Source: Ureibacillus thermophilus
GTDB lineage: Bacteria; Bacillota; Bacilli; Bacillales_A; Planococcaceae
Assembly: GCF_004331915.1 (NCBI RefSeq)
Contig: NZ_CP036528.1
Coordinates: 1,544,415 to 1,608,414, forward strand
Direction of reading: 5' to 3'
Length of the DNA: 64,000 nt
This document shows positions 1-64,000 of the stretch, piece after piece; within the stretch, counting starts at the first letter, position 1, and every line of letters starts with the position of its first letter. The translations under genes and the position numbers were made by a program. The notes under the pieces are model-generated. The model was not told where the DNA came from, did no database searches, and was given only the letters and a program-made list of their open reading frames with translations.

Positions 1-6
1 AATCCA

Positions 7-645
7 TCACTTCACAAGCCCGTTTTGAAAGGCATAAACAACGGCTTGAGTGCGGTCTTGCACTTCCAATTTGGAAAGGATGTTGCTGACATGGGTTTTC
101 ACCGTTTTCAATGCAATAAAGAGTTCATCGGCAATTTCTTGATTGGATTTTCCTTTTGCAATAAGAAGCAGCACTTCCATTTCCCGCTCAGTCAATTGTT
201 CATGAAGAGGGGGGGCTCCCGTATTGCGCATCCGATGAATCATTTTCGATGTGACTTCAGGCTCCAATACCGACTCGCCTTGAACCGTTTTTCGAATCGC
301 ATCGGCAATTTGTTTGGCATTGGACGTTTTTAAAATATAGCTGATGGCTCCCGCTTTCAATGCAGGATAAACTTTATCATCATCAAGGAAACTTGTCACC
401 ATCATAATTTTGGCTTCTGGCCAGCTTTTTAAAATTTCCCTTGTTGCTTCAGCCCCGTTCATGACCGGCATAACATTATCCATTAAAATAATATCAATAT
501 TTGGCTTTAACTGAATCACTTTTTCGACTGCTTCTTTTCCATTTGCAGCTTCTCCCACTACGGTCATATCCGGTTGAGCAGAGAGGTAAGTGGAGACGCC
601 AATGCGAACCATTTCGTGATCATCGGCAATGAACACTTTAATCAT
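7..645 (-). CDS. liaR: LiaR/VraR-type response regulator
   Basis: This is a NarL-family response regulator of the Lia cell-envelope stress system. The receiver domain (about residues 1-120) has the acidic pair after IADD, the phosphoacceptor Asp in ILMDN near residue 56 and the conserved Lys in YILKT near 106. A LuxR-type HTH ([15 protein letters not shown], then [11 protein letters not shown]) fills the C terminus. I start at the ATG eight bases after a GGGAGG; an in-frame GTG three codons upstream overlaps that ribosome site. It slightly overlaps or abuts liaS and is last in a liaI-H-F-S-R operon. By family knowledge it is phosphorylated by LiaS and activates the liaI promoter. Confidence 0.93.
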
Positions 646-1702
646 TAGACGCACCTCCCGTTTCCTGTACTTCTTCCTCTGAAGATTTTTCTTCCTCCTT
701 CAAAGGCACTTTTACTTCAACAATCGTTCCTTCGCCTGGAACGGAGACGATTTTATAGTTCGCTCCGATTTCCACAGCCCGTTCAGCAATATTTTTTAAA
801 CCGTATGAAGTGGAGTTTTTCTCTTCATTCATATCAAATCCGCGGCCGTTGTCTTGAATTCTTAAAATCGCCAAATGGTGTCTTTTAACGAGCAACATTT
901 CCACTTCCGTTGCCTTTGCATGGCGCAGAGTATTTGATAATGCTTCTTGGGCAATGCGGAATAAATGGTCTTCCTGTGCTCTGGAAAGTTGAATTTCTTC
1001 AATTTGAAATTCAATTTCAAAATTGACCTTCTGTTTTAATTCAAATATTAAATCTTTCAACCCTTGGGCGAGGGTATTATTGTTTAAGGCAATTGGACGA
1101 AGATGCAATAGCAAAGCCCGCATTTCCAATTGAGCTTGCTGCACCAATTTCTCAATTTGCTGCAATATTTGTTTGGCGTTTTCTGGCGGTGTATCCATTT
1201 CGGTGATGGAAGAAAGGAGCATCGATGCGGCAAATAGCTGTTGAGAAACGGAGTCGTGAAGCTCTCTTGCAAGTCTTTGTCTTTCTGCAATAATTCGCTC
1301 TTGTATAATTTTGTCGTTGGCTTCCGCTTTTTCATTGGATAGCCGCTGCAAACTTTTTCGCTGTGTGTCGATTAATTCATTGGCTTCTTTTAATGCTTTT
1401 CGAAGAGGGAAGGATACATTGCTTTTTACTGTAAGCTCCGGCTCTGCCAATTGTTTCACATATTTGAATGTAATGAATTCCTTCGATTTTTCCGAAATCA
1501 TCCACCATAAACTTATAACAAAACTGATGAGGAACACACTGCAAAGAATGATGGCACCAAGCGGCATGTCATTATATGTGTTTTCCCATAAAGGGCTCCA
1601 CTCTGCAGCATTTGGAACATCATATAATAAATAGAAAACCCCGAAAAACATGCTTATTAATATGATAGAGATCGCAAGGGTGCGGAATAAAAGTGATATC
1701 AT
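638..1702 (-). CDS. liaS: LiaS/VraS-type sensor histidine kinase
   Basis: Membrane histidine kinase with two N-terminal transmembrane segments (about residues 4-27 and 48-68) and a very short extracytoplasmic loop, typical of intramembrane-sensing kinases. The HisKA_3 box ([16 protein letters not shown]) places the phospho-His near residue 149. The ATPase domain has an N box ([10 protein letters not shown], about 253-262) and DNGRGFD (about 284-290). The start is the ATG preceded by GGAGGTGATTCGAAA; it overlaps the liaF stop as ATGA, implying translational coupling. In the known system LiaF holds this kinase inactive until the envelope is damaged by cell-wall antibiotics. Confidence 0.93.
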
Positions 1703-2385
1703 TTTCGAATCACCTCCACATCCCCGAGCCATGTGGCGACATGAATGACCAATTTTCTTTTAGAGTTTACAGGATTGCCGTCTTCAAAAGTTATTCGCTC
1801 ATTCCATAACCGCTTTGGTGGATAATCCAATAATTTGGCTTCTCCAATCAGAGTGGAATATTGAAGTTTGAATGGGATTTCATAAGGCAAGATGATGGTG
1901 ACTTTCCCAATTCCTTGGCGAATGGTGATGACCGAAGTGCCGGAGGGTAAAATCGTTTCTGTTGCATCAATAGTGTAATCCCCAAGAAAATTTTGAATTA
2001 GAATATCTTGCCATTTATAATGTTCCATCGGCGGCATAGAAGAGGGAAGCAGCAAATCGTTTTTTTGAATCATTCCCTGTTCAAAGTGTTCCCCTTGAAT
2101 GGCCGTTTCTTTATGTTGATTCGTTGCATTTTTATACAAAATATAAATCAATATACAGACGATGAATAAACGTAAACTCCAAATCGTTAATAGGGCGATG
2201 AAGAAAAATAAAGCGCCGATCCAAAAATAGATTTTTTTCCCTTTAGAGAAACTTCGGTAAAGGAAGAATGCCCCAAGTATTAAAAAGAAGGCACCACCAT
2301 TATTAAAGAAGGTTAACTCAACAAAGAAAATCAGCAGCATGATGAGAATCCCCGTTGTTAACTGTTTCGTCGTAAAATTGTTCAA
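1699..2385 (-). CDS. liaF: LiaF, membrane inhibitor of LiaRS
   Basis: A 228-residue protein with about four hydrophobic segments in the first 90 residues, followed by a soluble LiaF-like C-terminal domain (SGTSVITIRQGIGKVTIILPYEIPF, split here as an example of its beta-rich repeats). The family negatively regulates the LiaRS two-component system at the membrane. The gene is preceded by AGGAGGGACC and its stop codon overlaps the liaS start. No liaG lies between liaH and liaF, unlike B. subtilis liaIHGFSR. Assignment rests on domain character plus operon position. Confidence 0.9.
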   Translation of the reverse strand: MNNFTTKQLTTGILIMLLIFFVELTFFNNGGAFFLILGAFFLYRSFSKGKKIYFWIGALFFFIALLTIWSLRLFIVCILIYILYKNATNQHKETAIQGEHFEQGMIQKNDLLLPSSMPPMEHYKWQDILIQNFLGDYTIDATETILPSGTSVITIRQGIGKVTIILPYEIPFKLQYSTLIGEAKLLDYPPKRLWNERITFEDGNPVNSKRKLVIHVATWLGDVEVIRK

Positions 2386-2422
2386 AGTGGTCCCTCCTTT
2401 TTAGACAAGTTCATAATAATAA

Positions 2423-2442
2423 AGAAGGGAATGCCCCCTTCT
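2423..2442 (-). terminator. weak hairpin between liaH and liaF
   Basis: Read on the minus strand, AGAAGGGG and TCCCTTCT form a short stem followed by a T-rich but imperfect tract (TTTATTATTATG). It would attenuate rather than stop transcription from liaIH into liaFSR. This fits the known pattern of very high liaIH and lower regulator expression, but function is inferred. Confidence 0.5.
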
Positions 2443-2459
2443 GCTTATGTTTCATTATA

Positions 2460-3095
2460 TCATGGTTCGATTGTTTCCTTCGAGGACGTATTTAATTGTT
2501 TTTGTTCAAGCAGCGCTAAACGCGTTTCCAATTGGGTATGTTCATAATTTTTTTCTATTTTGTTTGATAAATGATCGATGTAGGTTGATAGATTTTGAAA
2601 ATCCATATCGTTTGAATCAAATACGCGGTTCATTTTCACATTTGCCCGAACGACATTTTCTTTCCCCATTAATTGCAATTGTCGAACTTTCATATCTTCA
2701 ATTTTATGTTTCATCATTTCAAATTTTTGTTCTAATTGAATGATTTCATTGGCTGCCTGTTCTAAGCTTTCAGACAATATGTTTTGGCGGCTCTTGTAAA
2801 CCTCCACTTCTTGGGCTGCAAAGAGAATTAAGTCTTCTTCTCCGCTTGCTTTTGCCAACTCCAGCTGTTTTGTTCTTTTCTCCAGCATTTCTCCTGTGGC
2901 TTTTAATTTTTGTTCCAATTCTTCTTTTAATTTTCTTTGCCTTTCTAAAAGTTTCCCTGTTTGTTCCGTCATTTTTTCAGCTTCACGGATGTATTGATTC
3001 AACATAGCAATCGGGTTTTTTTCTTCCTTTTTATCAAAGAGGGCGTGCAAATCTGCTTCAAGCGTATAGCGGAATCGTTTCAATAAATCCATCAT
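2460..3095 (-). CDS. liaH: PspA/IM30-family protein LiaH
   Basis: A 211-residue almost entirely helical, coiled-coil protein starting MMDLLKRFRYTLEADLHALF and rich in E/K/Q heptads through about residue 180. This is the PspA/IM30 signature: large ring or rod oligomers that coat damaged membrane. In Bacillus LiaH is recruited to the membrane by LiaI. It lies immediately downstream of the liaI-like gene with no intergenic gap, consistent with co-transcription as the main target of LiaR. Confidence 0.92.
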   Translation of the reverse strand: MMDLLKRFRYTLEADLHALFDKKEEKNPIAMLNQYIREAEKMTEQTGKLLERQRKLKEELEQKLKATGEMLEKRTKQLELAKASGEEDLILFAAQEVEVYKSRQNILSESLEQAANEIIQLEQKFEMMKHKIEDMKVRQLQLMGKENVVRANVKMNRVFDSNDMDFQNLSTYIDHLSNKIEKNYEHTQLETRLALLEQKQLNTSSKETIEP

Positions 3096-3455
3096 TTAAA
3101 ATCTCTCCTTATTTTGAATTTTGGACCATTCATTTTCAAAATTTGTAAATGGATCATCTTCTTCCTTTGTTGAAAAAGAAACATCTTCATCCTTCCATTT
3201 TTTGTAGATGACATATAAGAGGATGATTGCAGCAAGTCCAACGAGTGCTGGGATATTGGACGCTGCCATCATAATGCCAAGCATGCCAACGAAAATCCAT
3301 AGCACTTTGCTTACAATGGAATTGCTTTTTACATAATAGTGCATTCCGAGGAAGATGAATAAAAGTGCAAAGGCAAGCCCCATTAATGGCCCTAAAGTTG
3401 CAAGGACGATGCCAACTAAAAGGATGGCAAGTAGCAGTAAAAGTAATTTTTTCAT
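3096..3455 (-). CDS. liaI: LiaI-like small membrane protein
   Basis: About 119 residues with three or four hydrophobic segments in the first 85 residues and a charged, acidic C-terminal tail (KKWKDEDVSFSTKEEDD). I prefer the second of two closely spaced ATG codons because AAGGAG then lies seven bases upstream. LiaI is the membrane anchor for LiaH in B. subtilis. Sequence identity is not strong enough by eye to prove orthology, so the symbol rests on position directly upstream of liaH and on topology. Confidence 0.8.
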   Translation of the reverse strand: MKKLLLLLLAILLVGIVLATLGPLMGLAFALLFIFLGMHYYVKSNSIVSKVLWIFVGMLGIMMAASNIPALVGLAAIILLYVIYKKWKDEDVSFSTKEEDDPFTNFENEWSKIQNKERF

Positions 3456-3542
3456 TTTCATTCTCCTTTCGTCTTTGTACGCTCATCTTACAATCCAATA
3501 GAATTTTTCAAAACGACCTGGAATTGTATTTTCTACTAAGTC

Positions 3543-3564
3543 TTGAGACCGAGAGAGGTTTCAA
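3543..3564 (-). promoter_or_regulatory. inverted repeat upstream of liaI, candidate LiaR site
   Basis: TTGAGACC (3543-3550), a 6-nt spacer and GGTTTCAA (3557-3564) form an 8-bp inverted repeat with one mismatch. On the minus strand a TACAAT -10-like element (with no recognisable -35) follows 20-odd bases downstream, so the repeat sits where a response-regulator site would replace the -35. That it is the LiaR operator is inference. Confidence 0.55.
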
Positions 3565-3636
3565 TCTATTGGCTAAGGGAAAAAATTAGTAGATAAACCG
3601 CTTGGAAATGTTGAAACGAAAGTATTTTCATCGGAT

Positions 3637-3700
3637 TTTGACAAAAAAAATTCTATCTCAAGGACAAGTTTTGACAAAAAATTCGAAATCTTTCTATTAT
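3637..3700 (+). promoter_or_regulatory. sirA promoter with two Spo0A boxes
   Basis: Two copies of TTTGACAAA (3637-3645 and 3670-3678), the complement of the Spo0A box TTTGTCAAA, are spaced 33 bp apart, about three helical turns. The second covers a -35 TTGACA (3671-3676), followed after 18 bp by TATTAT (3695-3700). B. subtilis sirA is activated by Spo0A~P, so direct control here is likely. Confidence 0.75.
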
Positions 3701-3727
3701 AATGAAGACAGAAGGGAGGACAAGTAC

Positions 3728-4156
3728 ATGCGAGTATATTCAATATTTAATATAAAAAAACAATATCAGTCATTTGTTTTTGGAAGGGAAAGAATGCTGC
3801 TAGAGATGGTGGCAAAAATAGATGACCAAAAAGAGTCCTCTGCCAAAAAACAATTAAGTTATATATGTGAACCAATGGAAGGGAAAGTTGAGGGGAAAAT
3901 ATACGAACATCTACAAAAATGTTTTCCTGATATGCACTGGATCGGTGATTATTTAGGATTTGAACATAAATTAAAAGGGCGTATTAAAATCAAAGTATAT
4001 GAGTATTATATTGAAGCGATTTGTGAAGGCTCTCGCATGTTGGATTTAGATTTGTTCCAATGCTTGAGCCAAATGAATGATTCATTTCTTGCGTTTAATA
4101 AAGAAGAATACGAATGTGGTTGGTTAAAGCCGGTGAAATATGCGTCGTATCGTTGA
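3728..4156 (+). CDS. sirA: sporulation inhibitor of replication SirA
   Basis: About 142 residues starting MRVYSIFNIKKQYQSFVFGR, with the family landmarks YICEPM in the middle and GWLKPVK near the C terminus, matching the SirA (YneE) pattern as I recall it. SirA binds DnaA at sporulation onset and blocks new replication rounds. The chosen ATG follows GGGAGGACAAGTAC; a longer reading frame upstream has no ribosome site and would overlap the promoter. It has its own Spo0A-box promoter and ends at a strong terminator. Confidence 0.88.
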   Translation: MRVYSIFNIKKQYQSFVFGRERMLLEMVAKIDDQKESSAKKQLSYICEPMEGKVEGKIYEHLQKCFPDMHWIGDYLGFEHKLKGRIKIKVYEYYIEAICEGSRMLDLDLFQCLSQMNDSFLAFNKEEYECGWLKPVKYASYR

Positions 4157-4162
4157 AAACTG

Positions 4163-4198
4163 AAAACCCTGTTGTCGCTTAAGGACAACAGGGTTTTT
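4163..4198 (+). terminator. sirA rho-independent terminator
   Basis: AAAACCCTGTTGTC (4163-4176) and GACAACAGGGTTTT (4184-4197) form a perfect 14-bp stem with a 7-nt loop and a T run. The A tract on the other side could let it act in both directions, towards phaP. Confidence 0.92.
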
Positions 4199-4265
4199 GG
4201 GGATATATGGGGATCATATATATAAGGGGATATGTTAACTAAGATTAGGGTTTCGCAAAACGGAA

Positions 4266-4760
4266 TCAATCAGCCACCGCTAACAGTTTTTTATGAGTTT
4301 CTTTTAGTTGGCTAGCGATTTCTTCAATCTTGCTGATTGTTTCTATGCGTTCTTGTTTTTGTTGTTCAATGGCTTGTTGAAGGGTGATCTCGATTTGTTT
4401 TTGAGCATTGGCAAATAAATCAAGCAGCGCATTGTTTGGTTTCCAAGCCAGGTTTTGTGCTTTTTCTGTAATTTCTTGAACGCTTTCAAGCCATTTGGAT
4501 ATTTCAATGAATTGGCCTTCTTTGCCCAAATTTTGTAAGCTGTTTTCAAGTCTTTCTTGCCATTCTTTTGAAGCTTTTTTTGCTTCTTCTTCAATTGCAT
4601 TGAGTGCACTTACGGAAGACTCAATGAATTCTTTTTGGACATTAAATGCTTGAAGTGCTCTTTTTTCGAAATCTTCTTGTACTTTTTCGATGGTTTTTAA
4701 GCTATTAATCCAGCTATCCCATACTAAATCTACACCTTTTGCAATTTGCTCTTTTGCCAT
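4266..4760 (-). CDS. phaP: PHA granule phasin PhaP
   Basis: A 164-residue acidic, wholly helical protein (MAKEQIAKGVDLVWDSWINS at the start) rich in Q, E and K with no membrane segment. This matches Bacillus-type phasins, which coat polyhydroxyalkanoate granules. It is the last gene of a leftward phaQ-phaP pair and is divergent from phaRBC, the same order as in Bacillus megaterium. A good ribosome site (GGAGGAAAT) precedes the ATG. Confidence 0.9.
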   Translation of the reverse strand: MAKEQIAKGVDLVWDSWINSLKTIEKVQEDFEKRALQAFNVQKEFIESSVSALNAIEEEAKKASKEWQERLENSLQNLGKEGQFIEISKWLESVQEITEKAQNLAWKPNNALLDLFANAQKQIEITLQQAIEQQKQERIETISKIEEIASQLKETHKKLLAVAD

Positions 4761-4808
4761 TGGTTGATTTCCTCCTTTAATTGAACAAAAAATTTAAATT
4801 TATAATGA

Positions 4809-4826
4809 ATGCATTGGGCAATGCAT
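4809..4826. promoter_or_regulatory. palindrome between phaQ and phaP
   Basis: ATGCATTG (4809-4816), GG, CAATGCAT (4819-4826) is a perfect 8-bp inverted repeat in the 84-bp gap upstream of phaP. It could be an operator for a separate phaP promoter or an RNA hairpin; the sequence differs from the phaQ operator. Confidence 0.45.
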
Positions 4827-4844
4827 ACATCCAAAATGAGGAAG

Positions 4845-5363
4845 TTATTCTTTTGACTTTGATTGTTTTGTTTTGCGAGTGGATTTAGACTTTGATGTGG
4901 CTGCTTGAGATTTTGCTTTAGATGAGGCTGAGTTTGTTCGTGTAGATGCTGATTTAGGAGCTGCTTCGTCTTTTTGCTTCGAATTGGTCGTATTTGCTGA
5001 AAAGAATGGATTATATAAATTGAAAAATTGATTTAACAGTTTTTGATATTCACTTAATGAATGGGCCCACATATCCAAATATTTTTCTCCAGCTTCTGTG
5101 ATGGAGTAAATGCGTTTTGCAGGGCCACCAGAACTTGTATCCCAAACAGAAGTCACTAAATTTTCTTTTTCCAATTGTCTGAGAAGGCGATAAAAATTTC
5201 CGTGATCTAAAGATTCAATACCGAATTTCGTCAGTTTTTCCATTAGTTCATATCCATGAGTATGAAATTCCCTTAGATGCAGCAGCATGAGGGGAATTAA
5301 AAAATTTTTCGGAGCACCGATGCTTGGACTTGTCGGCTTCTTTTTTTCCTCTTTTGATACCAA
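4845..5363 (-). CDS. phaQ: PhaQ, PadR-family PHB-responsive repressor
   Basis: A 172-residue PadR-type winged-helix regulator (about residues 20-110: NFLIPLMLLHLREFHTHGYE then GNFYRLLRQLEKENLV), followed by a low-complexity Ser/Lys/Thr-rich tail from about residue 135. Bacillus PhaQ represses the phaQP unit and releases DNA on sensing polyhydroxybutyrate. The gene starts about 30 bp from a near-perfect palindrome overlapping its own -10, supporting autorepression. Confidence 0.9.
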   Translation of the reverse strand: MVSKEEKKKPTSPSIGAPKNFLIPLMLLHLREFHTHGYELMEKLTKFGIESLDHGNFYRLLRQLEKENLVTSVWDTSSGGPAKRIYSITEAGEKYLDMWAHSLSEYQKLLNQFFNLYNPFFSANTTNSKQKDEAAPKSASTRTNSASSKAKSQAATSKSKSTRKTKQSKSKE

Positions 5364-5393
5364 TATGTTTACACCGCCTTTTGCTATTACTTA

Positions 5394-5412
5394 TATATGT
5401 AATTTACATATA
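5394..5412 (-). promoter_or_regulatory. phaQ operator (ATGT/ACAT palindrome)
   Basis: TATATGTAA (5394-5402), T, TTACATATA (5404-5412) is a perfect 9-bp inverted repeat containing the ATGT...ACAT core typical of PadR operators. On the minus strand TTGACA (5424-5429) and TAAATT (5401-5406) with 17-bp spacing make a promoter whose -10 lies inside the palindrome, so repressor binding would block phaQP transcription. Confidence 0.75.
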
Positions 5413-5505
5413 TGTGTAGAACTTGTCAATTGTTTTGTTAGAATTTTTTTAAAATTTTATCCAAAAATTTCATTAATTTGAAAACTGCTCATAATGAATA
5501 AAAAA

Positions 5506-5534
5506 TTGGCATAAATAATATATTGAAATATGCT
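5506..5534 (+). promoter_or_regulatory. putative phaRBC promoter
   Basis: TTGGCA (5506-5511), a 17-bp spacer and TATGCT (5529-5534) lie 41 bp upstream of the phaR start codon, with a GAGGAG ribosome site in between. Confidence 0.55.
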
Positions 5535-5574
5535 GCTTTTTAGATTGAAAGATTAGTAGAGGAGATGATTCTCA

Positions 5575-6027
5575 TTGGTCCAATCATCCTTTGACGTTTT
5601 TACCCTTTGGAAAGAAATTTATAACAAAACTGAAAACATTTGGAACAATACACTGCAAGAAACCCTTGAGAAAAAAATTTTTGCTGAAAGTTTAGGACAA
5701 ATTCAAAGCCAATATGTGCAATATCAAGAATTGGTCAACAAATTGACAGAGAGCTACTTAAAGCAAGCGAATCTTCCTACCCGCGATGAAATTGCCAATG
5801 TCGCCTCTTTAATCATCAATGTAGACTCTAAAATTGATCAGCTGGAAGACGAGTTTGATGCCCAGCGCGATCGGATTATAAAGGAAATTGAAAACTTAAG
5901 AAAATCTGTTTCTTCTTTAGAAAAGAAATTGGACAAAGTGATTGAATTACTAAACCAAACATTGGAAGCGGCTGAAGAATCAAAGACTTCCATAGCGGCT
6001 GCAGGGAATAAAACAGTTTCAAAATAA
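5575..6027 (+). CDS. phaR: class IV PHA synthase subunit PhaR
   Basis: A 150-residue helical protein with a long coiled-coil (about residues 75-130, SKIDQLEDEFDAQRDRI onward). It is the small subunit that activates PhaC in class IV PHA synthases of Bacillus. It starts with TTG, ten bases after GAGGAG; the nearby ATG is in another frame. It is followed by phaB (45-bp gap) and phaC, giving the standard phaRBC operon. Confidence 0.9.
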   Translation: MVQSSFDVFTLWKEIYNKTENIWNNTLQETLEKKIFAESLGQIQSQYVQYQELVNKLTESYLKQANLPTRDEIANVASLIINVDSKIDQLEDEFDAQRDRIIKEIENLRKSVSSLEKKLDKVIELLNQTLEAAEESKTSIAAAGNKTVSK

Positions 6028-6072
6028 TGTTTATAAAAATACTAAAATAATTGAAGAAAGGAAGACTGTTTT

Positions 6073-6852
6073 ATGACAACTACAGTATTTGAAGTGGGAA
6101 AAGTAAATGCGTTAAAACCATTGGAAGGAAAGGTGGCCATTGTGACGGGGGCATCCCGAGGCATCGGGGCGGAAATTGCAAAAGTGTTGGCGAGAAATGG
6201 TGCAACCGTTGTTGGCACTTATCATAATAGTCCAAAGCATATACAAGATGTGGCCAAAACCATTGAGGAAGAAGGAGGAAAATTCCATGCGCTCCATGTG
6301 GATGTATCGGTTTACGAAGATGCAGAGAGATTGGCATTAGAAGTGATTGAAAACTTCGGCAAAATTGATATTTTAATCAACAATGCAGGCATTACAAAAG
6401 ACCGCACCTTTAGAAAAATGACAAAAGAAGAATGGGATACAGTTATTAACGTTAATTTAAATGGTGTGTTTAACACAACAAAAGCAGTGATTGAACATAT
6501 GTTGGCACAAAATTATGGGCGTATTGTAAGCATTAGTTCCATTGTTGGCCAAGCGGGCGCTTTTGGTCAAACCAATTATGCGGCAACGAAAGCAGGCATT
6601 TTAGGATTTACAAAGTCTCTCGCATTGGAAACAGCATCGAAAGGAATTACCGTAAATGCTGTGTGCCCAGGTTACATTGGCACAGAAATGGTAGCTGCGA
6701 TGCCGGAAGAAGTATTGAATAATATTGTTTCGAAAGTTCCAATGAAACGATTAGGGGAACCGGGCGAAGTAGCTCAAGCTGTATTGTATTTGATTCAGGC
6801 AGACTATGTAACAGGTCAAGTCATTGCGGTAAACGGCGGCCTCTATATGTAA
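6073..6852 (+). CDS. phaB: acetoacetyl-CoA reductase PhaB
   Basis: A 259-residue short-chain dehydrogenase. The nucleotide-binding TGASRGIG lies at 25-32, NNAG at 103-106, catalytic Ser near 154-156, and the YAATK motif gives Tyr169 and Lys173. PhaB reduces acetoacetyl-CoA to (R)-3-hydroxybutyryl-CoA, normally with NADPH, providing the monomer for PhaRC. FabG-type proteins share this fold; the setting between phaR and phaC decides the call. Confidence 0.93.
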   Translation: MTTTVFEVGKVNALKPLEGKVAIVTGASRGIGAEIAKVLARNGATVVGTYHNSPKHIQDVAKTIEEEGGKFHALHVDVSVYEDAERLALEVIENFGKIDILINNAGITKDRTFRKMTKEEWDTVINVNLNGVFNTTKAVIEHMLAQNYGRIVSISSIVGQAGAFGQTNYAATKAGILGFTKSLALETASKGITVNAVCPGYIGTEMVAAMPEEVLNNIVSKVPMKRLGEPGEVAQAVLYLIQADYVTGQVIAVNGGLYM

Positions 6853-6870
6853 TTTTTTAGGAGGGATTTT

Positions 6871-7956
6871 GTGGTTACTCTTGATGCAACACCAATTAAA
6901 GATTGGATTGAAAGTTTGCCAAAAAACGATACCATTGAAAAGCTGAAACGCTTAAACGAAGTATTATTTACGGATCCGGATCCGCAAGTGGGCCAAACGC
7001 CAAAAGAAGTAATTTGGACGAAAAATAAAGCCAAACTTTACCGTTATCGACCGTATAAAGAAAAAACGAATAAAGTGCCTATTTTAATGATTTATGCACT
7101 GATTAATAAACCTTATATTTTAGATTTATATCCTGGAAATAGTTTCATCGAATATTTAACAGACCGCGGACATGATGTGTATCTCTTGGATTGGGGGACG
7201 GCAGGTTTTGAAGACCGCCATATGAAATTGGAAGATTATATTGTTGATTATATTCCACGGGCAGCAAGAAAAGTGCTGAAACATTCCGGCGCTAAAGAAA
7301 TCACGATGTTTGGATACTGCATGGGCGGAACGATGACGGCTATCTTTACAGCCCTTTATCAAAAAAAGCTGCCAATCCGAAATCTAATTTTGCTGACAAG
7401 TCCAATCGATTTCCAAGATGCCGGCCTTTATACTAATTGGCTGGATAAACGTTACTTCAAATTAGATCATATTGTTGAGACATTCGGAAATGTGCCTTTT
7501 GAATTCATTGATTTTGGCAATAAATTATTAAATCCACTTTCAAATACTGTAGGTGTCTATGTCAATATCGCATCAAATGTTGACAATGAAGAAAAAATTC
7601 TTAATTGGAAGCTGATGCAAAAGTGGTTGAACGATGGTGTGCCTTTCCCTGGTGAGGCATATCGCCAATGGATACGTGATTTTTACCAAGAAAATAAATT
7701 GATAAACGATGAATTAGAAATCCGCGGCGAGCGTGTATTGTTGTCAAACATTACGGCAAATTTATTAAATATTGTGGCAACCCGCGACAATATTGTATTG
7801 CCGCAGCAAATAAAACCATTAAATGAGAAAGTCTCCAGCAAAAACAAAACCTTGCACATAGTGAGTGCCGGACATGTTTCAGTCATCACCGGCAAGCGAG
7901 CAGTGGCTGAACAATATCCTTATATAGAACAATGGATTTCTGATAATTCTAAATAA
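6871..7956 (+). CDS. phaC: class IV PHA synthase subunit PhaC
   Basis: A 361-residue alpha/beta-hydrolase-fold polymerase. The lipase-like box GYCMGG places the nucleophile at Cys150; Asp306 (ATRDNIV) and His335 (SAGHVSV) complete the triad, and the conserved DWG motif is at 107-109. The length fits class IV, which pairs with PhaR. It polymerises (R)-3-hydroxyacyl-CoA at the granule surface. It starts at GTG after GGAGGG, 18 bp behind phaB. Confidence 0.95.
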   Translation: MVTLDATPIKDWIESLPKNDTIEKLKRLNEVLFTDPDPQVGQTPKEVIWTKNKAKLYRYRPYKEKTNKVPILMIYALINKPYILDLYPGNSFIEYLTDRGHDVYLLDWGTAGFEDRHMKLEDYIVDYIPRAARKVLKHSGAKEITMFGYCMGGTMTAIFTALYQKKLPIRNLILLTSPIDFQDAGLYTNWLDKRYFKLDHIVETFGNVPFEFIDFGNKLLNPLSNTVGVYVNIASNVDNEEKILNWKLMQKWLNDGVPFPGEAYRQWIRDFYQENKLINDELEIRGERVLLSNITANLLNIVATRDNIVLPQQIKPLNEKVSSKNKTLHIVSAGHVSVITGKRAVAEQYPYIEQWISDNSK

Positions 7957-8218
7957 ACCAAGTGAATGGATAATTTTAATTATGAATCCGAACAATATTT
8001 GAAACTCTTGAAGAGAGAATTTCAAATAAGTTCGGATTTTTTGCTTATTATTTGATTAAAATATCTTTCGCTTATGAAAAATTTTGGTTACAATACATAA
8101 GGTACGTATGGTGGTTTCGTTTAGAAATACAAGGGAAAAGCTAGAATCCATAGTATGAATAGTGTATAATCCAACGTGGAGAGTTTTCGCGGTATAAAAT
8201 GTGAAGGAGGTTATATTT

Positions 8219-8446
8219 TTGAGTACTTGGCTAGCAATATTATTAATTATTGTGGCACTAGTTGCTGGCGTGGCAATAGGATTTTACCTAGCTCGTCAAT
8301 CCATGATGAAATATTTGAAAGAAAATCCGCCAATCAATGAACAAATGATTCGTGTAATGATGGCACAAATGGGCCGAAAACCATCTGAAAAACAAGTTCG
8401 TCAAATGATGGCCCAATTAAATAAAATTCAAGAAAAACAAAAATAA
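8219..8446 (+). CDS. yneF: YneF-family small membrane protein
   Basis: A 75-residue UPF0154/YneF protein: one N-terminal transmembrane helix ([20 protein letters not shown]) then a conserved basic tail ([20 protein letters not shown] and [13 protein letters not shown]). I start at TTG, eight bases after AAGGAGG; an upstream GTG overlaps that site. Function is unknown. In B. subtilis this gene follows sirA directly, so its position here marks the far side of the PHA insertion. Confidence 0.9.
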
Positions 8447-8450
8447 TCCT

Positions 8451-8502
8451 AAAAGGTTGTCCTGCATCGGAATTTATTCTGAAGGAGGATAACCTTTTTA
8501 TT
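8451..8502 (+). terminator. yneF terminator
   Basis: AAAGGTTGTCCT pairs with AGGATAACCTTT (one G-T pair) across a 25-nt loop and runs into TTTTTATTTTTT. Confidence 0.8.
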
Positions 8503-8592
8503 TTTTATTATGGAACCTGCATGTTTGCAATGAGCACGTCAAAATGCCAAACTTTATCGCCGATCGAAGAATTTTTCTCTTTCAGAAGAGAA

Positions 8593-8872
8593 ATAATCGC
8601 CAACTAGTGGGAGATAATCGCCACATTGGGGAAAATAATCGCCAAAGTGAAGAACGTAATCGCCAAAGGAAAAATTTTTCCCATACAGAAGGAAGATAAT
8701 CGCCAACTTTCAGGAGATAATCGCCACATTGAGGAAAATAATCGCCAAAGTGAAGAACTTAATAGCCAAAGGAAAAATTTTTCCCATACAGAAGGAAGAT
8801 AATCGCCAACTTTCAGGAGATAATCGCCACATTGAGGAAGATAATCGCCAAAGTGAAGAACTTAATCGCCAA
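8593..8872. repeat. 103-bp tandem repeat built on AATCGCCA
   Basis: About two and a half tandem copies of a 103-bp unit; the landmark AAAGTGAAGAAC recurs at 8644, 8747 and 8850. Each unit holds four AATCGCCA octamers at irregular intervals and one self-complementary GGAAAAATTTTTCC. Copies differ at a few positions only. It fills most of the 479-bp gap between yneF and the purine permease and carries no convincing gene; open frames through it are repeat artefacts. Confidence 0.85.
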
Positions 8873-8925
8873 TTTAACTGCACAAAGAAAGGCTGCATAG
8901 AAAGCATACCTTTCTAAGCAGCCAT

Positions 8926-10221
8926 TTAGATAATAAAGGCAAAATACAAAATAAATAAAAGGCAAAGCACATACATAATCGGATGAATTTCTTTAAAACG
9001 CCTTTGAGCAAGTAAACAAATAGGGTACAGAATGAATCCCAATCCAATCCCAATGGCGACGCTGGACGTTAGTGGCATCATAATGATTGTTAAAAAAGAA
9101 GGGATGACAATTTCTAATTTTGTCCAGTTGATTTTGCGTATTTCCATCGCCATTAAAGCACCGACAATAATCAAGGCGGCAGATGTTACTTCCACAGAAA
9201 TGACATTTACAAGAGGAGAGAAGAATAATGCTACTAAGAAACAAGCTGCAATAACAATAGCGGTAAAGCCTGTTTTTCCTCCAACCGCAATGCCAGCTGA
9301 AGATTCAACACTTGTCGCAGGCGTTGATGTACCTAAGATAGCTCCAATCACACCAGCGAGGGAATCGGCAAGTAGTCCTTTTCCGATATTTGGAATCTTG
9401 CCGTCTTTGGCCATCCCAGCTTGGCTTGTCAATCCAATTAATGCACCGGCTGTATCAAAGAAAGCAACGATTAAAAAGGTAAAGATGACAGTAAGCATTT
9501 CTGGTGTAAAAATTTCATCCAAGTGAAGAAATACTACGCCGAAAGTAGGTTCAATACTTGGGATGCTTCCAATGATAGCTTCCGGAACTTCAATTAATCC
9601 GAAAATCATGCCAATAACCGTCGTGATGCACATTCCGTAAAAGATTCCGCCGTTTATTCCTCGGACTAACATAATGATGGTGAGAATTAGTCCCACAATG
9701 GCGAGGAGTGTCATCGGTGAAGTGAGATCGCCAATCGAAACAAATGTATCCTCATTGCCTACGATAATGCCGCCATTTTTCAAACCAATAAAGGTGATAA
9801 AGAATCCGATTCCTGAAGCGATGGCGTATTTTAAATCGATTGGAATAATATTAATAATTTTTTCCCGTACTTTCATTAAACTTAACAAAGTAAAAATGAT
9901 GCTTGCAACGAAAACCCCGGTGAGCGTCACTTGCCAGTCGATGCCCATGCCGATACATACGGAAAAGGTGAAAAATGAATTTAGACCCATACTTGGAGCA
10001 ATGGCGATTGGAAAGTTGGCTACTAGCCCCATAATCAGTGTGCCGATGATTGCTGTAAGAGCTGTTGCGGTGAAAACAGCTCCTTGATCCATGCCGGACT
10101 GGCTCAAAATAAGAGGATTTACAATTAAAATATAGGCAATAGATAAGAATGTCGTAATCCCTGCTAATGTTTCCTGCTTATAGGAAGTATTTCGTTCTGC
10201 AAAATGAAAAAAATTTCTCAT
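8926..10221 (-). CDS. NCS2/AzgA-family hypoxanthine/guanine permease (PbuG/PbuO type)
   Basis: A 431-residue protein with about 12-14 hydrophobic segments. Landmarks of the AzgA-like branch are the N-terminal RNTSYKQETLAGITTFLSIA, the APSMGLNSFF motif and the segment with GTSTPATSVESSAGI. This family imports hypoxanthine, guanine or related purines by proton symport. The upstream guanine-class riboswitch independently supports purine transport. PbuG and PbuO cannot be told apart here. Confidence 0.92.
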   Translation of the reverse strand: MRNFFHFAERNTSYKQETLAGITTFLSIAYILIVNPLILSQSGMDQGAVFTATALTAIIGTLIMGLVANFPIAIAPSMGLNSFFTFSVCIGMGIDWQVTLTGVFVASIIFTLLSLMKVREKIINIIPIDLKYAIASGIGFFITFIGLKNGGIIVGNEDTFVSIGDLTSPMTLLAIVGLILTIIMLVRGINGGIFYGMCITTVIGMIFGLIEVPEAIIGSIPSIEPTFGVVFLHLDEIFTPEMLTVIFTFLIVAFFDTAGALIGLTSQAGMAKDGKIPNIGKGLLADSLAGVIGAILGTSTPATSVESSAGIAVGGKTGFTAIVIAACFLVALFFSPLVNVISVEVTSAALIIVGALMAMEIRKINWTKLEIVIPSFLTIIMMPLTSSVAIGIGLGFILYPICLLAQRRFKEIHPIMYVLCLLFILYFAFII

Positions 10222-10271
10222 GTTGTACTCTCCTGTTTGTATAAATTCATAGGAAAAATTTAGTTATTTCA

Positions 10272-10306
10272 CACAAAAAAACTTTGGCAGCAATGAGGCC
10301 AAAGTT
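10272..10306 (-). terminator. riboswitch expression-platform terminator
   Basis: On the minus strand AACTTTGGC and GCCAAAGTT (plus 10298-10306 and 10280-10288) form a stem followed by seven T. It lies between the guanine aptamer and the permease start. An upstream TTCCTTTTGTAG can instead pair with the 3' side of the aptamer P1 stem, giving the switch. Confidence 0.85.
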
Positions 10307-10356
10307 TCTCTACAAAAGGAATAAAAAACGATTAATTTCATTAATATGTTTTCATT

Positions 10357-10424
10357 CCTTGTAGACAAGCTATTTAAGGTAGCTGGTAGAAACATTCAAG
10401 CCATATTCTTGAATTTATACAAGG
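10357..10424 (-). promoter_or_regulatory. guanine-class purine riboswitch aptamer
   Basis: Minus-strand order: P1 CCTTGTA (plus 10418-10424), then AATATGG in J1/2, P2, the loop with GTTTCTACC, P3 around CCTTAAAT, GTCTA in J3/1 and the perfect P1 partner TACAAGG (10357-10363). The base before the terminal TA of J3/1 is C, which specifies guanine or hypoxanthine rather than adenine. An OFF switch for the permease is expected. Confidence 0.93.
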
Positions 10425-10747
10425 TTTTTTTGTTCTATTAAAAAGTTAAGAAGAATAATAGCAGTATTCATTTAAAACGTCAATATAATTTAGAATGATT
10501 TTTTAAAAATAATAAATATAAAATAATCAAAAAAGTAGAAAAATTTAAACTATATTTTGCGGAGAGTAGAAATGAAATCATAGTGGAATTGCTTTTTAAA
10601 ACTTAGTTCACAGGAGAAAAAGGAATTGCATCAACATCATATATAAAAAGTTAATGAATTATATCAAAATCTGCTAAAAAGTAATAAAACTATCGCAAAT
10701 AATAGTATTAAATATTTCGTTTATATAGATATTATCTAAAAATGAGA

Positions 10748-10776
10748 TTGGAAATGATATAAAAATATACTATATT
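10748..10776 (+). promoter_or_regulatory. putative glnK promoter
   Basis: TTGGAA (10748-10753), 17 bp, TATATT (10771-10776), 40 bp upstream of glnK. The rest of 10425-10747 is AT-rich with no gene. I could not find a clear TnrA/GlnR box (TGTNA-N7-TNACA) here. Confidence 0.55.
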
Positions 10777-10815
10777 AGAACAATAGAAAATTCGAAATAT
10801 TCAGGAGGCTACCTC

Positions 10816-11178
10816 ATGAAAAAAATTGAAGCAATTATTCGACCAGAAAAGCTTACGGATACGATTAAAGAGTTAAAAAAAATTGGTATTACTGGCTTCT
10901 CGGTATCTCAGATTGTTGGACGGGGAAAACAAATCGACACCCAAGGAGTATATCGGGGGAGAAATTATAAAGTCACTCTTCACCCAAAAATCAAATTGGA
11001 AATTGTCCTTTCCGATTATATGGTCAAGCAAACGATTGAAACCATTATTACATCCAGTCAAACCGGTGAAGATGGGGATGGAAAAATTTATGTGTACCCC
11101 ATACTGGAAGCCTATAACATTAAGACTGGCGAGATAGATTTGAGCATTGATGATTTAGCAAATAATAGAGGTGAATAG
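10816..11178 (+). CDS. glnK: PII-family nitrogen regulator GlnK
   Basis: A 120-residue PII protein: N-terminal MKKIEAIIRPEKLTDTIKEL, a T-loop region around GVYRGRNYKV with the conserved Tyr, and the B-loop TGEDGDGKIYVYP. GlnK proteins bind ATP/ADP and 2-oxoglutarate and plug the ammonium channel. AGGAGG lies upstream, and amtB starts one base after the stop, the usual glnK-amtB pairing though with glnK first. Confidence 0.94.
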   Translation: MKKIEAIIRPEKLTDTIKELKKIGITGFSVSQIVGRGKQIDTQGVYRGRNYKVTLHPKIKLEIVLSDYMVKQTIETIITSSQTGEDGDGKIYVYPILEAYNIKTGEIDLSIDDLANNRGE

Positions 11179-11179
11179 C

Positions 11180-12502
11180 ATGGAGCTGATTTATTTAAAT
11201 ACCATATGGGTTGTGATTAGTGCCGCAATGGTTTTATTCATGGAAGGTGGATTCAGTTTACTGGAAGCCGGTTTAGTGCGAACAAAAAATGCCGTGAATG
11301 TCACGATGAAGATTTTTGTTGATTTGACGGTAGGTATTCTCGCATTTTGGTTAGTTGGTTTTGGCATTATGTTTGGAAAAGATGCTTTTGGATTTATTGG
11401 GACAAGTTTATTTGCCAATCCTGAAAACATCTCCTTATCGATGGCATTGCCTAGTGCGGCTTTTGTACTTTTTCAAATGGGATTTGCCGTTGCAAGTGTC
11501 TCCATCGTTTCAGGAGCCGTAGCGGAACGGATGAACTTTAAAGCTTATATTGTAGCAGTCGCACTTATATGCATGATTATCTATCCTATAAGTGGCCATT
11601 GGATTTGGAATAGCGATGGGTGGCTGGCGAAAATGGGCATGAAGGATTTTGCAGGCTCTGCTGCCATTCATGCGGTTGGGGGATTTATTGCTTTTGCAAT
11701 CGCGAAAAAACTGGGGCCAAGAAAAGGAAGATTTAATTCCGATGGCAGTGCGAACGTTTTTGCCCCAAGCAATATTCCTTTAGCTTCAGCAGGTGCTTTT
11801 GTTTTATGGTTTGGCTGGTTTGCGTTCAATGCAGGAAGCACATTAGATGCATCCAATACAGCGCTTGCCTCTATTGCACTAAATACGATTCTTGCAGGAG
11901 CTAGTGGAGGTACTGCTGCACTTTTGATGACCATGAAAAAATTTGGAAAAGCAGACCCGAGTATGACAATAAACGGTGTTTTGGCAAGTTTGGTCGCTAT
12001 TACCGCCGGATGCGCCTATGTTTCCCACTTTAGTGCCATCATCATCGGAGGAATCAGTGGAATCATTGTCATTTATGCAACTTTGTTCGTTGATTCTTTA
12101 AAAGTGGATGACCCTGTGGGAGCGGTAGCTGTTCACGGTTTTAACGGAGTATTTGGAACGATTGCCGTTGGATTGTTCGATACTTCTCAAGGGCTTTTTA
12201 CAACCGGTGAAGCTTCTCTCCTAACAGTACAATTATTGGGTGCTATTGTTGCTGTTGTATGGGGTCTAATTGGCGGTGCAGTTATTGCGAAGATATGTGA
12301 GGGTACGGTCCATCTTAGAGCCAGTGAACGCGAGGAAGAAGAAGGATTGGATATGACCTACCACGGTATTCCTGCCTATAATGAATTGGAGCGCTTTACG
12401 GATTTACCTACGAGTTTATACGATTTTGAAGAATCAACAGGCATCGTGGTTGCGCCTGTGAAGAAAAAATCGGTTAGGAATGCCTCTGTTCGGTTAAAAT
12501 AA
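11180..12502 (+). CDS. amtB: ammonium transporter AmtB/NrgA
   Basis: About 440 residues with 11 hydrophobic segments. Amt landmarks are visible: FMEGGFSLLEAGLVRTKN near the start, GAVAERMNF, HAVGG (first pore His), FNAGSTLDA and VAVHGFNGVFGT (second pore His). It conducts ammonium under nitrogen limitation and is gated by GlnK. The start is the ATG after GAGGTG, one base beyond glnK. The C-terminal tail (about residues 385-440) is long and basic at the end. Confidence 0.95.
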   Translation: MELIYLNTIWVVISAAMVLFMEGGFSLLEAGLVRTKNAVNVTMKIFVDLTVGILAFWLVGFGIMFGKDAFGFIGTSLFANPENISLSMALPSAAFVLFQMGFAVASVSIVSGAVAERMNFKAYIVAVALICMIIYPISGHWIWNSDGWLAKMGMKDFAGSAAIHAVGGFIAFAIAKKLGPRKGRFNSDGSANVFAPSNIPLASAGAFVLWFGWFAFNAGSTLDASNTALASIALNTILAGASGGTAALLMTMKKFGKADPSMTINGVLASLVAITAGCAYVSHFSAIIIGGISGIIVIYATLFVDSLKVDDPVGAVAVHGFNGVFGTIAVGLFDTSQGLFTTGEASLLTVQLLGAIVAVVWGLIGGAVIAKICEGTVHLRASEREEEEGLDMTYHGIPAYNELERFTDLPTSLYDFEESTGIVVAPVKKKSVRNASVRLK

Positions 12503-12538
12503 AATCGGTTTACAGCAAATCTTTCCAATGATTAAAGT

Positions 12539-12566
12539 GCCAGTCTGCTTGTCGGGCTGGCGGTTT
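12539..12566 (+). terminator. candidate amtB terminator
   Basis: GCCAGTC and GGCTGGC form a short GC-rich stem beyond amtB, but the downstream T tract is weak (GGTTTGCATTTTCG). Confidence 0.4.
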
Positions 12567-12617
12567 GCATTTTCGTCCACAGATTTGAATTTATCTCGTA
12601 TTGGGACAGTTGGAAAG

Positions 12618-13148
12618 TTAAAAAGCCTTAATGCCCTTATCCAGAAGTGGAATAAATCGTTTATGGTTATAAATGCCTTGGGATTCTAAAATGGTTTGCC
12701 CAAGTATATCATGGATGGATCTTAGTAATTTTTCTAAAGCATGTTTCGCAAAACCATTCTCAAAGGTTTCCAAGGTGTTAGGCAATTCATCTTCATCCAA
12801 AATAAAGTACTTTCCATTGGGAAGGACCAGTACATCAATAATTAAATCTTCAAAGGTCACTATATTGTCTTCAAATTTTGTACTCTTTACAATGTTAAAA
12901 TACGAAGCCAAGTAATTTCCTTCTTGATCTCTCCAAAAATACAAGTTATAGGGGCGGTCTAACCAATAATAAGCAATAGTATAACTTCCTATTGGAATAG
13001 TAATGTTCAAATCGTTCACTGTCATTGTAAAAGGTTCTTCTATTAGATGAAATAAAACGATGCGGCGATTTTGAAAACTCAATAAATGACATTTATGCTC
13101 TACTATTTTCGTATCATACTGTATTTTTCTCTCTATAATTTCCTTCAT
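12618..13148 (-). CDS. DUF402 (nucleoside di-/triphosphatase-like) protein
   Basis: A 176-residue protein matching the DUF402 (Ntdp/FomD-like) pattern: an aromatic, acidic beta-barrel region with YYWLDRPYNLYFWRD, then FEDLIIDVLVLPNGKYFILDEDEL (shown here as its key Asp/Glu-rich LDxDxLV-type block). Characterised relatives hydrolyse nucleoside or nucleotide phosphates using metals bound by these acids. The actual substrate cannot be read from sequence. Confidence 0.75.
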   Translation of the reverse strand: MKEIIERKIQYDTKIVEHKCHLLSFQNRRIVLFHLIEEPFTMTVNDLNITIPIGSYTIAYYWLDRPYNLYFWRDQEGNYLASYFNIVKSTKFEDNIVTFEDLIIDVLVLPNGKYFILDEDELPNTLETFENGFAKHALEKLLRSIHDILGQTILESQGIYNHKRFIPLLDKGIKAF

Positions 13149-13200
13149 AAACGAATCTTTCCTTTAAAAATAGCAGGTTTGGACTTAAAGAATTGGTCCG

Positions 13201-13617
13201 TCATTTTTGATCCACCCATGTTTTCCAATTTCCTTCAGAGATTCGCTTTCCTAACCCTTTAAGTTTGGAATTGTACATATAAACATAAGCTTGAATGATT
13301 TCGCCAGTTTCCAAAATAACATTTTTGATTTCACGGTTATAAAGGTTTTTGTGTTTTGGAGCATTCTCGTCGTAATCTTCCAGTAAATCCATCGCTTGTT
13401 GAGCCTTTTTAAAATGACTTTCTTTAATAGTAATGACTTCCCCGAATACTTTTGAATTTCCTTCAACCATACAAGGATACTCGCCGCAAATATGCGAATA
13501 TAATTCTACATTCTCAATAGTAGCTTTTTGTATCTTTTCAATGGAATTTGGGGGGATTACATGATGATTGGAGCAACCTGTCATGAGTGTACCATATACG
13601 AAGAAATTTCTAATCAT
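13201..13617 (-). CDS. gamma-glutamylcyclotransferase-like protein
   Basis: A 138-residue AIG2/GGCT-fold protein. The substrate-loop motif appears near the N terminus (FFVYGTLMTG) and a conserved acidic residue follows in LLEDYDEN. Such enzymes cyclise gamma-glutamyl groups to 5-oxoproline, but many bacterial members are uncharacterised. I start at the ATG after GGGAGGCATCAAA rather than five codons upstream. Confidence 0.78.
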   Translation of the reverse strand: MIRNFFVYGTLMTGCSNHHVIPPNSIEKIQKATIENVELYSHICGEYPCMVEGNSKVFGEVITIKESHFKKAQQAMDLLEDYDENAPKHKNLYNREIKNVILETGEIIQAYVYMYNSKLKGLGKRISEGNWKTWVDQK

Positions 13618-13697
13618 TTTGATGCCTCCCATTTTTATTGAGTAGAACGACTTAAACTAGGAAGAAGTTGGAGTTAATGAACTTTCTTGAAAATTAG

Positions 13698-13907
13698 TTA
13701 AAAACTAAATATAGCCATAACAATAACTAATAAAGATACAAAAATATAAAATAGACCCCAAGGATTTTTTTCTTTATTTCTTAATTCTTCTATTCCTATT
13801 GTTGCTATAAAAATTCCAAGTAGTAATGAGGTTAAAGAACTATAGGAAAAATCTTTTGTAATGAAGCTGTATGAAGAAATTACAACCACATTGAAAGCAA
13901 GAATGAT
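13698..13907 (-). pseudogene. 5'-truncated DUF3953-like small membrane protein
   Basis: The readable frame encodes two hydrophobic helices separated by GIEELRNKEKNPWG, which resembles the DUF3953 family of about 75-residue membrane proteins. There is no ATG and no ribosome site; the frame opens directly after a stop (TAA) and would have to start at GTG, leaving only about 63 residues. I read it as a 5'-truncated remnant, though a functional GTG start cannot be excluded. Confidence 0.45.
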
Positions 13908-14045
13908 TTAAAAATTTTCAATCCATTCATTTTCCCAAAACTTTCTACTCAGTTTCCTTTTTTACAAAAATATACCAATAAAAATTTTTTAGCAATAAAT
14001 TATCTATTACTCTAAAAACATTTCTTAATGGATTCAAACTAATCT

Positions 14046-14254
14046 TCAAACTGTTTCTGCCGTGACCTTCTGACAAGCGGAACTACTTTTTTTACGAAAT
14101 TTTTTCGCTTCTTCTGCTAAAGTAATGGTATTGTTCGTTAGGTTTGTGGCAACATGATTAATTTCATTCATGATAGCGACTTGTTCTTCTATAGATGTGG
14201 CAAACGTCGACAGATTAGTTGAAGTTATTTCAGCACACGTCTCTATAACGAATT
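14046..14254 (-). pseudogene. C-terminal fragment of a methyl-accepting chemotaxis protein
   Basis: The minus strand reads FVIETCAEITSTNLSTFATS, then IEEQVAIMNEINHVATNLTN, then TITLAEEAKKFRKK and a stop. This is the tail of a chemoreceptor signalling/methylation helix. Nothing upstream continues the protein. It lies less than 2 kb from an intact chemoreceptor gene on the other strand, so it may be the relic of a paralogue. Low-complexity helical character makes the family call moderate. Confidence 0.5.
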
Positions 14255-14301
14255 TGCATCAATATTTGGCCGATCAATCTTTTGACTTTGGTGAATATGT
14301 C

Positions 14302-14360
14302 AGAAAAGGTCTTCCGGCAATCGGGTATTGCAGCCCCATTGCAGAAGACCTTTTTACTTT
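14302..14360. terminator. bidirectional terminator hairpin
   Basis: AAAAGGTCTTC and GAAGACCTTTTTAC pair across a loop of about 30 nt that contains a second small stem. It sits at the 3' end of the PTS IIC-like gene and beside the chemoreceptor fragment. Confidence 0.65.
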
Positions 14361-14377
14361 AAATAGATAAAGTCAAA

Positions 14378-15415
14378 TCATTCAAAATCCAATTTATAAT
14401 CTTCTTCTTTAATCAACTTTAATTTCTTATTAAATAAAAAGATAAAATATAGATTTAAAATTAACGGCAAGATTAAAAACATTGCCAACATGATGGAAAT
14501 ATTCGTCAAAGTCCATCCGCCATCTGCTAGATTAATATAGTTTAAAGGACCGACTAATCCGGATAACCCAAATCCTGCGCTATAAGGTGTACCTTGTACA
14601 TTCAGAATTCCGGCAAGCCCTCCGAGAATGGCTGCGGTAATTAGCATTGGTACGGCTATGACCGGTTTCATGAAGAAATTGCGCATTTGTATTTTTGGTG
14701 AACCTAAAACATGGGCTAATGCAGTGCCAAGGGAATTGGCTTTATAGCTTGCAATACATAGACCCATTCCAACAGCCACAACGCCTAAGTTTGCAGCTCC
14801 AGCCCCAATTCCTGAAAGCATAATAACCGTTGCAACTCCCACTGTCGAAATTGGCGAAAGGATAATAATTCCAAAAGCAACTGCGATCAATGCGCCCATT
14901 ACAACAGGTTGTAAATTTGTTAAATAAGCCACCCCATCCCCAACTAAATTGGCGCCTTTTTGGACATAAGGCAAAATGATAAATCCAATCATTCCAGGAA
15001 TGGTTACTGTTAACATAGGAATTAATAAAATAGAATATTCTTTTAATCCTGTACCGATTAAGCGGACAAACAATACCGCTAGAGCAGCTGTAATACCGGC
15101 ATTAATAACAACGCCAATCCCGCCAATGGTAAAGATTCCGTCAGCAGTTTTACTAATCACTCCGCTGCCGATCACCGTTGCAAGCCCCACGCTGGCACAT
15201 TGAATCTGAGTCAGTTTAAACTGCATTCCCACTAAAATACCGACTAAAACCGGCAGCATACTCATCACAATGGAAGTGGCATCATATAGATGCTGAAGAG
15301 CTGGCATATGCGGAATCAGCAGTTTTAAGATTTCACCTAATAGAGCATTAGGAATCAGTGCACAAACAATAGCGATACTCATTCCATTTAAAAGTTTACT
15401 AAAAAAATCTTTCAT
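14378..15415 (-). CDS. PTS IIC-like (PfoR-type) membrane protein
   Basis: A 345-residue protein with about ten hydrophobic segments and no IIA or IIB domain. It resembles the PTS_EIIC_2 family, often annotated PfoR or PTS transporter subunit IIC (segments MLPVLVGILVGMQFKLTQIQ and LGTALAHVLGSPKIQMRNFF). A sugar substrate cannot be assigned and no PTS partner is nearby. It stands alone, with a hairpin terminator beyond it. Confidence 0.75.
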   Translation of the reverse strand: MKDFFSKLLNGMSIAIVCALIPNALLGEILKLLIPHMPALQHLYDATSIVMSMLPVLVGILVGMQFKLTQIQCASVGLATVIGSGVISKTADGIFTIGGIGVVINAGITAALAVLFVRLIGTGLKEYSILLIPMLTVTIPGMIGFIILPYVQKGANLVGDGVAYLTNLQPVVMGALIAVAFGIIILSPISTVGVATVIMLSGIGAGAANLGVVAVGMGLCIASYKANSLGTALAHVLGSPKIQMRNFFMKPVIAVPMLITAAILGGLAGILNVQGTPYSAGFGLSGLVGPLNYINLADGGWTLTNISIMLAMFLILPLILNLYFIFLFNKKLKLIKEEDYKLDFE

Positions 15416-15635
15416 ACTTTTCCGCCTCTTTCTAATTTGCTAATTTTTCTGATAATGATTCTTTCAAATATTCTAATAAAATAAGAATAGTATATTTTAG
15501 TCGTTTAAAGCGTTGAATCGTAAAAGTATTATAGTATAAAATTGGAAAAAAGAAAACCCCGTAGAGAAGGATTATTTAATCTTTTCCTGAAAGATAACTA
15601 AGAAATTGTGAAAAAATGCTGCAAAATGCTTTTAA

Positions 15636-15676
15636 AAAGCGCTAAATCCTTTGTATGTTAAGGGATTTAACGCTTT
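15636..15676. terminator. hairpin in the 650-bp gap before the chemoreceptor
   Basis: AAAGCGCTAAATCC and GGATTTAACGCTTT form a 13-14 bp stem with a 12-nt loop and T-rich flanks. Apart from this, 15416-16067 is AT-rich and shows no gene or clear promoter. Confidence 0.55.
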
Positions 15677-16067
15677 ATTGATATTCTGTACTTTTACTCA
15701 AAAATAGGATGTCCGTTTCGCTTCATTTGGTTGGTTTATTACTTATGAATTTAATTTTATTGATAAAGTTTTCTAGTTTTTGCGATGGGTAAGATTCTCA
15801 AAAAAACATTATTTTATGTCGAATATGCAGAATATTAGTAAATTCACCTGAAAATAGTCATCGAAATAGAATTTTTGTTGTATATTTTTTTTAGAAAATT
15901 TTTCGAATAGTACTTCATTGAAAAGAAAGTATTATTTGGAAGTGTTTGTAAAATTTTGTTTTAATCATGGATATAAAAATTTGTATAAAAAGGAGGGAAA
16001 AGGAGCAAGGGGGTATTTAAAAAAACAGCCAAAAATAGAGGAGTTGTTTAGAAGGGAGTTTAATCAA

Positions 16068-17549
16068 ATGAACCAGGATTATTACAATACAAATAGGGTT
16101 CATAAAGTCAATATTGCTATCACAGCTATTTTAATTTTATTAATTTGTATACCGATTGTTTATGCAAGAGGATTTGGGGAAAGTGCGCCTATTCTTGGTG
16201 CAAGTCTATTTGTCATCATTTTATCTTGTTCCACATATTTTTTGCCCATCAATACATATTTAAAAGGCTTTATTATTTCATTTTTGCCAGGGTTAGTGAC
16301 CATTGCGCTTTTCATTGTGGATATATTTGCTTTAAATAAGCACTATATTATTTTACTCTCCGTTGCAATGGTGGCACTTTATTTTAAAAAAGAACTCATT
16401 TTATCTTTAGGAATTGCTTTAGATAGTATATATCTTCTGTTCTTTTTCTTATTGCCTGAAAAATTTTTGGGGTTAGATAGCACGGTGAAAGGATTTGTAA
16501 CCGTCTTCTTTGTGTTGAATGCCATCATCATCATATTGTATTTGCTGACTAAATGGGGCAGAGAATTAATCGAAGAATCTACCCAAAAAGAATTTAAATC
16601 ACAGGAACTGGTTGAAAAGTTATCTTCCGCATTCCAATCCATGGAGAAAATCTCTGATCAGTTGGATGAACATATTACGAAATTTAATAGGGAAATAGGA
16701 ATGCTTTATGATTCTAGCAAAGATATTGTAAAATCTGTGGAACAAATGGCTTCCGGTATTCAAGAAGAAACAAATAGTGTAATGATCATTAACGATTCTA
16801 TGGCGCAATCATTAGAAACAATGAATCATACAGTGAACGTGACTGAAGAGGTTGTAAATCAATCTGAAAGTATGAATGAAAAAGTTCAAGAAGGATGGAA
16901 AAAAATCACACAAGTTACGAACTATATGGATACGGTTGGAACGACCATCAGCAATACGAACTTAACGGTTTCAGATTTGTATGGCAGTTTAGAAAGAGTC
17001 AATACTCTGCTAGGCAGCATTAAAGAAATTGCGGACCAAACCAATTTACTTGCACTGAATGCAGCGATTGAATCTGCCCGTGCCGGCGAACACGGCAAAG
17101 GATTTGCTGTTGTAGCCGATGAAGTAAGAAAACTCGCTGAACAAAGCAGCCAAATCACATCAAACATTCAATCGGTGACTGAAGAGTTGTACAATAAGTT
17201 CCAAATGGTGCAAGAAAAATCAACAGAAGGCGAAAATGCCATCAACCAAGGAACAAAATTATTGAAAGACATTTTATTATACTTTGAAGAAATAAAAAAT
17301 ACATATTCAAGCATCTATAAAGGTTTATCGCTGGGAATGTCAGAAATCATGGAGACAAAAAATAAATTCCTTACGATTCAAGAGCAAATCCAAAACGTAT
17401 CCGCCATTTCTGAAGAAAATGCAGCCTCTACGGAAGAAATTACTTCCACTTTAGAAAATGAACATGAATTAATTGCATCCATTAATTCATTAATTAATGA
17501 GATGAATGAACTAAGTAAACAGTTGAGACAAATTAATCGAAATGAATGA
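16068..17549 (+). CDS. methyl-accepting chemotaxis protein with multi-pass N terminus
   Basis: About 493 residues. The first 170 hold five or six hydrophobic helices with no large extracellular sensor, and no HAMP domain is evident. The C terminus is a standard signalling hairpin, with the highly conserved tip around [20 protein letters not shown] and [20 protein letters not shown]. It should relay a membrane or intracellular cue to CheA/CheW. I start at the ATG after AAGGGAGTTTAATCAA; the frame extends 50 codons upstream without a ribosome site. Confidence 0.88.
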
Positions 17550-17561
17550 TAGATGGAAATA

Positions 17562-17598
17562 GGCATCTCCAATTAGTTTGATGGAGGTGCCATTTTTA
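17562..17598 (+). terminator. chemoreceptor terminator
   Basis: GGCATCTCCA (17562-17571) pairs with TGGAGGTGCC (17583-17592) and is followed by ATTTTTAT. Confidence 0.85.
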
Positions 17599-17761
17599 TG
17601 TCTACAAGGCTCAGGCATTTGGGATTCATTCTCATAGAATTCAGTTTGGCAGAAAACGTGACTGAATTGGTTGGATATTACATTTATCACGTAATTTTCA
17701 TTACATCTTACTCTGTTTGAAATAACGTTATACTCACATAATAAAAACAGAGGTGAAGATG

Positions 17762-18403
17762 ATGACACAGTCTGTTGTAATGAATCGTTCATACAGTAAA
17801 AAAGAAGAGTTTTGGAATGCATTAACCCATGGAATTGGCGCACTCTTAACAATTCCAGCATTGATTTTATTAATTGGAAAAGCCCAAAGTACAGGAACGA
17901 AAGTGGAACTTATTAGTTACATTGTTTTTGGAATCTCGATGTTTCTTCTTTACCTCGCATCCACACTGTACCATTCCATTCCAAAACATAAAGTTTTTCT
18001 TAAAAAAATGGATCACAGCTCCATTTTCCTTTTAATTGCGGGAACGTATACACCTGTCGCATTAATTGCCATTGGAGGAACAGCCGGGGGGATGCTTGTA
18101 GGGATTGAATGGGCATTAGCTGTCATTGGAATTATTGTAAAACAATTTTTTGTCCATCGTTTTAAAAGAACATCACTGCTCGTTTACATCAGTATGGGAT
18201 GGCTAGTAATTTTTGTTTTTCAACCAGTCATGGATTATTTGACCATCAAAGGTGTATTGGTGTTATTAGCCGGTGGATTAAGTTATACAATTGGAACGTA
18301 TTTTTACCAAAATAAAAATATCCCTTATAACCATGCGATATGGCATGTATTTGTCATGGTTGGCAGCTTATTCATGTTTTTAGCGATTTATTACTTTTTA
18401 TAA
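17762..18403 (+). CDS. hemolysin III / TrhA-family membrane protein
   Basis: About 213 residues with seven hydrophobic helices, matching the PAQR/hemolysin III family (YplQ/TrhA): NALTHGIGALLTIPAL near the N terminus, ASTLYHSIP, HSSIFLLIAGTYTP and a C-terminal NHAIWHVFVMVGS, with conserved metal-type His and Asp residues. The family is linked to membrane-energy homeostasis; hemolytic activity should not be assumed. The second of two adjacent ATGs has the better spacing from GAGGTG. Confidence 0.9.
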   Translation: MTQSVVMNRSYSKKEEFWNALTHGIGALLTIPALILLIGKAQSTGTKVELISYIVFGISMFLLYLASTLYHSIPKHKVFLKKMDHSSIFLLIAGTYTPVALIAIGGTAGGMLVGIEWALAVIGIIVKQFFVHRFKRTSLLVYISMGWLVIFVFQPVMDYLTIKGVLVLLAGGLSYTIGTYFYQNKNIPYNHAIWHVFVMVGSLFMFLAIYYFL

Positions 18404-18433
18404 AATGTCGTGTATTGGAAGCATTTATAGCAA

Positions 18434-18479
18434 TCGCTCAATCTCTTGATGCACAAGGGGTTGAGTGTTTTTTATTTTT
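18434..18479 (+). terminator. terminator of the hemolysin III gene
   Basis: CGCTCAA and TTGAGTG pair (one G-T) across a 19-nt loop, followed by TTTTTTATTTTT. Confidence 0.75.
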
Positions 18480-18530
18480 GCTAAGTTGTGAAATTTTTCA
18501 CAAATGCAGCTTACTAGTGTACCCAATCCA

Positions 18531-18560
18531 TCAAAAAAGCCCTCTTACAATTTCGAGGGC
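18531..18560 (-). terminator. yqkD terminator
   Basis: Minus strand GCCCTC and GAGGGC form a 6-bp stem with a 10-nt loop followed by six T, just beyond the hydrolase stop codon. Confidence 0.75.
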
Positions 18561-18588
18561 AGCATGAAGAACATATACGGAAAATGGT

Positions 18589-19536
18589 TTAGATTCTCTC
18601 TCTTTCTTTTAATACATATTCTTGCAAAAACTCCCGAACCGTTTCTTCGTATTCCACTGGGTTTTCGTTGAAGGATTGGGCGTGAGCTCCCCGCTCAAAT
18701 AATTTTAATTGTTTCGGACCTTTCTTCAATTCGTACATTTCCTCCGTCATTTTGCACGGAATAAACGCATCAGGAATGCTGTGGATGAAAAGCACAGGTT
18801 TTTCAATATTTTTGACTGCCTCGATGGGTGCGACATTTTTAAAACGGTATCCATCCCGGAAGCGAAGGAAGAAATCTGCTAACTGAATGGGAATGTTTGG
18901 CGAGATGCGAGTGGAATTTTTCACAATATATCTTAAAAGCTCTTCGAAATCTGAAAAAGCGCAGTCGGAAATATAAAAATCTACATGATTTCCAATGGAC
19001 CCAGCATATAATAACATGGTTGCCGCACCCATTGATTCTCCGTGGATGCCTAAAATCGCCTCTTCTCCAATGACGGCCCGGACGGTTTTGACAACTGCCG
19101 CCAAGTCGAACTTCTCATAATAGCCGTAGCTTGTTGTTTTGCCGCCGGATTCCCCGTGTCTTCGATGATCATAAACAAAGGAATTAAATCCAAGTCTTTC
19201 AAACATTCTCGCATATTTGATGGAATTGATTTTATTTTCCGTTACGCCGTGGCAAATAATAACCGTATTTTTTGTAGGGCAAGGCTGCAAAAAGATTCCA
19301 TTAATCGGGTAGCCATTTGGGGAGTCGATGGTGAATTCATCTTTTTTAATGCTGTTAAACCAATTTTCATCGAATCGATTGGCTTTTAGTTCCCTATCTA
19401 AAATAAAATCATCATCTTTTTTCTTGATATACATGAGTAGATTGGTCAATGCAAAGCCGAAAACGGTCGTCAGCACGCTTGCAATGGTTGTAATAATGGT
19501 AGAAAACCATAGAATTTTTCTTTTTTTCTTCTTCAT
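18589..19536 (-). CDS. yqkD: YqkD-type alpha/beta hydrolase
   Basis: A 315-residue alpha/beta hydrolase anchored by one N-terminal transmembrane helix (about residues 9-36). The oxyanion-hole motif ICHGVTE is near 94-100, the nucleophile elbow GESMG puts Ser at 168, and a late Asp (HSIPDAF) and His (GAHAQSF) complete the triad. Substrate unknown. The symbol rests on recalled B. subtilis synteny yqkD-yqkE-yqkF, all three of which occur here. Confidence 0.8.
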   Translation of the reverse strand: MKKKKRKILWFSTIITTIASVLTTVFGFALTNLLMYIKKKDDDFILDRELKANRFDENWFNSIKKDEFTIDSPNGYPINGIFLQPCPTKNTVIICHGVTENKINSIKYARMFERLGFNSFVYDHRRHGESGGKTTSYGYYEKFDLAAVVKTVRAVIGEEAILGIHGESMGAATMLLYAGSIGNHVDFYISDCAFSDFEELLRYIVKNSTRISPNIPIQLADFFLRFRDGYRFKNVAPIEAVKNIEKPVLFIHSIPDAFIPCKMTEEMYELKKGPKQLKLFERGAHAQSFNENPVEYEETVREFLQEYVLKERERI

Positions 19537-19732
19537 AAAGGCACCTCCTTTTTCATTTTTTATGTAGTAGTAGGAAAAGTTTGAAAATATCGTAAATTTT
19601 ATGATAAACTCTTCGAATCATTTGGTAGAATTAAATTACACGGTTTTGTTTATTTTATATTAGTATAATTCTAAGTTAGCAATTTATGCAAAATCGTGAT
19701 GTGATTGTAGACTGAATAAAGGGGAGGAGTTC

Positions 19733-20914
19733 ATGTTGCAAGATGTTGTGATTGTTAGTGCAGTAAGAACTGCCATTGGTTCTTTTCAAGGTTCATTAAA
19801 AGATGTTCCAGCACCAACTTTGGGTTCCATTGTGATTAAAGAAGCTATCCGCCGGGCGGGTATTGAGCCGAATCAAGTGGATGAAGTGATTATGGGAAAT
19901 GTGCTGCAAGCAGGACTCGGTCAAAATCCTGCCCGTCAAGCGGCCATTCAAGCAGGACTTCCTGAAACGGTGCCAGCTATGACAATTAATAAAGTATGCG
20001 GTTCTGGTCTGAAATCCGTGCATCTTGCCGCACAAGCCATTGCAGTGGGGGATGCGGATATTGTGGTAGCTGGCGGTTTTGAAAATATGAGCCAAGCGCC
20101 ATATTTATTAAAAAATGCCCGCACTGGATTTAAAATGGGCGACCAAAACCTGGTGGACAGCATGATTCATGACGGCCTCTGGTGTGCGTTCAATGATTGC
20201 CATATGGGCATCACCGCAGAAAATTTAGCTTCTCAATATCATATTACGCGCGAGGAACAAGATGAGTTCGCAGCCCGTTCACAAGCTCGTGCGGCAAAAG
20301 CCATTGAAGAAGGAAAATTTAAAGAGGAAATCGTACCTGTAGAAATCCCACAACGAAAAGGGGAGCCCATCATTTTTGATACAGATGAATTCGTGCGTCC
20401 TGGCACAACGGTGGAGAAACTATCTGCACTGCGTCCAGCCTTCAAAAAAGATGGCACGGTCACTGCTGGAAACGCTTCCGGCATTAACGACGGAGCAGCA
20501 GCTGTAGTGGTCATGTCCAAGAAAAAAGCGGAAGAACTTGGAATACCGCCTCTAGCTTCCATCGTTTCCAATGCAGCTGTTGGGGTTGACCCTGCTATTA
20601 TGGGAATCGGGCCAGCAGAAGCGGTTCGCAAAGCTTTGAAAAAGGCGGATGTATCTTTAGATCAAATCGATTTAATTGAAGCCAATGAAGCCTTTGCCGC
20701 CCAATCGATAGCTGTGGATCGCGAACTTCACTTTGATGCTGATAAACTAAATGTAAACGGTGGTGCCATTGCCCTTGGTCATCCAATCGGTGCTAGCGGT
20801 GCGCGCATTTTAGTGACGCTTCTTCATGAAATGAAAAGACGCGATGCGAAACTAGGGCTTGCCACTCTTTGCATCGGCGGAGGACAGGGAGTAGCAACCG
20901 TCGTTCAACGATAA
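19733..20914 (+). CDS. acetyl-CoA C-acetyltransferase (thiolase)
   Basis: A 393-residue biosynthetic-type thiolase. The acyl-accepting Cys is at 89 ([12 protein letters not shown]); the C-terminal block has [17 protein letters not shown] with the catalytic His and LCIGGGQG with the second Cys. It condenses two acetyl-CoA to acetoacetyl-CoA. No thiolase lies in the PHA cluster, so this gene is a plausible PhaA supplier, but fatty-acid or isoprenoid roles are equally possible. ATG follows GGGGAGGAG. Confidence 0.94.
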
Positions 20915-20940
20915 AGGTAAAACTAAAGCAGGTGAACAAA

Positions 20941-21192
20941 ATGGCAAAAAAGAAAAAACAATCATCATCTCCAAAAAACGTTGGAAACCATGAAAGAATC
21001 ACCCTTCAAGATCAGCTGAATCAAGAACTATTGGAAAAATTAAAAGCCGCAAAAAAAGAATTGCTTGAAGAAGAAAGAAAAAAAGAGGAAGAGCGGCAAG
21101 CGCGCCTTGAATTTGAAAGAAAACAGCGGGAGAAAAATATGAGTTTTGAAGAATTGCTTGAAAAGTATGGAAATCTGGGATCCAAATATTAA
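20941..21192 (+). CDS. yqkE: YqkE-like DUF3886 protein
   Basis: An 83-residue, highly charged helical protein: a Lys-rich start (MAKKKKQSSSPKN), a Glu/Lys/Arg coiled-coil (LKAAKKELLEEERKKEEERQ) and a conserved SFEELLEKYG tail. This is the DUF3886/YqkE pattern; function unknown. It sits 26 bp behind the thiolase and is probably co-transcribed. The start after GCAGGTGAACAAA is preferred over an upstream in-frame ATG inside the thiolase. Confidence 0.8.
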   Translation: MAKKKKQSSSPKNVGNHERITLQDQLNQELLEKLKAAKKELLEEERKKEEERQARLEFERKQREKNMSFEELLEKYGNLGSKY

Positions 21193-21197
21193 TAATG

Positions 21198-21241
21198 AAA
21201 AAGAGCGAAGGAATAGTTTCCCATTCGCTCTTTTTCTTTTT
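21198..21241 (+). terminator. terminator after yqkE
   Basis: AAAAAGAGCGAA and TTCGCTCTTTTT form a stem with a T run. A's upstream make it potentially bidirectional for the converging permease. Confidence 0.85.
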
Positions 21242-21306
21242 GGAAAAGGAACATCATAAAGGGGTTCGCCCTATTGTCTTGGAATGCAAAAAACACGCCC
21301 ATCCCA

Positions 21307-22647
21307 TTAATGGTTTTTGAAAAGGGCGTATGTAATAAACAGCAGGATAAACCAGATAGGTGTAAAAATCACGGCTGTTCTCGTTTCTTCAGAAATCAGC
21401 ATAATGATTAACACCGTAGCAAAGAATGCGAGAATAACATAGTTGATGAACGGTGCAAAGGGTGCTTTAAACTTGGATTTTTGATGCAAATCAGGGTGTT
21501 TCTTCATATAAAGTATGTGTGAAATTAAAATAATGCTCCACACCCAAATAAAACAGATGGCGCTGATGGTTGTCACAACACTAAAAGCAGTTTCCGGAAT
21601 GATATAGCTTAAGAATGCTCCGATGGAAAGAACAATGGAGGACACAATCAAGGCATTGCCTGGAACAAAGTTTTTATTTAAAGTGGAAAGAATTTTAGGA
21701 CCTTGTTTGTTCTTGCTCAAATTGTACATCATCCGGCTTGTGGAGAATAAACCGCTGTTTCCGGCAGAGGCTGCAGATGTCAATACAACAAAATTGATGA
21801 TGCCGCTCGCAACCGGAATTCCAGCCAACGAAAATACTTGTACAAACGGACTGTTGGCTGCGCTTAACTCTGTCCAAGGGGTAATGCATAAAATAACGAA
21901 AATGGCGCCTACATAAAACAGTAAAATTCGAAGGGGAATTTTATTAATGGCTGAAGGAATATTTTTCTCTGGATTGGAAGTTTCCGCAGCAGCCACTCCC
22001 ACCAGTTCAACCCCTACAAAAGCAAAAACGACCATTTGGAAAGCAAACAAAAACCCAGTTAGGCCATTTGGAAACCATCCGCCGTAATTCCAAATGTTGC
22101 TTAATGACACAACGCCGTTATCCGTTTCAAAACCGATAACGAGCATGAAAAGGCCGATAGCGATTAAAGCAAGGATGGTAATGACTTTGATTAAAGCAAA
22201 CCAAAATTCCAGTTCACCAAACAGTTTTACTGTTAATAGATTTAATAAAAGCAAGAGGATAATGGCAATGAGCGATGGAATCCATTGCGGAATGTCAAAC
22301 CAATAGCGGACATATACACCTACTGCTATAACATCAGCCATGGCCGTCATAATCCAGCAAAACCAATACGTCCAGCCTGTAACATAGCCTGCCCAAGGAC
22401 CGATATAGTCTGTGGCAAAATCGGTGAAAGATTGATAGCCGGAATTGGAAAGCAGCAGTTCGCCGAGGGAACGCATCACAAAAAAAACAGCCGTCCCCAC
22501 TATTAAATAGACCAATAGAATGGATGGCCCGGCCTTGGAAATGGAGGCACCGGACCCTAAAAACAATCCGGTTCCAATGGTTCCCCCGATGGCAATTAAT
22601 TGAACATGCCGATTCTTTAAATCTCTTTTTAATTCTTTCTGTTCCAT
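21307..22647 (-). CDS. APC-family amino-acid permease (CycA/AapA-like)
   Basis: A 446-residue transporter with 12 predicted helices. The first helix carries the APC substrate motif (LIAIGGTIGTGLFLGSG), and a second signature, GVAAAETSNPEKNIPSAI, follows mid-protein. Overall layout resembles the D-Ala/D-Ser/Gly (CycA) and lysine/GABA branch; exact substrate cannot be assigned. It is monocistronic with a clear GGGGG-type ribosome site. Confidence 0.87.
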   Translation of the reverse strand: MEQKELKRDLKNRHVQLIAIGGTIGTGLFLGSGASISKAGPSILLVYLIVGTAVFFVMRSLGELLLSNSGYQSFTDFATDYIGPWAGYVTGWTYWFCWIMTAMADVIAVGVYVRYWFDIPQWIPSLIAIILLLLLNLLTVKLFGELEFWFALIKVITILALIAIGLFMLVIGFETDNGVVSLSNIWNYGGWFPNGLTGFLFAFQMVVFAFVGVELVGVAAAETSNPEKNIPSAINKIPLRILLFYVGAIFVILCITPWTELSAANSPFVQVFSLAGIPVASGIINFVVLTSAASAGNSGLFSTSRMMYNLSKNKQGPKILSTLNKNFVPGNALIVSSIVLSIGAFLSYIIPETAFSVVTTISAICFIWVWSIILISHILYMKKHPDLHQKSKFKAPFAPFINYVILAFFATVLIIMLISEETRTAVIFTPIWFILLFITYALFKNH

Positions 22648-22900
22648 TTTGTAGCCCCCAGAAACTAGAATGCAAGAAGAATGAATCCGCCTTGCATCCA
22701 GTTATCATTATTATTAAACAAAAATATCATTTTTCTTGATAACAACTCCAAGATTTTATCAGTAAACTATTTTTATTTCAATATAAAGGTATTATTTTGC
22801 ATAAAAAGAATAATATAAGTAGAATTTTTCTGAAGGAACCAAAATTTTTATTACCACAAAAATATTTTAAAATAATTTAGAAAATTCAATTCAAGCAAAA

Positions 22901-22923
22901 AAAACCTCCAGAACACTCTGGAG
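22901..22923 (-). terminator. vanZ-like gene terminator
   Basis: Minus strand CCTCCAGA, a 4-nt loop and TCTGGAGG, followed by eight T, a few bases beyond the stop codon. Confidence 0.93.
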
Positions 22924-22930
22924 GCTTATA

Positions 22931-23416
22931 TTAATGATTCTTTCGAATGAAGGAATCTCGAATAAAAAAATAGCATTTGATAAAAAGAAGGAAGGTGATT
23001 GCTCCTGCAGTGTCGAGCAATACATCTTGAAAAACACCTGTCCGTCCTTCAACGAGGGTTTGATTGTATTCATCTAACATAGCAATGAAAAACGTACAAA
23101 CGCAAGAAATAACCGCAGAAAAACTCCATCGCAATTTCCTAAATAGCAAATACAAGAGTGCGGCAACCATTCCGTAACCTAAAAAATGCATCGCTTTGCG
23201 AATTAAAAATTCAACAAAATAGTAGTAGCCTCTTGTTTCAATGGATATCGTCCGACCCCAGTAGTTCACTTCAATTTTGCTTAACACGTCATAAAAGGGC
23301 TGGTCGTGAAGGATTTCCCTCAATTCTGGAACAATCGTCTGCTGTTCATAAGGCATGCTAGATAAATAATATAAAACAAGGAGCGCGATGATTACAAAAA
23401 ACAAATATTTTTTCAT
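22931..23416 (-). CDS. VanZ-family membrane protein
   Basis: A 161-residue protein with four hydrophobic segments and the VanZ landmarks: RKAMHFLGYGMVAALLY and AMLDEYNQTLVEGRTGVFQD (the conserved DExxQ...GR element) followed by a DTAG motif. VanZ itself gives low teicoplanin resistance, but most chromosomal members have no known role. Its start overlaps the aldo/keto reductase stop by four bases (ATGA), so the two are co-translated. Confidence 0.9.
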   Translation of the reverse strand: MKKYLFFVIIALLVLYYLSSMPYEQQTIVPELREILHDQPFYDVLSKIEVNYWGRTISIETRGYYYFVEFLIRKAMHFLGYGMVAALLYLLFRKLRWSFSAVISCVCTFFIAMLDEYNQTLVEGRTGVFQDVLLDTAGAITFLLFIKCYFFIRDSFIRKNH

Positions 23417-24312
23417 CGGTGATCGGTGTAAATATTTTGTTTAGTAATGGTTTGTATGAAAGAAAGGCCTTGAATAGTTTGTGCTTCCTCATAAGCCTTA
23501 ATATTTGTCAGCAGCTGTTCCTTTGTTCTCGCTCCAACGACAATAGATGCAACAGCAGGCTGGCTTAAATTGAAGGCGATAGCAGCTTTATGGACGGAGC
23601 CGAATTCCTTTTCGATTTTTTCTAAAATTGAAACGAGCTCCTCTTTAGAATAGTTTAAATAGGAGTTGATTTTTTCCACCCGTCTTTTCCATTCATTCGT
23701 CAATAATCCTTGTGCGATAGAGCCTCTTGTGACAACCGAAACTTTCTTTTCTTCAAAAAACGGGAAAAATTCTTCCGGACGGCGGTCGAAAATACTGTAT
23801 TGCATCATATTTGAAATTCCGTTGCTTTTTTCAAAAAACGGCTGAAACACATTTGGACGAATGGAGGAAATGCCGTATTCGCGGATGAGGCCTTCTTGTT
23901 TTAATTTTTCAAAGGTTTCAATGATGTCGTCCCACGGATCGTCAATGGTGCCCCCATGAAGTTGATATAAATCGATATAATCGGTTTTTAATCGGCGGAG
24001 GCTGTCTTTGATGCCTTCTTCGATATGCTCTTTTGAGGCATCCCAGTACCAGCCGTCACCCATTTCATTCCAGCGGTTTCCCACTTTTGTGGCGATGTAG
24101 ACTTGATCGCGGTAAGGTTTTAAACATTCCCCGACAACTTCTTCATTGACGCCTTTATCATAAAGATCTGCCGTATCAAAATAATTGATGCCGTGCTCAA
24201 GGGCGGCTTCAATCACTGGTCTTGCCTCGTCCACTGATGTCGGCAGAGACATGCATCCTAAACTAAGTTCAGAAATTTCAAAAGCGCTTGATCCTAATCT
24301 TCTTTTTCTCAT
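23413..24312 (-). CDS. yqkF: YqkF-like aldo/keto reductase
   Basis: About 299 residues. Starting at MRKRRLGSSAFEISELSLGC after a GGGGGATTCC ribosome site, it shows the AKR catalytic set: Asp-Tyr in YFDTADLYDKG, Lys in YIATKVGN and His in DLYQLHGG. NAD(P)H-dependent reduction of an unknown carbonyl is expected. It overlaps the vanZ-like gene. The symbol is by synteny with yqkD and yqkE. Confidence 0.85.
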   Translation of the reverse strand: MRKRRLGSSAFEISELSLGCMSLPTSVDEARPVIEAALEHGINYFDTADLYDKGVNEEVVGECLKPYRDQVYIATKVGNRWNEMGDGWYWDASKEHIEEGIKDSLRRLKTDYIDLYQLHGGTIDDPWDDIIETFEKLKQEGLIREYGISSIRPNVFQPFFEKSNGISNMMQYSIFDRRPEEFFPFFEEKKVSVVTRGSIAQGLLTNEWKRRVEKINSYLNYSKEELVSILEKIEKEFGSVHKAAIAFNLSQPAVASIVVGARTKEQLLTNIKAYEEAQTIQGLSFIQTITKQNIYTDHR

Positions 24313-24401
24313 GGAATCCCCCGCATTCTTTCGTTTTCTCTCACTTATGGTCATAAAAAAATTATCATAAAACGCATTCAAAAGCTAGCAATAGCAAGGG
24401 A

Positions 24402-24602
24402 ATGGAGAATACGGATCATTCATTTAAATTAAACGCCCATCATGAGCACTATCTATCTTTCAATAAAGAGGTTGAATCATTGCCGAATCCGAGAATCCCA
24501 TTGAAAGAACCGCAGCGAATCGTTGCGAATTATCGTGAAAAATCAGCTGAAATCAAAGAAAAGATGGCCCGATTGAAAAAAAGTTGGATTCGGCAAAATT
24601 GA
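24402..24602 (+). CDS. small hypothetical protein
   Basis: A 66-residue hydrophilic frame (FKLNAHHEHYLSFNKEVESL then PNPRIPLKEP and a Lys-rich helix). I do not recognise it. The only ribosome-like sequence (AAGGG) is two bases from the ATG, which is poor. It occupies the position yqkK holds after yqkF in B. subtilis, but that is only a positional hint. The following 460 bp to the helicase show a 9-bp hairpin (CGCGGAATG/CATTCCGCG, 24654-24680) and nothing else. Confidence 0.5.
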   Translation: MENTDHSFKLNAHHEHYLSFNKEVESLPNPRIPLKEPQRIVANYREKSAEIKEKMARLKKSWIRQN

Positions 24603-25064
24603 AAAGCTTTGAAGCAATGGGGCTTGGAAATACATTTTCAATTAAGGCTATCCACGCGGAATGGGAAAAACTCATTCCGCGATTGAATATGGGACGGTAG
24701 AGCAATTGATGATATGCTTTCCCATTTTTTGAAATACCCAAAATGGGACTTCAGGATGGGATGATTGCATTATAGTAAATTGGAAGGGAATACTTTTGGA
24801 GATTATTTCGCATAAAGGTAATCAGATTCTTCAAAAACTTTCTAAAGAGCATACCTAATTTCGAAGCACACTTATTATTTTATTCTATTAGAAAAGGTTG
24901 AATCGAATAGGTAGCTTTCTTCTTGTTAGACATTCGAGAATAATGGTGGGAAGAAAATGAGACTTAAAAAACATTGTCATTTATTGCCGAATGTCCGATG
25001 TTGTAAAATAATGTAAAACATAATAAAAGTAATAGTGGGATTTTACATTTGGGAGGTCTAATGA

Positions 25065-26459
25065 GTGACAACACCATATCAGAGCAAATACTTTGCTTAT
25101 GAATTAACGAAACAAAATTCCTCACATTCGATAGGGCGGTTAAGTCAATCACTCATTAATGCGACGGTTGATTTAAATCCACATCAGGTGGAAGCAGCTT
25201 TATTCGCCTTTCGTGCTCCATTAGAGAGGGGAGCTATCTTAGCGGATGAAGTAGGATTAGGAAAAACAATTGAAGCGGGACTTATTATTAGTCAATTGTG
25301 GGCAGAAAGAAAGCGGAATATTCTTATTATCGTGCCACCTCCACTAAGAAAACAATGGAATCAAGAACTTTGGGAAAAGTTTTATATCCCATCTATTATT
25401 CTAGAAAGTAAAAACTTCAACGAGATGGTACGTTCTGGTCATCGGAATCCTTTCTTGCAACAAGATCAAATTGTGATCACTTCGTATCAATACGCTCGAA
25501 ATAAAGCGGATATGCTACAAAAAGTAAATTGGGATTTAATTGTCTTTGACGAAGCGCATCGTATGCGGAATGTGTATAAAAAATCAAATAAAATTGGACG
25601 TACATTGAGAGCGGCAACAGCTGGTTATCCGAAAATCTTATTGACGGCGACGCCATTACAAAACTCTTTAATGGAATTATACGGGCTTATTAGCTTTATC
25701 GACCCTCATATTTTTGGAGATGAAACAACGTTTAGACGTCAATTTGCCCGCGGCACGAAAGAAATGTCGGAAATGGATTTTATTGATTTAAAGCAACGTA
25801 TTAAGCCTGTTTGTCATCGTACGTTAAGACGGCAAGTTACCGAGTATGTGAATTATACACAGCGTATTCCGATTACTCAGGAGTTTATGCCAACGAATGC
25901 GGAATGGGAATTATACGAAAAAGTATCTGCGTACTTGCAGAGAGAACAACTTTTTGCGTTACCGACAAGCCAAAGGGCATTAATGACATTAGTTGTCCGG
26001 AAATTGCTGGCATCTTCTTCCTTCGCTATTTCTGACACATTGCTTTCTCTAATTAAACGACTTGAGCAGTTACTACTGGAACTAGAGCGAGGAAAAACAG
26101 AAATAGCCGCAGAGCATTCGGACGTTTATGCAGATGTAGATGAATTTGATGATACAATGGAAGAGTGGGGAGAAGAGGAACAGTCATCATACATAGGTGA
26201 ATTATCGCTAGATGAAATGAAACGCCTTATTCAAGAAGAAAAACAAGAATTAGAAGCATATTACTTGCTAGCTAAATCGATTAAAGAAAATTCAAAAGCG
26301 GAAGCATTGTTAATTGCGCTTGAAAAAGGATTTGAGAAATTAAGAATGCTAGGTGCAAATGAAAAGGCGGTGATTTTTACAGAATCACGAAGAACGCAAG
26401 CTTATTTACGTGAATTTCTCGAGCGCAACGGCTACGCTGGCAAGATTGTATTTTCGTAA
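25065..26459 (+). pseudogene. SNF2-family helicase, C-terminally truncated
   Basis: A 464-residue remnant of a SNF2/HepA-type ATPase of the kind found in restriction-like defence loci. Walker A is at 61-68 (DEVGLGKT), the Walker B box is VFDEAHRM, and motif III is LLTATPLQ. The second RecA-like helicase domain has barely begun (AVIFTESRRTQAYLREFLER) when the frame stops, so about half the expected length is missing. Start is GTG after GGGAGG. The next sequence is the tail of a different protein, implying a deletion fused two genes. Confidence 0.8.
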
Positions 26460-26543
26460 ATATTAATATATTTAATATTTCTAAGATAAATAGTGAAGTA
26501 AGAGGCGGAAAATCACCAAAAATTAAGCGTTTAAGTGAGTAGA

Positions 26544-27697
26544 AAAATATTGCGGAATCCGTTGTAAGAGTCATTGCCAAGCAACAAACGTTATATAGTT
26601 CTAAACAACTAAAAGATCCTGCCGTTCAACAACAAATTATTAAAGAAGTTAGTGAAACTTATACGGTATCTCAGTTGTCTTTATTTGAAGAAGAGCCTCA
26701 AAAAATGGTTGAAGAAATGGTTGCAAAAGCAGTCGAGTTACTTCCTGATTTGTCTATTGAAATTCCGCGAATTATTTTGCAACCGACCGAAGAAATTTCA
26801 TGGGGCTATCAAGATTTTGATTTAGATTGCAGCTTGATTCCGAAACTGCAACCAGTTGCTGAAAATATTTTGATTGAGCATTTGCGTACTCATCAAAGAG
26901 AAGTGTTACAAATTAAAAAAGATGTAAATACAACAGAAGAGCGTTTAGAAGATTATCTTGTCTTTCACCTAATGGATTATCCGGCTGTTTCTTATGAAGA
27001 TCATGCTGAGTTGTTGTATAAGCTGTCAGGCCAGTTGATTTCTTATCTTCGCAGTTATTTAAAAACAGAAGATGAAGTAAAAAATGTCGTTGTTTACAAT
27101 CAAAAACGTTTCGCACAGTTGATTTATGGGCAGATGAAAGAACATTATTATGAAGAGCCGACAAATTATGAGGTCATCGTTCGAGTTGGTTTTGATACAT
27201 TAAAAAGCAGCAACGTAGCCGTGGACACCAATGAGGAAGTACGTGATTTTCGACAGCCAGTAGCAAATAAAGCGGCGATTCGCAGCATGTGCTTTGGTGG
27301 CTTTAAAAAATGTTTATATCGAACACAAAAATTTGAATCTGACGCTGAACGAAAATTTGCGGTCATTTGTGAAAGCGATCCGTCTGTTTTAAAATGGCTG
27401 AAACCAACGCAAAATCATATCAAAATTTACTATAATCAAACACAAGCATACATCCCGGATTTCATTGTTGAAACAGATGAAAAAATGTATTTATGCGAAA
27501 TCAAGGCAACAAACAGAATCGAAGAAGACCAAGAAGTTGCTCTGAAAGCGCAAGCTGCCATCACATGGTGCCAACACGCTTCCAAGCACGCCCTCGAAAA
27601 TGGAGGAAAGGAATGGGTTTACTTATTAATTCCGCATGATGATGTCGATTCGAACAAGACAATTAAGGGATTAGAAGCAATTTATAAAGAAAATTAG
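26544..27697 (+). pseudogene. C-terminal remnant of a type III-like restriction (Res) subunit
   Basis: The open frame begins just after a stop, without a start codon, and runs about 384 codons. The C terminus holds a PD-(D/E)XK-like nuclease core: AYIPDFIVETDEKMYLCEIKAT gives D...E-x-K (key residues Asp in PDF and Glu-Lys in EIK). The N-terminal helicase expected of Res subunits is absent. Together with the truncated SNF2 gene it suggests loss of a middle block that probably also held a methyltransferase. Confidence 0.72.
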
Positions 27698-27776
27698 TGT
27701 AAATTATGCATTTTGACGGTAAACCCGAAATATGAGAGATAAATAAAAAACTCTCCCCTTCTAGTCTATACGACGA

Positions 27777-27823
27777 ATAGCCCTTCAATCCCAATGTTTT
27801 TCGGGATTGAGGGCTATTTTGCC
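27777..27823 (+). terminator. terminator between Res remnant and hsdM
   Basis: ATAGCCCTTCAATCCC and GGGATTGAGGGCTAT pair with one bulge across a loop of about 10 nt, followed by TTTTGCC. Confidence 0.75.
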
Positions 27824-27993
27824 ATTGCAAATTTTTCACGAATTGTTTTAGACCATGGCAAATAAAGATTTAAATTTTTCTGTCTGTTGATGGATTGGTA
27901 AACGAGGGAGATCCGACAACACTTTTACTTAAGTATTGATAAAATATATACCATTTTTTCATCCAAACTTAAGGCTTATTTAGGAGGATCATC

Positions 27994-29454
27994 ATGATTA
28001 CAGGAGAAATAAAAAATAAAGTTGATCAAATTTGGACAACTCTATGGACAGAAGGATTAACGAACCCGTTAACGGCGATTGAACAATTAACCTATTTGTT
28101 GTTTATAAAAAGTTTAGATGAAATCGAAACAACGAAGGAGCAGGAAGCGGAATTTTTAGGTTTGGAACATGCGAGCCTCTTCCCGAAAGATAAGCAATAT
28201 CTTCGTTGGCATCAGTTTAAACAATTGGGCAGTCCAGAAGAAATGTATCGCATCGTTTCGCAAGAAGTGTTTCCGTTTATAAAAAATTTGCACGGGAATG
28301 AAGATACTGCTTTTTCAAAATACATGAAAGATGCCATGTTTCAAATTCAAAAACCAAGCACTTTGGCCAAAGTTGTGGATAGCTTGGATAATCTGCCAAC
28401 CTCCGATCGAGATACAGCAGGGGATATATATGAATATGTACTATCAAAACTTTCAACGTCAGGTACAAACGGACAATTTCGTACACCACGCCACATTATT
28501 AAAATGATGGTAGAGTTAATGAAGCCCGCCCCTGAAGATAAAATTATTGACCCGGCAATGGGATCTGCTGGTTTCTTGGTCGAAGCGAGTGAATATCTGC
28601 GTAAAAACTATAGCGATTTATTCCTTGTCCAAGGTTTAAAGGACCATTTCCATAACACAATGTTTTATGGATATGATATGGATATTACCATGCTACGGAT
28701 TGGCGCCATGAATATGATGCTCCATGGTGTAGATAATCCAAACATTTCCTATCAAGATTCTTTGTCTGAAGAAAATAAAGATATCGAACAGTACACATTA
28801 GTTCTAGCCAATCCGCCGTTTAAAGGTTCACTTGATTACGAAGCAGTATCCAATGATTTGTTAAAAGTGGTAAAAACGAAAAAAACAGAACTCTTATTCT
28901 TAGTGCTGTTTTTAAGAATATTAAAGCCAGGTGGACGTGCTGCGGTCATCGTTCCAGATGGAGTGTTGTTTGGCAGCTCCAAAGCTCATAAAGCCATCCG
29001 AAAAGAAATCATTGATCATCATAAATTAGAAGCAATTATCTCCATGCCAAGCGGAGTATTTAAACCATATGCAGGTGTATCCACTGCCATTATGATTTTC
29101 ACAAAAACAGGTGCTGGTGGAACGGACAATGTATGGTTTTATGATATGAAAGCAGACGGATATTCGCTGGATGATAAACGGACAGAAATTGAAGAAAACG
29201 ATATACCAGATATTATCGAACGTTTTCATAATCTAGAAGCTGAAAAAGAAAGAAAACGAACAGAACAATCCTTCTTTGTACCTGTCGAGGAAATTCGGGA
29301 AAATGACTATGATTTGTCAATTAATAAATATAAAGAGATGGAGTATGCGAAAGTGGAGTATGAAGCCCCTGAAAAGATACTAGAAAAAATACAAGATTAT
29401 GAAAATGAGATGATTCAGGGAATTAATGAATTAAAAGCTTTACTAAAAGGATGA
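27994..29454 (+). CDS. hsdM: type I restriction-modification methyltransferase HsdM
   Basis: A 486-residue N6-adenine methyltransferase. An N-terminal helical HsdM_N domain (about 5-135) precedes the SAM site DPAMGSAGFLVEA and the catalytic LANPPFKGS (NPPF). A C-terminal helical extension would contact HsdS. AGGAGG lies seven bases before the ATG. Its stop overlaps the hsdS start as ATGA. All motifs are intact, so methylation may continue although hsdR is broken. Confidence 0.95.
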   Translation: MITGEIKNKVDQIWTTLWTEGLTNPLTAIEQLTYLLFIKSLDEIETTKEQEAEFLGLEHASLFPKDKQYLRWHQFKQLGSPEEMYRIVSQEVFPFIKNLHGNEDTAFSKYMKDAMFQIQKPSTLAKVVDSLDNLPTSDRDTAGDIYEYVLSKLSTSGTNGQFRTPRHIIKMMVELMKPAPEDKIIDPAMGSAGFLVEASEYLRKNYSDLFLVQGLKDHFHNTMFYGYDMDITMLRIGAMNMMLHGVDNPNISYQDSLSEENKDIEQYTLVLANPPFKGSLDYEAVSNDLLKVVKTKKTELLFLVLFLRILKPGGRAAVIVPDGVLFGSSKAHKAIRKEIIDHHKLEAIISMPSGVFKPYAGVSTAIMIFTKTGAGGTDNVWFYDMKADGYSLDDKRTEIEENDIPDIIERFHNLEAEKERKRTEQSFFVPVEEIRENDYDLSINKYKEMEYAKVEYEAPEKILEKIQDYENEMIQGINELKALLKG

Positions 29455-30632
29455 TACTGTTGAAAAAGGAATTTGTTAAATTAGGAGAACTATATAATAT
29501 AACTTCTGGTGGAACTCCATCAAGAAAGAATAATTTATATTATGAAAAGGGCACAATACCTTGGATAAAGACTGGCGATTTAAAAAAAATGTACATTTCG
29601 GAAGCAAGTGAATATATTACTCAGTTAGGATTAGAAAATTCATCAGCTAAAATGTTCCCAAAAGGAACAGTCTTGCTTGCTATGTACGGTGCAACCATTG
29701 GTAATTCTTCCATATTAAATATAGATGCAGCTACGAACCAAGCTTGTGCCGCTTTTTTACCAGATAACCGTATAAAACCAGAGTTTTTATATTATTATTT
29801 AAACAGGATAAAAAACAAATTGGTTGCGTTAGGAGTCGGCGGGGCGCAACCTAATATTTCAATTAGTATTTTAAAAGGCATTGAGATACCTTTATTAACT
29901 TTAAATGAGCAGGAAAAAATAGTTTCATTATTAAATAAATCAAGGGCACTAATAGAAAAACGCCAAGCTCAAATTGCAGCATTAGATGAATTGACACAAA
30001 GTGTATTTATAGAGATGTTTGGGGATCCAGTTACAAACCCTAATGGATGGGAGATAGTAGATTTAAAGGAAATAGCGGAATATTTTATTGGATTAACCTA
30101 TAAGCCTAATGATGTTTCAGATGAAGGTATAGTTGTACTTCGCTCTAGTAATATCCAAAATGGTGTGATTGATTTAAATGATATAGTAAGAGTTAAAAAA
30201 GAAGTTAATGACAAATTATGTGTAAAACAAAATGATATTTTAATGTGCAGCAGAAACGGAAGCGCAAGATTGGTTGGGAAAGTTGCTTTAATTCCAGAAC
30301 TTGAAGAAAAAATGACCTTTGGTGCGTTTATGACCATTATTAGAAGCGAATACTACAATTATTTATATAATTATTTTCAAAACATCGCTTTTAGAAGACA
30401 AATAACAAGCGGGGCAACTACTACAATTAATCAGATAACCAAAAAAATGTTGGATTCTATAAGATTGCCTTTGCCGCCTATGAGTCTACAAAATGAGTTT
30501 GCCCATAAGGTAGAACAAATTCAATATAATAAGAAAATATTGCAAACAAGTTTGTTAGAACTAAATAATTTGTATAATGCTCTAATACAAAAAGCATTTA
30601 AAGGAGAACTTTTCCATGACAATTTAATGTGA
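29451..30632 (+). CDS. hsdS: type I specificity subunit HsdS
   Basis: A 393-residue two-half specificity protein. Each half has a target-recognition domain (about 5-150 and 200-345) followed by a conserved helical spacer (EQEKIVSLLNKSRALIEKRQ and LQNEFAHKVEQIQYNKKILQ). It directs HsdM to a bipartite DNA site that cannot be predicted here. Translation is coupled to hsdM. The C-terminal LIQKAFKGEL is a normal ending, so the protein looks complete. Confidence 0.93.
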   Translation: MILLKKEFVKLGELYNITSGGTPSRKNNLYYEKGTIPWIKTGDLKKMYISEASEYITQLGLENSSAKMFPKGTVLLAMYGATIGNSSILNIDAATNQACAAFLPDNRIKPEFLYYYLNRIKNKLVALGVGGAQPNISISILKGIEIPLLTLNEQEKIVSLLNKSRALIEKRQAQIAALDELTQSVFIEMFGDPVTNPNGWEIVDLKEIAEYFIGLTYKPNDVSDEGIVVLRSSNIQNGVIDLNDIVRVKKEVNDKLCVKQNDILMCSRNGSARLVGKVALIPELEEKMTFGAFMTIIRSEYYNYLYNYFQNIAFRRQITSGATTTINQITKKMLDSIRLPLPPMSLQNEFAHKVEQIQYNKKILQTSLLELNNLYNALIQKAFKGELFHDNLM

Positions 30633-30649
30633 GGGGGTGAAACAGATAA

Positions 30650-30872
30650 TGAACTTCAGCTTTTTGCAAAAAAAGGAATCTTATCAAAACTTCGCAAATG
30701 CCTGTATTGAAGCAGAGAAAGCAATGCTTGTCAGTTCGGCTACGTGTGCGATTTTATCGCAGGGCTCTAGAGCTTGCGGTGAAATGGGTTTATCAGTTTG
30801 ACAGTGATTTGAAAATGCCTTATCAAGACAATTTATCCAAACTTCAAAGTGTTGGAAGTCAATGAAAATCCA
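30650..30872 (+). pseudogene. 5' remnant of type I hsdR
   Basis: Starting at an ATG behind GAGGGGGTG, the frame reads MNFSFLQKKESYQNFANACI then EAEKAMLVSSATCAILS before a one-base frameshift; the next frame continues RRALELAVKWVYQFDSDLKM and PYQDNLSKLQ. This is the DUF4145-type N terminus typical of HsdR. No helicase or nuclease follows; 30873-31130 is unrecognisable debris with stops in all frames. The restriction subunit is therefore lost. Confidence 0.7.
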
Positions 30873-31131
30873 TCTATGTATAACGTGAACGAGTGGATGA
30901 AATCGAACGCAGTAGATAAACTTTTGTCGTGTGGATCCTTTTCGAGCTAACGGAAGAAGTTCTTGAAAGTCTTCACTTGGATATTGTGTTAACCAGCAAG
31001 GGGGGCGTCTGAAAAGTTGAGACGTCTCCTTTGCGGCTTTAGCTAGTGCTTCACCACAGTTAAATTGCGACGAGGAGGCGCGTTTTGTGACCACCGCAGG
31101 GAAAGTGTTTAAGAGAATATTACTATAAGAA

Positions 31132-31176
31132 GTAAGGCTGTTCAGAAAGTGTTCGACTTTCTGGACAGCCCCTTGT
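31132..31176. terminator. terminator hairpin
   Basis: GGCTGTTCAGAAAG and CTTTCTGGACAGCC pair across a short loop; flanking A and T tracts are modest. It separates the hsdR debris from the converging DUF4183 gene. Confidence 0.65.
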
Positions 31177-31205
31177 AAGTATTTGGATAATTTTAATTCA
31201 ATTTC

Positions 31206-31586
31206 TTAAGTTTCAATAGTCGTTTGTGCTGTTGGAGCGAAGTTTGTTACAACAAGAACGACCGGTGAATTTTGAATAATTTCTGATTCTTCAGGAACTG
31301 CGATTGTAAGCAATCCATTTTCATCTTCACCTGGATTATATGTCAATAAGTCCTGCATTACTTGCACACCATTTACATAAACAGTTAAATAACTATTATT
31401 AGCCGATAATTCTGGAAGTGTAACTCCTACTGTTCCGGTATCGTCCATGAAATCCTTTGCGTAAATTGTTAACGTATCCTCACCTGTTACAGTAGAATTG
31501 ACTAAATAAAAAAATTTTTTTACATCTGGAACAGTTGCTACAGTTGTCGAAGCATTAATTGCAAGCTTCAATATTTCCAATGCCAT
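31206..31586 (-). CDS. DUF4183-like protein
   Basis: A 126-residue beta-rich protein from the ATG after AAGGAGGCAAAACC. It has VKKFFYLVNSTVTGEDTLTI, then YLTVYVNGVQVMQDLLTYNP, resembling the NGV-containing core of DUF4183, a family common in spore-forming Bacilli and sometimes exosporium-associated. It is divergent from a second DUF4183 gene 116 bp away. Function not known; spore-surface role is a guess from family distribution. Confidence 0.6.
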   Translation of the reverse strand: MALEILKLAINASTTVATVPDVKKFFYLVNSTVTGEDTLTIYAKDFMDDTGTVGVTLPELSANNSYLTVYVNGVQVMQDLLTYNPGEDENGLLTIAVPEESEIIQNSPVVLVVTNFAPTAQTTIET

Positions 31587-31702
31587 GGTTTTGCCTCCTT
31601 GAAGAATTTTCGTTTTATTGTATGGCGAAATTTTTTGTTTACTTGGGCATATTATAAGAAAAAACAATAAACAATTAGTAACTAATTGGGTGGAGCGGAA
31701 TA

Positions 31703-32032
31703 ATGACAAATAATTTACCTAAGCCATTTTTAACAATCCCTCATTTACCACCAACAGAGTTTTCTTTTCGCATTCCAAAAAAGATTGAAGTTTTTGAGTT
31801 TTATACGAATTCCAATGGCAAATCAAGAATCTATAGAGATCAAGATGGCATAACGAAAGGAAAAAATCAGAAAATCATGGACCCAAGTACAGTTTCCTAT
31901 ATGAATTTATTTATTAATGGCGTGCTGCAACCCAAAGAAAATTACGAAGTCCAACGCGGCATGATTAAGTTGAAAACACAAGACCTACCCCCAAAAGGCG
32001 CACCGATTATTCTGCAAATGTTTAAGTTTTGA
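31703..32032 (+). CDS. DUF4183 domain protein
   Basis: A 109-residue protein with the full DUF4183 pattern: IEVFEFYTNSNGKSRIYRDQ, a DPSTVSYMNLFINGVLQP block and NYEVQRGMIKLKTQDLPP. It is preceded by GGGTGGAGCGG. Paired divergently with the other DUF4183 gene, so they may share a promoter region and assemble together. The role is unknown. Confidence 0.75.
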   Translation: MTNNLPKPFLTIPHLPPTEFSFRIPKKIEVFEFYTNSNGKSRIYRDQDGITKGKNQKIMDPSTVSYMNLFINGVLQPKENYEVQRGMIKLKTQDLPPKGAPIILQMFKF

Positions 32033-32251
32033 AGCATGGCTATCTTTCTTAGAGGGATGTAGATTAAAAGCTTGTTGAATGGACTGTAAATCGTTTTTAT
32101 ATGAGTGGAAAGTTTGAATCATATTGACATTTTATGGACCAGTTTTTACCATTAAACATAATTAAAAAACTTTCCATTTTAACACCTGTATTATCAGCAT
32201 CTCTTCCAGGAATACCCATATTTATCTGTTTTGCAATTTCTTAGTACTTTC

Positions 32252-33007
32252 CTATACGGCTTCTTCAAACAATGGATCGATTTCTCTTATTTCCTCAGGA
32301 AGAATGTCATCCATGCTACATTCAAAACTTACTTGAACCCACCAATCAGGAGTTGCATGTTCATTGATATAATTAATTTTGACAGTTGTTTGAATGTTAC
32401 GGCTCAATATTGCAGCTAAACCTGTAGCATAAAAACGCGGAACATAACCTAATTTGCTTCCTAATCCACCATAAATTGCAATTGCATTTTTATCTACGGG
32501 ATTTTCAGGTTCCAATTTTAAGTACACACGATTAGTCGTGCGCAAAATATCTGCCCAGTTATGAGGTAAGTCTTTTTGATGTCGCATACCATTTATGTAA
32601 AATGTTGTCATCAGTTTGTTGTCTTCCACTTTTAATGGTTGCTCAAATGAATAAGTGTCATTGGCAGTTTTTCCTCGTGTCCGTTCCAATAATTCCATTT
32701 TGGAAGCGTTTCGATCTAATTTTAATTCTTCCAAAATTTGTGTGAAGTCAGGTCGTATTTCAGACGGTAAGCGACGATCGAATGCGGGAAACAATTCAGT
32801 GGAAGTATAAATTTTCTCTAGGTCTGGAAAGGCAGGATGTAACATATACCCATTTTCTAAAGCTTCTTTTACCTTTTGTTTACCTTTGCTTTCCCATGTA
32901 TAGCGAAATTCATACTTATTATCATAAAAGGATAAAGTACCGATATGGTAATTTAATCGTGTTTCCTCATTCTGCCAAACAACCCAGAGAGATTTATGTT
33001 TTCCCAT
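32252..33007 (-). CDS. HIRAN-domain protein of a HipA-like module
   Basis: A 251-residue protein. The N-terminal part (NYHIGTLSFYDNKYEFRYTW) resembles the small barrel seen at the start of HipA proteins; the C-terminal HIRAN domain spans about 140-230 (YLKLEPENPVDKNAIAIYGG, GSKLGYVPR). HIRAN domains bind DNA ends or single strands. Directly downstream of a HipA-like kinase, overlapping its ribosome-site region. I infer a two-gene toxin-antitoxin or defence-like module. Confidence 0.72.
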   Translation of the reverse strand: MGKHKSLWVVWQNEETRLNYHIGTLSFYDNKYEFRYTWESKGKQKVKEALENGYMLHPAFPDLEKIYTSTELFPAFDRRLPSEIRPDFTQILEELKLDRNASKMELLERTRGKTANDTYSFEQPLKVEDNKLMTTFYINGMRHQKDLPHNWADILRTTNRVYLKLEPENPVDKNAIAIYGGLGSKLGYVPRFYATGLAAILSRNIQTTVKINYINEHATPDWWVQVSFECSMDDILPEEIREIDPLFEEAV

Positions 33008-33013
33008 TATTCA

Positions 33014-33762
33014 TTAATCCTCCCCATAATACCATTTCAAAATCGTTTCACTTCTATAATATAAATTGGTTATTAACCATTGTTTTTGAATTCTTGATAA
33101 AAGCTCACATTGTTGGATAATATTTTCATACTCTTTAAAATCAAAATTGGTAATTCGTTTAATGATTACTTCCGATTCTTCAAAAAAGTGCTTTTTTAAA
33201 TAAAGTATCATTTCTTTCGATTTTACTTGTTTTTTTCAAAAAGTCCCGCCTTAACTTTTGAATTCCTCATATATTTTTCTAATTTCGTTTTATTTTCTAT
33301 GTATTCTTTTAGCATTACATCGTCAAACCTAAAACCTAGTGAGGCACCGTTATCGTATATTGTAGAAAATTCTATATCATCCATTGATTTAAAAAGTACC
33401 ATCCAATTAAACGGATGCCGATCTTGATTGCCAATTAAAATATCAAAAAAATTCATTTCAATAAAATTTGGTTTGATTTGTTCCCAAAACTTTAATTTTT
33501 TTATAAAATCAAAGCCATATTGTATTAAATCATAACTACTTAATTTAGAATTTAATAATGAATCATATCCCGATAAATTTCTTAATAAAACTCCACCTTC
33601 TTCATTCATAACACCCTTTGGTATAAAATTTTTTAATAAGCAGCCTCTTTTGCCATTACGTGTAACAATTTCAACATCCATCATAGAAAGATTAAGAAGT
33701 CTTCCTATTTCTGCAGCTATAAATTCCGTGATATCCTCTGTAACCGTCAAGTAGAATTAAAC
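33014..33762 (-). pseudogene. HipA-like Ser/Thr kinase, 5'-truncated and frameshifted
   Basis: The kinase core is readable: FFDILIGNQDRHPFNW carries the catalytic Asp and Asn, and TIYDNGASLGF the metal-binding Asp. The first frame stops at 33223 after EKNK, but adding one A to a seven-A tract (33230-33236) continues the protein as KKQVKSKEMILYLKKHFFEE to a stop at 33014. The 5' end is lost at the IS21 element and is not found on its far side. Either a pseudogene or, for the frameshift only, a sequencing error. Confidence 0.7.
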
Positions 33763-33821
33763 AATTTTCCACAAATAATTTTAAACAGTTTTCTACAATT
33801 AAGATTCAACAGTTTGCTAAA

Positions 33822-34577
33822 TTAAAATAATACCTTTCTGTATTTCATACGAATGCTATCCGTTTCGTTATCGAAAGTGATAATTTCACTCCTATGTAAT
33901 AAACGGTCAAGTATAGCTGTTGTTAAAGTAGGATCACCAAGAAATTTTCCCCATTCATTTGGCCCTTTATTAGAGGTTAGAATGAATGCTGCTTTATCAT
34001 ATAAATCATAGATAAACTGGAAAAATAGATTGGCTTCCTGAGTCTCGTAAGTCATGTACATGACATCATCAATAATAATTAAATCCGAAGCTATAATACG
34101 TTTGTAGCGTATTTTAGATTTATTGATATATTCTTTTGTTTTTAAAATATACATAAGCTGATTCATGGAGACAAAGGATACTTTGTATCCTCTCTCCACA
34201 GCGTGTATTCCTAATGCAACGGATAAATGTGTTTTTCCTGCTCCTGTTGGTCCCATCAAAATTAAAGTAAAAAATTCTTCAATCCAATTCAGTTCTTTTA
34301 ATACATTTAGTTGTTTTTCACCAAGAGCTGTTTGTTCCTTCAAATCATAGGTATCAAACGTCAATATTTCTGGGAACTCTGCCCATTTCATTAATCTCTC
34401 ATTATTTTTCTGCTCTCTACATCGCATCTCATAGCTTAAGATTTCATAAACCAGTTCATGATATGTCCAATTCTTTGCTTCAGCTTCACGGAGTAAATTC
34501 GGTAATTCTTTAGCCGTCTCAGCGAGGCGCAAGGTACGACATTTATCTTGTAAAATTTCATAGGGATGATGATTCAT
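33822..34577 (-). CDS. istB: IS21 helper ATPase IstB
   Basis: A 251-residue DnaC-like AAA+ ATPase: Walker A MGPTGAGKTHLSVALG near residues 107-115, Walker B LIIIDDVMYM and the sensor LTSNKGPNEWG. IstB selects target DNA and stimulates the IstA transposase. It overlaps the istA stop by four bases. It looks intact. Confidence 0.93.
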   Translation of the reverse strand: MNHHPYEILQDKCRTLRLAETAKELPNLLREAEAKNWTYHELVYEILSYEMRCREQKNNERLMKWAEFPEILTFDTYDLKEQTALGEKQLNVLKELNWIEEFFTLILMGPTGAGKTHLSVALGIHAVERGYKVSFVSMNQLMYILKTKEYINKSKIRYKRIIASDLIIIDDVMYMTYETQEANLFFQFIYDLYDKAAFILTSNKGPNEWGKFLGDPTLTTAILDRLLHRSEIITFDNETDSIRMKYRKVLF

Positions 34578-36118
34578 TCATTTTCACCTCCAGATAAGAC
34601 TTTTAAATAAATGTCTTCGGATCGTTCTGGTGCTGATAAATCTTTATACTTCTCATTCAATTCAACGATTTTAGGTGAACTTTTTTGATATTGTACAGAT
34701 AATGCATGTGCAATATCCCGAAAATCATTTGCACTGGTCATTCCAAGTTTCTTCATTTCAGATAAAGCTTCCTCACAATGATTTGGGTAAATTCTGATGG
34801 CTTGTTGTAGTACTTTGAGTTGATCCACTAAATGACGTGGATATCGTTCTTTCAATTTGTGTATTAACCATTGAATATTCTCTTTATCTATGAATGTTTC
34901 TTGAATTTGATGAATTAAAAGATCTCGTTTACTTGTGCTATGTTCCCGATGGGAGGGATCTGTAATAATCAATCCTTTTCCTTCGGATATTCGGTGCTTT
35001 GCTAACTCCATCCCAGTTTCTTTCAGTCGAATAATTAACCAACCATCCTCTTCTTGTAAATAAGCAAGATTTGGGGCATCTGCTCTATATGTTCCTTTAG
35101 GAACGCTATATCGATTTCCTTCATAACGAATAACATTGTCCTTATGGATATTTCTTGTTATACTTGGAGTTGAAACATTTGCGAAAATGTAAGTACCAGA
35201 GACTTTCTTTAAGTGTTGCTTTTCCAGGGCGTGCACTTCAGAAGGTCTCTTTTTCGTATTATGATGAACTTTATAGTTTCCTGTTCTTTTCAACCAAGCG
35301 TGGCACGATTGATTCCAATCTGAAAGATGATCGAATACTCGATTTTTGCTAAAATTATTTTTTACAAATTTCACAACCTGTTCAATTTTACCTTTTGATT
35401 CCGGATCACTCTTTCTACATAAATAAACATTAAATTTACGGGTATGATGATATTTAGTAAATTCAGCTGTAAGAATTAAATCACCTGCATTTTCACTAAC
35501 TGCTAATAACGCATCTTGGTCATAGACCATTTCTTCTGGCATTCCTCCAAAGTATTCAAATGCATTTTCATGCATTCGAATCATATCGGAAGTACGAAAA
35601 GGTCGATCGAGCCATTCTACATATTTATATCTTGAATGTGATAAAACAAATGCGATAAAATACAACTTTTTATTCTCACCTTGTCTGTTTTTGACGGTAG
35701 TTTGTCCAAAATCCACTTGAGCCTGTTTTCCCATTGGTAATTCTGGAACTACACTATATGTCCTCTGAACCTTTACCTTTGGAATCCGATAGTAATCCCT
35801 CATTTCGTTTAAATAATTTCGTACAGTGTTCTCAGCGACTTCCCTGAAACCTAACTTTTCTTCCAACCAATCATAAACTTGTGCAGCAGTTAAATCAGGA
35901 TGTTCCTTCAACCACCCTAGAATTTGATCATGATAAGGGTCTAGTTTCTTTTCTCTTGTACGTAATGTACTTAAAAATTCTTCAAACTCATCAGTACTCA
36001 TATTCAAATAATCTATCACTCTATTTCTTGAAATATTTAGTTTTCTTGCAATAGCACTCTTGGAGAATCCCTCTTTGTATAAACGATGAATCTCGATGTA
36101 AAGCATAAATCTGTTCAC
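34574..36118 (-). CDS. istA: IS21 transposase IstA
   Basis: A 514-residue transposase. N-terminal helix-turn-helix (YKEGFSKSAIARKLNISRNR), then an RNase-H-fold integrase core with the first Asp in QVDFGQT, the second in VYDQDALL and the Glu in PESKGKIEQ, and a beta-rich C-terminal domain (VIRYEGNRYSVPKGTYRADA). The reading frame is complete, so the element may be active. Confidence 0.94.
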   Translation of the reverse strand: MNRFMLYIEIHRLYKEGFSKSAIARKLNISRNRVIDYLNMSTDEFEEFLSTLRTREKKLDPYHDQILGWLKEHPDLTAAQVYDWLEEKLGFREVAENTVRNYLNEMRDYYRIPKVKVQRTYSVVPELPMGKQAQVDFGQTTVKNRQGENKKLYFIAFVLSHSRYKYVEWLDRPFRTSDMIRMHENAFEYFGGMPEEMVYDQDALLAVSENAGDLILTAEFTKYHHTRKFNVYLCRKSDPESKGKIEQVVKFVKNNFSKNRVFDHLSDWNQSCHAWLKRTGNYKVHHNTKKRPSEVHALEKQHLKKVSGTYIFANVSTPSITRNIHKDNVIRYEGNRYSVPKGTYRADAPNLAYLQEEDGWLIIRLKETGMELAKHRISEGKGLIITDPSHREHSTSKRDLLIHQIQETFIDKENIQWLIHKLKERYPRHLVDQLKVLQQAIRIYPNHCEEALSEMKKLGMTSANDFRDIAHALSVQYQKSSPKIVELNEKYKDLSAPERSEDIYLKVLSGGENE

Positions 36119-36265
36119 TCCTAATTCCTCACTTTCAATAGACTAGTAACAGTATATTTGAAAGTGATTGATGGTGGGGAAACTGTTTAATCTTATTTGG
36201 GGAATTCTGTTGAGTTCTATTTGTGGAAAACTGTTGATTCTAGTTTAGCGTTTACACAAAAAATT

Positions 36266-36318
36266 TAGCACATTCTTTCAGAAAAGGGGAGAGGGCTTTC
36301 TGAAGGAATGTGCAAAAA
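36266..36318 (-). terminator. terminator of the EAL-CBS unit
   Basis: Minus strand GCACATTCCTTCAGAAA and TTTCTGAAAGAATGTGC form a 17-bp stem with one mismatch, followed by TAAATTTTTT. Confidence 0.88.
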
Positions 36319-36351
36319 AATGGCTCTTTTGTTCCGAAATAAAGTGATAAT

Positions 36352-36777
36352 TTACACCTGGATTTCAACAAAATTATTTAATAGAGCACGTATACTTACA
36401 ACTCCAACATATTCCCCATTTTTCGTTACAATAACATCATCATATAGATCTTCTTCTTCCCGTTCCATCGCCATTCGGCTCACTTCTACAATTGGATGGT
36501 CATAGTCAACAATTAAAGGATTTGTTTTTGCAACAAGTTTACTTTCCCTTCCCATGTAAAGATTATAACCGTACAGTGTTCCGATTTTTTGATAGAAATG
36601 TGTTCTTGTAATATGTCCAATTGGCTTTTCATCTTCAACAACAACAATTCCCCTTAAATTTGGGTTCTCCGAAAATAATCGATCTACTTCTTTACTTTTT
36701 ACTTTCGGGCCAACAGAAGGTACCTTTTTGGCAATCCTGCCAATCTTCATTGCAGATACGTTTGTATACGTTAACAT
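36352..36777 (-). CDS. CBS-domain protein partnered with an EAL protein
   Basis: About 141 residues forming a CBS pair: first repeat around NLRGIVVVEDEKPIGHITRT, second around LYDDVIVTKNGEYVGVVSIR. CBS pairs usually bind adenine nucleotides. Start is the ATG after GGTGAGGGATAAA. In many Bacilli the same EAL and CBS segments are parts of one EAL-CBS-GGDEF protein; here they are two genes 31 bp apart and the GGDEF is absent. Confidence 0.78.
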   Translation of the reverse strand: MLTYTNVSAMKIGRIAKKVPSVGPKVKSKEVDRLFSENPNLRGIVVVEDEKPIGHITRTHFYQKIGTLYGYNLYMGRESKLVAKTNPLIVDYDHPIVEVSRMAMEREEEDLYDDVIVTKNGEYVGVVSIRALLNNFVEIQV

Positions 36778-36808
36778 TTTATCCCTCACCTATTTACATA
36801 CGTGATCT

Positions 36809-37663
36809 TTATTTTGGAAGTGTTCCTAATTTCACATCAATATCTGGTCGTCCAATGGCATAGCCTTGTCCATAATGGATTCCGATTTTTTGAAGAAATT
36901 GAATCTCCTCCATTCGTTCAATCCCCTCAGCTATAATTTTTGTTCCAGATTGTTCTGCAAAGTTGTAAATAAGCGATACAATTTGTTGACTCGGTTCTAC
37001 CGTATCAATATGTTGTATAAGTGTTCTGTCGATTTTTACAAATTCCGGTTTTAAATATACGAGGGATTTTAAACTATTGTAACCTGAACCTACATCATCA
37101 ATTGCAATTCGGTATCCTTGGTTTCGATAATGGTCAAGAACCCGTTCGAACTCTTGATAATCCGTCACTGCACTTTTTTCTGTCAATTCAAAAACAACAT
37201 TCTCTGGAGATATGTTTAGTTCATTTAATAGTTGACGTGTTTCCCCAAAATTATAATTTTTATCTAATAAAACATATGGATGAATATTTATAAATAAAAC
37301 AAATTGATGATTGTTAAATTTATTATCTATTCTTTCTAAAAATCGATTGAAAGAAAGATTACGGCAAAACCTTTCGAATTTAAACACTAAATCTGTTTTT
37401 CCTACAAAATCATAAAATTGGTCAGTAGTGGGGAATAAGTCTGAGTTGTTTGGACGATTTAATGCCTCGAAGCCAAATGTTTCATTCGTTTGAATATTAA
37501 CGATCGGTTGGAACACGGTAGTCATATCACCATGGCGAATAATTTTTTCAAGTTCATGAATGCGTTTTACATACATTAAATCTTCTTGGTAATGGTTAAA
37601 TATTCGCTTTAAATATGAAATCAAATTACTATTTTTCTCTTTCGTAAATAAGGCTGATATCAT
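36809..37663 (-). CDS. EAL-domain c-di-GMP phosphodiesterase
   Basis: A 284-residue protein with an EAL domain from about residue 40 to 280. The catalytic signature is retained: FEALNR (EAL), Asn in FINIHP, ELTEKS, DDVGSGY, Lys in FVKIDR and AEGIE, ending GQGYAIGRP. Hydrolysis of c-di-GMP to pGpG is therefore plausible. No transmembrane or sensor domain is seen; the downstream CBS protein may supply sensing. Confidence 0.88.
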   Translation of the reverse strand: MISALFTKEKNSNLISYLKRIFNHYQEDLMYVKRIHELEKIIRHGDMTTVFQPIVNIQTNETFGFEALNRPNNSDLFPTTDQFYDFVGKTDLVFKFERFCRNLSFNRFLERIDNKFNNHQFVLFINIHPYVLLDKNYNFGETRQLLNELNISPENVVFELTEKSAVTDYQEFERVLDHYRNQGYRIAIDDVGSGYNSLKSLVYLKPEFVKIDRTLIQHIDTVEPSQQIVSLIYNFAEQSGTKIIAEGIERMEEIQFLQKIGIHYGQGYAIGRPDIDVKLGTLPK

Positions 37664-37754
37664 AGTTACTCCTTGTTGATTTAAGGGATTATTACCTATT
37701 TTAATACAGTAATGTTAATTTTGTGTTAACGCTCTATATGCTAATTGTAAAGGT

Positions 37755-37804
37755 AAAAAATAAAAATAAGCCCTTCAGAGCGTAATACTCTTCCAGGCTT
37801 ATTC
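37755..37804 (-). terminator. ABC-F gene terminator
   Basis: Minus strand AATAAGCC and GGCTTATT bracket an inner AAGAGT/CTCT stem, followed by TTTATTTTTT. Confidence 0.82.
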
Positions 37805-37807
37805 TTC

Positions 37808-39442
37808 TTACAAATTCCTCTTAATTTCGTTGATTTTCTTTGTTAATTCATTAAATTGAGTATCTAGTTGTTGATACTTTTCATCTGTTGGTGTTAAAAA
37901 ACTTAGCTTCCCTAACACTTCTTGCCGCTCCGTCTCTAACATTAATAGCAATTCTTTTTGATCATTGCTTTCAATTGGTTCCTTGTCGTATTGTTTAACA
38001 ATTCTTTGATTTTTAATGGATAACTGTACATTTGTCGTTTTTTCAATAAAATAACGGTCGTGAGATACGACAATGACAGTTCCGTTATAGCTTTCTAATG
38101 TTTCTTCTAACTGTTCACGAGATGCAATATCTAAATGGTTGGTCGGTTCATCTAGTATTAGCACATCCTTTTCTTCAAGGATATAAAACATCAATTTACA
38201 CTTAACACGCTCACCCATACTCATATTGCCAATTGGTTCTTCCCAAGCTGTGGCAGAAAAACCAAGATGCTTCATTAAATTTTGTACTTTTCCTCTTTCT
38301 TCAAATGTTTCTCTGAAAAATAGCTCAGCCGGCGTTTTCTCATTGGGTAAATCAAATACTTCCTGCGTTAAATACCCAATGGATGCTGATTTTGACACCC
38401 ATATCTCACCTTCTGCAAGTTCACGTCCCATAAATATATTTAATAATGTAGTTTTACCACTGCCGTTCGGACCTGTTATGGCTACTTTTTCACCGTATTG
38501 AATGGTGAAGTTGGCATTTTCAAATAACAATCTATTATCGTACATCTTAGTTAAATTTTTTACTTCTATAAATCGTTTACCTCGTTTAGCTCCACTTTGA
38601 AGTGTAAAGTTCACTTCATATTCAGGATTAACTCGCTCAACCTTAGCTTTTTCCAATTCTTTTTCGAGCCTTTTTTTCTTTGACTTAATTTGCGTATCCA
38701 TTCTTTTTGCTTTTTTACGATAATATTCTTTATAGCCTTCTTGTTTTGTTGATTGAGCATGAGCTTTTCGGGACCAGGAAGATAATTCTTGGATTTGTAT
38801 TTCAACTTTTTCAATCTTCTTCTGTTGTTTTTCATATTCCCTTTTTTGGGATTCCCTTCTTTTCTTTCGTTCTTTCATGTAACTCGTATAGTTTCCTTTA
38901 TGTTCATAAAGTTTTTTATCTTCAATTGCCCAAATCTTAGTAGCTACTTGATCTAAAAAATAACGGTCATGGGAAACGATTATTACAGTCCCATTGTATT
39001 GTTTTATTTCTTCTATTAGAAGATCTGTACTTTCTTCATCTAGATGATTTGTCGGTTCATCTAGCAATAATAATTTTGCATTTTTTGATATCCCTTCTGC
39101 TAAGCGCGCCTTTAACTTTTCTCCACCACTTAATGTTGAAAAAGAATTAGGTGGTACAGACCATTTCGAAAAACGCATTGCAGCTTCTTGATTTAATGAG
39201 TTTATAGAGAAGTCTTGCATTTCCTGTTCTACCATGGCAATTGTCGCATTAGAAAACCATGTTAACTGACCTTTTGACGGTTGAATTTTTTTGCTTATAA
39301 GCTGTAAAAGTGTAGACTTACCAGCTCCGTTTTTTCCTATAATACCTATACGATCCCCTTCTTGTACCGAACCGGTAATATTATCAAAAATTAAGTGATC
39401 CTTAATTTCATAACTAATTTGAAACTTTAATAATTCTTGCAT
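37808..39442 (-). CDS. ABC-F ribosomal-protection-type ATPase
   Basis: A 544-residue duplicated ABC ATPase without membrane segments. Walker A motifs GKNGAGKST and GPNGSGKTT, signatures LSGGE and a variant MSMGE, and two DEPTNHLD Walker B boxes are present. The interdomain linker (about 190-285) is long, basic and helical, as in antibiotic-resistance ABC-F proteins that dislodge drugs from the ribosome. The upstream leader peptide and attenuator strengthen the resistance assignment; which drug class is unknown. Confidence 0.88.
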   Translation of the reverse strand: MQELLKFQISYEIKDHLIFDNITGSVQEGDRIGIIGKNGAGKSTLLQLISKKIQPSKGQLTWFSNATIAMVEQEMQDFSINSLNQEAAMRFSKWSVPPNSFSTLSGGEKLKARLAEGISKNAKLLLLDEPTNHLDEESTDLLIEEIKQYNGTVIIVSHDRYFLDQVATKIWAIEDKKLYEHKGNYTSYMKERKKRRESQKREYEKQQKKIEKVEIQIQELSSWSRKAHAQSTKQEGYKEYYRKKAKRMDTQIKSKKKRLEKELEKAKVERVNPEYEVNFTLQSGAKRGKRFIEVKNLTKMYDNRLLFENANFTIQYGEKVAITGPNGSGKTTLLNIFMGRELAEGEIWVSKSASIGYLTQEVFDLPNEKTPAELFFRETFEERGKVQNLMKHLGFSATAWEEPIGNMSMGERVKCKLMFYILEEKDVLILDEPTNHLDIASREQLEETLESYNGTVIVVSHDRYFIEKTTNVQLSIKNQRIVKQYDKEPIESNDQKELLLMLETERQEVLGKLSFLTPTDEKYQQLDTQFNELTKKINEIKRNL

Positions 39443-39463
39443 ACATATCCCTCACTTTTGGGA

Positions 39464-39496
39464 AGAAAAAAATCCTCCCATAATTTTGGAAGGATT
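39464..39496 (-). terminator. attenuator terminator upstream of the ABC-F gene
   Basis: Minus strand AATCCTTCC and GGGAGGATT form a stem followed by a T run, placed 22 bp before the ABC-F start. The 5' arm lies in GACTAATCCT, which can instead pair perfectly with AGGATTAGTC farther upstream (plus 39614-39623), giving an antiterminator. Confidence 0.85.
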
Positions 39497-39641
39497 AGTC
39501 AGCAAAATGAATACAACATGTAAAATGAATGATTAATAAAGCTAACTTTTATAAAAGTAGCCTAATACATTCATATTGCACTGTTATTCATTTTATTTAT
39601 ATAAAAATGGGCAGACTAATCCTATTTTTTATTGAATAAAT

Positions 39642-39686
39642 TCAATTTACATAAAAAATAAGATTAGTTATCCATTGTCCACCCAT
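39642..39686 (-). CDS. 14-residue leader peptide of the ABC-F attenuator
   Basis: An ATG behind GAAAGGAAG encodes MGGQWITNLIFYVN and a stop. Its coding sequence overlaps the 5' arm of a long stem (ACTAATCTTATTTTTTAT with ATAAAAAATAGGATTAGT). Ribosome stalling here by an antibiotic would free AGGATTAGTC to form the antiterminator. This is the known logic of drug-inducible ABC-F genes; the stalling itself is inferred. Confidence 0.75.
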   Translation of the reverse strand: MGGQWITNLIFYVN

Positions 39687-39712
39687 CTTCCTTTCAGTCA
39701 TTTTTCAAAGCC

Positions 39713-39741
39713 ATTATATCATATATACGAGTGAGTGAAAA
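39713..39741 (-). promoter_or_regulatory. promoter of the ABC-F leader transcript
   Basis: Minus strand TTTTCA (39736-39741), 17-bp spacer, perfect TATAAT (39713-39718). The leader ATG lies 27 bp downstream of the -10, giving a roughly 270-nt leader before the ABC-F gene. Confidence 0.75.
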
Positions 39742-39849
39742 TAATGTACTTATTTGCTTCCTAATGCAACTTTTATGTGGACTAAATAATGATTAATATG
39801 CCATGCGCAAAAAGGCTTTATAGAAGATTGAATTAAAAATTTCACTCAA

Positions 39850-40333
39850 TTAATGAATATTTTCACGGGTACGTCGAACGTTTTTAAGTACTACTTTACT
39901 TTTTGGAATGCTCGGTATTTTATCCTTTGTTATATATAGTTCCTTCATAATCCATTTTATTCAGTAAATACTCTAGACTTAATTTCATCACAATTGTTAA
40001 TTGTTCTCCAGGGCAACGATGGGTTGTTTCATATTCTCCTCCTCCTTGAGGAATAAAACTAAAAAGATTTCCTTGCCACTTTGCAAAACGTTCAGGATAA
40101 AACTCATCGGGGTTTTCCCACATTTTCGGATCGTGATTTGTTCCGTAAATATCTAACAACACTAATGTACCTTCTTCAAACAGATAATCATTCCAAGTAA
40201 AATCCGCTTTCACCTTTGCAGCAACAAATGGGAAAAAGGGATAATATCGTCTTACTTCTTGAATAAAAAAGTGAGCATAGTCTGGGGTTGTTTTCAGCTT
40301 AGTTCTTTCATGAGGAAATTGGTTTAATGCCAT
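39850..40333 (-). pseudogene. CYP152-type P450 fatty-acid hydroxylase, remnant
   Basis: Only the C-terminal third remains. [14 protein letters not shown] holds the ExxR motif, [20 protein letters not shown] follows, and the heme-binding loop [18 protein letters not shown] has the axial Cys, the pattern of Bacillus CYP152 (YbdT). The frame stops after IYNKG, but a one-base shift in TATATATA continues as [19 protein letters not shown], the normal ending. The 5' portion is missing beside the IS4 element. Clearly non-functional. Confidence 0.82.
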
Positions 40334-40337
40334 TACA

Positions 40338-41743
40338 CACTACCGTCGCATAAATGATGTCTGAATTTTCAGTTTTATTTTTTTCTGGACTTTAGAGAAA
40401 AAACGAAAACACCTAAGCGAGGGTAGTAAACATCCATTTTTTTACTATAACCTATGACTTGTGCAACAACGACTGGCAAACCTTTATGGGACGCCGTTTC
40501 CTTCGATTTTTCGTAACCAAATGTGAGCGGATTTCCACAAAGAAGCCTTCAAATAGCGACTAATTTGTAAGTAACTGCGTTCGCTATTCGTGTTCAACTG
40601 AGCTAAAACATTCAGACAGTACACTATCATGGCTACGTACACTTGATGATGTACAGCTTGTTCACTGTGACCAAAAAACTTTTTAATGTTCAGATGTTGT
40701 TTCATCCATTTGAAAAAAAGTTCGATTGCCCAACGTGATTGGTAGGTTTCTGCAATTTCATCTGCGTCAATGTCAAACCGATTTGTCAGTAAATGAAGCT
40801 CATTTCCTTTTGTATCATGCAATTTGAGTAAGCGAAACACGTTTTCAGAACGATTTTGTGGTGTTCCAATGACAACCATTTCATCAGAGAATACGGGTGA
40901 ATCTTCTGGTAACGAAAAGGATTCTAACACTCGGACAACAGCGTTTTTACGCAAACGGGTCACAAAGAAATAGCCATCTTCCGTCATTTGATCAAAGCGC
41001 CCATAATCCAAGTAACCACGATCAAACACGTACATGCATTCTTTGTCATCCACGAATACTTCTAGTTGACCACGATCATGTTCGTTGGCATTCGTGAGTA
41101 CGGCTTTATCTGGATAGGAGAGTCCTTTTTCCATAAAAACAAGTCGTAAGTGAAGCTTTACTCCTGATTTTGTTTTTCGAAACTCTGCCCACTTATGATT
41201 GGTCAAATGAAGCGGTAATGTACTCGAATCAATGATTTTCAAAGGCGTTGTCACTTTTCTTCTTGTTTGGAAATTGGTTTTCCGATGAATTTGTGCCACT
41301 AAATCGAGAAAAATCGTTTGAAAGAACTCAGTTGGGATGGTATGGATTCGTCTCCCTAACTGTGAAAAACTAATCGATTCCAATCCCGTTGCTCGTTGTA
41401 ATTCTTCTAAAAAGACAACGTCACTCAACGCCCGTAAACTCTCGGTTTCATGGAGTTGGGCATACAAAAGCAGTTTCATAAATGAAGCCATATAAAGTTT
41501 CTTGGTATAGTGATTTAATTGATGTGTTTTCACTAGGTCGTCAAATAATGGACGATGAATCGGTGAAAACCATTGTTCAAATGATGTTTTTCGTGTAAAC
41601 TTATCCATGGTTTTGTCCTTTGTATTGGATTTGGATGGTTTACTACCACCCAACCATTATAAAGGATTTTTTTGTATTTAGATTATATTTCAGAAAATTC
41701 GGTTTATTCGAAGGTGTTAAATTATTTTAATGCGACGCTAGTG
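40338..41743 (-). mobile_element. IS4-family insertion sequence
   Basis: About 1.4 kb bounded by similar ends: CACTACCGTCGCATAAAT on the left and, read inward from the right, CACTAGCGTCGCATTAAAA. One transposase gene is inside. No target duplication is visible, and the P450 fragment on its left has no counterpart on its right, suggesting a deletion next to the element. Confidence 0.85.
40484..41653 (-). CDS. IS4-family DDE transposase
   Basis: A 389-residue DDE transposase. The first catalytic Asp lies in KIIDSSTLPLHL, the second in YVFDRGYLDYGRF, and the IS4 signature YQSRWAIELFFKWMKQHLNI supplies Y-R-E-K with the catalytic Glu. The frame is complete. The 5' region encodes the usual N-terminal DNA-binding helices. 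Confidence 0.93.
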   Translation of the reverse strand: MGGSKPSKSNTKDKTMDKFTRKTSFEQWFSPIHRPLFDDLVKTHQLNHYTKKLYMASFMKLLLYAQLHETESLRALSDVVFLEELQRATGLESISFSQLGRRIHTIPTEFFQTIFLDLVAQIHRKTNFQTRRKVTTPLKIIDSSTLPLHLTNHKWAEFRKTKSGVKLHLRLVFMEKGLSYPDKAVLTNANEHDRGQLEVFVDDKECMYVFDRGYLDYGRFDQMTEDGYFFVTRLRKNAVVRVLESFSLPEDSPVFSDEMVVIGTPQNRSENVFRLLKLHDTKGNELHLLTNRFDIDADEIAETYQSRWAIELFFKWMKQHLNIKKFFGHSEQAVHHQVYVAMIVYCLNVLAQLNTNSERSYLQISRYLKASLWKSAHIWLRKIEGNGVP

Positions 41744-41986
41744 ATAAAAATTCCAATCAAAAAAAACTCCCGAAGTGACGCAAAGGGCCTTTCAGGAATG
41801 GCGGATTCAGTTATTATTTCATTAGAAATCGTTCTTGATTGAACGTAAATGGTTGAGGTCCAAAAATCCAATACGTTGAGGACTTTTGGGAGGTGAGATG
41901 TTCCATCCTCATTTCAATTGGATTCAATCTTATCAAAAATGGTAAAAAATGATAAAAATGTAATTATCTAAAAAAGGAGGTACAAC

Positions 41987-42598
41987 ATGAAGAAACTTAT
42001 ATTCGCAGCATTATTATTATTGATCGCCCTTCTTACAGCGTGCAATGCAGATGAGGAGGGCAAGGCAAACGAGGCTCAACAGCAGGAAAAGGAAACGGAT
42101 AGCGAAGGCATCAATGTCGACAAAGGGTTATTCAATGTGGAAGTGACATTGCCGGCCAGCTTCTTTGAAGGCGGGGATATTGATCAGTCTATTGCGGAAG
42201 CGGAAAAAGAAGGGATCGAAGTGACGAAGAATGAGGACGGATCCCTTACTTACAAAATGTCGAAAACAAAGCATAAGGAAATGATGTCCGAGATGAAAAC
42301 ATCCTTGCTCGAAACAATCGAGGATTTGAAAAATGGCGAAGATTTTGCATCGATCAAAGATGTTGAATACAACAAGGATTTCTCTGAATTTACGTTATGG
42401 GTGGACAGAAATGATTATGAAAACAGTTTCGATGGATTCGCCGTTTTTGGATTGGGTCTATCGGGCGCAATGTATCAGCTGTTTGACGGCGCCGATCCGG
42501 AAAACTATAATGTCAGACTCGTTGTAAAAGATGAGGCGACCAAAGAAATCATCGGCGAAGCGAATTATCCGAAAGATTTGGAGAAAATGGAAGAATAA
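41987..42598 (+). CDS. lipoprotein of unknown function
   Basis: A 203-residue secreted lipoprotein. A signal peptide ends in the lipobox LLTAC, so Cys19 should be lipidated, followed by an acidic, Gln-rich linker (to about residue 45) and a folded domain (FNVEVTLPASFFEGGDIDQS onward). I do not recognise the domain. AAAGGAGG precedes the ATG. Richer in G and C than the flanking island. It is followed 20 bp later by another lipoprotein gene, so the two probably form an operon. Confidence 0.8.
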   Translation: MKKLIFAALLLLIALLTACNADEEGKANEAQQQEKETDSEGINVDKGLFNVEVTLPASFFEGGDIDQSIAEAEKEGIEVTKNEDGSLTYKMSKTKHKEMMSEMKTSLLETIEDLKNGEDFASIKDVEYNKDFSEFTLWVDRNDYENSFDGFAVFGLGLSGAMYQLFDGADPENYNVRLVVKDEATKEIIGEANYPKDLEKMEE

Positions 42599-42617
42599 TA
42601 AATAGGAGGTTATCACG

Positions 42618-43145
42618 ATGAAAAAATGCTTTTATCCTTTTGCGATTTTCATGTTATTCCTTTCATTGACGGCATGCGGTGAAACGACGGAGGAAAAATT
42701 GGACGGAGCTGTAGAGAAAACGGAAACCGAACAACCGGCGGAAGAAACACAAGCGGATGAGGCGTCGGAAAATGAAAACGACATGAATCAAGTGATTGTC
42801 GATAATGATAACGTGAAAGTGACACTTGTGAAAATTGTAAAGAAAGAAGATTCGATTTGGGGCAGATCGGTAGAAGTGGTTTTCGATGTTCAAAACAAAC
42901 GGCAAGAATCCATTGAAGTGCAGGCACGGAGCGTTTCTGTGGACGGACGCATGGTGGATGAGACGTTATTGGTCATGAGCCAAGAGGTGGCACCGGGCAA
43001 ATCGGCCACTGCCAAATTGAAAATCGAGGAACTGGATGGATATGAATTCCCGGAGTTTAAAGAAAACTTGGAAATGACCTTGCATATTTTCTCTTGGGAT
43101 AATATGGATTATCAAGAAAATCATCCGGTCAAAGTGACATTTTAA
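42618..43145 (+). CDS. lipoprotein with DUF4352/DUF5067-like beta domain
   Basis: A 175-residue lipoprotein with lipobox SLTAC, a Glu/Thr-rich linker (about residues 22-55) and a C-terminal immunoglobulin-like domain: NVKVTLVKIVKKEDSIWGRS, a FDVQNKRQESIEVQARSVSV strand pair, and APGKSATAKL. That order is typical of DUF4352/DUF5067 extracellular modules. Role unknown; co-transcribed with the preceding lipoprotein. Confidence 0.78.
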   Translation: MKKCFYPFAIFMLFLSLTACGETTEEKLDGAVEKTETEQPAEETQADEASENENDMNQVIVDNDNVKVTLVKIVKKEDSIWGRSVEVVFDVQNKRQESIEVQARSVSVDGRMVDETLLVMSQEVAPGKSATAKLKIEELDGYEFPEFKENLEMTLHIFSWDNMDYQENHPVKVTF

Positions 43146-43215
43146 AAGTAAGCCGCTTGAGATGAACAACAAGTCCTTATTGATGGAAAACAACCTTGTA
43201 ATGATTCGTATAGTT

Positions 43216-43254
43216 GGAATGCCAATTAGTCTGTCAATTGGTATTCCTTTTTTA
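43216..43254 (+). terminator. terminator of the lipoprotein pair
   Basis: GGAATGCCAATT (43216-43227) and AATTGGTATTCC (43236-43247) with one G-T pair, followed by six T. Confidence 0.9.
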
Positions 43255-43418
43255 TTGGTTGGATAGCATTGATGATTATGTGTCAAAATCAAAGATATAT
43301 ATTTTTGTTAGCATTTTTTTTATCACTACTTTAAGCCAGCAAGAAATAAGATTTTGAGCAACTGCATCATAAAATTAAAAATAACTGGCTCATTGTTTAT
43401 TCTGGTAGAAGTTCCTTA

Positions 43419-43540
43419 ATTTAGAAGAAGTTTTTGCTATGGTAAGAGATCGTGTTGATTCAACGATTGAAGTGTTAAAAGATAGTGGGGATTTAGATAA
43501 AAACGAATATCATAAGGTGTTGTTAAATGGAATTTTTTAA
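43419..43540 (+). pseudogene. unidentified gene fragment
   Basis: The frame reads LEEVFAMVRDRVDSTIEVLK, DSGDLDKNEYHKVLLNGIF and a stop, with protein-like composition but no ribosome site or upstream continuation. It may be the 3' end of a lost gene. I cannot name the family. The surrounding 43255-44050 otherwise holds only the fragment noted next. Confidence 0.3.
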
Positions 43541-43721
43541 AAAATGATTGCTTATCCATCGTTTTGTATAGAAATGAGGAAAATTAATTTTTTTTATCAA
43601 CCCGATATTCGTAAATTGACAATAGTATATTTGTTTAAATAGTACTGTATAACCATTTCTTAAAAGACGGGCTAAACATATGCAGTTAACTATTCTTTCA
43701 TCAATAATTTAAGTGCCAACA

Positions 43722-43928
43722 TCATAAATATTCTGATTTTGGCACTTTTTCATGTACGCCCGGCACCGGTGTAATCTCCGGGATGCAAGTTCCGAACAGT
43801 ACTTCTCCAATTTCCATCCCTATTTCCAATCCTTCTTGTCTCCACATCTCTGCTAATGTCACAACTAATTCACTCCCTTTTTCCGTTTTTATATATTCAA
43901 TCACTATGCTTTTCCGATTCGACAACAA
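43722..43928 (-). pseudogene. possible tail of an Rpn/PD-(D/E)XK transposase-like protein
   Basis: A 68-codon frame (SIVIEYIKTEKGSELVVTLA, EMWRQEGLEIGMEIGE) whose W-x-x-E-G-x-E-x-G run resembles the charged repeats ending Rpn-family recombination-promoting nucleases. There is no nuclease domain and the last 20 residues look unrelated. I treat it as a remnant with low confidence. Confidence 0.3.
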
Positions 43929-44050
43929 TGGATGATATTGCGTACAATAAAATGTACTGAAATTGCGATGTCAATTTATTGAAACATTTATAAAACAAAC
44001 CAATGATTGTTTATAATGGAATTAAGAATGAATGGAAAAGCGGTGGTTGA

Positions 44051-45040
44051 ATGAAGTATAGACGAATCTTGGCGATTATTGAATATTTATGGAAATATTC
44101 TTCCAAACAACATCCGAAGTCGATTGAAGATATTTTGCAATATTTGGAGATGCATCAAATAGAAGGCGGATTAAAAGCGGTTCGAAATGATTTGAAGTTT
44201 TTGACTTCGGGGGAATCGTTCATCAAAGTGGAAACAAGTCAAAGCGGAAGAAATCAATTTATACATTATTGGATTGCGGATCGATTTTTTGAAATCCATG
44301 AGCTGCGCTATATGATGGATGCCATTTCTTCCGCCCGTTTCATTTCCGTGAAGGAAACACAGCAAATCATCGAAAAGTTGAAAGCCTTCGTTTCCGAAAA
44401 TGAAGCGGTCTTATTGGAGAACCAGTTGGTCCATACCTTTGCGAAAATTGATAGTCCTTTATTTGCCAAGACGGTTCAAACGATCCACCAGGCCATTGCG
44501 GAAAAGAGGGCTATTCAGTTCCAATATGGCCGTTACTCGGTGGAGAAAGAATTTGTGCTATCTGGAAGTCCCGATCCTAAACAATATCTCATTCATCCTT
44601 ATGGAATCATTTGGAATGAAGAGATGTATTATTTAATTGGCTATCACGTGATGGAGGAGGACATCCATCATTACCGGATTGACCGGATTAGGGATATCCG
44701 CATGCTGGAGCAGAAATTTGCCGTTCAGCCGGGCTTTGATATCAACAAGTATCGCAATCTGTTGTTTTTCATGTTTGGCGGGGAAGAGTCGTCCATCGAG
44801 GTGATTTTTAAAAATAATTTGGCGCCCGCTGTGATTGACCGCTTTGGCCTTAACGCCGACATCAAAAGGGTGGACGACGACCATTTTCGCTTAATCACAA
44901 GAGCCATCATCAGCAAAGGGCTCGTGCGCTGGCTGCTTTCATGGGGTGCCGATGCGAAAGTGGTCTATCCGAAGCGGTTGGTGGAAGAGATGGAGGAGGA
45001 AGCGGAGAGGTTGTATCTGCAATATCATGGTTTGGGGTGA
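44051..45040 (+). CDS. WYL-domain transcriptional regulator
   Basis: A 329-residue regulator: N-terminal winged helix (about 1-70), a middle WYL domain (about 140-215, with HPYGIIWNEEMYYLIGYHVM and the R-x-D-R-I element YRIDRIRDI), and a C-terminal WCX extension (IEVIFKNNLAPAVIDRFG). WYL domains sense ligands, often nucleic acids, and some regulate CRISPR or defence genes. It is 2.9 kb upstream of cas3, with the mhq pair between, so a link to CRISPR is speculative. Confidence 0.87.
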   Translation: MKYRRILAIIEYLWKYSSKQHPKSIEDILQYLEMHQIEGGLKAVRNDLKFLTSGESFIKVETSQSGRNQFIHYWIADRFFEIHELRYMMDAISSARFISVKETQQIIEKLKAFVSENEAVLLENQLVHTFAKIDSPLFAKTVQTIHQAIAEKRAIQFQYGRYSVEKEFVLSGSPDPKQYLIHPYGIIWNEEMYYLIGYHVMEEDIHHYRIDRIRDIRMLEQKFAVQPGFDINKYRNLLFFMFGGEESSIEVIFKNNLAPAVIDRFGLNADIKRVDDDHFRLITRAIISKGLVRWLLSWGADAKVVYPKRLVEEMEEEAERLYLQYHGLG

Positions 45041-45097
45041 GTATTTAATTGAGAGGAAGGGATTGTGAAGGGTTTCGTAAATTATTCGCAAGGACAA

Positions 45098-45136
45098 GTC
45101 GCGTATTATCTATCAATGCGCGGCTGTTTTTATTGG
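45098..45136 (+). terminator. candidate terminator after the WYL gene
   Basis: CGCGTAT and ATGCGCG pair across a loop of about 10 nt, followed by GCTGTTTTTATT. Confidence 0.6.
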
Positions 45137-45302
45137 TAAGGAAAGTGCGAAATATGCGGGAAGAACAGTGGACGTTCACTGGGTTAGCATGATGAAACAT
45201 TCTCAAAAAAGCGTTTGGCGTGACGAAAAGGGAATACCGGGATAAGAAATATTAATAAACAGGGATTCCCGGAGTTGACCTTTGATTGCAGCCATGATAT
45301 CA

Positions 45303-45322
45303 TTATCTCGAAATTGAGATAA
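45303..45322 (+). promoter_or_regulatory. MhqR-like operator, distal copy
   Basis: TTATCTC, 6 nt, GAGATAA: a 7-bp inverted repeat matching the outer part of the MhqR box (TATCTCGAATTCGAGATA), with an imperfect centre. It lies 113 bp upstream of the dioxygenase start. Confidence 0.65.
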
Positions 45323-45375
45323 TTTGAATCAACATTTAAGATAGTTTGGAAAGCTATCTTTATTTTTCGGGAATA

Positions 45376-45393
45376 TATCTCGAATTCGAGATA
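45376..45393 (+). promoter_or_regulatory. MhqR-like operator, proximal copy
   Basis: TATCTCGAATTCGAGATA is a perfect 18-bp palindrome, identical to the B. subtilis MhqR consensus as I recall it. It ends 41 bp before the mhqO-like start. Between the two boxes, AAGATAG/CTATCTT (45338-45360) forms another inverted repeat followed by TATTTTTC. Confidence 0.8.
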
Positions 45394-45434
45394 ATAACAT
45401 TGTTCATCAAGTATAATCAAAAGGAGTCATTTAA

Positions 45435-46373
45435 ATGAAAAAACACACTGCAGGAATTCATCATATTACGGCAATCGTAGAACATCCACAAGAAAATATC
45501 GATTTTTACACAGGTGTTCTTGGATTGCGCCTTGTGAAAAAAACCGTAAACTTCGATGATCCGGGAACGTACCATTTCTATTTTGGGAATGAATGGGGCA
45601 AACCGGGCACCATCATCACCTTTTTCCCTTGGCCGGGCGCATATCAGGGACGGATCGGCGATGGACAGGTTGGCGTAACGACCTATGTGGTGCCTGTCGG
45701 AGCAATGGAATTTTGGAAAAAGCGATTGGACAAATTCAACATTGCATATACAGAAACGTCGCGATTCGGAGAAACCTATTTGCAATTCAAAGACCCCCAT
45801 GGATTGCAACTGGAACTCGTTGAGCGGGAAAGCGGGGAAGAGAATAGCTGGACATTTGGCGGCGTCACAAAAGAGGTAGCCATCAAAGGACTTGGCGGTG
45901 CAGTCTTGTATTCCAGCCTCCCCGAAGAAACAACAAAAACGTTGATAGATGTGATGGGGCTTGAGGTGGTCGGCCAGGAGGGGCACTACACACGCTTTCA
46001 ATCGACTGCCGACATCGGAAATATCATCGATTTGAAAATGACGAAAGGAATCCGCGGGATGATGGGGGTTGGAACCGTCCACCATATCGCTTGGCGTGCG
46101 AATGACAATGATGACCACCTTGAATGGCAGGAATATGCAATGAATAAAGGCATGTACGTCACAGATGTAAAGGATCGCAATTATTTCAATTCCATCTATT
46201 TCCGTGAGCCTGGCAAAATATTGTTCGAAATTGCAACAGACCCTCCAGGATTCGCGCACGACGAGTCTTTTGAAACAATGGGAACCCGGTTGATGCTGCC
46301 TCCACAATATGAACCTTTCCGCGACCGTTTAGAAGCGTCATTAATACCGGTCGAAGTTCGTCCGCTGGATTAA
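45435..46373 (+). CDS. ring-cleaving dioxygenase MhqO/MhqA type
   Basis: A 312-residue duplicated VOC (glyoxalase-fold) protein. The first half begins GIHHITAIVEHPQENIDFYT and the second has VGTVHHIAWRANDNDDHLEW; metal ligands are the paired His residues and Glu in KILFEIATDPPGF. MhqO and MhqE proteins in Bacillus cleave hydroquinone or catechol adducts. AAAGGAG precedes the ATG. Two MhqR-like boxes upstream predict induction by quinones or azo dyes; no mhqR gene is in the window. Confidence 0.88.
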   Translation: MKKHTAGIHHITAIVEHPQENIDFYTGVLGLRLVKKTVNFDDPGTYHFYFGNEWGKPGTIITFFPWPGAYQGRIGDGQVGVTTYVVPVGAMEFWKKRLDKFNIAYTETSRFGETYLQFKDPHGLQLELVERESGEENSWTFGGVTKEVAIKGLGGAVLYSSLPEETTKTLIDVMGLEVVGQEGHYTRFQSTADIGNIIDLKMTKGIRGMMGVGTVHHIAWRANDNDDHLEWQEYAMNKGMYVTDVKDRNYFNSIYFREPGKILFEIATDPPGFAHDESFETMGTRLMLPPQYEPFRDRLEASLIPVEVRPLD

Positions 46374-46389
46374 AATCACAGGGATGTGA

Positions 46390-46650
46390 GTTGCTTTTAG
46401 ACGAACCGCACCGATGAACGGATGAAGACGAGCGTAAATGTATTGTGCAGGCCGGTCAAAGATGCCAAAACTGTTGGGACAGTCCGATGAACAGATGGAG
46501 ATGGCGTGCAGGTTAGCCGCAACAGGACGGAAAGGCCTCGTGTACATTTCGATGAACAGATGGAAACGGGCGAAAATGCATAGCGGTGGCCGGTCAAGAT
46601 TCACAGGATGCCAAATCGCTGGAACATTTCGATGAAAAAATGAAAAGGAG
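46390..46650. repeat. degenerate tandem repeat, 65-80 bp units
   Basis: The block CCGATGAACRGATGRAGAYG or TCGATGAACAGATGGAAACG recurs about every 75 bp (around 46412, 46483 and 46547, with a decayed copy at 46630), and GGCCGGTCAA recurs near 46449 and 46587. The 288-bp gap between the dioxygenase and hydrolase genes is filled by these units. Frames on the minus strand are repeat artefacts. Confidence 0.7.
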
Positions 46651-46661
46651 CAATCAAACAT

Positions 46662-47270
46662 ATGCGACATATTTTTAAAGCAGGAACCAACCCCGATAAG
46701 CCGGTTTTACTGTTGCTGCATGGAACGGGCGGAGATGAAAACTCATTGCTGCCGTTAGCGGAAATGATTGATCCGGAAAGCGCAGTGCTGAGCGTGAGGG
46801 GAAATGTTTTGGAAAATGGAATGCCTCGCTTTTTCAGACGGTTGGCGGAAGGGGTGTTTGATGAAGAAGATTTGATTTACCGGACTCAGGAATTCCATCG
46901 TTTTTTGGATGACGCTGCGAAAGAATATCAATTTGATCGCAACAATATAGTGGCGATTGGCTATTCGAACGGCGCAAATATCGCAGCAAGTCTGTTATTT
47001 CTGATGAACGATTCTTTAAAAGGTGCGATTTTACACCACCCAATGGTACCGATACGAGGCATTCCATTGCCAAACTTGACTGGAACCGACGTATTCATTG
47101 GAGCTGGAACGAACGATCCCATCTGCCCTCAACAAGAATCGGTGGAACTTCAAGAATTGTTGGAGGGGGCAGGGGCATCTGTGGTAATCCATTGGGAAAG
47201 TTACGGACACCAATTGACAATCACAGAGGTTGAAAAAGCGAAAGAGTGGTATGAAAAACATTATGCATAA
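46662..47270 (+). CDS. MhqD-like carboxylesterase / alpha-beta hydrolase
   Basis: A 202-residue esterase of the phospholipase/carboxylesterase family: oxyanion motif LLLHGTGGDENSLL, nucleophile elbow AIGYSNGANIA (GYSNG), Asp in GAGTNDPICPQQ and His in ESYGHQLT. B. subtilis mhqD lies in the same MhqR regulon as the dioxygenases, so the pair here probably acts in quinone detoxification. AAAAGGAG precedes the ATG. Confidence 0.88.
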   Translation: MRHIFKAGTNPDKPVLLLLHGTGGDENSLLPLAEMIDPESAVLSVRGNVLENGMPRFFRRLAEGVFDEEDLIYRTQEFHRFLDDAAKEYQFDRNNIVAIGYSNGANIAASLLFLMNDSLKGAILHHPMVPIRGIPLPNLTGTDVFIGAGTNDPICPQQESVELQELLEGAGASVVIHWESYGHQLTITEVEKAKEWYEKHYA

Positions 47271-47293
47271 TTGAATTGGAAAATAAGGAAAAG

Positions 47294-47328
47294 CCGCGTA
47301 TGGAGTCTGTCGATGCGCGGTTTTTTTC
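47294..47328 (+). terminator. terminator after the mhqD-like gene
   Basis: CCGCGTAT and ATGCGCGG (one G-T pair) form an 8-bp stem followed by seven T. Confidence 0.88.
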
Positions 47329-47424
47329 TTCCATGGTATCCGTACCCATAATGATATGAATTCGTATTTTGTGAAGGGGTATCTAGAGAGTCTCGTAGGG
47401 CAATTATCATATTTTCTAATTTAT

Positions 47425-47585
47425 GTTTTCTATTAACTAAGTGGAATGCAAATCAAGCTACTTGTTTTACATTTGTTAAATTTGATATTGTTGTTTATTA
47501 ACTTTATGGAATGTAAATACACTTGCGGCAACCGGCACCGCGGTGGCAACAGCCACGTTCTTTATTAACTAAGCGGAATCTAAAT
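47425..47585 (+). CRISPR. degenerate three-repeat mini-array, distinct repeat class
   Basis: Three related 29-bp units lie at 47425-47453, 47490-47518 and 47557-47585. They share TATTAACT early and GGAATG(T/C)AAAT at the end (third copy GGAATCTAAAT), separated by 36 and 38 unique bases. The ending resembles type I-B repeats, not the I-C repeat of the main array. No matching cas6 or other I-B gene is in the window. Confidence 0.65.
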
Positions 47586-47851
47586 ATTAATCAATTAATT
47601 TGACATTGATTGGATTCGAGTGTTCTTCCAAATCTTAAAAAATATCCGATTTATAATCAAATGTGCTATAAATAGTTATCTTACCATGATTAAAAAATGG
47701 TGAAATGACGAAAAAGTCATTTCAGGATGAAAAAAATGATATATGATGGAATTAAGATTTATGGATTAATTAGGATGGTTTGGTGATTGTTAACAATTAA
47801 TTTATTTTCAAACTCTTAATCTTTTTCACTCTCACCACTTACAATGAAGGT

Positions 47852-47948
47852 GTCTGGATTCCACATAGTTAATAGAATAGGTAACAATAATAAGCAATAA
47901 ATTTTTACATAATTAAACAGTTTACATTCCACTTTGTTAAAAGCATTG
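47852..47948 (-). CRISPR. two-repeat mini-array of the same class, antisense
   Basis: On the minus strand, copies at 47948-47920 (TTTTAACAAAGTGGAATGTA core) and 47880-47852 (CTATTAACTATGTGGAATCC core) flank a single 39-nt spacer-length segment. They match the three plus-strand copies upstream but point the opposite way, towards each other across about 270 bp of AT-rich sequence. They end 62 bp before the cas3 start. Confidence 0.55.
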
Positions 47949-48010
47949 TAAATTTGGGCATTTCAGTATGGAGAAAATGGTATATTATGGAGCTAAGGAG
48001 GATGATCGTT

Positions 48011-50416
48011 TTGGAGTTTGTTGCGCATATTCGGCAATCAGATTTAGAGAAACAATTGCTTTCTGAGCATTTAAAAAATGTACAACAAATTGCGGAAAGG
48101 ATTGGAAAAAAGATTGGGATTCCTCATATCACCGGATTGGCAGGGATGTTTCATGATATGGGGAAATATAGTGATGAATTCTTAGAATACTTGGAGGAAG
48201 CCGTAAATAATCCAGAAAATCCACCAAAAAGGGGAAGCATTGACCATTCAACTGCAGGCGGAAAATATTTAATGGAAAATTTTCACGCGAAATATAATTT
48301 TTTAATTGAATGTGTAGCAAATGCGATATTTTCCCATCATGGACAACTAAAAGACATGGTAAATGCAGATGGAGAATCTCCTTTCTTAAAAAGGAAAAAT
48401 AAAGAAGATTTAGAGTATGAAAAAGTAAAACAAAGATTCTTTCAGGAAATGTATTCAGAAGACTACATAAAACAATATGTAAATGAAGCAGCAAAAGAGA
48501 CTTCCATAATTGCAGATAAAATATTGAAAAAAACTGGAAATAATCAAATACTGTTCAAAAAAATTATAAGAAAATACATTACTTATCTTACATTATTTAC
48601 ATTTAGCGCACTTTTGGATGCGGACCGCACAGATTCTAGGCAATTTGATGAAAACACGGTTGAAGAACCATTTGAAAGTGAAAAAATTTTTAATCGGTTT
48701 GCAGAAAAATTAGAAGAGCATTTAAAAACGTTAGAAAAAAAATCAATACAAAATGAAATCACTTTGCTACGTCAACAAATGTCCAACATGTGTTACGAAA
48801 AATCGAAATTACCGACGGGGATTTATACCCTGTCGATTCCGACTGGCGGAGGAAAAACCCTTGCAAGTCTTCGTTTTGCATTAAATCACGCTTTAAAACA
48901 TTCAAAAGAACGAATTATTTATGTTGTACCTTTCACAACCATCATTGAACAAAATGCTGAAGAAGTTCGCAATATTCTGGATGCTAAAGACTATTTATTA
49001 GAACATCATAGTAATGTTATTGAAAATGAGTTGGATGATGAACATCTTAATTTTGAAAACTATCAAAACTACAAAAAAATCAAACTAGCAAAAGATAACT
49101 GGGATGCTCCAATCATTTTTACAACAATGGTACAATTTTTAAATACATTTTATAGTGGGAAATCAAGAAATATCCGAAGGCTTCACAATCTGACCAATAG
49201 TATCATCATATTTGATGAAGTGCAATCAGTGCCTGTCAATTGCGTAACACTTTTCAATGAAGTTTTAAATTTTCTGAAGGATATTGGAAATTCAACGGTA
49301 TTACTTTGTACAGCAACTCAGCCAGCATTACAGAATGTAGAAAAAAATATTACCGTAGATGGAGAATTGATTGATGATTTATCAAGGATTATGAAAGCTT
49401 TTAAACGTACGAACTTGATAAATATGGTTAAAGATGAAGGATGGACGACAAAAGAACTTGCTGACTTTGTTAATCAACAACTAAATGAAGTCAATAGTGT
49501 ACTTGTAATTCTTAATACAAAATCCGTTGTAAAAAAACTGTATGATGAATTTTCAAATAGTGGAATAAAAACAGTTCATTTAAGTACTTCTATGTGTCCA
49601 AAACACCGTAAACAGAAGATTTATGAGATGAGAAAATGTTTGAAGAATAAGGAAAAAATTGTATGCATTAGTACACAATTGATTGAAGCTGGTGTCGATG
49701 TTAGTTTTGAATGTGTCGTTCGATCTTTGGCCGGTTTAGATTCCATTGCACAAGCAGCAGGCCGATGCAATCGGCATGGGGAAGTGGCGAGTAGAGATGT
49801 TTATATTATCAATCATAAGGAAGAAGTATTAAATAATTTGCCAACAATCAAGAAAGGCGGATACGAATCGAAAAAGATTTTAAGAGATATTGAAATGGAT
49901 CCAACGCTTTTTGACGGAGAATTATTGTCTGAAAATGCAATGACGCTTTATTTTAGAAATTTTTATCAAGAATTTAAACCTTATTTGGATTATCCAACGC
50001 CGGTAGGAAAAAATATTTATGAAATGTTATTGGGAAACAATTCGGAGTTTCTTGAAGAATTTAAAGAAGAACAAGCTATCTGGATGCACACAAGTTTTGA
50101 AACAGCTTCTAAATATTTTGAAGTGATTGATTCCAAAACCCATTCAGTTTTGGTTCCATATGATAAAGGTAAAGCATTAATTTCTGAATTATACAGCGCT
50201 GGCGGAATTGAAAATGTTACTACATTTTTAAAAGAAGTACAGCAGTATATTGTTAATGTGTTCGACCATGATTTAAATCGGTTAATAAAAAATGGTATAG
50301 TTGAAAAAATAGAATTTAAGAATTACTCATTATTTGTTGCAAAAGAATCTGCATATGATGATCAATACGGTTTAAGTGTGGAAGGAGAGGCAAGTTTATC
50401 ATTATTAGAATATTGA
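48011..50416 (+). CDS. cas3: CRISPR-associated nuclease-helicase Cas3 (type I-C)
   Basis: About 801 residues. The N-terminal HD nuclease shows MFHDMGKYSDE (His48-Asp49) and IDHSTAGGKYL; the SF2 helicase has PTGGGKTLAS, DEVQSVP (motif II), LLCTATQPAL and the C-terminal QAAGRCNRHGE. It unwinds and degrades DNA marked by Cascade. I choose the TTG eight bases after AAGGAGG; two upstream ATGs lack usable spacing. It has its own upstream region and ends at a terminator, separate from the cas5c operon. Confidence 0.95.
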   Translation: MEFVAHIRQSDLEKQLLSEHLKNVQQIAERIGKKIGIPHITGLAGMFHDMGKYSDEFLEYLEEAVNNPENPPKRGSIDHSTAGGKYLMENFHAKYNFLIECVANAIFSHHGQLKDMVNADGESPFLKRKNKEDLEYEKVKQRFFQEMYSEDYIKQYVNEAAKETSIIADKILKKTGNNQILFKKIIRKYITYLTLFTFSALLDADRTDSRQFDENTVEEPFESEKIFNRFAEKLEEHLKTLEKKSIQNEITLLRQQMSNMCYEKSKLPTGIYTLSIPTGGGKTLASLRFALNHALKHSKERIIYVVPFTTIIEQNAEEVRNILDAKDYLLEHHSNVIENELDDEHLNFENYQNYKKIKLAKDNWDAPIIFTTMVQFLNTFYSGKSRNIRRLHNLTNSIIIFDEVQSVPVNCVTLFNEVLNFLKDIGNSTVLLCTATQPALQNVEKNITVDGELIDDLSRIMKAFKRTNLINMVKDEGWTTKELADFVNQQLNEVNSVLVILNTKSVVKKLYDEFSNSGIKTVHLSTSMCPKHRKQKIYEMRKCLKNKEKIVCISTQLIEAGVDVSFECVVRSLAGLDSIAQAAGRCNRHGEVASRDVYIINHKEEVLNNLPTIKKGGYESKKILRDIEMDPTLFDGELLSENAMTLYFRNFYQEFKPYLDYPTPVGKNIYEMLLGNNSEFLEEFKEEQAIWMHTSFETASKYFEVIDSKTHSVLVPYDKGKALISELYSAGGIENVTTFLKEVQQYIVNVFDHDLNRLIKNGIVEKIEFKNYSLFVAKESAYDDQYGLSVEGEASLSLLEY

Positions 50417-50447
50417 AGCTGGCAACTCCCAAATTGCCAGCTTTTTC
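50416..50447 (+). terminator. cas3 terminator
   Basis: AAGCTGGCAA (50416-50425) and TTGCCAGCTT (50434-50443) form a perfect 10-bp stem with a T run. It isolates cas3 from the cas5c operon and also places a hairpin at the far end of the antisense crRNA-like RNA. Confidence 0.92.
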
Positions 50448-50504
50448 TAAAATATATAATATAATATTTTTTTCAATCCACGTTAGTTTTTATGAACTAA
50501 CGAC
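50444..50504 (-). ncRNA. crRNA-like regulatory RNA (CreR-like), antisense between cas3 and cas5c
   Basis: Minus strand 50504-50470 mimics the CRISPR repeat: 5' GTC, a hairpin GTTAGTT/AACTAAC with a 6-nt loop, then GTGGATTGAAA. The true repeat is GTC, GCACCT/AGGTGC with a 6-nt loop, then GTGGATTGAAAT, so flanks are kept while the stem is replaced with compensating bases. The pseudo-spacer starts at 50469 (AAATATTATATTATAT). An extended -10 (TG-T-TATACT, 50519-50511) would start transcription at the repeat's first base. The pseudo-spacer matches 50545-50560 next to TTC at the cas5c promoter. Regulation is inferred. Confidence 0.75.
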
Positions 50505-50510
50505 TAGAAA

Positions 50511-50519
50511 AGTATAACA
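50511..50519 (-). promoter_or_regulatory. extended -10 of the crRNA-like RNA
   Basis: Minus strand TGTTATACT: TG, one base, TATACT. No good -35 is seen at 16-18 bp, as is usual for extended -10 promoters. Predicted +1 is about 50504-50505, the start of the pseudo-repeat. Confidence 0.6.
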
Positions 50520-50541
50520 TAATATTAAGAACAAATATTAA

Positions 50542-50591
50542 TTCAAATAATATATAATATCTTGACTTGTTGTTCTGGAATATATTACTAT
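50542..50591 (+). promoter_or_regulatory. cas5c operon promoter with an embedded pseudo-target
   Basis: TTGACT (50562-50567), 18 bp and TACTAT (50586-50591) precede cas5c by 45 bp. Immediately upstream, TTC (50542-50544, the type I-C PAM) is followed by AAATAATATATAATAT (50545-50560), matching the antisense RNA's pseudo-spacer at 14 of 16 positions. Cascade bound there would cover the -35. Confidence 0.7.
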
Positions 50592-50635
50592 TAAATTATC
50601 AGTAAATTCTAACTCTTACAGGAAGGAGTGATAAA

Positions 50636-51361
50636 ATGGAGAAAATAAGGAACCAAATAGAATTTGAAGTTTATGGAAATTACGCATTATTTACAGATCC
50701 ACTAATGAAACTCGGTGGAGAAAAATTGACGTATCAAATTCCAACCTATCAAGCATTAAAAGGGATAGTGGAGAGCATCTATTGGAAACCATCGATTATT
50801 TGGTACATTGATGAAATTCGAGTAATGAATCCGATTCGAATGGAGTCAAAAGGCATTCGTCCTCTTGATTATGGTGGAGGAAATACACTAGCAAATTATA
50901 CTTATTTGCGAGACGTTAGATACCAAGTAAGGGCTCATTTCGAATTTAACTATAATCGAAAGGATCTAGAAGGAGATTTTAACGAGCATAAACATCATAA
51001 CATTGCAAAACGCTGTGTAAAAGCAGGTGGCCGTCGAGATGTGTATTTAGGAACACGAGAATGCCAAGCATATGTCGTTCCTTGCGACTTTAATGAGGGA
51101 AAAGGTCATTATGACGACATTGAAGAAATTCATTTTGGGACGATGATACATGGTATTAATTATCCGGATGAAACCGGAAAGAAAGTTATGGAAGTTCGAC
51201 TATGGCAGCCAGTTATGAGGCATGGCATCATCAAATTTATTCGACCTGAAGAGTGTTCTTTAATTCGGCCAATTCGTGAATATCAAACAAAAAAATTTTT
51301 ACTACATGAAAATATGCAGCCTGTGGAAACATTGTACAATGATTTGTTTGGGGGTGAGTAA
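50636..51361 (+). CDS. cas5c: Cas5c (Cas5d) crRNA-processing endoribonuclease
   Basis: A 241-residue RAMP protein, N-terminal [15 protein letters not shown]. Type I-C lacks Cas6; Cas5c cuts the repeat hairpin base and stays on the 5' handle. A candidate catalytic Lys/His cluster lies in [14 protein letters not shown], with an upstream Tyr in TYQALKG, matching the Tyr-Lys-His set known in the family. GGAAGGAG precedes the ATG. First gene of the cas5c-8c-7c-4-1-2 operon; its stop abuts the cas8c GTG. Confidence 0.94.
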
Positions 51362-53266
51362 GTGAGCTATCTATACGCTTTATATAAAACTTATAATAAT
51401 AATCTCGATAAAGTCGGCGTTATCGAAACGAAAAATACCGGAAAAAAAACAATTGAATATACTTTGCTTCCGATTTCCCATACAACTCAAACAGCCCATA
51501 TTGAGGTAACGGTAACACCTGATGGAGAATTTTATGATGCAAGGGTAATAAAAGAAAATACAATATTACCGTTCACAGAGGAATCTGGTAGCCGCGCAGG
51601 TACGAATTACGTGCCCCATGTACTTCACGATAAACTGATGTTTGTTGCAGGTGATTATGTAAAATATACTGGTCAAGAAGATAAAGCTTCATGTTTTGAA
51701 GATTACATTCAACAATTAAAAGATTGGTGTGAGTCAGAATATAGTCATCCTGATATTGTTGCGATATACAATTATGTGAAAAAAGGAACGCTTATAGAAG
51801 ACTTGGTGCAAAAAAATATTTTGTATTTGGATGAACAAAGAAAGCTATTAAAAAAATGGGATTCAAATCGAGGAAAAGAAAAACCAGAAATTTTTTCTGC
51901 TGTGACAGGTGATCAAGAGAGCGCCTTCGTTCGATTTGATGTTCATTATCCAAATCAAGTGCACGACCATGTTTGGAATAATAAGGAAATCTATGATTTG
52001 TACAGTAGATATTACGATACAAAATTAAGAGATAAAGATCTTTGTTACGTAAGCGGGGAATATTTACCTGCAGTTGAGCGTCATCCGAACAAATTGCGGA
52101 ATTCTGCAGATAAAGCAAAATTAATCTCTGCAAATGATACGAGCGGGTTCACATTTAGAGGTCGATTTCTCAATTCCAGGGAAGTCACAAATATTAGTTA
52201 TGAGGTTTCCCAAAAAGCACATAATGCTCTGAAATGGCTTATTGATAAACAGGGAAAGACAGTAGATGGTCGGGTTTTTCTCGCATGGGGATTGAGAAGC
52301 CCTAATATCCCACAAGCAACAGAAGACGTTTTAGAAGACTTAAACAGCTATTTACCAAATCTTTTTGAAATTGAATCAAGCAATAATCTATCTGGTACTA
52401 GAGAAGCTTTAGCAAGAAAATATAATCAATTGCTATCTGGGATCAATAAAAATTTTACAGTAGATGAAAATGATGAAGTTTATGTGATGACTCTTGATGC
52501 TGCAACCCCGGGAAGACTGGCAGTACTTTATTTTCGAAATCTTCATATTAATGTTTATTTTGAAAGATTAAAAGAATGGCATATAGGGTGCAGTTGGAAG
52601 CATCGTCGGAAAGTAGATGGAGAATGGAAAGAATTTTATGGTTCCCCCTCATTTCAAACGATTGCAAAATATGCCTATGGGCCAAGGCCTAGTGATAAAT
52701 TAATAAAAACTGTTATGGAACGTCTTCTTCCTTGCGTCATTGATGGACGAGCCATTCCTTTGGATATAGTTCAAAATGCCATTCAGCGTGCATCTAACCC
52801 GGTAGCATTTAATGAAGAGTGGGAATGGGAACAAGCACTCAGTGTTGCTTGTTCGTTGGTAAAAAAACACTATGAAAAGGAGGAGTATTCGATGGCTTTA
52901 GACAAAACAAATACTGATCGCGATTATTTATTTGGCCGATTGCTTGCTGTTGCGGATGTACTTGAAAGAAATGCATTAAGTGAAGCAGATCAAAAACGTG
53001 CAACGAATGCCGTACGATACATGAATGCATTTGTAAGAGCTCCATTAAGAACTTGGCATACGATTCACCAAAATTTACATCCTTATTTAATGAGGTTAGG
53101 TTCAAATGCAAGAAGATATACGGACTTATTCCAAGAAATCAGCGACTTATTTAATCCAAATGATTATAATAATAAACCTTTAACAGGTAAATATCTATTA
53201 GGTTATTACAGCCAAAGACAAGATTTATATACAAAAAAAGAAAAAGAAGGAGTAGATGAAGAATGA
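51362..53266 (+). CDS. cas8c: Cas8c (Csd1) large Cascade subunit
   Basis: A 634-residue Csd1-family protein, the PAM-reading large subunit of type I-C Cascade. Landmarks include LCYVSGEYLPAVERHPNKLR, a TSGFTFRGRF segment and ALKWLIDKQGKTVDGRVFLA. GTG start directly behind the cas5c stop. Its C-terminal 124 codons are preceded by a strong internal ribosome site and probably also make Cas11c. The stop overlaps the cas7c start as ATGA. Confidence 0.94.
   Translation: MSYLYALYKTYNNNLDKVGVIETKNTGKKTIEYTLLPISHTTQTAHIEVTVTPDGEFYDARVIKENTILPFTEESGSRAGTNYVPHVLHDKLMFVAGDYVKYTGQEDKASCFEDYIQQLKDWCESEYSHPDIVAIYNYVKKGTLIEDLVQKNILYLDEQRKLLKKWDSNRGKEKPEIFSAVTGDQESAFVRFDVHYPNQVHDHVWNNKEIYDLYSRYYDTKLRDKDLCYVSGEYLPAVERHPNKLRNSADKAKLISANDTSGFTFRGRFLNSREVTNISYEVSQKAHNALKWLIDKQGKTVDGRVFLAWGLRSPNIPQATEDVLEDLNSYLPNLFEIESSNNLSGTREALARKYNQLLSGINKNFTVDENDEVYVMTLDAATPGRLAVLYFRNLHINVYFERLKEWHIGCSWKHRRKVDGEWKEFYGSPSFQTIAKYAYGPRPSDKLIKTVMERLLPCVIDGRAIPLDIVQNAIQRASNPVAFNEEWEWEQALSVACSLVKKHYEKEEYSMALDKTNTDRDYLFGRLLAVADVLERNALSEADQKRATNAVRYMNAFVRAPLRTWHTIHQNLHPYLMRLGSNARRYTDLFQEISDLFNPNDYNNKPLTGKYLLGYYSQRQDLYTKKEKEGVDEE
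52892..53266 (+). CDS. cas11c: Cas11c small subunit from an internal start in cas8c
   Basis: Inside cas8c, AAGGAGGAG lies six bases before an in-frame ATG at 52892, a near-perfect Shine-Dalgarno. It would yield 124 residues starting MALDKTNTDRDYLFGRLLAV, almost all helical, matching the size and origin reported for Cas11c in other type I-C systems. Expression is inferred from the ribosome site. Confidence 0.8.
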   Translation: MALDKTNTDRDYLFGRLLAVADVLERNALSEADQKRATNAVRYMNAFVRAPLRTWHTIHQNLHPYLMRLGSNARRYTDLFQEISDLFNPNDYNNKPLTGKYLLGYYSQRQDLYTKKEKEGVDEE

Positions 53267-54126
53267 CAGTATTAAATCACAAAATTGATTTTTCGGTAAT
53301 TTTTTCTGTGGAAAACGCTAACCCTAATGGTGACCCACTAAATGGAAACAGACCACGGCAAAATTTTGATGGCTATGGGGAAGTATCCGATGTTTGTTTA
53401 AAACGGAAAATTCGTAATCGACTTCAAGATATGGGAGAAAGCATTTTTGTGCAATCCAGTGATCGTACAGTAGATGGATTTACTAGTTTAAGAGAACGAG
53501 CGGATCATAATGAAAAATTAAAAGAGTTAAGCAAAGGGAAAAAAGCGGATCCGGTCTTATATGAAAAAGCTGCATGTGAATCATGGTTTGATGTGAGAGC
53601 ATTTGGACAAGTGTTTGCTTTTAAAGCAGAAAAGAAAGGTGAGGGGGTATCTGTTGGCATACGAGGACCTGTTTCTATTCATCCAGCAATTAGTATTGAT
53701 CCTATCAATATTACAAGCATCCAGATTACAAAAAGTGTTAATTCAGAACCTGGAGAGAAAAAAGGCTCGGATACAATGGGAATGAAGCATAGAGTAGATT
53801 TTGGTGTGTACAGATTTAACGGCAGCATTAATACACAGTTAGCAGAAAAAACAGGATTTACGAATGAAGATGCAGAAAAATTAAAACAGGCGCTCATTAC
53901 TTTATTTGAAAATGATGCTTCTTCCGCTCGTCCGGAAGGTTCTATGGAAGTGCACAAAGTCTATTGGTGGGAGCATAATTCCAAACTTGGCCAATATTCA
54001 TCTGCAAAAGTTCACCGTTCGTTAGAGATTAAACCAAAAGTAGATAATCCGAAATCTTTCGAAGATTACGAGATGATATTGAATGAACTTGAAGGATTGA
54101 AAGTGGATGTTTACGACGGAAAATAA
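53263..54126 (+). CDS. cas7c: Cas7c (Csd2) Cascade backbone
   Basis: A 287-residue Csd2-family RAMP protein with the signature ENANPNGDPLNGNRPRQN near the N terminus and FDVRAFGQVFAF further on. Multiple copies line the crRNA spacer and kink it every sixth base, the feature used to interpret the pseudo-target here. Its start overlaps the cas8c stop, and its 3' end overlaps cas4 by 20 bp. Confidence 0.95.
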   Translation: MTVLNHKIDFSVIFSVENANPNGDPLNGNRPRQNFDGYGEVSDVCLKRKIRNRLQDMGESIFVQSSDRTVDGFTSLRERADHNEKLKELSKGKKADPVLYEKAACESWFDVRAFGQVFAFKAEKKGEGVSVGIRGPVSIHPAISIDPINITSIQITKSVNSEPGEKKGSDTMGMKHRVDFGVYRFNGSINTQLAEKTGFTNEDAEKLKQALITLFENDASSARPEGSMEVHKVYWWEHNSKLGQYSSAKVHRSLEIKPKVDNPKSFEDYEMILNELEGLKVDVYDGK

Positions 54127-54769
54127 TGAATCAGATTATTTGATGTTGTCCGGTATTCAACATTTTCAATTTTGTCAGCGACAGTGGGCTTTAATTCATA
54201 TTGAGCAACAATGGGAAGAAAATTTAAAAACAATTGAAGGGCAATATATTCATAAAAAAGCGAACCAACCATTCTTACGAGAAAAACGAGGGAATAAATT
54301 AATCGTGCGGGCGTTACCGATTTGCTCGCACGAATTAAAAATCAGTGGGATATGTGATGTTGTCGAATTTGTAAGACATCCAAGCGGAATTACTTTACAA
54401 GGTGAGGTAGGAACATTTATCCCGATTCCCATTGAATACAAACGAGGCAGACCGAAGAAAGGTAAAGAAGATGTTGTTCAACTTGTAGCCCAAGCGATGT
54501 GTTTGGAAGAGATGCTAGCTTGCGATATTAAAGAAGCCTATATCTATTATCATGAAATTAAACATCGAGTATCAATAGAGATTACTGAGGAACTTCGTGA
54601 AGAAGTAAGAAAAATGATTAAATTGATGCATCAATATTATGAAAATAGATATACCCCAAAAGTAAAGACAGGGAAGTTCTGTGAAAGTTGTTCTTTAAAC
54701 AATATTTGCTTACCTGAATCCTTAAACAGAGAACCAGTTCGAAAATATATGGAGAGATTTTTGGAATGA
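54107..54769 (+). CDS. cas4: Cas4 spacer-acquisition exonuclease
   Basis: A 220-residue Cas4 of the RecB nuclease fold. One Fe-S Cys lies in FQFCQRQWALIH and three in the C-terminal CESCSLNNICLP; the nuclease core has the Asp of SGICDVVEF, the Glu-Tyr-Lys of IPIEYKRGRP and the Gln of DVVQLVAQAMCLEE. Cas4 selects PAM-bearing prespacers with Cas1-Cas2. The first ATG lies within cas7c; a later ATG 12 codons in is also possible. Confidence 0.93.
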   Translation: MFTTENNESDYLMLSGIQHFQFCQRQWALIHIEQQWEENLKTIEGQYIHKKANQPFLREKRGNKLIVRALPICSHELKISGICDVVEFVRHPSGITLQGEVGTFIPIPIEYKRGRPKKGKEDVVQLVAQAMCLEEMLACDIKEAYIYYHEIKHRVSIEITEELREEVRKMIKLMHQYYENRYTPKVKTGKFCESCSLNNICLPESLNREPVRKYMERFLE

Positions 54770-55797
54770 GGAAATTATTGAATACTCTATATGTTACTAC
54801 TCCTGATGCATATCTTTCGTTAAATGGAGAAAATGTGGTCGTATCAAAAGGGGAAGAGGAAATTGGAAGAATTCCACTTCATAATTTAGAAGGTATTTGT
54901 ACAATCGGCTGGGCTGGTGCAAGTCCTGCATTAATGTATGCTTGTGCTGAAAGAAATATTTCATTATGTTTTTTATCCTCATCTTTTCGATTTCAGACTA
55001 GAGTAATTGGAGAAAGTAAAGGAAATGTAGTATTAAGAAAAACGCAATATCGATTATCTGATGATGAAAAGGAAAGTGTAAAAATTGCAAGGAATTTTAT
55101 TTTTGCTAAAGTTTGCAATCAAAAATGGATATTAGAACGGGCTACTAGAAATTATCCAATGAGAATTGATGTTCCAACATTTAAAGAATCTTCAAAGTAT
55201 TTAACTGAAATTATGAAGAGAATTTTAGTAACAGAAGATTTGGAATTATTAAGAGGGTTAGAAGGACAAGCAGCCAATCGATACTTTCAACATTTTAATG
55301 AACTAATCCTTCAACAAAAAGATGATTTTTACTTTCATGGTAGATCCCGAAGACCACCAATGGATAATGTCAATGCGCTTCTTTCGTTTTCTTATACATT
55401 ATTAGCGAATGAAGTGGCTTCTGCATTAGAAACTGTTGGTTTAGATGCATATGTAGGATTTTTACATCGTGACCGACCAGGTCGCGCTTCTCTAGCATTG
55501 GATATGATGGAAGAGTTAAGATCTGTTATTGCTGATCGTTTTGTCTTAAATTTGATTAATAAAAAAATAATTAACTCAAAACATTTTTTAAAAAAGGAAA
55601 GTGGTGCCGTATTGCTAACAGATGAAGGAAGAAAGATATTTTTGAAAGCTTGGCAGGAGAGAAAACAAGAACAAATTACTCATCCACGATTAAATGAGAA
55701 AATACCCTTTGGATTAGTTCCTTACGCACAGGCTTTATTACTAGCAAGATTTTTAAGAGGAGATGCTGAGGAATACGCACCTTTCTTATGGAAGTGA
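54766..55797 (+). CDS. cas1: Cas1 integrase (type I-C)
   Basis: A 343-residue Cas1c. Metal-binding residues are visible as Glu in LLRGLEGQAANRYF, His in YVGFLHRDRPGRASLALD and the following Asp/Glu in DMMEELR. It inserts new spacers at the leader end. Its ATG overlaps the cas4 stop by four bases. Confidence 0.95.
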   Translation: MRKLLNTLYVTTPDAYLSLNGENVVVSKGEEEIGRIPLHNLEGICTIGWAGASPALMYACAERNISLCFLSSSFRFQTRVIGESKGNVVLRKTQYRLSDDEKESVKIARNFIFAKVCNQKWILERATRNYPMRIDVPTFKESSKYLTEIMKRILVTEDLELLRGLEGQAANRYFQHFNELILQQKDDFYFHGRSRRPPMDNVNALLSFSYTLLANEVASALETVGLDAYVGFLHRDRPGRASLALDMMEELRSVIADRFVLNLINKKIINSKHFLKKESGAVLLTDEGRKIFLKAWQERKQEQITHPRLNEKIPFGLVPYAQALLLARFLRGDAEEYAPFLWK

Positions 55798-55807
55798 GGT
55801 GAGAATT

Positions 55808-56098
55808 TTGTTGGTTTTGGTCACTTATGACGTAAATACTGAAACAAAAGCCGGCCAAAGGCGACTTAGAAAAGTGGCAAAAAAATGTGAAGCTTATGGG
55901 ATACGTGTTCAAAACTCAGTTTTTGAATGTGTCGTGGATCATACTCAATTTTTTCAATTAAAAAAAGAATTGTCAGAAATCATAAATGAAGAGACTGATA
56001 GTTTGCGATTTTATCAGTTAGGAAATAAATATAAAACAAAAGTTGAACATGTTGGTGCTAAGACGACTTTAAACGTAGAGGATCCATTGATATTGTAA
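55808..56098 (+). CDS. cas2: Cas2 (type I-C)
   Basis: A 96-residue ferredoxin-fold Cas2 starting MLVLVTYDVNTETKAGQRRL at a TTG after GAGGTGAGAAT, with the VFECVVDHTQF strand and the C-terminal EDPLIL. It scaffolds Cas1. An earlier in-frame ATG lies inside cas1 and has no ribosome site. Last gene of the operon; 319 bp to the first repeat. Confidence 0.93.
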   Translation: MLVLVTYDVNTETKAGQRRLRKVAKKCEAYGIRVQNSVFECVVDHTQFFQLKKELSEIINEETDSLRFYQLGNKYKTKVEHVGAKTTLNVEDPLIL

Positions 56099-56416
56099 AT
56101 ACTGTTATTATGTTATTATGTTATTAAGGTTTTATATATTTAAGTAAGAATTTTTTTAGAAGAGCAGAAGTAAATTTTATATAACTGTTATGTTATAATT
56201 TGTTGAATATTGGATATTTAATATCAAAAATATGCTAAAAGTATAGTATACAGTTTGGTGCTAATGTGAAGTGAACATAAATTTACGGGGGGATTAGCAC
56301 CAAAAAATTACATAATAAATTACTTATTTCACCATTTTTTAAAACTAAAGTTTTGTGGTTCTATTTAATTTTATTAAAAAAATTTAAAAAATGTTAATTT
56401 ATTGTCGATTTTGACA
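56099..56416 (+). other. CRISPR leader
   Basis: AT-rich 318-bp leader between cas2 and the array. It contains TGTTATTA repeats (about 56102-56125) and a 12-bp inverted repeat, TTTGGTGCTAAT (56254-56265) and ATTAGCACCAAA (56293-56304), enclosing ACATAAATTTACGGGGGG. The stem copies part of the repeat's GGTGC/GCACC logic. Array orientation, with cas genes upstream and repeats ending in GATTGAAAT, agrees with a leader here. Confidence 0.8.
56254..56304 (+). promoter_or_regulatory. leader inverted repeat around a G6 tract
   Basis: Perfect 12-bp arms separated by 27 nt; the loop ends in GGGGGG. It begins 162 bp before the first repeat. Possible roles are an integration-host or Cas1-2 guide site, or an RNA hairpin at the start of the precursor; none is proven. 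Confidence 0.55.
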
Positions 56417-59400
56417 GTCGCACCTTACATTAGGTGCGTGGATTGAAATGGTAAAATCAATGCCCTCATAAGAAGCCGCAATCGTCGCACCTTACATTAG
56501 GTGCGTGGATTGAAATTTTGCTGCAAACTACTGCTGATGGAATGCAAAGGTCGCACCTTACATTAGGTGCGTGGATTGAAATAAGTTCTGAAAGGTTAAT
56601 AGTCACTGAGGGGGCGAAGTCGCACCTTACATTAGGTGCGTGGATTGAAATAAAGTCGCGAATATACGATATGTTGCGAACCGGGTCGCACCTTACATTA
56701 GGTGCGTGGATTGAAATGTAAAATGTGCTGGACACCATACCACGCTATAATGTCGCACCTTACATTAGGTGCGTGGATTGAAATAGTTATGGGTAAAGGT
56801 AATTCCTCAGGTGCTGGGTCGCACCTTACATTAGGTGCGTGGATTGAAATTTTTAGGTGATTTACCAATAGTACCATCAGCAAAAGTCGCACCTTACATT
56901 AGGTGCGTGGATTGAAATAATGTGTTCGCTTTTTTTGATAGCAAACACGCAAAGGTCGCACCTTACATTAGGTGCGTGGATTGAAATAGAAGGACGCTAT
57001 ACGTACAACGAAGGAAGCACAGCGTCGCACCTTACATTAGGTGCGTGGATTGAAATAGAAGATGGCAACGATATGATTATCAGTCATGACGTCGCACCTT
57101 ACATTAGGTGCGTGGATTGAAATTCCTGACGAGATTTTAAAAGCATTAACTGATGAAACCGTCGCACCTTACATTAGGTGCGTGGATTGAAATACATGAA
57201 AGTGGCCAAACGAATCGCGCAGCTGGGTCGCACCTTACATTAGGTGCGTGGATTGAAATCATTCATAGCCTCAATCATGTTTTCATCAACATGTCGCACC
57301 TTACATTAGGTGCGTGGATTGAAATACTATTATTAAATGCTGATGGAAAAGATTTATTACGTCGCACCTTACATTAGGTGCGTGGATTGAAATTTTCTAC
57401 TGTGATGATCATAAGCGTAGACGCAAGAAGTCGCACCTTACATTAGGTGCGTGGATTGAAATAAACAAGGGATGGTACCGACAATGAGCCTATTAAGTCG
57501 CACCTTACATTAGGTGCGTGGATTGAAATGATGAATTTAATAAAAAGCAATCCACTTGGAAAGAAGTCGCACCTTACATTAGGTGCGTGGATTGAAATGG
57601 TTCGTATTACTCTTTGTACCAAGTCCGAAATATGTCGCACCTTACATTAGGTGCGTGGATTGAAATAAGAGTGATGTTTGTAGATGCCTTCCCCATATAA
57701 TGTCGCACCTTACATTAGGTGCGTGGATTGAAATAAAAATGGAAGGATGGAAAAGCAACCGTTGCTGAGTCGCACCTTACATTAGGTGCGTGGATTGAAA
57801 TACAGTAAAATCGTTTAGAACTCATCACGATGCTTATGGTCGCACCTTACATTAGGTGCGTGGATTGAAATAAAAGTAGGTTTTAGGGCAATTCCTAAGA
57901 AAGTCGTCGCACCTTACATTAGGTGCGTGGATTGAAATCATTGTAGATATAGCTTTCAAACCCGGTTCCGCCGTCGCACCTTACATTAGGTGCGTGGATT
58001 GAAATATCTTGGATTCGATCAAGGCTTTCCGGGCCAAAGGTCGCACCTTACATTAGGTGCGTGGATTGAAATTCAAATGAACCATCACCTAACCGAATTT
58101 GAAATGTCGCACCTTACATTAGGTGCGTGGATTGAAATTCATCAAGTATCTCGACTCTAAAACCGCCTTCAGGTCGCACCTTACATTAGGTGCGTGGATT
58201 GAAATACGATCGCAAGTGTAAGGTCTTTCTCCCTCAAGGTCGCACCTTACATTAGGTGCGTGGATTGAAATAAGGTGTTGACATCCCGGTTATTTTTACG
58301 ATGAAGTCGCACCTTACATTAGGTGCGTGGATTGAAATTTACTCTGTTGAAGATTGTACAGTTCACGTGCAATGTCGCACCTTACATTAGGTGCGTGGAT
58401 TGAAATACAAGCCATTGGGAACGTAACAAAATCTGCAAAAGTCGCACCTTACATTAGGTGCGTGGATTGAAATTACTCGTGGCCATAGATCCACTAAACA
58501 ACGAGAAAGTCGCACCTTACATTAGGTGCGTGGATTGAAATATTCTGTCATCGATCACATCATCATCAAAGATAAAGTCGCACCTTACATTAGGTGCGTG
58601 GATTGAAATTCTTTGTTTGCGATGGGATAACCTCTGCTGTTGGGTCGCACCTTACATTAGGTGCGTGGATTGAAATAAAACACTTGGGATAAATATGGCG
58701 ACAAAGTTGCGTCGCACCTTACATTAGGTGCGTGGATTGAAATATTATGCATTTGAGATATACCAACCCGGACGCGCGTCGCACCTTACATTAGGTGCGT
58801 GGATTGAAATACAACGATAAGGCTGCTCTTTTGAGTAGCCTTTCGTCGCACCTTACATTAGGTGCGTGGATTGAAATGTTTAAAATGTCAAGAGTTAGAG
58901 ATAAATACTCTGTCGCACCTTACATTAGGTGCGTGGATTGAAATTTTTTTATTTCTTTTAACATTTCAACAATTGAATCGTGTCGCACCTTACATTAGGT
59001 GCGTGGATTGAAATATAAGCTGTATGTCCTTGTGGCACGTCACTAAACGTCGCACCTTACATTAGGTGCGTGGATTGAAATCATTGCGGAAGGCAGAAAA
59101 ATTGCATGCGTTGAAAGTCGCACCTTACATTAGGTGCGTGGATTGAAATCATACATTTGTAGATGTTGATTTAATTGTGTCCCGTCGCACCTTACATTAG
59201 GTGCGTGGATTGAAATTTGGGTGTTGGGGAATTTGATAAAGATGAATATAGTCGCACCTTACATTAGGTGCGTGGATTGAAATTGTGGATATTGAAGATT
59301 TAAAACGAGATGCAGAAGTCGCACCTTACATTAGGTGCGTGGATTGAAATAAAAATGAACACAGTTGAAGAACTTGAAGCGAATCGTCGCACCTTACATT

Positions 59401-62400
59401 AGGTGCGTGGATTGAAATTTTGATCGCAAACAAGTATCTGTAAAATGGGTAGAGTCGCACCTTACATTAGGTGCGTGGATTGAAATTTGCCTCAACAGGT
59501 AGCAAAACACTTGAACTAAAGTCGCACCTTACATTAGGTGCGTGGATTGAAATATTCTCCTGCTGTAACTGCTCCACTTTCTCCACGTCGCACCTTACAT
59601 TAGGTGCGTGGATTGAAATGAAAAATCGTAATCCAAAATTATTAGCACAATAAGTCGCACCTTACATTAGGTGCGTGGATTGAAATATCCTTTACTTCAC
59701 CGCCTTTCACGCTGTCTGCTCGTCGCACCTTACATTAGGTGCGTGGATTGAAATCTGTATCGGTTTGCCCTCTACTTGCTTGATGCCCGTCGCACCTTAC
59801 ATTAGGTGCGTGGATTGAAATCTCCCTTCGTCATTTATTGATAAAAGAATAACATCGTCGCACCTTACATTAGGTGCGTGGATTGAAATCAGGACCCGGA
59901 TTCTGGAGATGTGCAAACGGCATATGTCGCACCTTACATTAGGTGCGTGGATTGAAATAATAATTTCTGTTTTTGTAGAGGCGCCCGTTAAATGTCGCAC
60001 CTTACATTAGGTGCGTGGATTGAAATATGAAGTGGTTTAATCGAGGTTTTAACCGGTTGAAGTCGCACCTTACATTAGGTGCGTGGATTGAAATCTCCAA
60101 GCGCTCCGAAAGTCGGCAGGACGTTGGTGTCGCACCTTACATTAGGTGCGTGGATTGAAATAACTAATACCTGATACGGTTTATTGTCGTACTCGTCGCA
60201 CCTTACATTAGGTGCGTGGATTGAAATATTCGAACTTGTAGCAAACGGTAACAACGTCAAAGGTCGCACCTTACATTAGGTGCGTGGATTGAAATGTTAA
60301 ATTAGCGGACCCAGTAACATTCGAAAATCATGTCGCACCTTACATTAGGTGCGTGGATTGAAATCTAGAAACTGGAACTCTCCAGACCGTTTGAAATGGT
60401 CGCACCTTACATTAGGTGCGTGGATTGAAATAATGGAGGTGTTAGTGTTATGTCATCTACTAAAATGTCGCACCTTACATTAGGTGCGTGGATTGAAATA
60501 CCCAAAAGAATACTAATATATCGGTGTAAATCCTCGTCGCACCTTACATTAGGTGCGTGGATTGAAATTGTCACAGTTGATGTAGAAGATCCAGCTATCC
60601 ATGGTCGCACCTTACATTAGGTGCGTGGATTGAAATAGAGAAAGTGGAAAAATGCTGACTTTGAATAAAAGAGGTCGCACCTTACATTAGGTGCGTGGAT
60701 TGAAATAATTAGTTTAGTTGGTGGTTTGCACAACGAAGAGGTCGCACCTTACATTAGGTGCGTGGATTGAAATAAAAACTCTTTAGCCTCAATTTCAAAA
60801 CCTGTCCGTGTCGCACCTTACATTAGGTGCGTGGATTGAAATCCTCCAACAAATGCTTGTGTTCAAAGATGTTACCGTCGCACCTTACATTAGGTGCGTG
60901 GATTGAAATTCATACGCTCCAGATATTCTGTCATAGCCATAGTGTCGCACCTTACATTAGGTGCGTGGATTGAAATTGTCGGCAAGAGTGCAGTAGCCCT
61001 CTTTGCCGACGTCGCACCTTACATTAGGTGCGTGGATTGAAATTAAAATATATCCGATGATAAAATGATAAAGCGCATGTCGCACCTTACATTAGGTGCG
61101 TGGATTGAAATAATAATTTTTCTTGAACCCTGTTACGTTAATGTTGTCGCACCTTACATTAGGTGCGTGGATTGAAATCTCTATAACAGGTGTACCGTCT
61201 TTGTCGTAATACGTCGCACCTTACATTAGGTGCGTGGATTGAAATACATAATCCCCCCCACACAGATTAGTACCACGTGCCAGTCGCACCTTACATTAGG
61301 TGCGTGGATTGAAATTAACCCAGTCACGAAAGTTTGGATATGATTTTATGTCGCACCTTACATTAGGTGCGTGGATTGAAATTCGATAAACTGATTCATA
61401 AAGCGTTTTTCCGAATCGTCGCACCTTACATTAGGTGCGTGGATTGAAATAAATTCCAACGCTCACGAGCTTTTTCAAGAGCCGGTCGCACCTTACATTA
61501 GGTGCGTGGATTGAAATTTGTGGGTACTGTTCGATAAAGACAGTCAAAATCGTCGCACCTTACATTAGGTGCGTGGATTGAAATCGTGATAACGGTTATA
61601 AATTTTATTATGATTTAAGTCGCACCTTACATTAGGTGCGTGGATTGAAATTGATAAAAACAAAGAACATTTTATTAACATGTCAATGTCGCACCTTACA
61701 TTAGGTGCGTGGATTGAAATAACTATAACAATTTTTTATACACTCATATATAAGTGTCGCACCTTACATTAGGTGCGTGGATTGAAATATATTCGGCGTT
61801 TTTAACGTCCGTTAAAAGCATGTCGCACCTTACATTAGGTGCGTGGATTGAAATGATAATTTGTCCGAATATGTGCCGCTATGGAGCCAGTCGCACCTTA
61901 CATTAGGTGCGTGGATTGAAATTTCCGCAACTGCAACAATTGTGGAAGAAAAAACTGTCGCACCTTACATTAGGTGCGTGGATTGAAATACCGTACAGAT
62001 CCCAGAAGATAAAGTGGACAAAAGTCGCACCTTACATTAGGTGCGTGGATTGAAATTTCTCTTGTCATCTCTTTCAAAACTCTCCACTGATTGTCGCACC
62101 TTACATTAGGTGCGTGGATTGAAATTCGCTAATTCCAACTTCGTTATACCCAATTCCTTGTCGCACCTTACATTAGGTGCGTGGATTGAAATCCGTAACC
62201 TAATAATACTCGCCCGAATTTTGTCTGCGTCGCACCTTACATTAGGTGCGTGGATTGAAATACATCTACCCCGAAAGGTGCATGTAGTTTACGGTCGTCG
62301 CACCTTACATTAGGTGCGTGGATTGAAATTTAAAGTAAGTAAAAGGAGTGAAATAGGATGTCTAGTCGCACCTTACATTAGGTGCGTGGATTGAAATATT

Positions 62401-63665
62401 TTTGGACCTCCTTCGTGTTTTTAGCGGCACCAGTCGCACCTTACATTAGGTGCGTGGATTGAAATTTAGCAAAAGCGACTGAATTTTTTAAAATGCAACG
62501 TCGCACCTTACATTAGGTGCGTGGATTGAAATTCACGACCAGTGCCGCTTACAAACACAGGCTTACGTCGCACCTTACATTAGGTGCGTGGATTGAAATT
62601 TTTTTGATTTCACTCTCAATCGCCATGTAAGCTAGTCGCACCTTACATTAGGTGCGTGGATTGAAATAAATAGGTATGTGTAACCACCAGAACGTAATCT
62701 GGTCGCACCTTACATTAGGTGCGTGGATTGAAATCGAAATCAAAGAAAATGTACTATCCCGGTGTGTAGTCGCACCTTACATTAGGTGCGTGGATTGAAA
62801 TATCTGCTATTGACATAGCTCTACCTGCTTCTGTCGTCGCACCTTACATTAGGTGCGTGGATTGAAATTCGTAGTTGATTCAGGCGTATTAACGCCGATT
62901 AAGTCGCACCTTACATTAGGTGCGTGGATTGAAATCTTTCATTATCCCTGTTGTTATGAGCGCTCCGAAGTCGCACCTTACATTAGGTGCGTGGATTGAA
63001 ATAATCTGCAAGTCGGTGAAAATAAAATCGGCTTTAGTCGCACCTTACATTAGGTGCGTGGATTGAAATGGCTATATCGCATCAAACATCACAATCCGTA
63101 AAGGTCGCACCTTACATTAGGTGCGTGGATTGAAATAATCATAGCAGTCGTTTTACCGTCACCTTGACGACGTCGCACCTTACATTAGGTGCGTGGATTG
63201 AAATGATGGTTGGTATTTTAGCGATTAGCCAATTTGCTGTCGCACCTTACATTAGGTGCGTGGATTGAAATTTTTGTTAAGATGATATTTTCGTAGCCTA
63301 ATGGGGTCGCACCTTACATTAGGTGCGTGGATTGAAATTTTGCTAAATGCTCCATATATTAATGCAGTTACAGTCGCACCTTACATTAGGTGCGTGGATT
63401 GAAATACAATGAATCTGTTTGATAAATGTGCCAAGAAATGGTCGCACCTTACATTAGGTGCGTGGATTGAAATAACAGTTCTTTCCTTTCTTGTGTTATC
63501 TGTTCTCGTCGCACCTTACATTAGGTGCGTGGATTGAAATTATCATGGCAGTCGTTTTACCGTCACCTTGACGAGTCGCACCTTACATTAGGTGCGTGGA
63601 TTGAAATCATATTTTCTACCTCCACACTTTAATTAATTTATTGTCGCACCTTACATTAGGTGCGT
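56417..63665 (+). CRISPR. type I-C CRISPR array, 107 full repeats plus one truncated
   Basis: The 33-bp repeat begins GTCGCACCTTAC and ends GTGGATTGAAAT; every copy I read is identical. Full repeats run from 56417 to 63607 with a 66-70 bp period and spacers of about 33-38 nt, giving 107 spacers. The 108th copy (63643-63665) keeps only its first 21-23 bases before IS66 sequence. Stem GCACCT/AGGTGC, loop TACATT. Small frames through the array are artefacts of the repeat. Confidence 0.98.
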
Positions 63666-64000
63666 AAGCGTCAAATCTTGCACACCTTCTTGATGTGCTA
63701 ATTTCATGAGATAATCTCCTCAAGATGAAATTGAAGGAGTTTTTTTTATGCCTAAGAATCCTGAATTACGTAAGGTTTGGGAACAACGAATCGCTGACTA
63801 TCGTAAAAGCGGTCAAACTCAAGTAAACTGGTGCAAGGAAAATCAATGGAGTATTCACCAGTTTAAATACTGGTTAAGAAAAATTGAAAATCCAATAAAC
63901 AATCAAGGAAAGTCTACAAAATGGGCATCCGTTACCCTAGAAGATCATTCACAAACAGTTGAAAATTCATTACGGATTGAAATTAGTGGGATTTCAATTG
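63664..64000 (+). mobile_element. IS66-family element, left end, inserted in the last repeat
   Basis: The sequence switches from repeat to GTAAGCGTCAAATC, a typical IS66 end, inside the 108th repeat (the GT at 63664-63665 could belong to either). A tnpA-like gene follows. The element runs off the window, so the remaining array may continue on its far side. Confidence 0.82.
63748..64000 (+). CDS. tnpA: IS66 accessory protein TnpA, partial
   Basis: The first 84 codons are visible: MPKNPELRKVWEQRIADYRK, SGQTQVNWCKENQWSIHQFK, YWLRKIE. This is the helix-turn-helix start of IS66 TnpA (OrfA). GAAGGAG precedes the ATG. The 3' end is beyond the window. Confidence 0.85.
   Translation, partial: MPKNPELRKVWEQRIADYRKSGQTQVNWCKENQWSIHQFKYWLRKIENPINNQGKSTKWASVTLEDHSQTVENSLRIEISGISI

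Follow-up and report, generated by a model that had tools for sequence, protein, structure and literature searches.

A candidate CreR-type crRNA-like autorepressor between cas3 and cas5c of type I-C CRISPR-Cas loci, predicted by comparative sequence analysis

The question raised by this locus is whether the gap between cas3 and cas5c of a type I-C system encodes an RNA that turns Cascade back on its own operon. An earlier note on this DNA had proposed as much, placing a crRNA-like antisense RNA in the gap and its target at the cas5c promoter. The window (the whole stretch of DNA analyzed, 64,000 nt) holds the complete type I-C locus, comprised of cas3, a 219-nt gap, cas5c-cas8c-cas7c-cas4-cas1-cas2, and the array:

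47954 to 50416, plus strand: cas3
50636 to 51361, plus strand: cas5c (Cas5d family)
51362 to 53266, plus strand: cas8c/csd1
53263 to 54126, plus strand: cas7c/csd2
54107 to 56098, plus strand: cas4, cas1c, and cas2
56417 to 63665, plus strand: CRISPR array, 107 exact 33-nt repeats and one cut-off final repeat (63643 to 63665)

The final array repeat stops after the stem and is without a handle. Upstream of cas3 there are also five CRISPR-like repeats, degenerate and belonging to a different class (..ATTAACTAAGTGGAATGTAAAT), located at 47425-47585 on the plus strand, where the copies are spaced 65 and 67 nt apart, and at 47855-47943 on the minus strand. One more exact copy of this repeat occurs elsewhere in the genome, in which a single cas1 was seen, and no convincing PAM-plus-seed match to the spacers of these repeats was found nearby. 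The features of the cas3-cas5c gap are as follows:

50416 to 50443, minus strand: 12-bp hairpin after the guide, overlapping the end of cas3
50454 to 50469, minus strand: guide, positions 1-16 (AAATATTATATTATAT), with position 1 at 50469
50470 to 50504, minus strand: pseudo-repeat, consisting of GTC, a rewritten 8-bp stem, and an 11-nt handle (TGGATTGAAAA)
50511 to 50519, minus strand: extended -10 (TGTTATACT) of the predicted small RNA
50542 to 50544, plus strand: TTC motif (PAM)
50545 to 50560, plus strand: target (AAATAATATATAATAT)
50562 to 50591, plus strand: promoter-like site TTGACT-18-TACTAT before cas5c, a consensus match

The pseudo-repeat was found where the earlier note had placed it, with the flanks of the array repeat retained around an unrelated stem (CGTTAGTT/AACTAACG, in which the 8 bp include the C of GTC and the first G of the handle). 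The stem differs from that of the array repeat and the handle is intact; the element is 35 nt long with A as its final letter, vs. 33 nt and a final T in the array (GTCGCACCTTACATTAGGTGCGTGGATTGAAAT). The string GTGGATTGAAA occurs 108 times in the window, 107 of these being the plus-strand array copies and one a minus-strand copy at 50471-50481, and thus a stand-alone repeat-like element with a crRNA handle lies beside the cas operon, as is characteristic of CreR. The extended -10 that had been described ahead of the pseudo-repeat is likewise present at 50519-50511; no good -35 partner was seen for it by eye, and from its position transcription is predicted to start near 50504. Folding of the minus-strand RNA yields the repeat stem and the 12-bp hairpin (z-score -5.1, with none of 200 shuffles equally stable). 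This hairpin begins at guide position 27, and its T run (50442-50446) is present on the plus side only, with none on the minus side.

Directly after TTC, which is the I-C PAM as given in an excerpt of PMC7913775, the target agrees with the guide at 14/14 positions outside of 6 and 12, which are the only mismatches within the 16 nt; past position 16, two of the next 14 positions match. Each of these features, including the decay, had been read from the letters in the earlier note, as had the placement of the target against the -35 of cas5c: the promoter-like site (a consensus match) has its -35 starting one base beyond the target, and is the sole plus-strand site of its kind between the target and cas5c. 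A promoter scan returned seven sites on both strands, vs. a shuffle mean of 2.6, and for this reason the promoter-like site alone is weak evidence. The guide thus has limited complementarity to a predicted cas promoter (again by consensus match) beside an I-C PAM, a second hallmark of CreR. A chance test of the shuffled-sequence type was also favorable to the earlier proposal: among 20,000 order-1 Markov versions of the 219-nt gap, with the guide held fixed, none gave 14/14 after TTC, 4 gave at least 13, and 41 gave at least 12. The runner-up TTC site for this guide within the window scores 11/14, and the target string TTCAAATANTATATNATA has a single occurrence in the 3.0-Mb genome, the site before cas5c. 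The guide-target match in the window is far from chance.

We surveyed the DNA upstream of cas5c in 116 distinct loci: the window, 79 named genome records, and 36 other relatives. The sources were 28 loci from 151 relatives, 80 of 490 relatives in genome_contigs, and 30 places listed for 398 class genomes, and duplicates were merged by a shared 100-nt stretch. Two loci were left out: L028, where a second, divergent Cas5 containing a stop sits next to an array, and L060 (9 nt upstream). L025-L027 (Cas5 relatives, 29-37% identical) were kept and count as negatives. Minus-strand handles with up to two mismatches were sought in the 1,200 nt preceding cas5c, yielding 63 handles spread over 57 loci. 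Each handle-phased guide was scored against every TTC-preceded site on both strands over 14 positions; because positions 6 and 12 were left unscored, their behavior is an independent result.

A module scoring at least 12/14 occurs upstream of cas5c in 41 of the 116 loci (29 at 14, 10 at 13, and 2 at 12), and shuffled guides reached this level in 20 of 6,300 trials. Such scores were obtained for 40 of the 45 handles with zero or one mismatch, vs. 1 of 18 with two mismatches. When the PAM rule was dropped, TTC preceded 39 of 39 sites scoring at least 13. Pairing at 14/14 is found in 29/41 guides with their own targets, vs. 8/1,582 swapped pairs with a different target; at 13 or better, the corresponding counts are 39/41 and 99/1,582. 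The 31 named loci among the 41 span 13 genera, as judged from the titles of their records, and there are 30 distinct 14-letter targets. Of the 37 distinct guide/target pairs, 35-37 match at each of positions 1-5, 7-11, and 13-15 even as the letters vary, and 28 match at position 16. The co-variation of pseudo-spacer and target that the earlier note had anticipated for related I-C loci is therefore borne out by the survey, the swap control, and the distinct pairs alike; the result is strongly positive, and the predicted pairing is kept in related loci.

The two positions left unscored behave differently from one another. Position 12 matches in 12 of the 37 pairs and appears neutral, whereas position 6 matches in 3 and appears under-matched. 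From position 17 to 30, the matches in the 41 loci are no more than background (159/574). With eleven further elements (described below; position 6 matched in one, position 12 in four), position 6 is matched in 4 and unpaired in 44 of 48 elements, an excess of unpaired cases over background; the shortage of matches has a binomial value of 0.0009 against 159/574, a calculation that ignores relatedness. Positions 6 and 12 are the bases flipped out by type I-E Cascade, as stated in an excerpt of PMC5965380.

The anatomy of the element is also recognizable in relatives. A stem of at least 4 bp, led by GTC or ATC and ending at the handle, is present in 37/41 loci, and is absent by this rule in L057, L070, L095, and L106. 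Stem pairs 2 to 5 vary on both sides across the element loci, and the stems average 5.3 bp with 3.2 G-C pairs, vs. 7.2 and 5.2 in 41 array repeats from this set. The handle ends in A in 32/41 elements, and array repeats end in T in 36/41. The best -10 starts 11 nt before GTC in 20/37 elements. Among the 35 plus-strand cases, 22 showed a -35 with five or six of six letters (a 24-position search with no shuffle baseline). Of the 35 plus-strand targets 31 were measurable, and the predicted start lies 33-44 nt from TTC in 23 of these and 60-84 nt from it in the other 8, distances that place the target between two divergent predicted promoters. In 33/41 loci a hairpin begins 14-22 nt into the guide, about where pairing ends; the window differs, in that its hairpin begins at position 27. 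Six of the 41 loci have a minus-strand target, four of these hundreds of bases from cas5c. An alternative layout is seen in L062, L128, L143, L165, and L166, in which a minus-strand target starts 12-19 nt before the start of the cas5c match.

No such element was found in 75/116 loci within the 1,200 nt scanned upstream of cas5c. Elements are present in 41/59 loci with a gap of at least 130 nt and in 0/57 with a shorter gap; since the element needs room, this association is partly trivial and is not used as proof. Among the 18/59 roomy gaps in which the element is missing, two (L018 and L084) have a handle with a score of 11. In L044, L063, and L118 the element is absent, yet a hairpin (ACCTATC..GATAGGT) that follows the upstream ORF in many element-bearing loci is kept just after that ORF, which suggests that the element has been lost. 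A handle-free search of the last 900 nt of the 75 element-less loci listed six hits, all at 13/14, which we judged to be chance; three of them consist of inverted repeats lying side by side, and no repeat-like flank was apparent by eye in any (no shuffle baseline).

Further elements were located outside of the gap. In 6 of the 48 named loci without a gap element (L033, L047, L068, L071, L079, and L100), an element scoring at least 13 lies 2.3-3.9 kb upstream of cas5c (no shuffle baseline). A stricter scan, confined to the 500 nt preceding the detected start of cas3, recovered L033, L068, and L100, with a maximum of 11 among 2,950 shuffled guides; it missed L047 and L071, and L079 has no detected cas3 ORF. 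The L071 element is a plus-strand one, located ∼3.9 kb before the cas5c match; its target, which includes a -10-like GGTATAAG, is just upstream of its own pseudo-repeat, a layout that suggests direct self-repression. Loci of the wider phylum and family, scanned separately within 1,200 nt upstream of cas5c, were positive in 3/31 (L143, L165, and L166), of which 30 are informative because L163 is without upstream DNA. Longer stretches from 20 phylum loci added L182 and L186 at 13 or better (shuffles reached at most 11 in 1,750); L143 was not re-found in that scan because of its 500-nt radius. L143, L182, and L186 belong to the same phylum as the window, outside of its class. A search for phage-borne mimics used one exact pattern, the commonest Bacillales form, and returned two places in viral_contigs, judged a coincidence because both fall within one 445-aa ORF shared by related viral contigs.

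Taken as a whole, the element very probably encodes a CreR-type crRNA-like autorepressor RNA that would aim Cascade at its own operon, as predicted from sequence. Transcription would start near the GTC of the pseudo-repeat, and Cas5c would cut below the stem, leaving the 11-nt handle; an excerpt of PMC5965380 describes I-C repeats as processed by Cas5c rather than Cas6, with a handle of this length. The RNA, without a second repeat and in most relatives with a hairpin 14-22 nt into the guide, would load Cascade, which would form a short 16-bp R-loop at the cas5c promoter, bind without licensing Cas3, and block RNA polymerase at cas5c. Free Cascade would thereby limit its own synthesis, a proposed negative feedback, a brake that would lift in the presence of anti-CRISPR proteins or of crRNAs made from the large array. 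There are precedents for binding of this type in the portions of three papers that we cite: in one I-B system, guides of up to 26 nt repress with no cleavage (PMC10551041); in I-F1, truncated complexes or shortened R-loops fail to trigger Cas2/3 (PMC7296934); and in a strain with cas3 deleted, I-C Cascade acts as a transcriptional repressor (CRISPRi; PMC7913775).

The same RNA-guided Cascade could instead raise cas5c transcription, or control the guide's own promoter in place of cas5c. The 16-bp target does end one base before the -35, and in 23/31 loci TTC is found 33-44 nt ahead of where the small RNA itself is predicted to start, both of which would suit such a role. Once bound, Cascade should nonetheless extend across the -35, the I-C complex without Cas3 acts as a repressor in the assay reported in the cited text of PMC7913775, and the targets of L062, L128, L143, L165, and L166 are on the minus strand, less than 20 nt from the cas5c start; we consider activation, or control of the guide's promoter alone, unlikely. 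It is very unlikely that the pseudo-spacer and target are simply an inverted AT-rich operator pair for an ordinary repressor protein, with the repeat-like handle incidental. On the DNA both 16-mers are indeed inverted AT-rich copies, flanking the region between two divergent promoters, but a protein site needs no handle, stem, or TTC, and here the guide phase is fixed after a crRNA handle, TTC precedes all 39 unbiased sites, mismatches fall at 6 and 12, the asymmetric pairing ends after 16, and the letters differ between species. Chance likeness of AT-rich stretches beside a decaying leftover array repeat is scarcely credible, for even though guide and target are nearly all A/T, degenerate repeats do occur near arrays, and some relatives have decayed handles, it is contradicted by the comparative result, with 0/20,000 simulated gaps, 20/6,300 shuffled guides at 12 or better vs. 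41 loci, and co-variation.

Beyond autorepression by a CreR-type RNA, we tentatively offer a broader reading, possible but rather less than an even prospect, in which a one-repeat, hairpin-ended guide RNA may serve as a standing I-C Cascade homeostat across Bacillota. An R-loop between two divergent promoters would allow one bound complex to shut both cas5c and the guide's own promoter, and position 6 may be kept unpaired by selection as a binding-only safety.

Type I-C is among the commonest CRISPR subtypes, according to an excerpt of PMC7684278. Because dozens of species each have a different guide and a matched target, evolution has in effect written out the pairing rule (TTC; positions 1-5, 7-11, and 13-16), one that matched changes can test. 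Through the module, cas expression would respond both to crRNA load (the array here has 107 repeats) and to attack by anti-CRISPRs. Its elements supply natural short guides, seemingly built for binding without cleavage.

A 2023 study by Shmakov on CRISPR-derived RNA regulatory elements reportedly described stand-alone repeats with spacers that partly match cas promoters, mostly in type I. Among the papers listed in our literature search we recognized none that describes CreR in I-C; two key primary papers fell outside its reach. The earlier note's premise that crRNA-like regulators are known in other CRISPR systems is correct, since CreR autorepression is on record for I-B, I-E, and V-A in the available text of PMC13131331, and is stated more loosely, for type I and V-A, in that of PMC12737573. 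As in those accounts, a crRNA-like RNA with partial complementarity to a cas promoter would bring about autorepression, here as a prediction. The element differs from them in belonging to type I-C, where Cas5c rather than Cas6 processes repeats (PMC5965380, in part), and in its single repeat, its 16-nt match with position 6 nearly always unpaired, and, in most loci, the hairpin in the place of a second repeat. Similar to CreA of CreTA (I-B and I-F), it has a degenerate repeat and a guide partly matching a promoter; CreA uses the PAM TTC in haloarchaea and exists in one- and two-repeat forms, as described in an excerpt of PMC9458426. CreA, however, represses a toxin, whereas the matched site here precedes cas5c, and the cas3-cas5c gap showed no toxin unit whose promoter could be targeted. 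The Racr RNAs, a class of phage RNA anti-CRISPRs that includes RacrIC1, are likewise solitary, with an I-C-like repeat in that case (excerpt of PMC10651486). Unlike these phage-borne decoys, which are encoded by viruses or plasmids, the element is chromosomal, between cas3 and cas5c on a single 3.0-Mb contig, with a guide kept by co-variation. By its sequence the element appears to work like CreR, a kind of regulator already known, of which the I-C form would be a variant.
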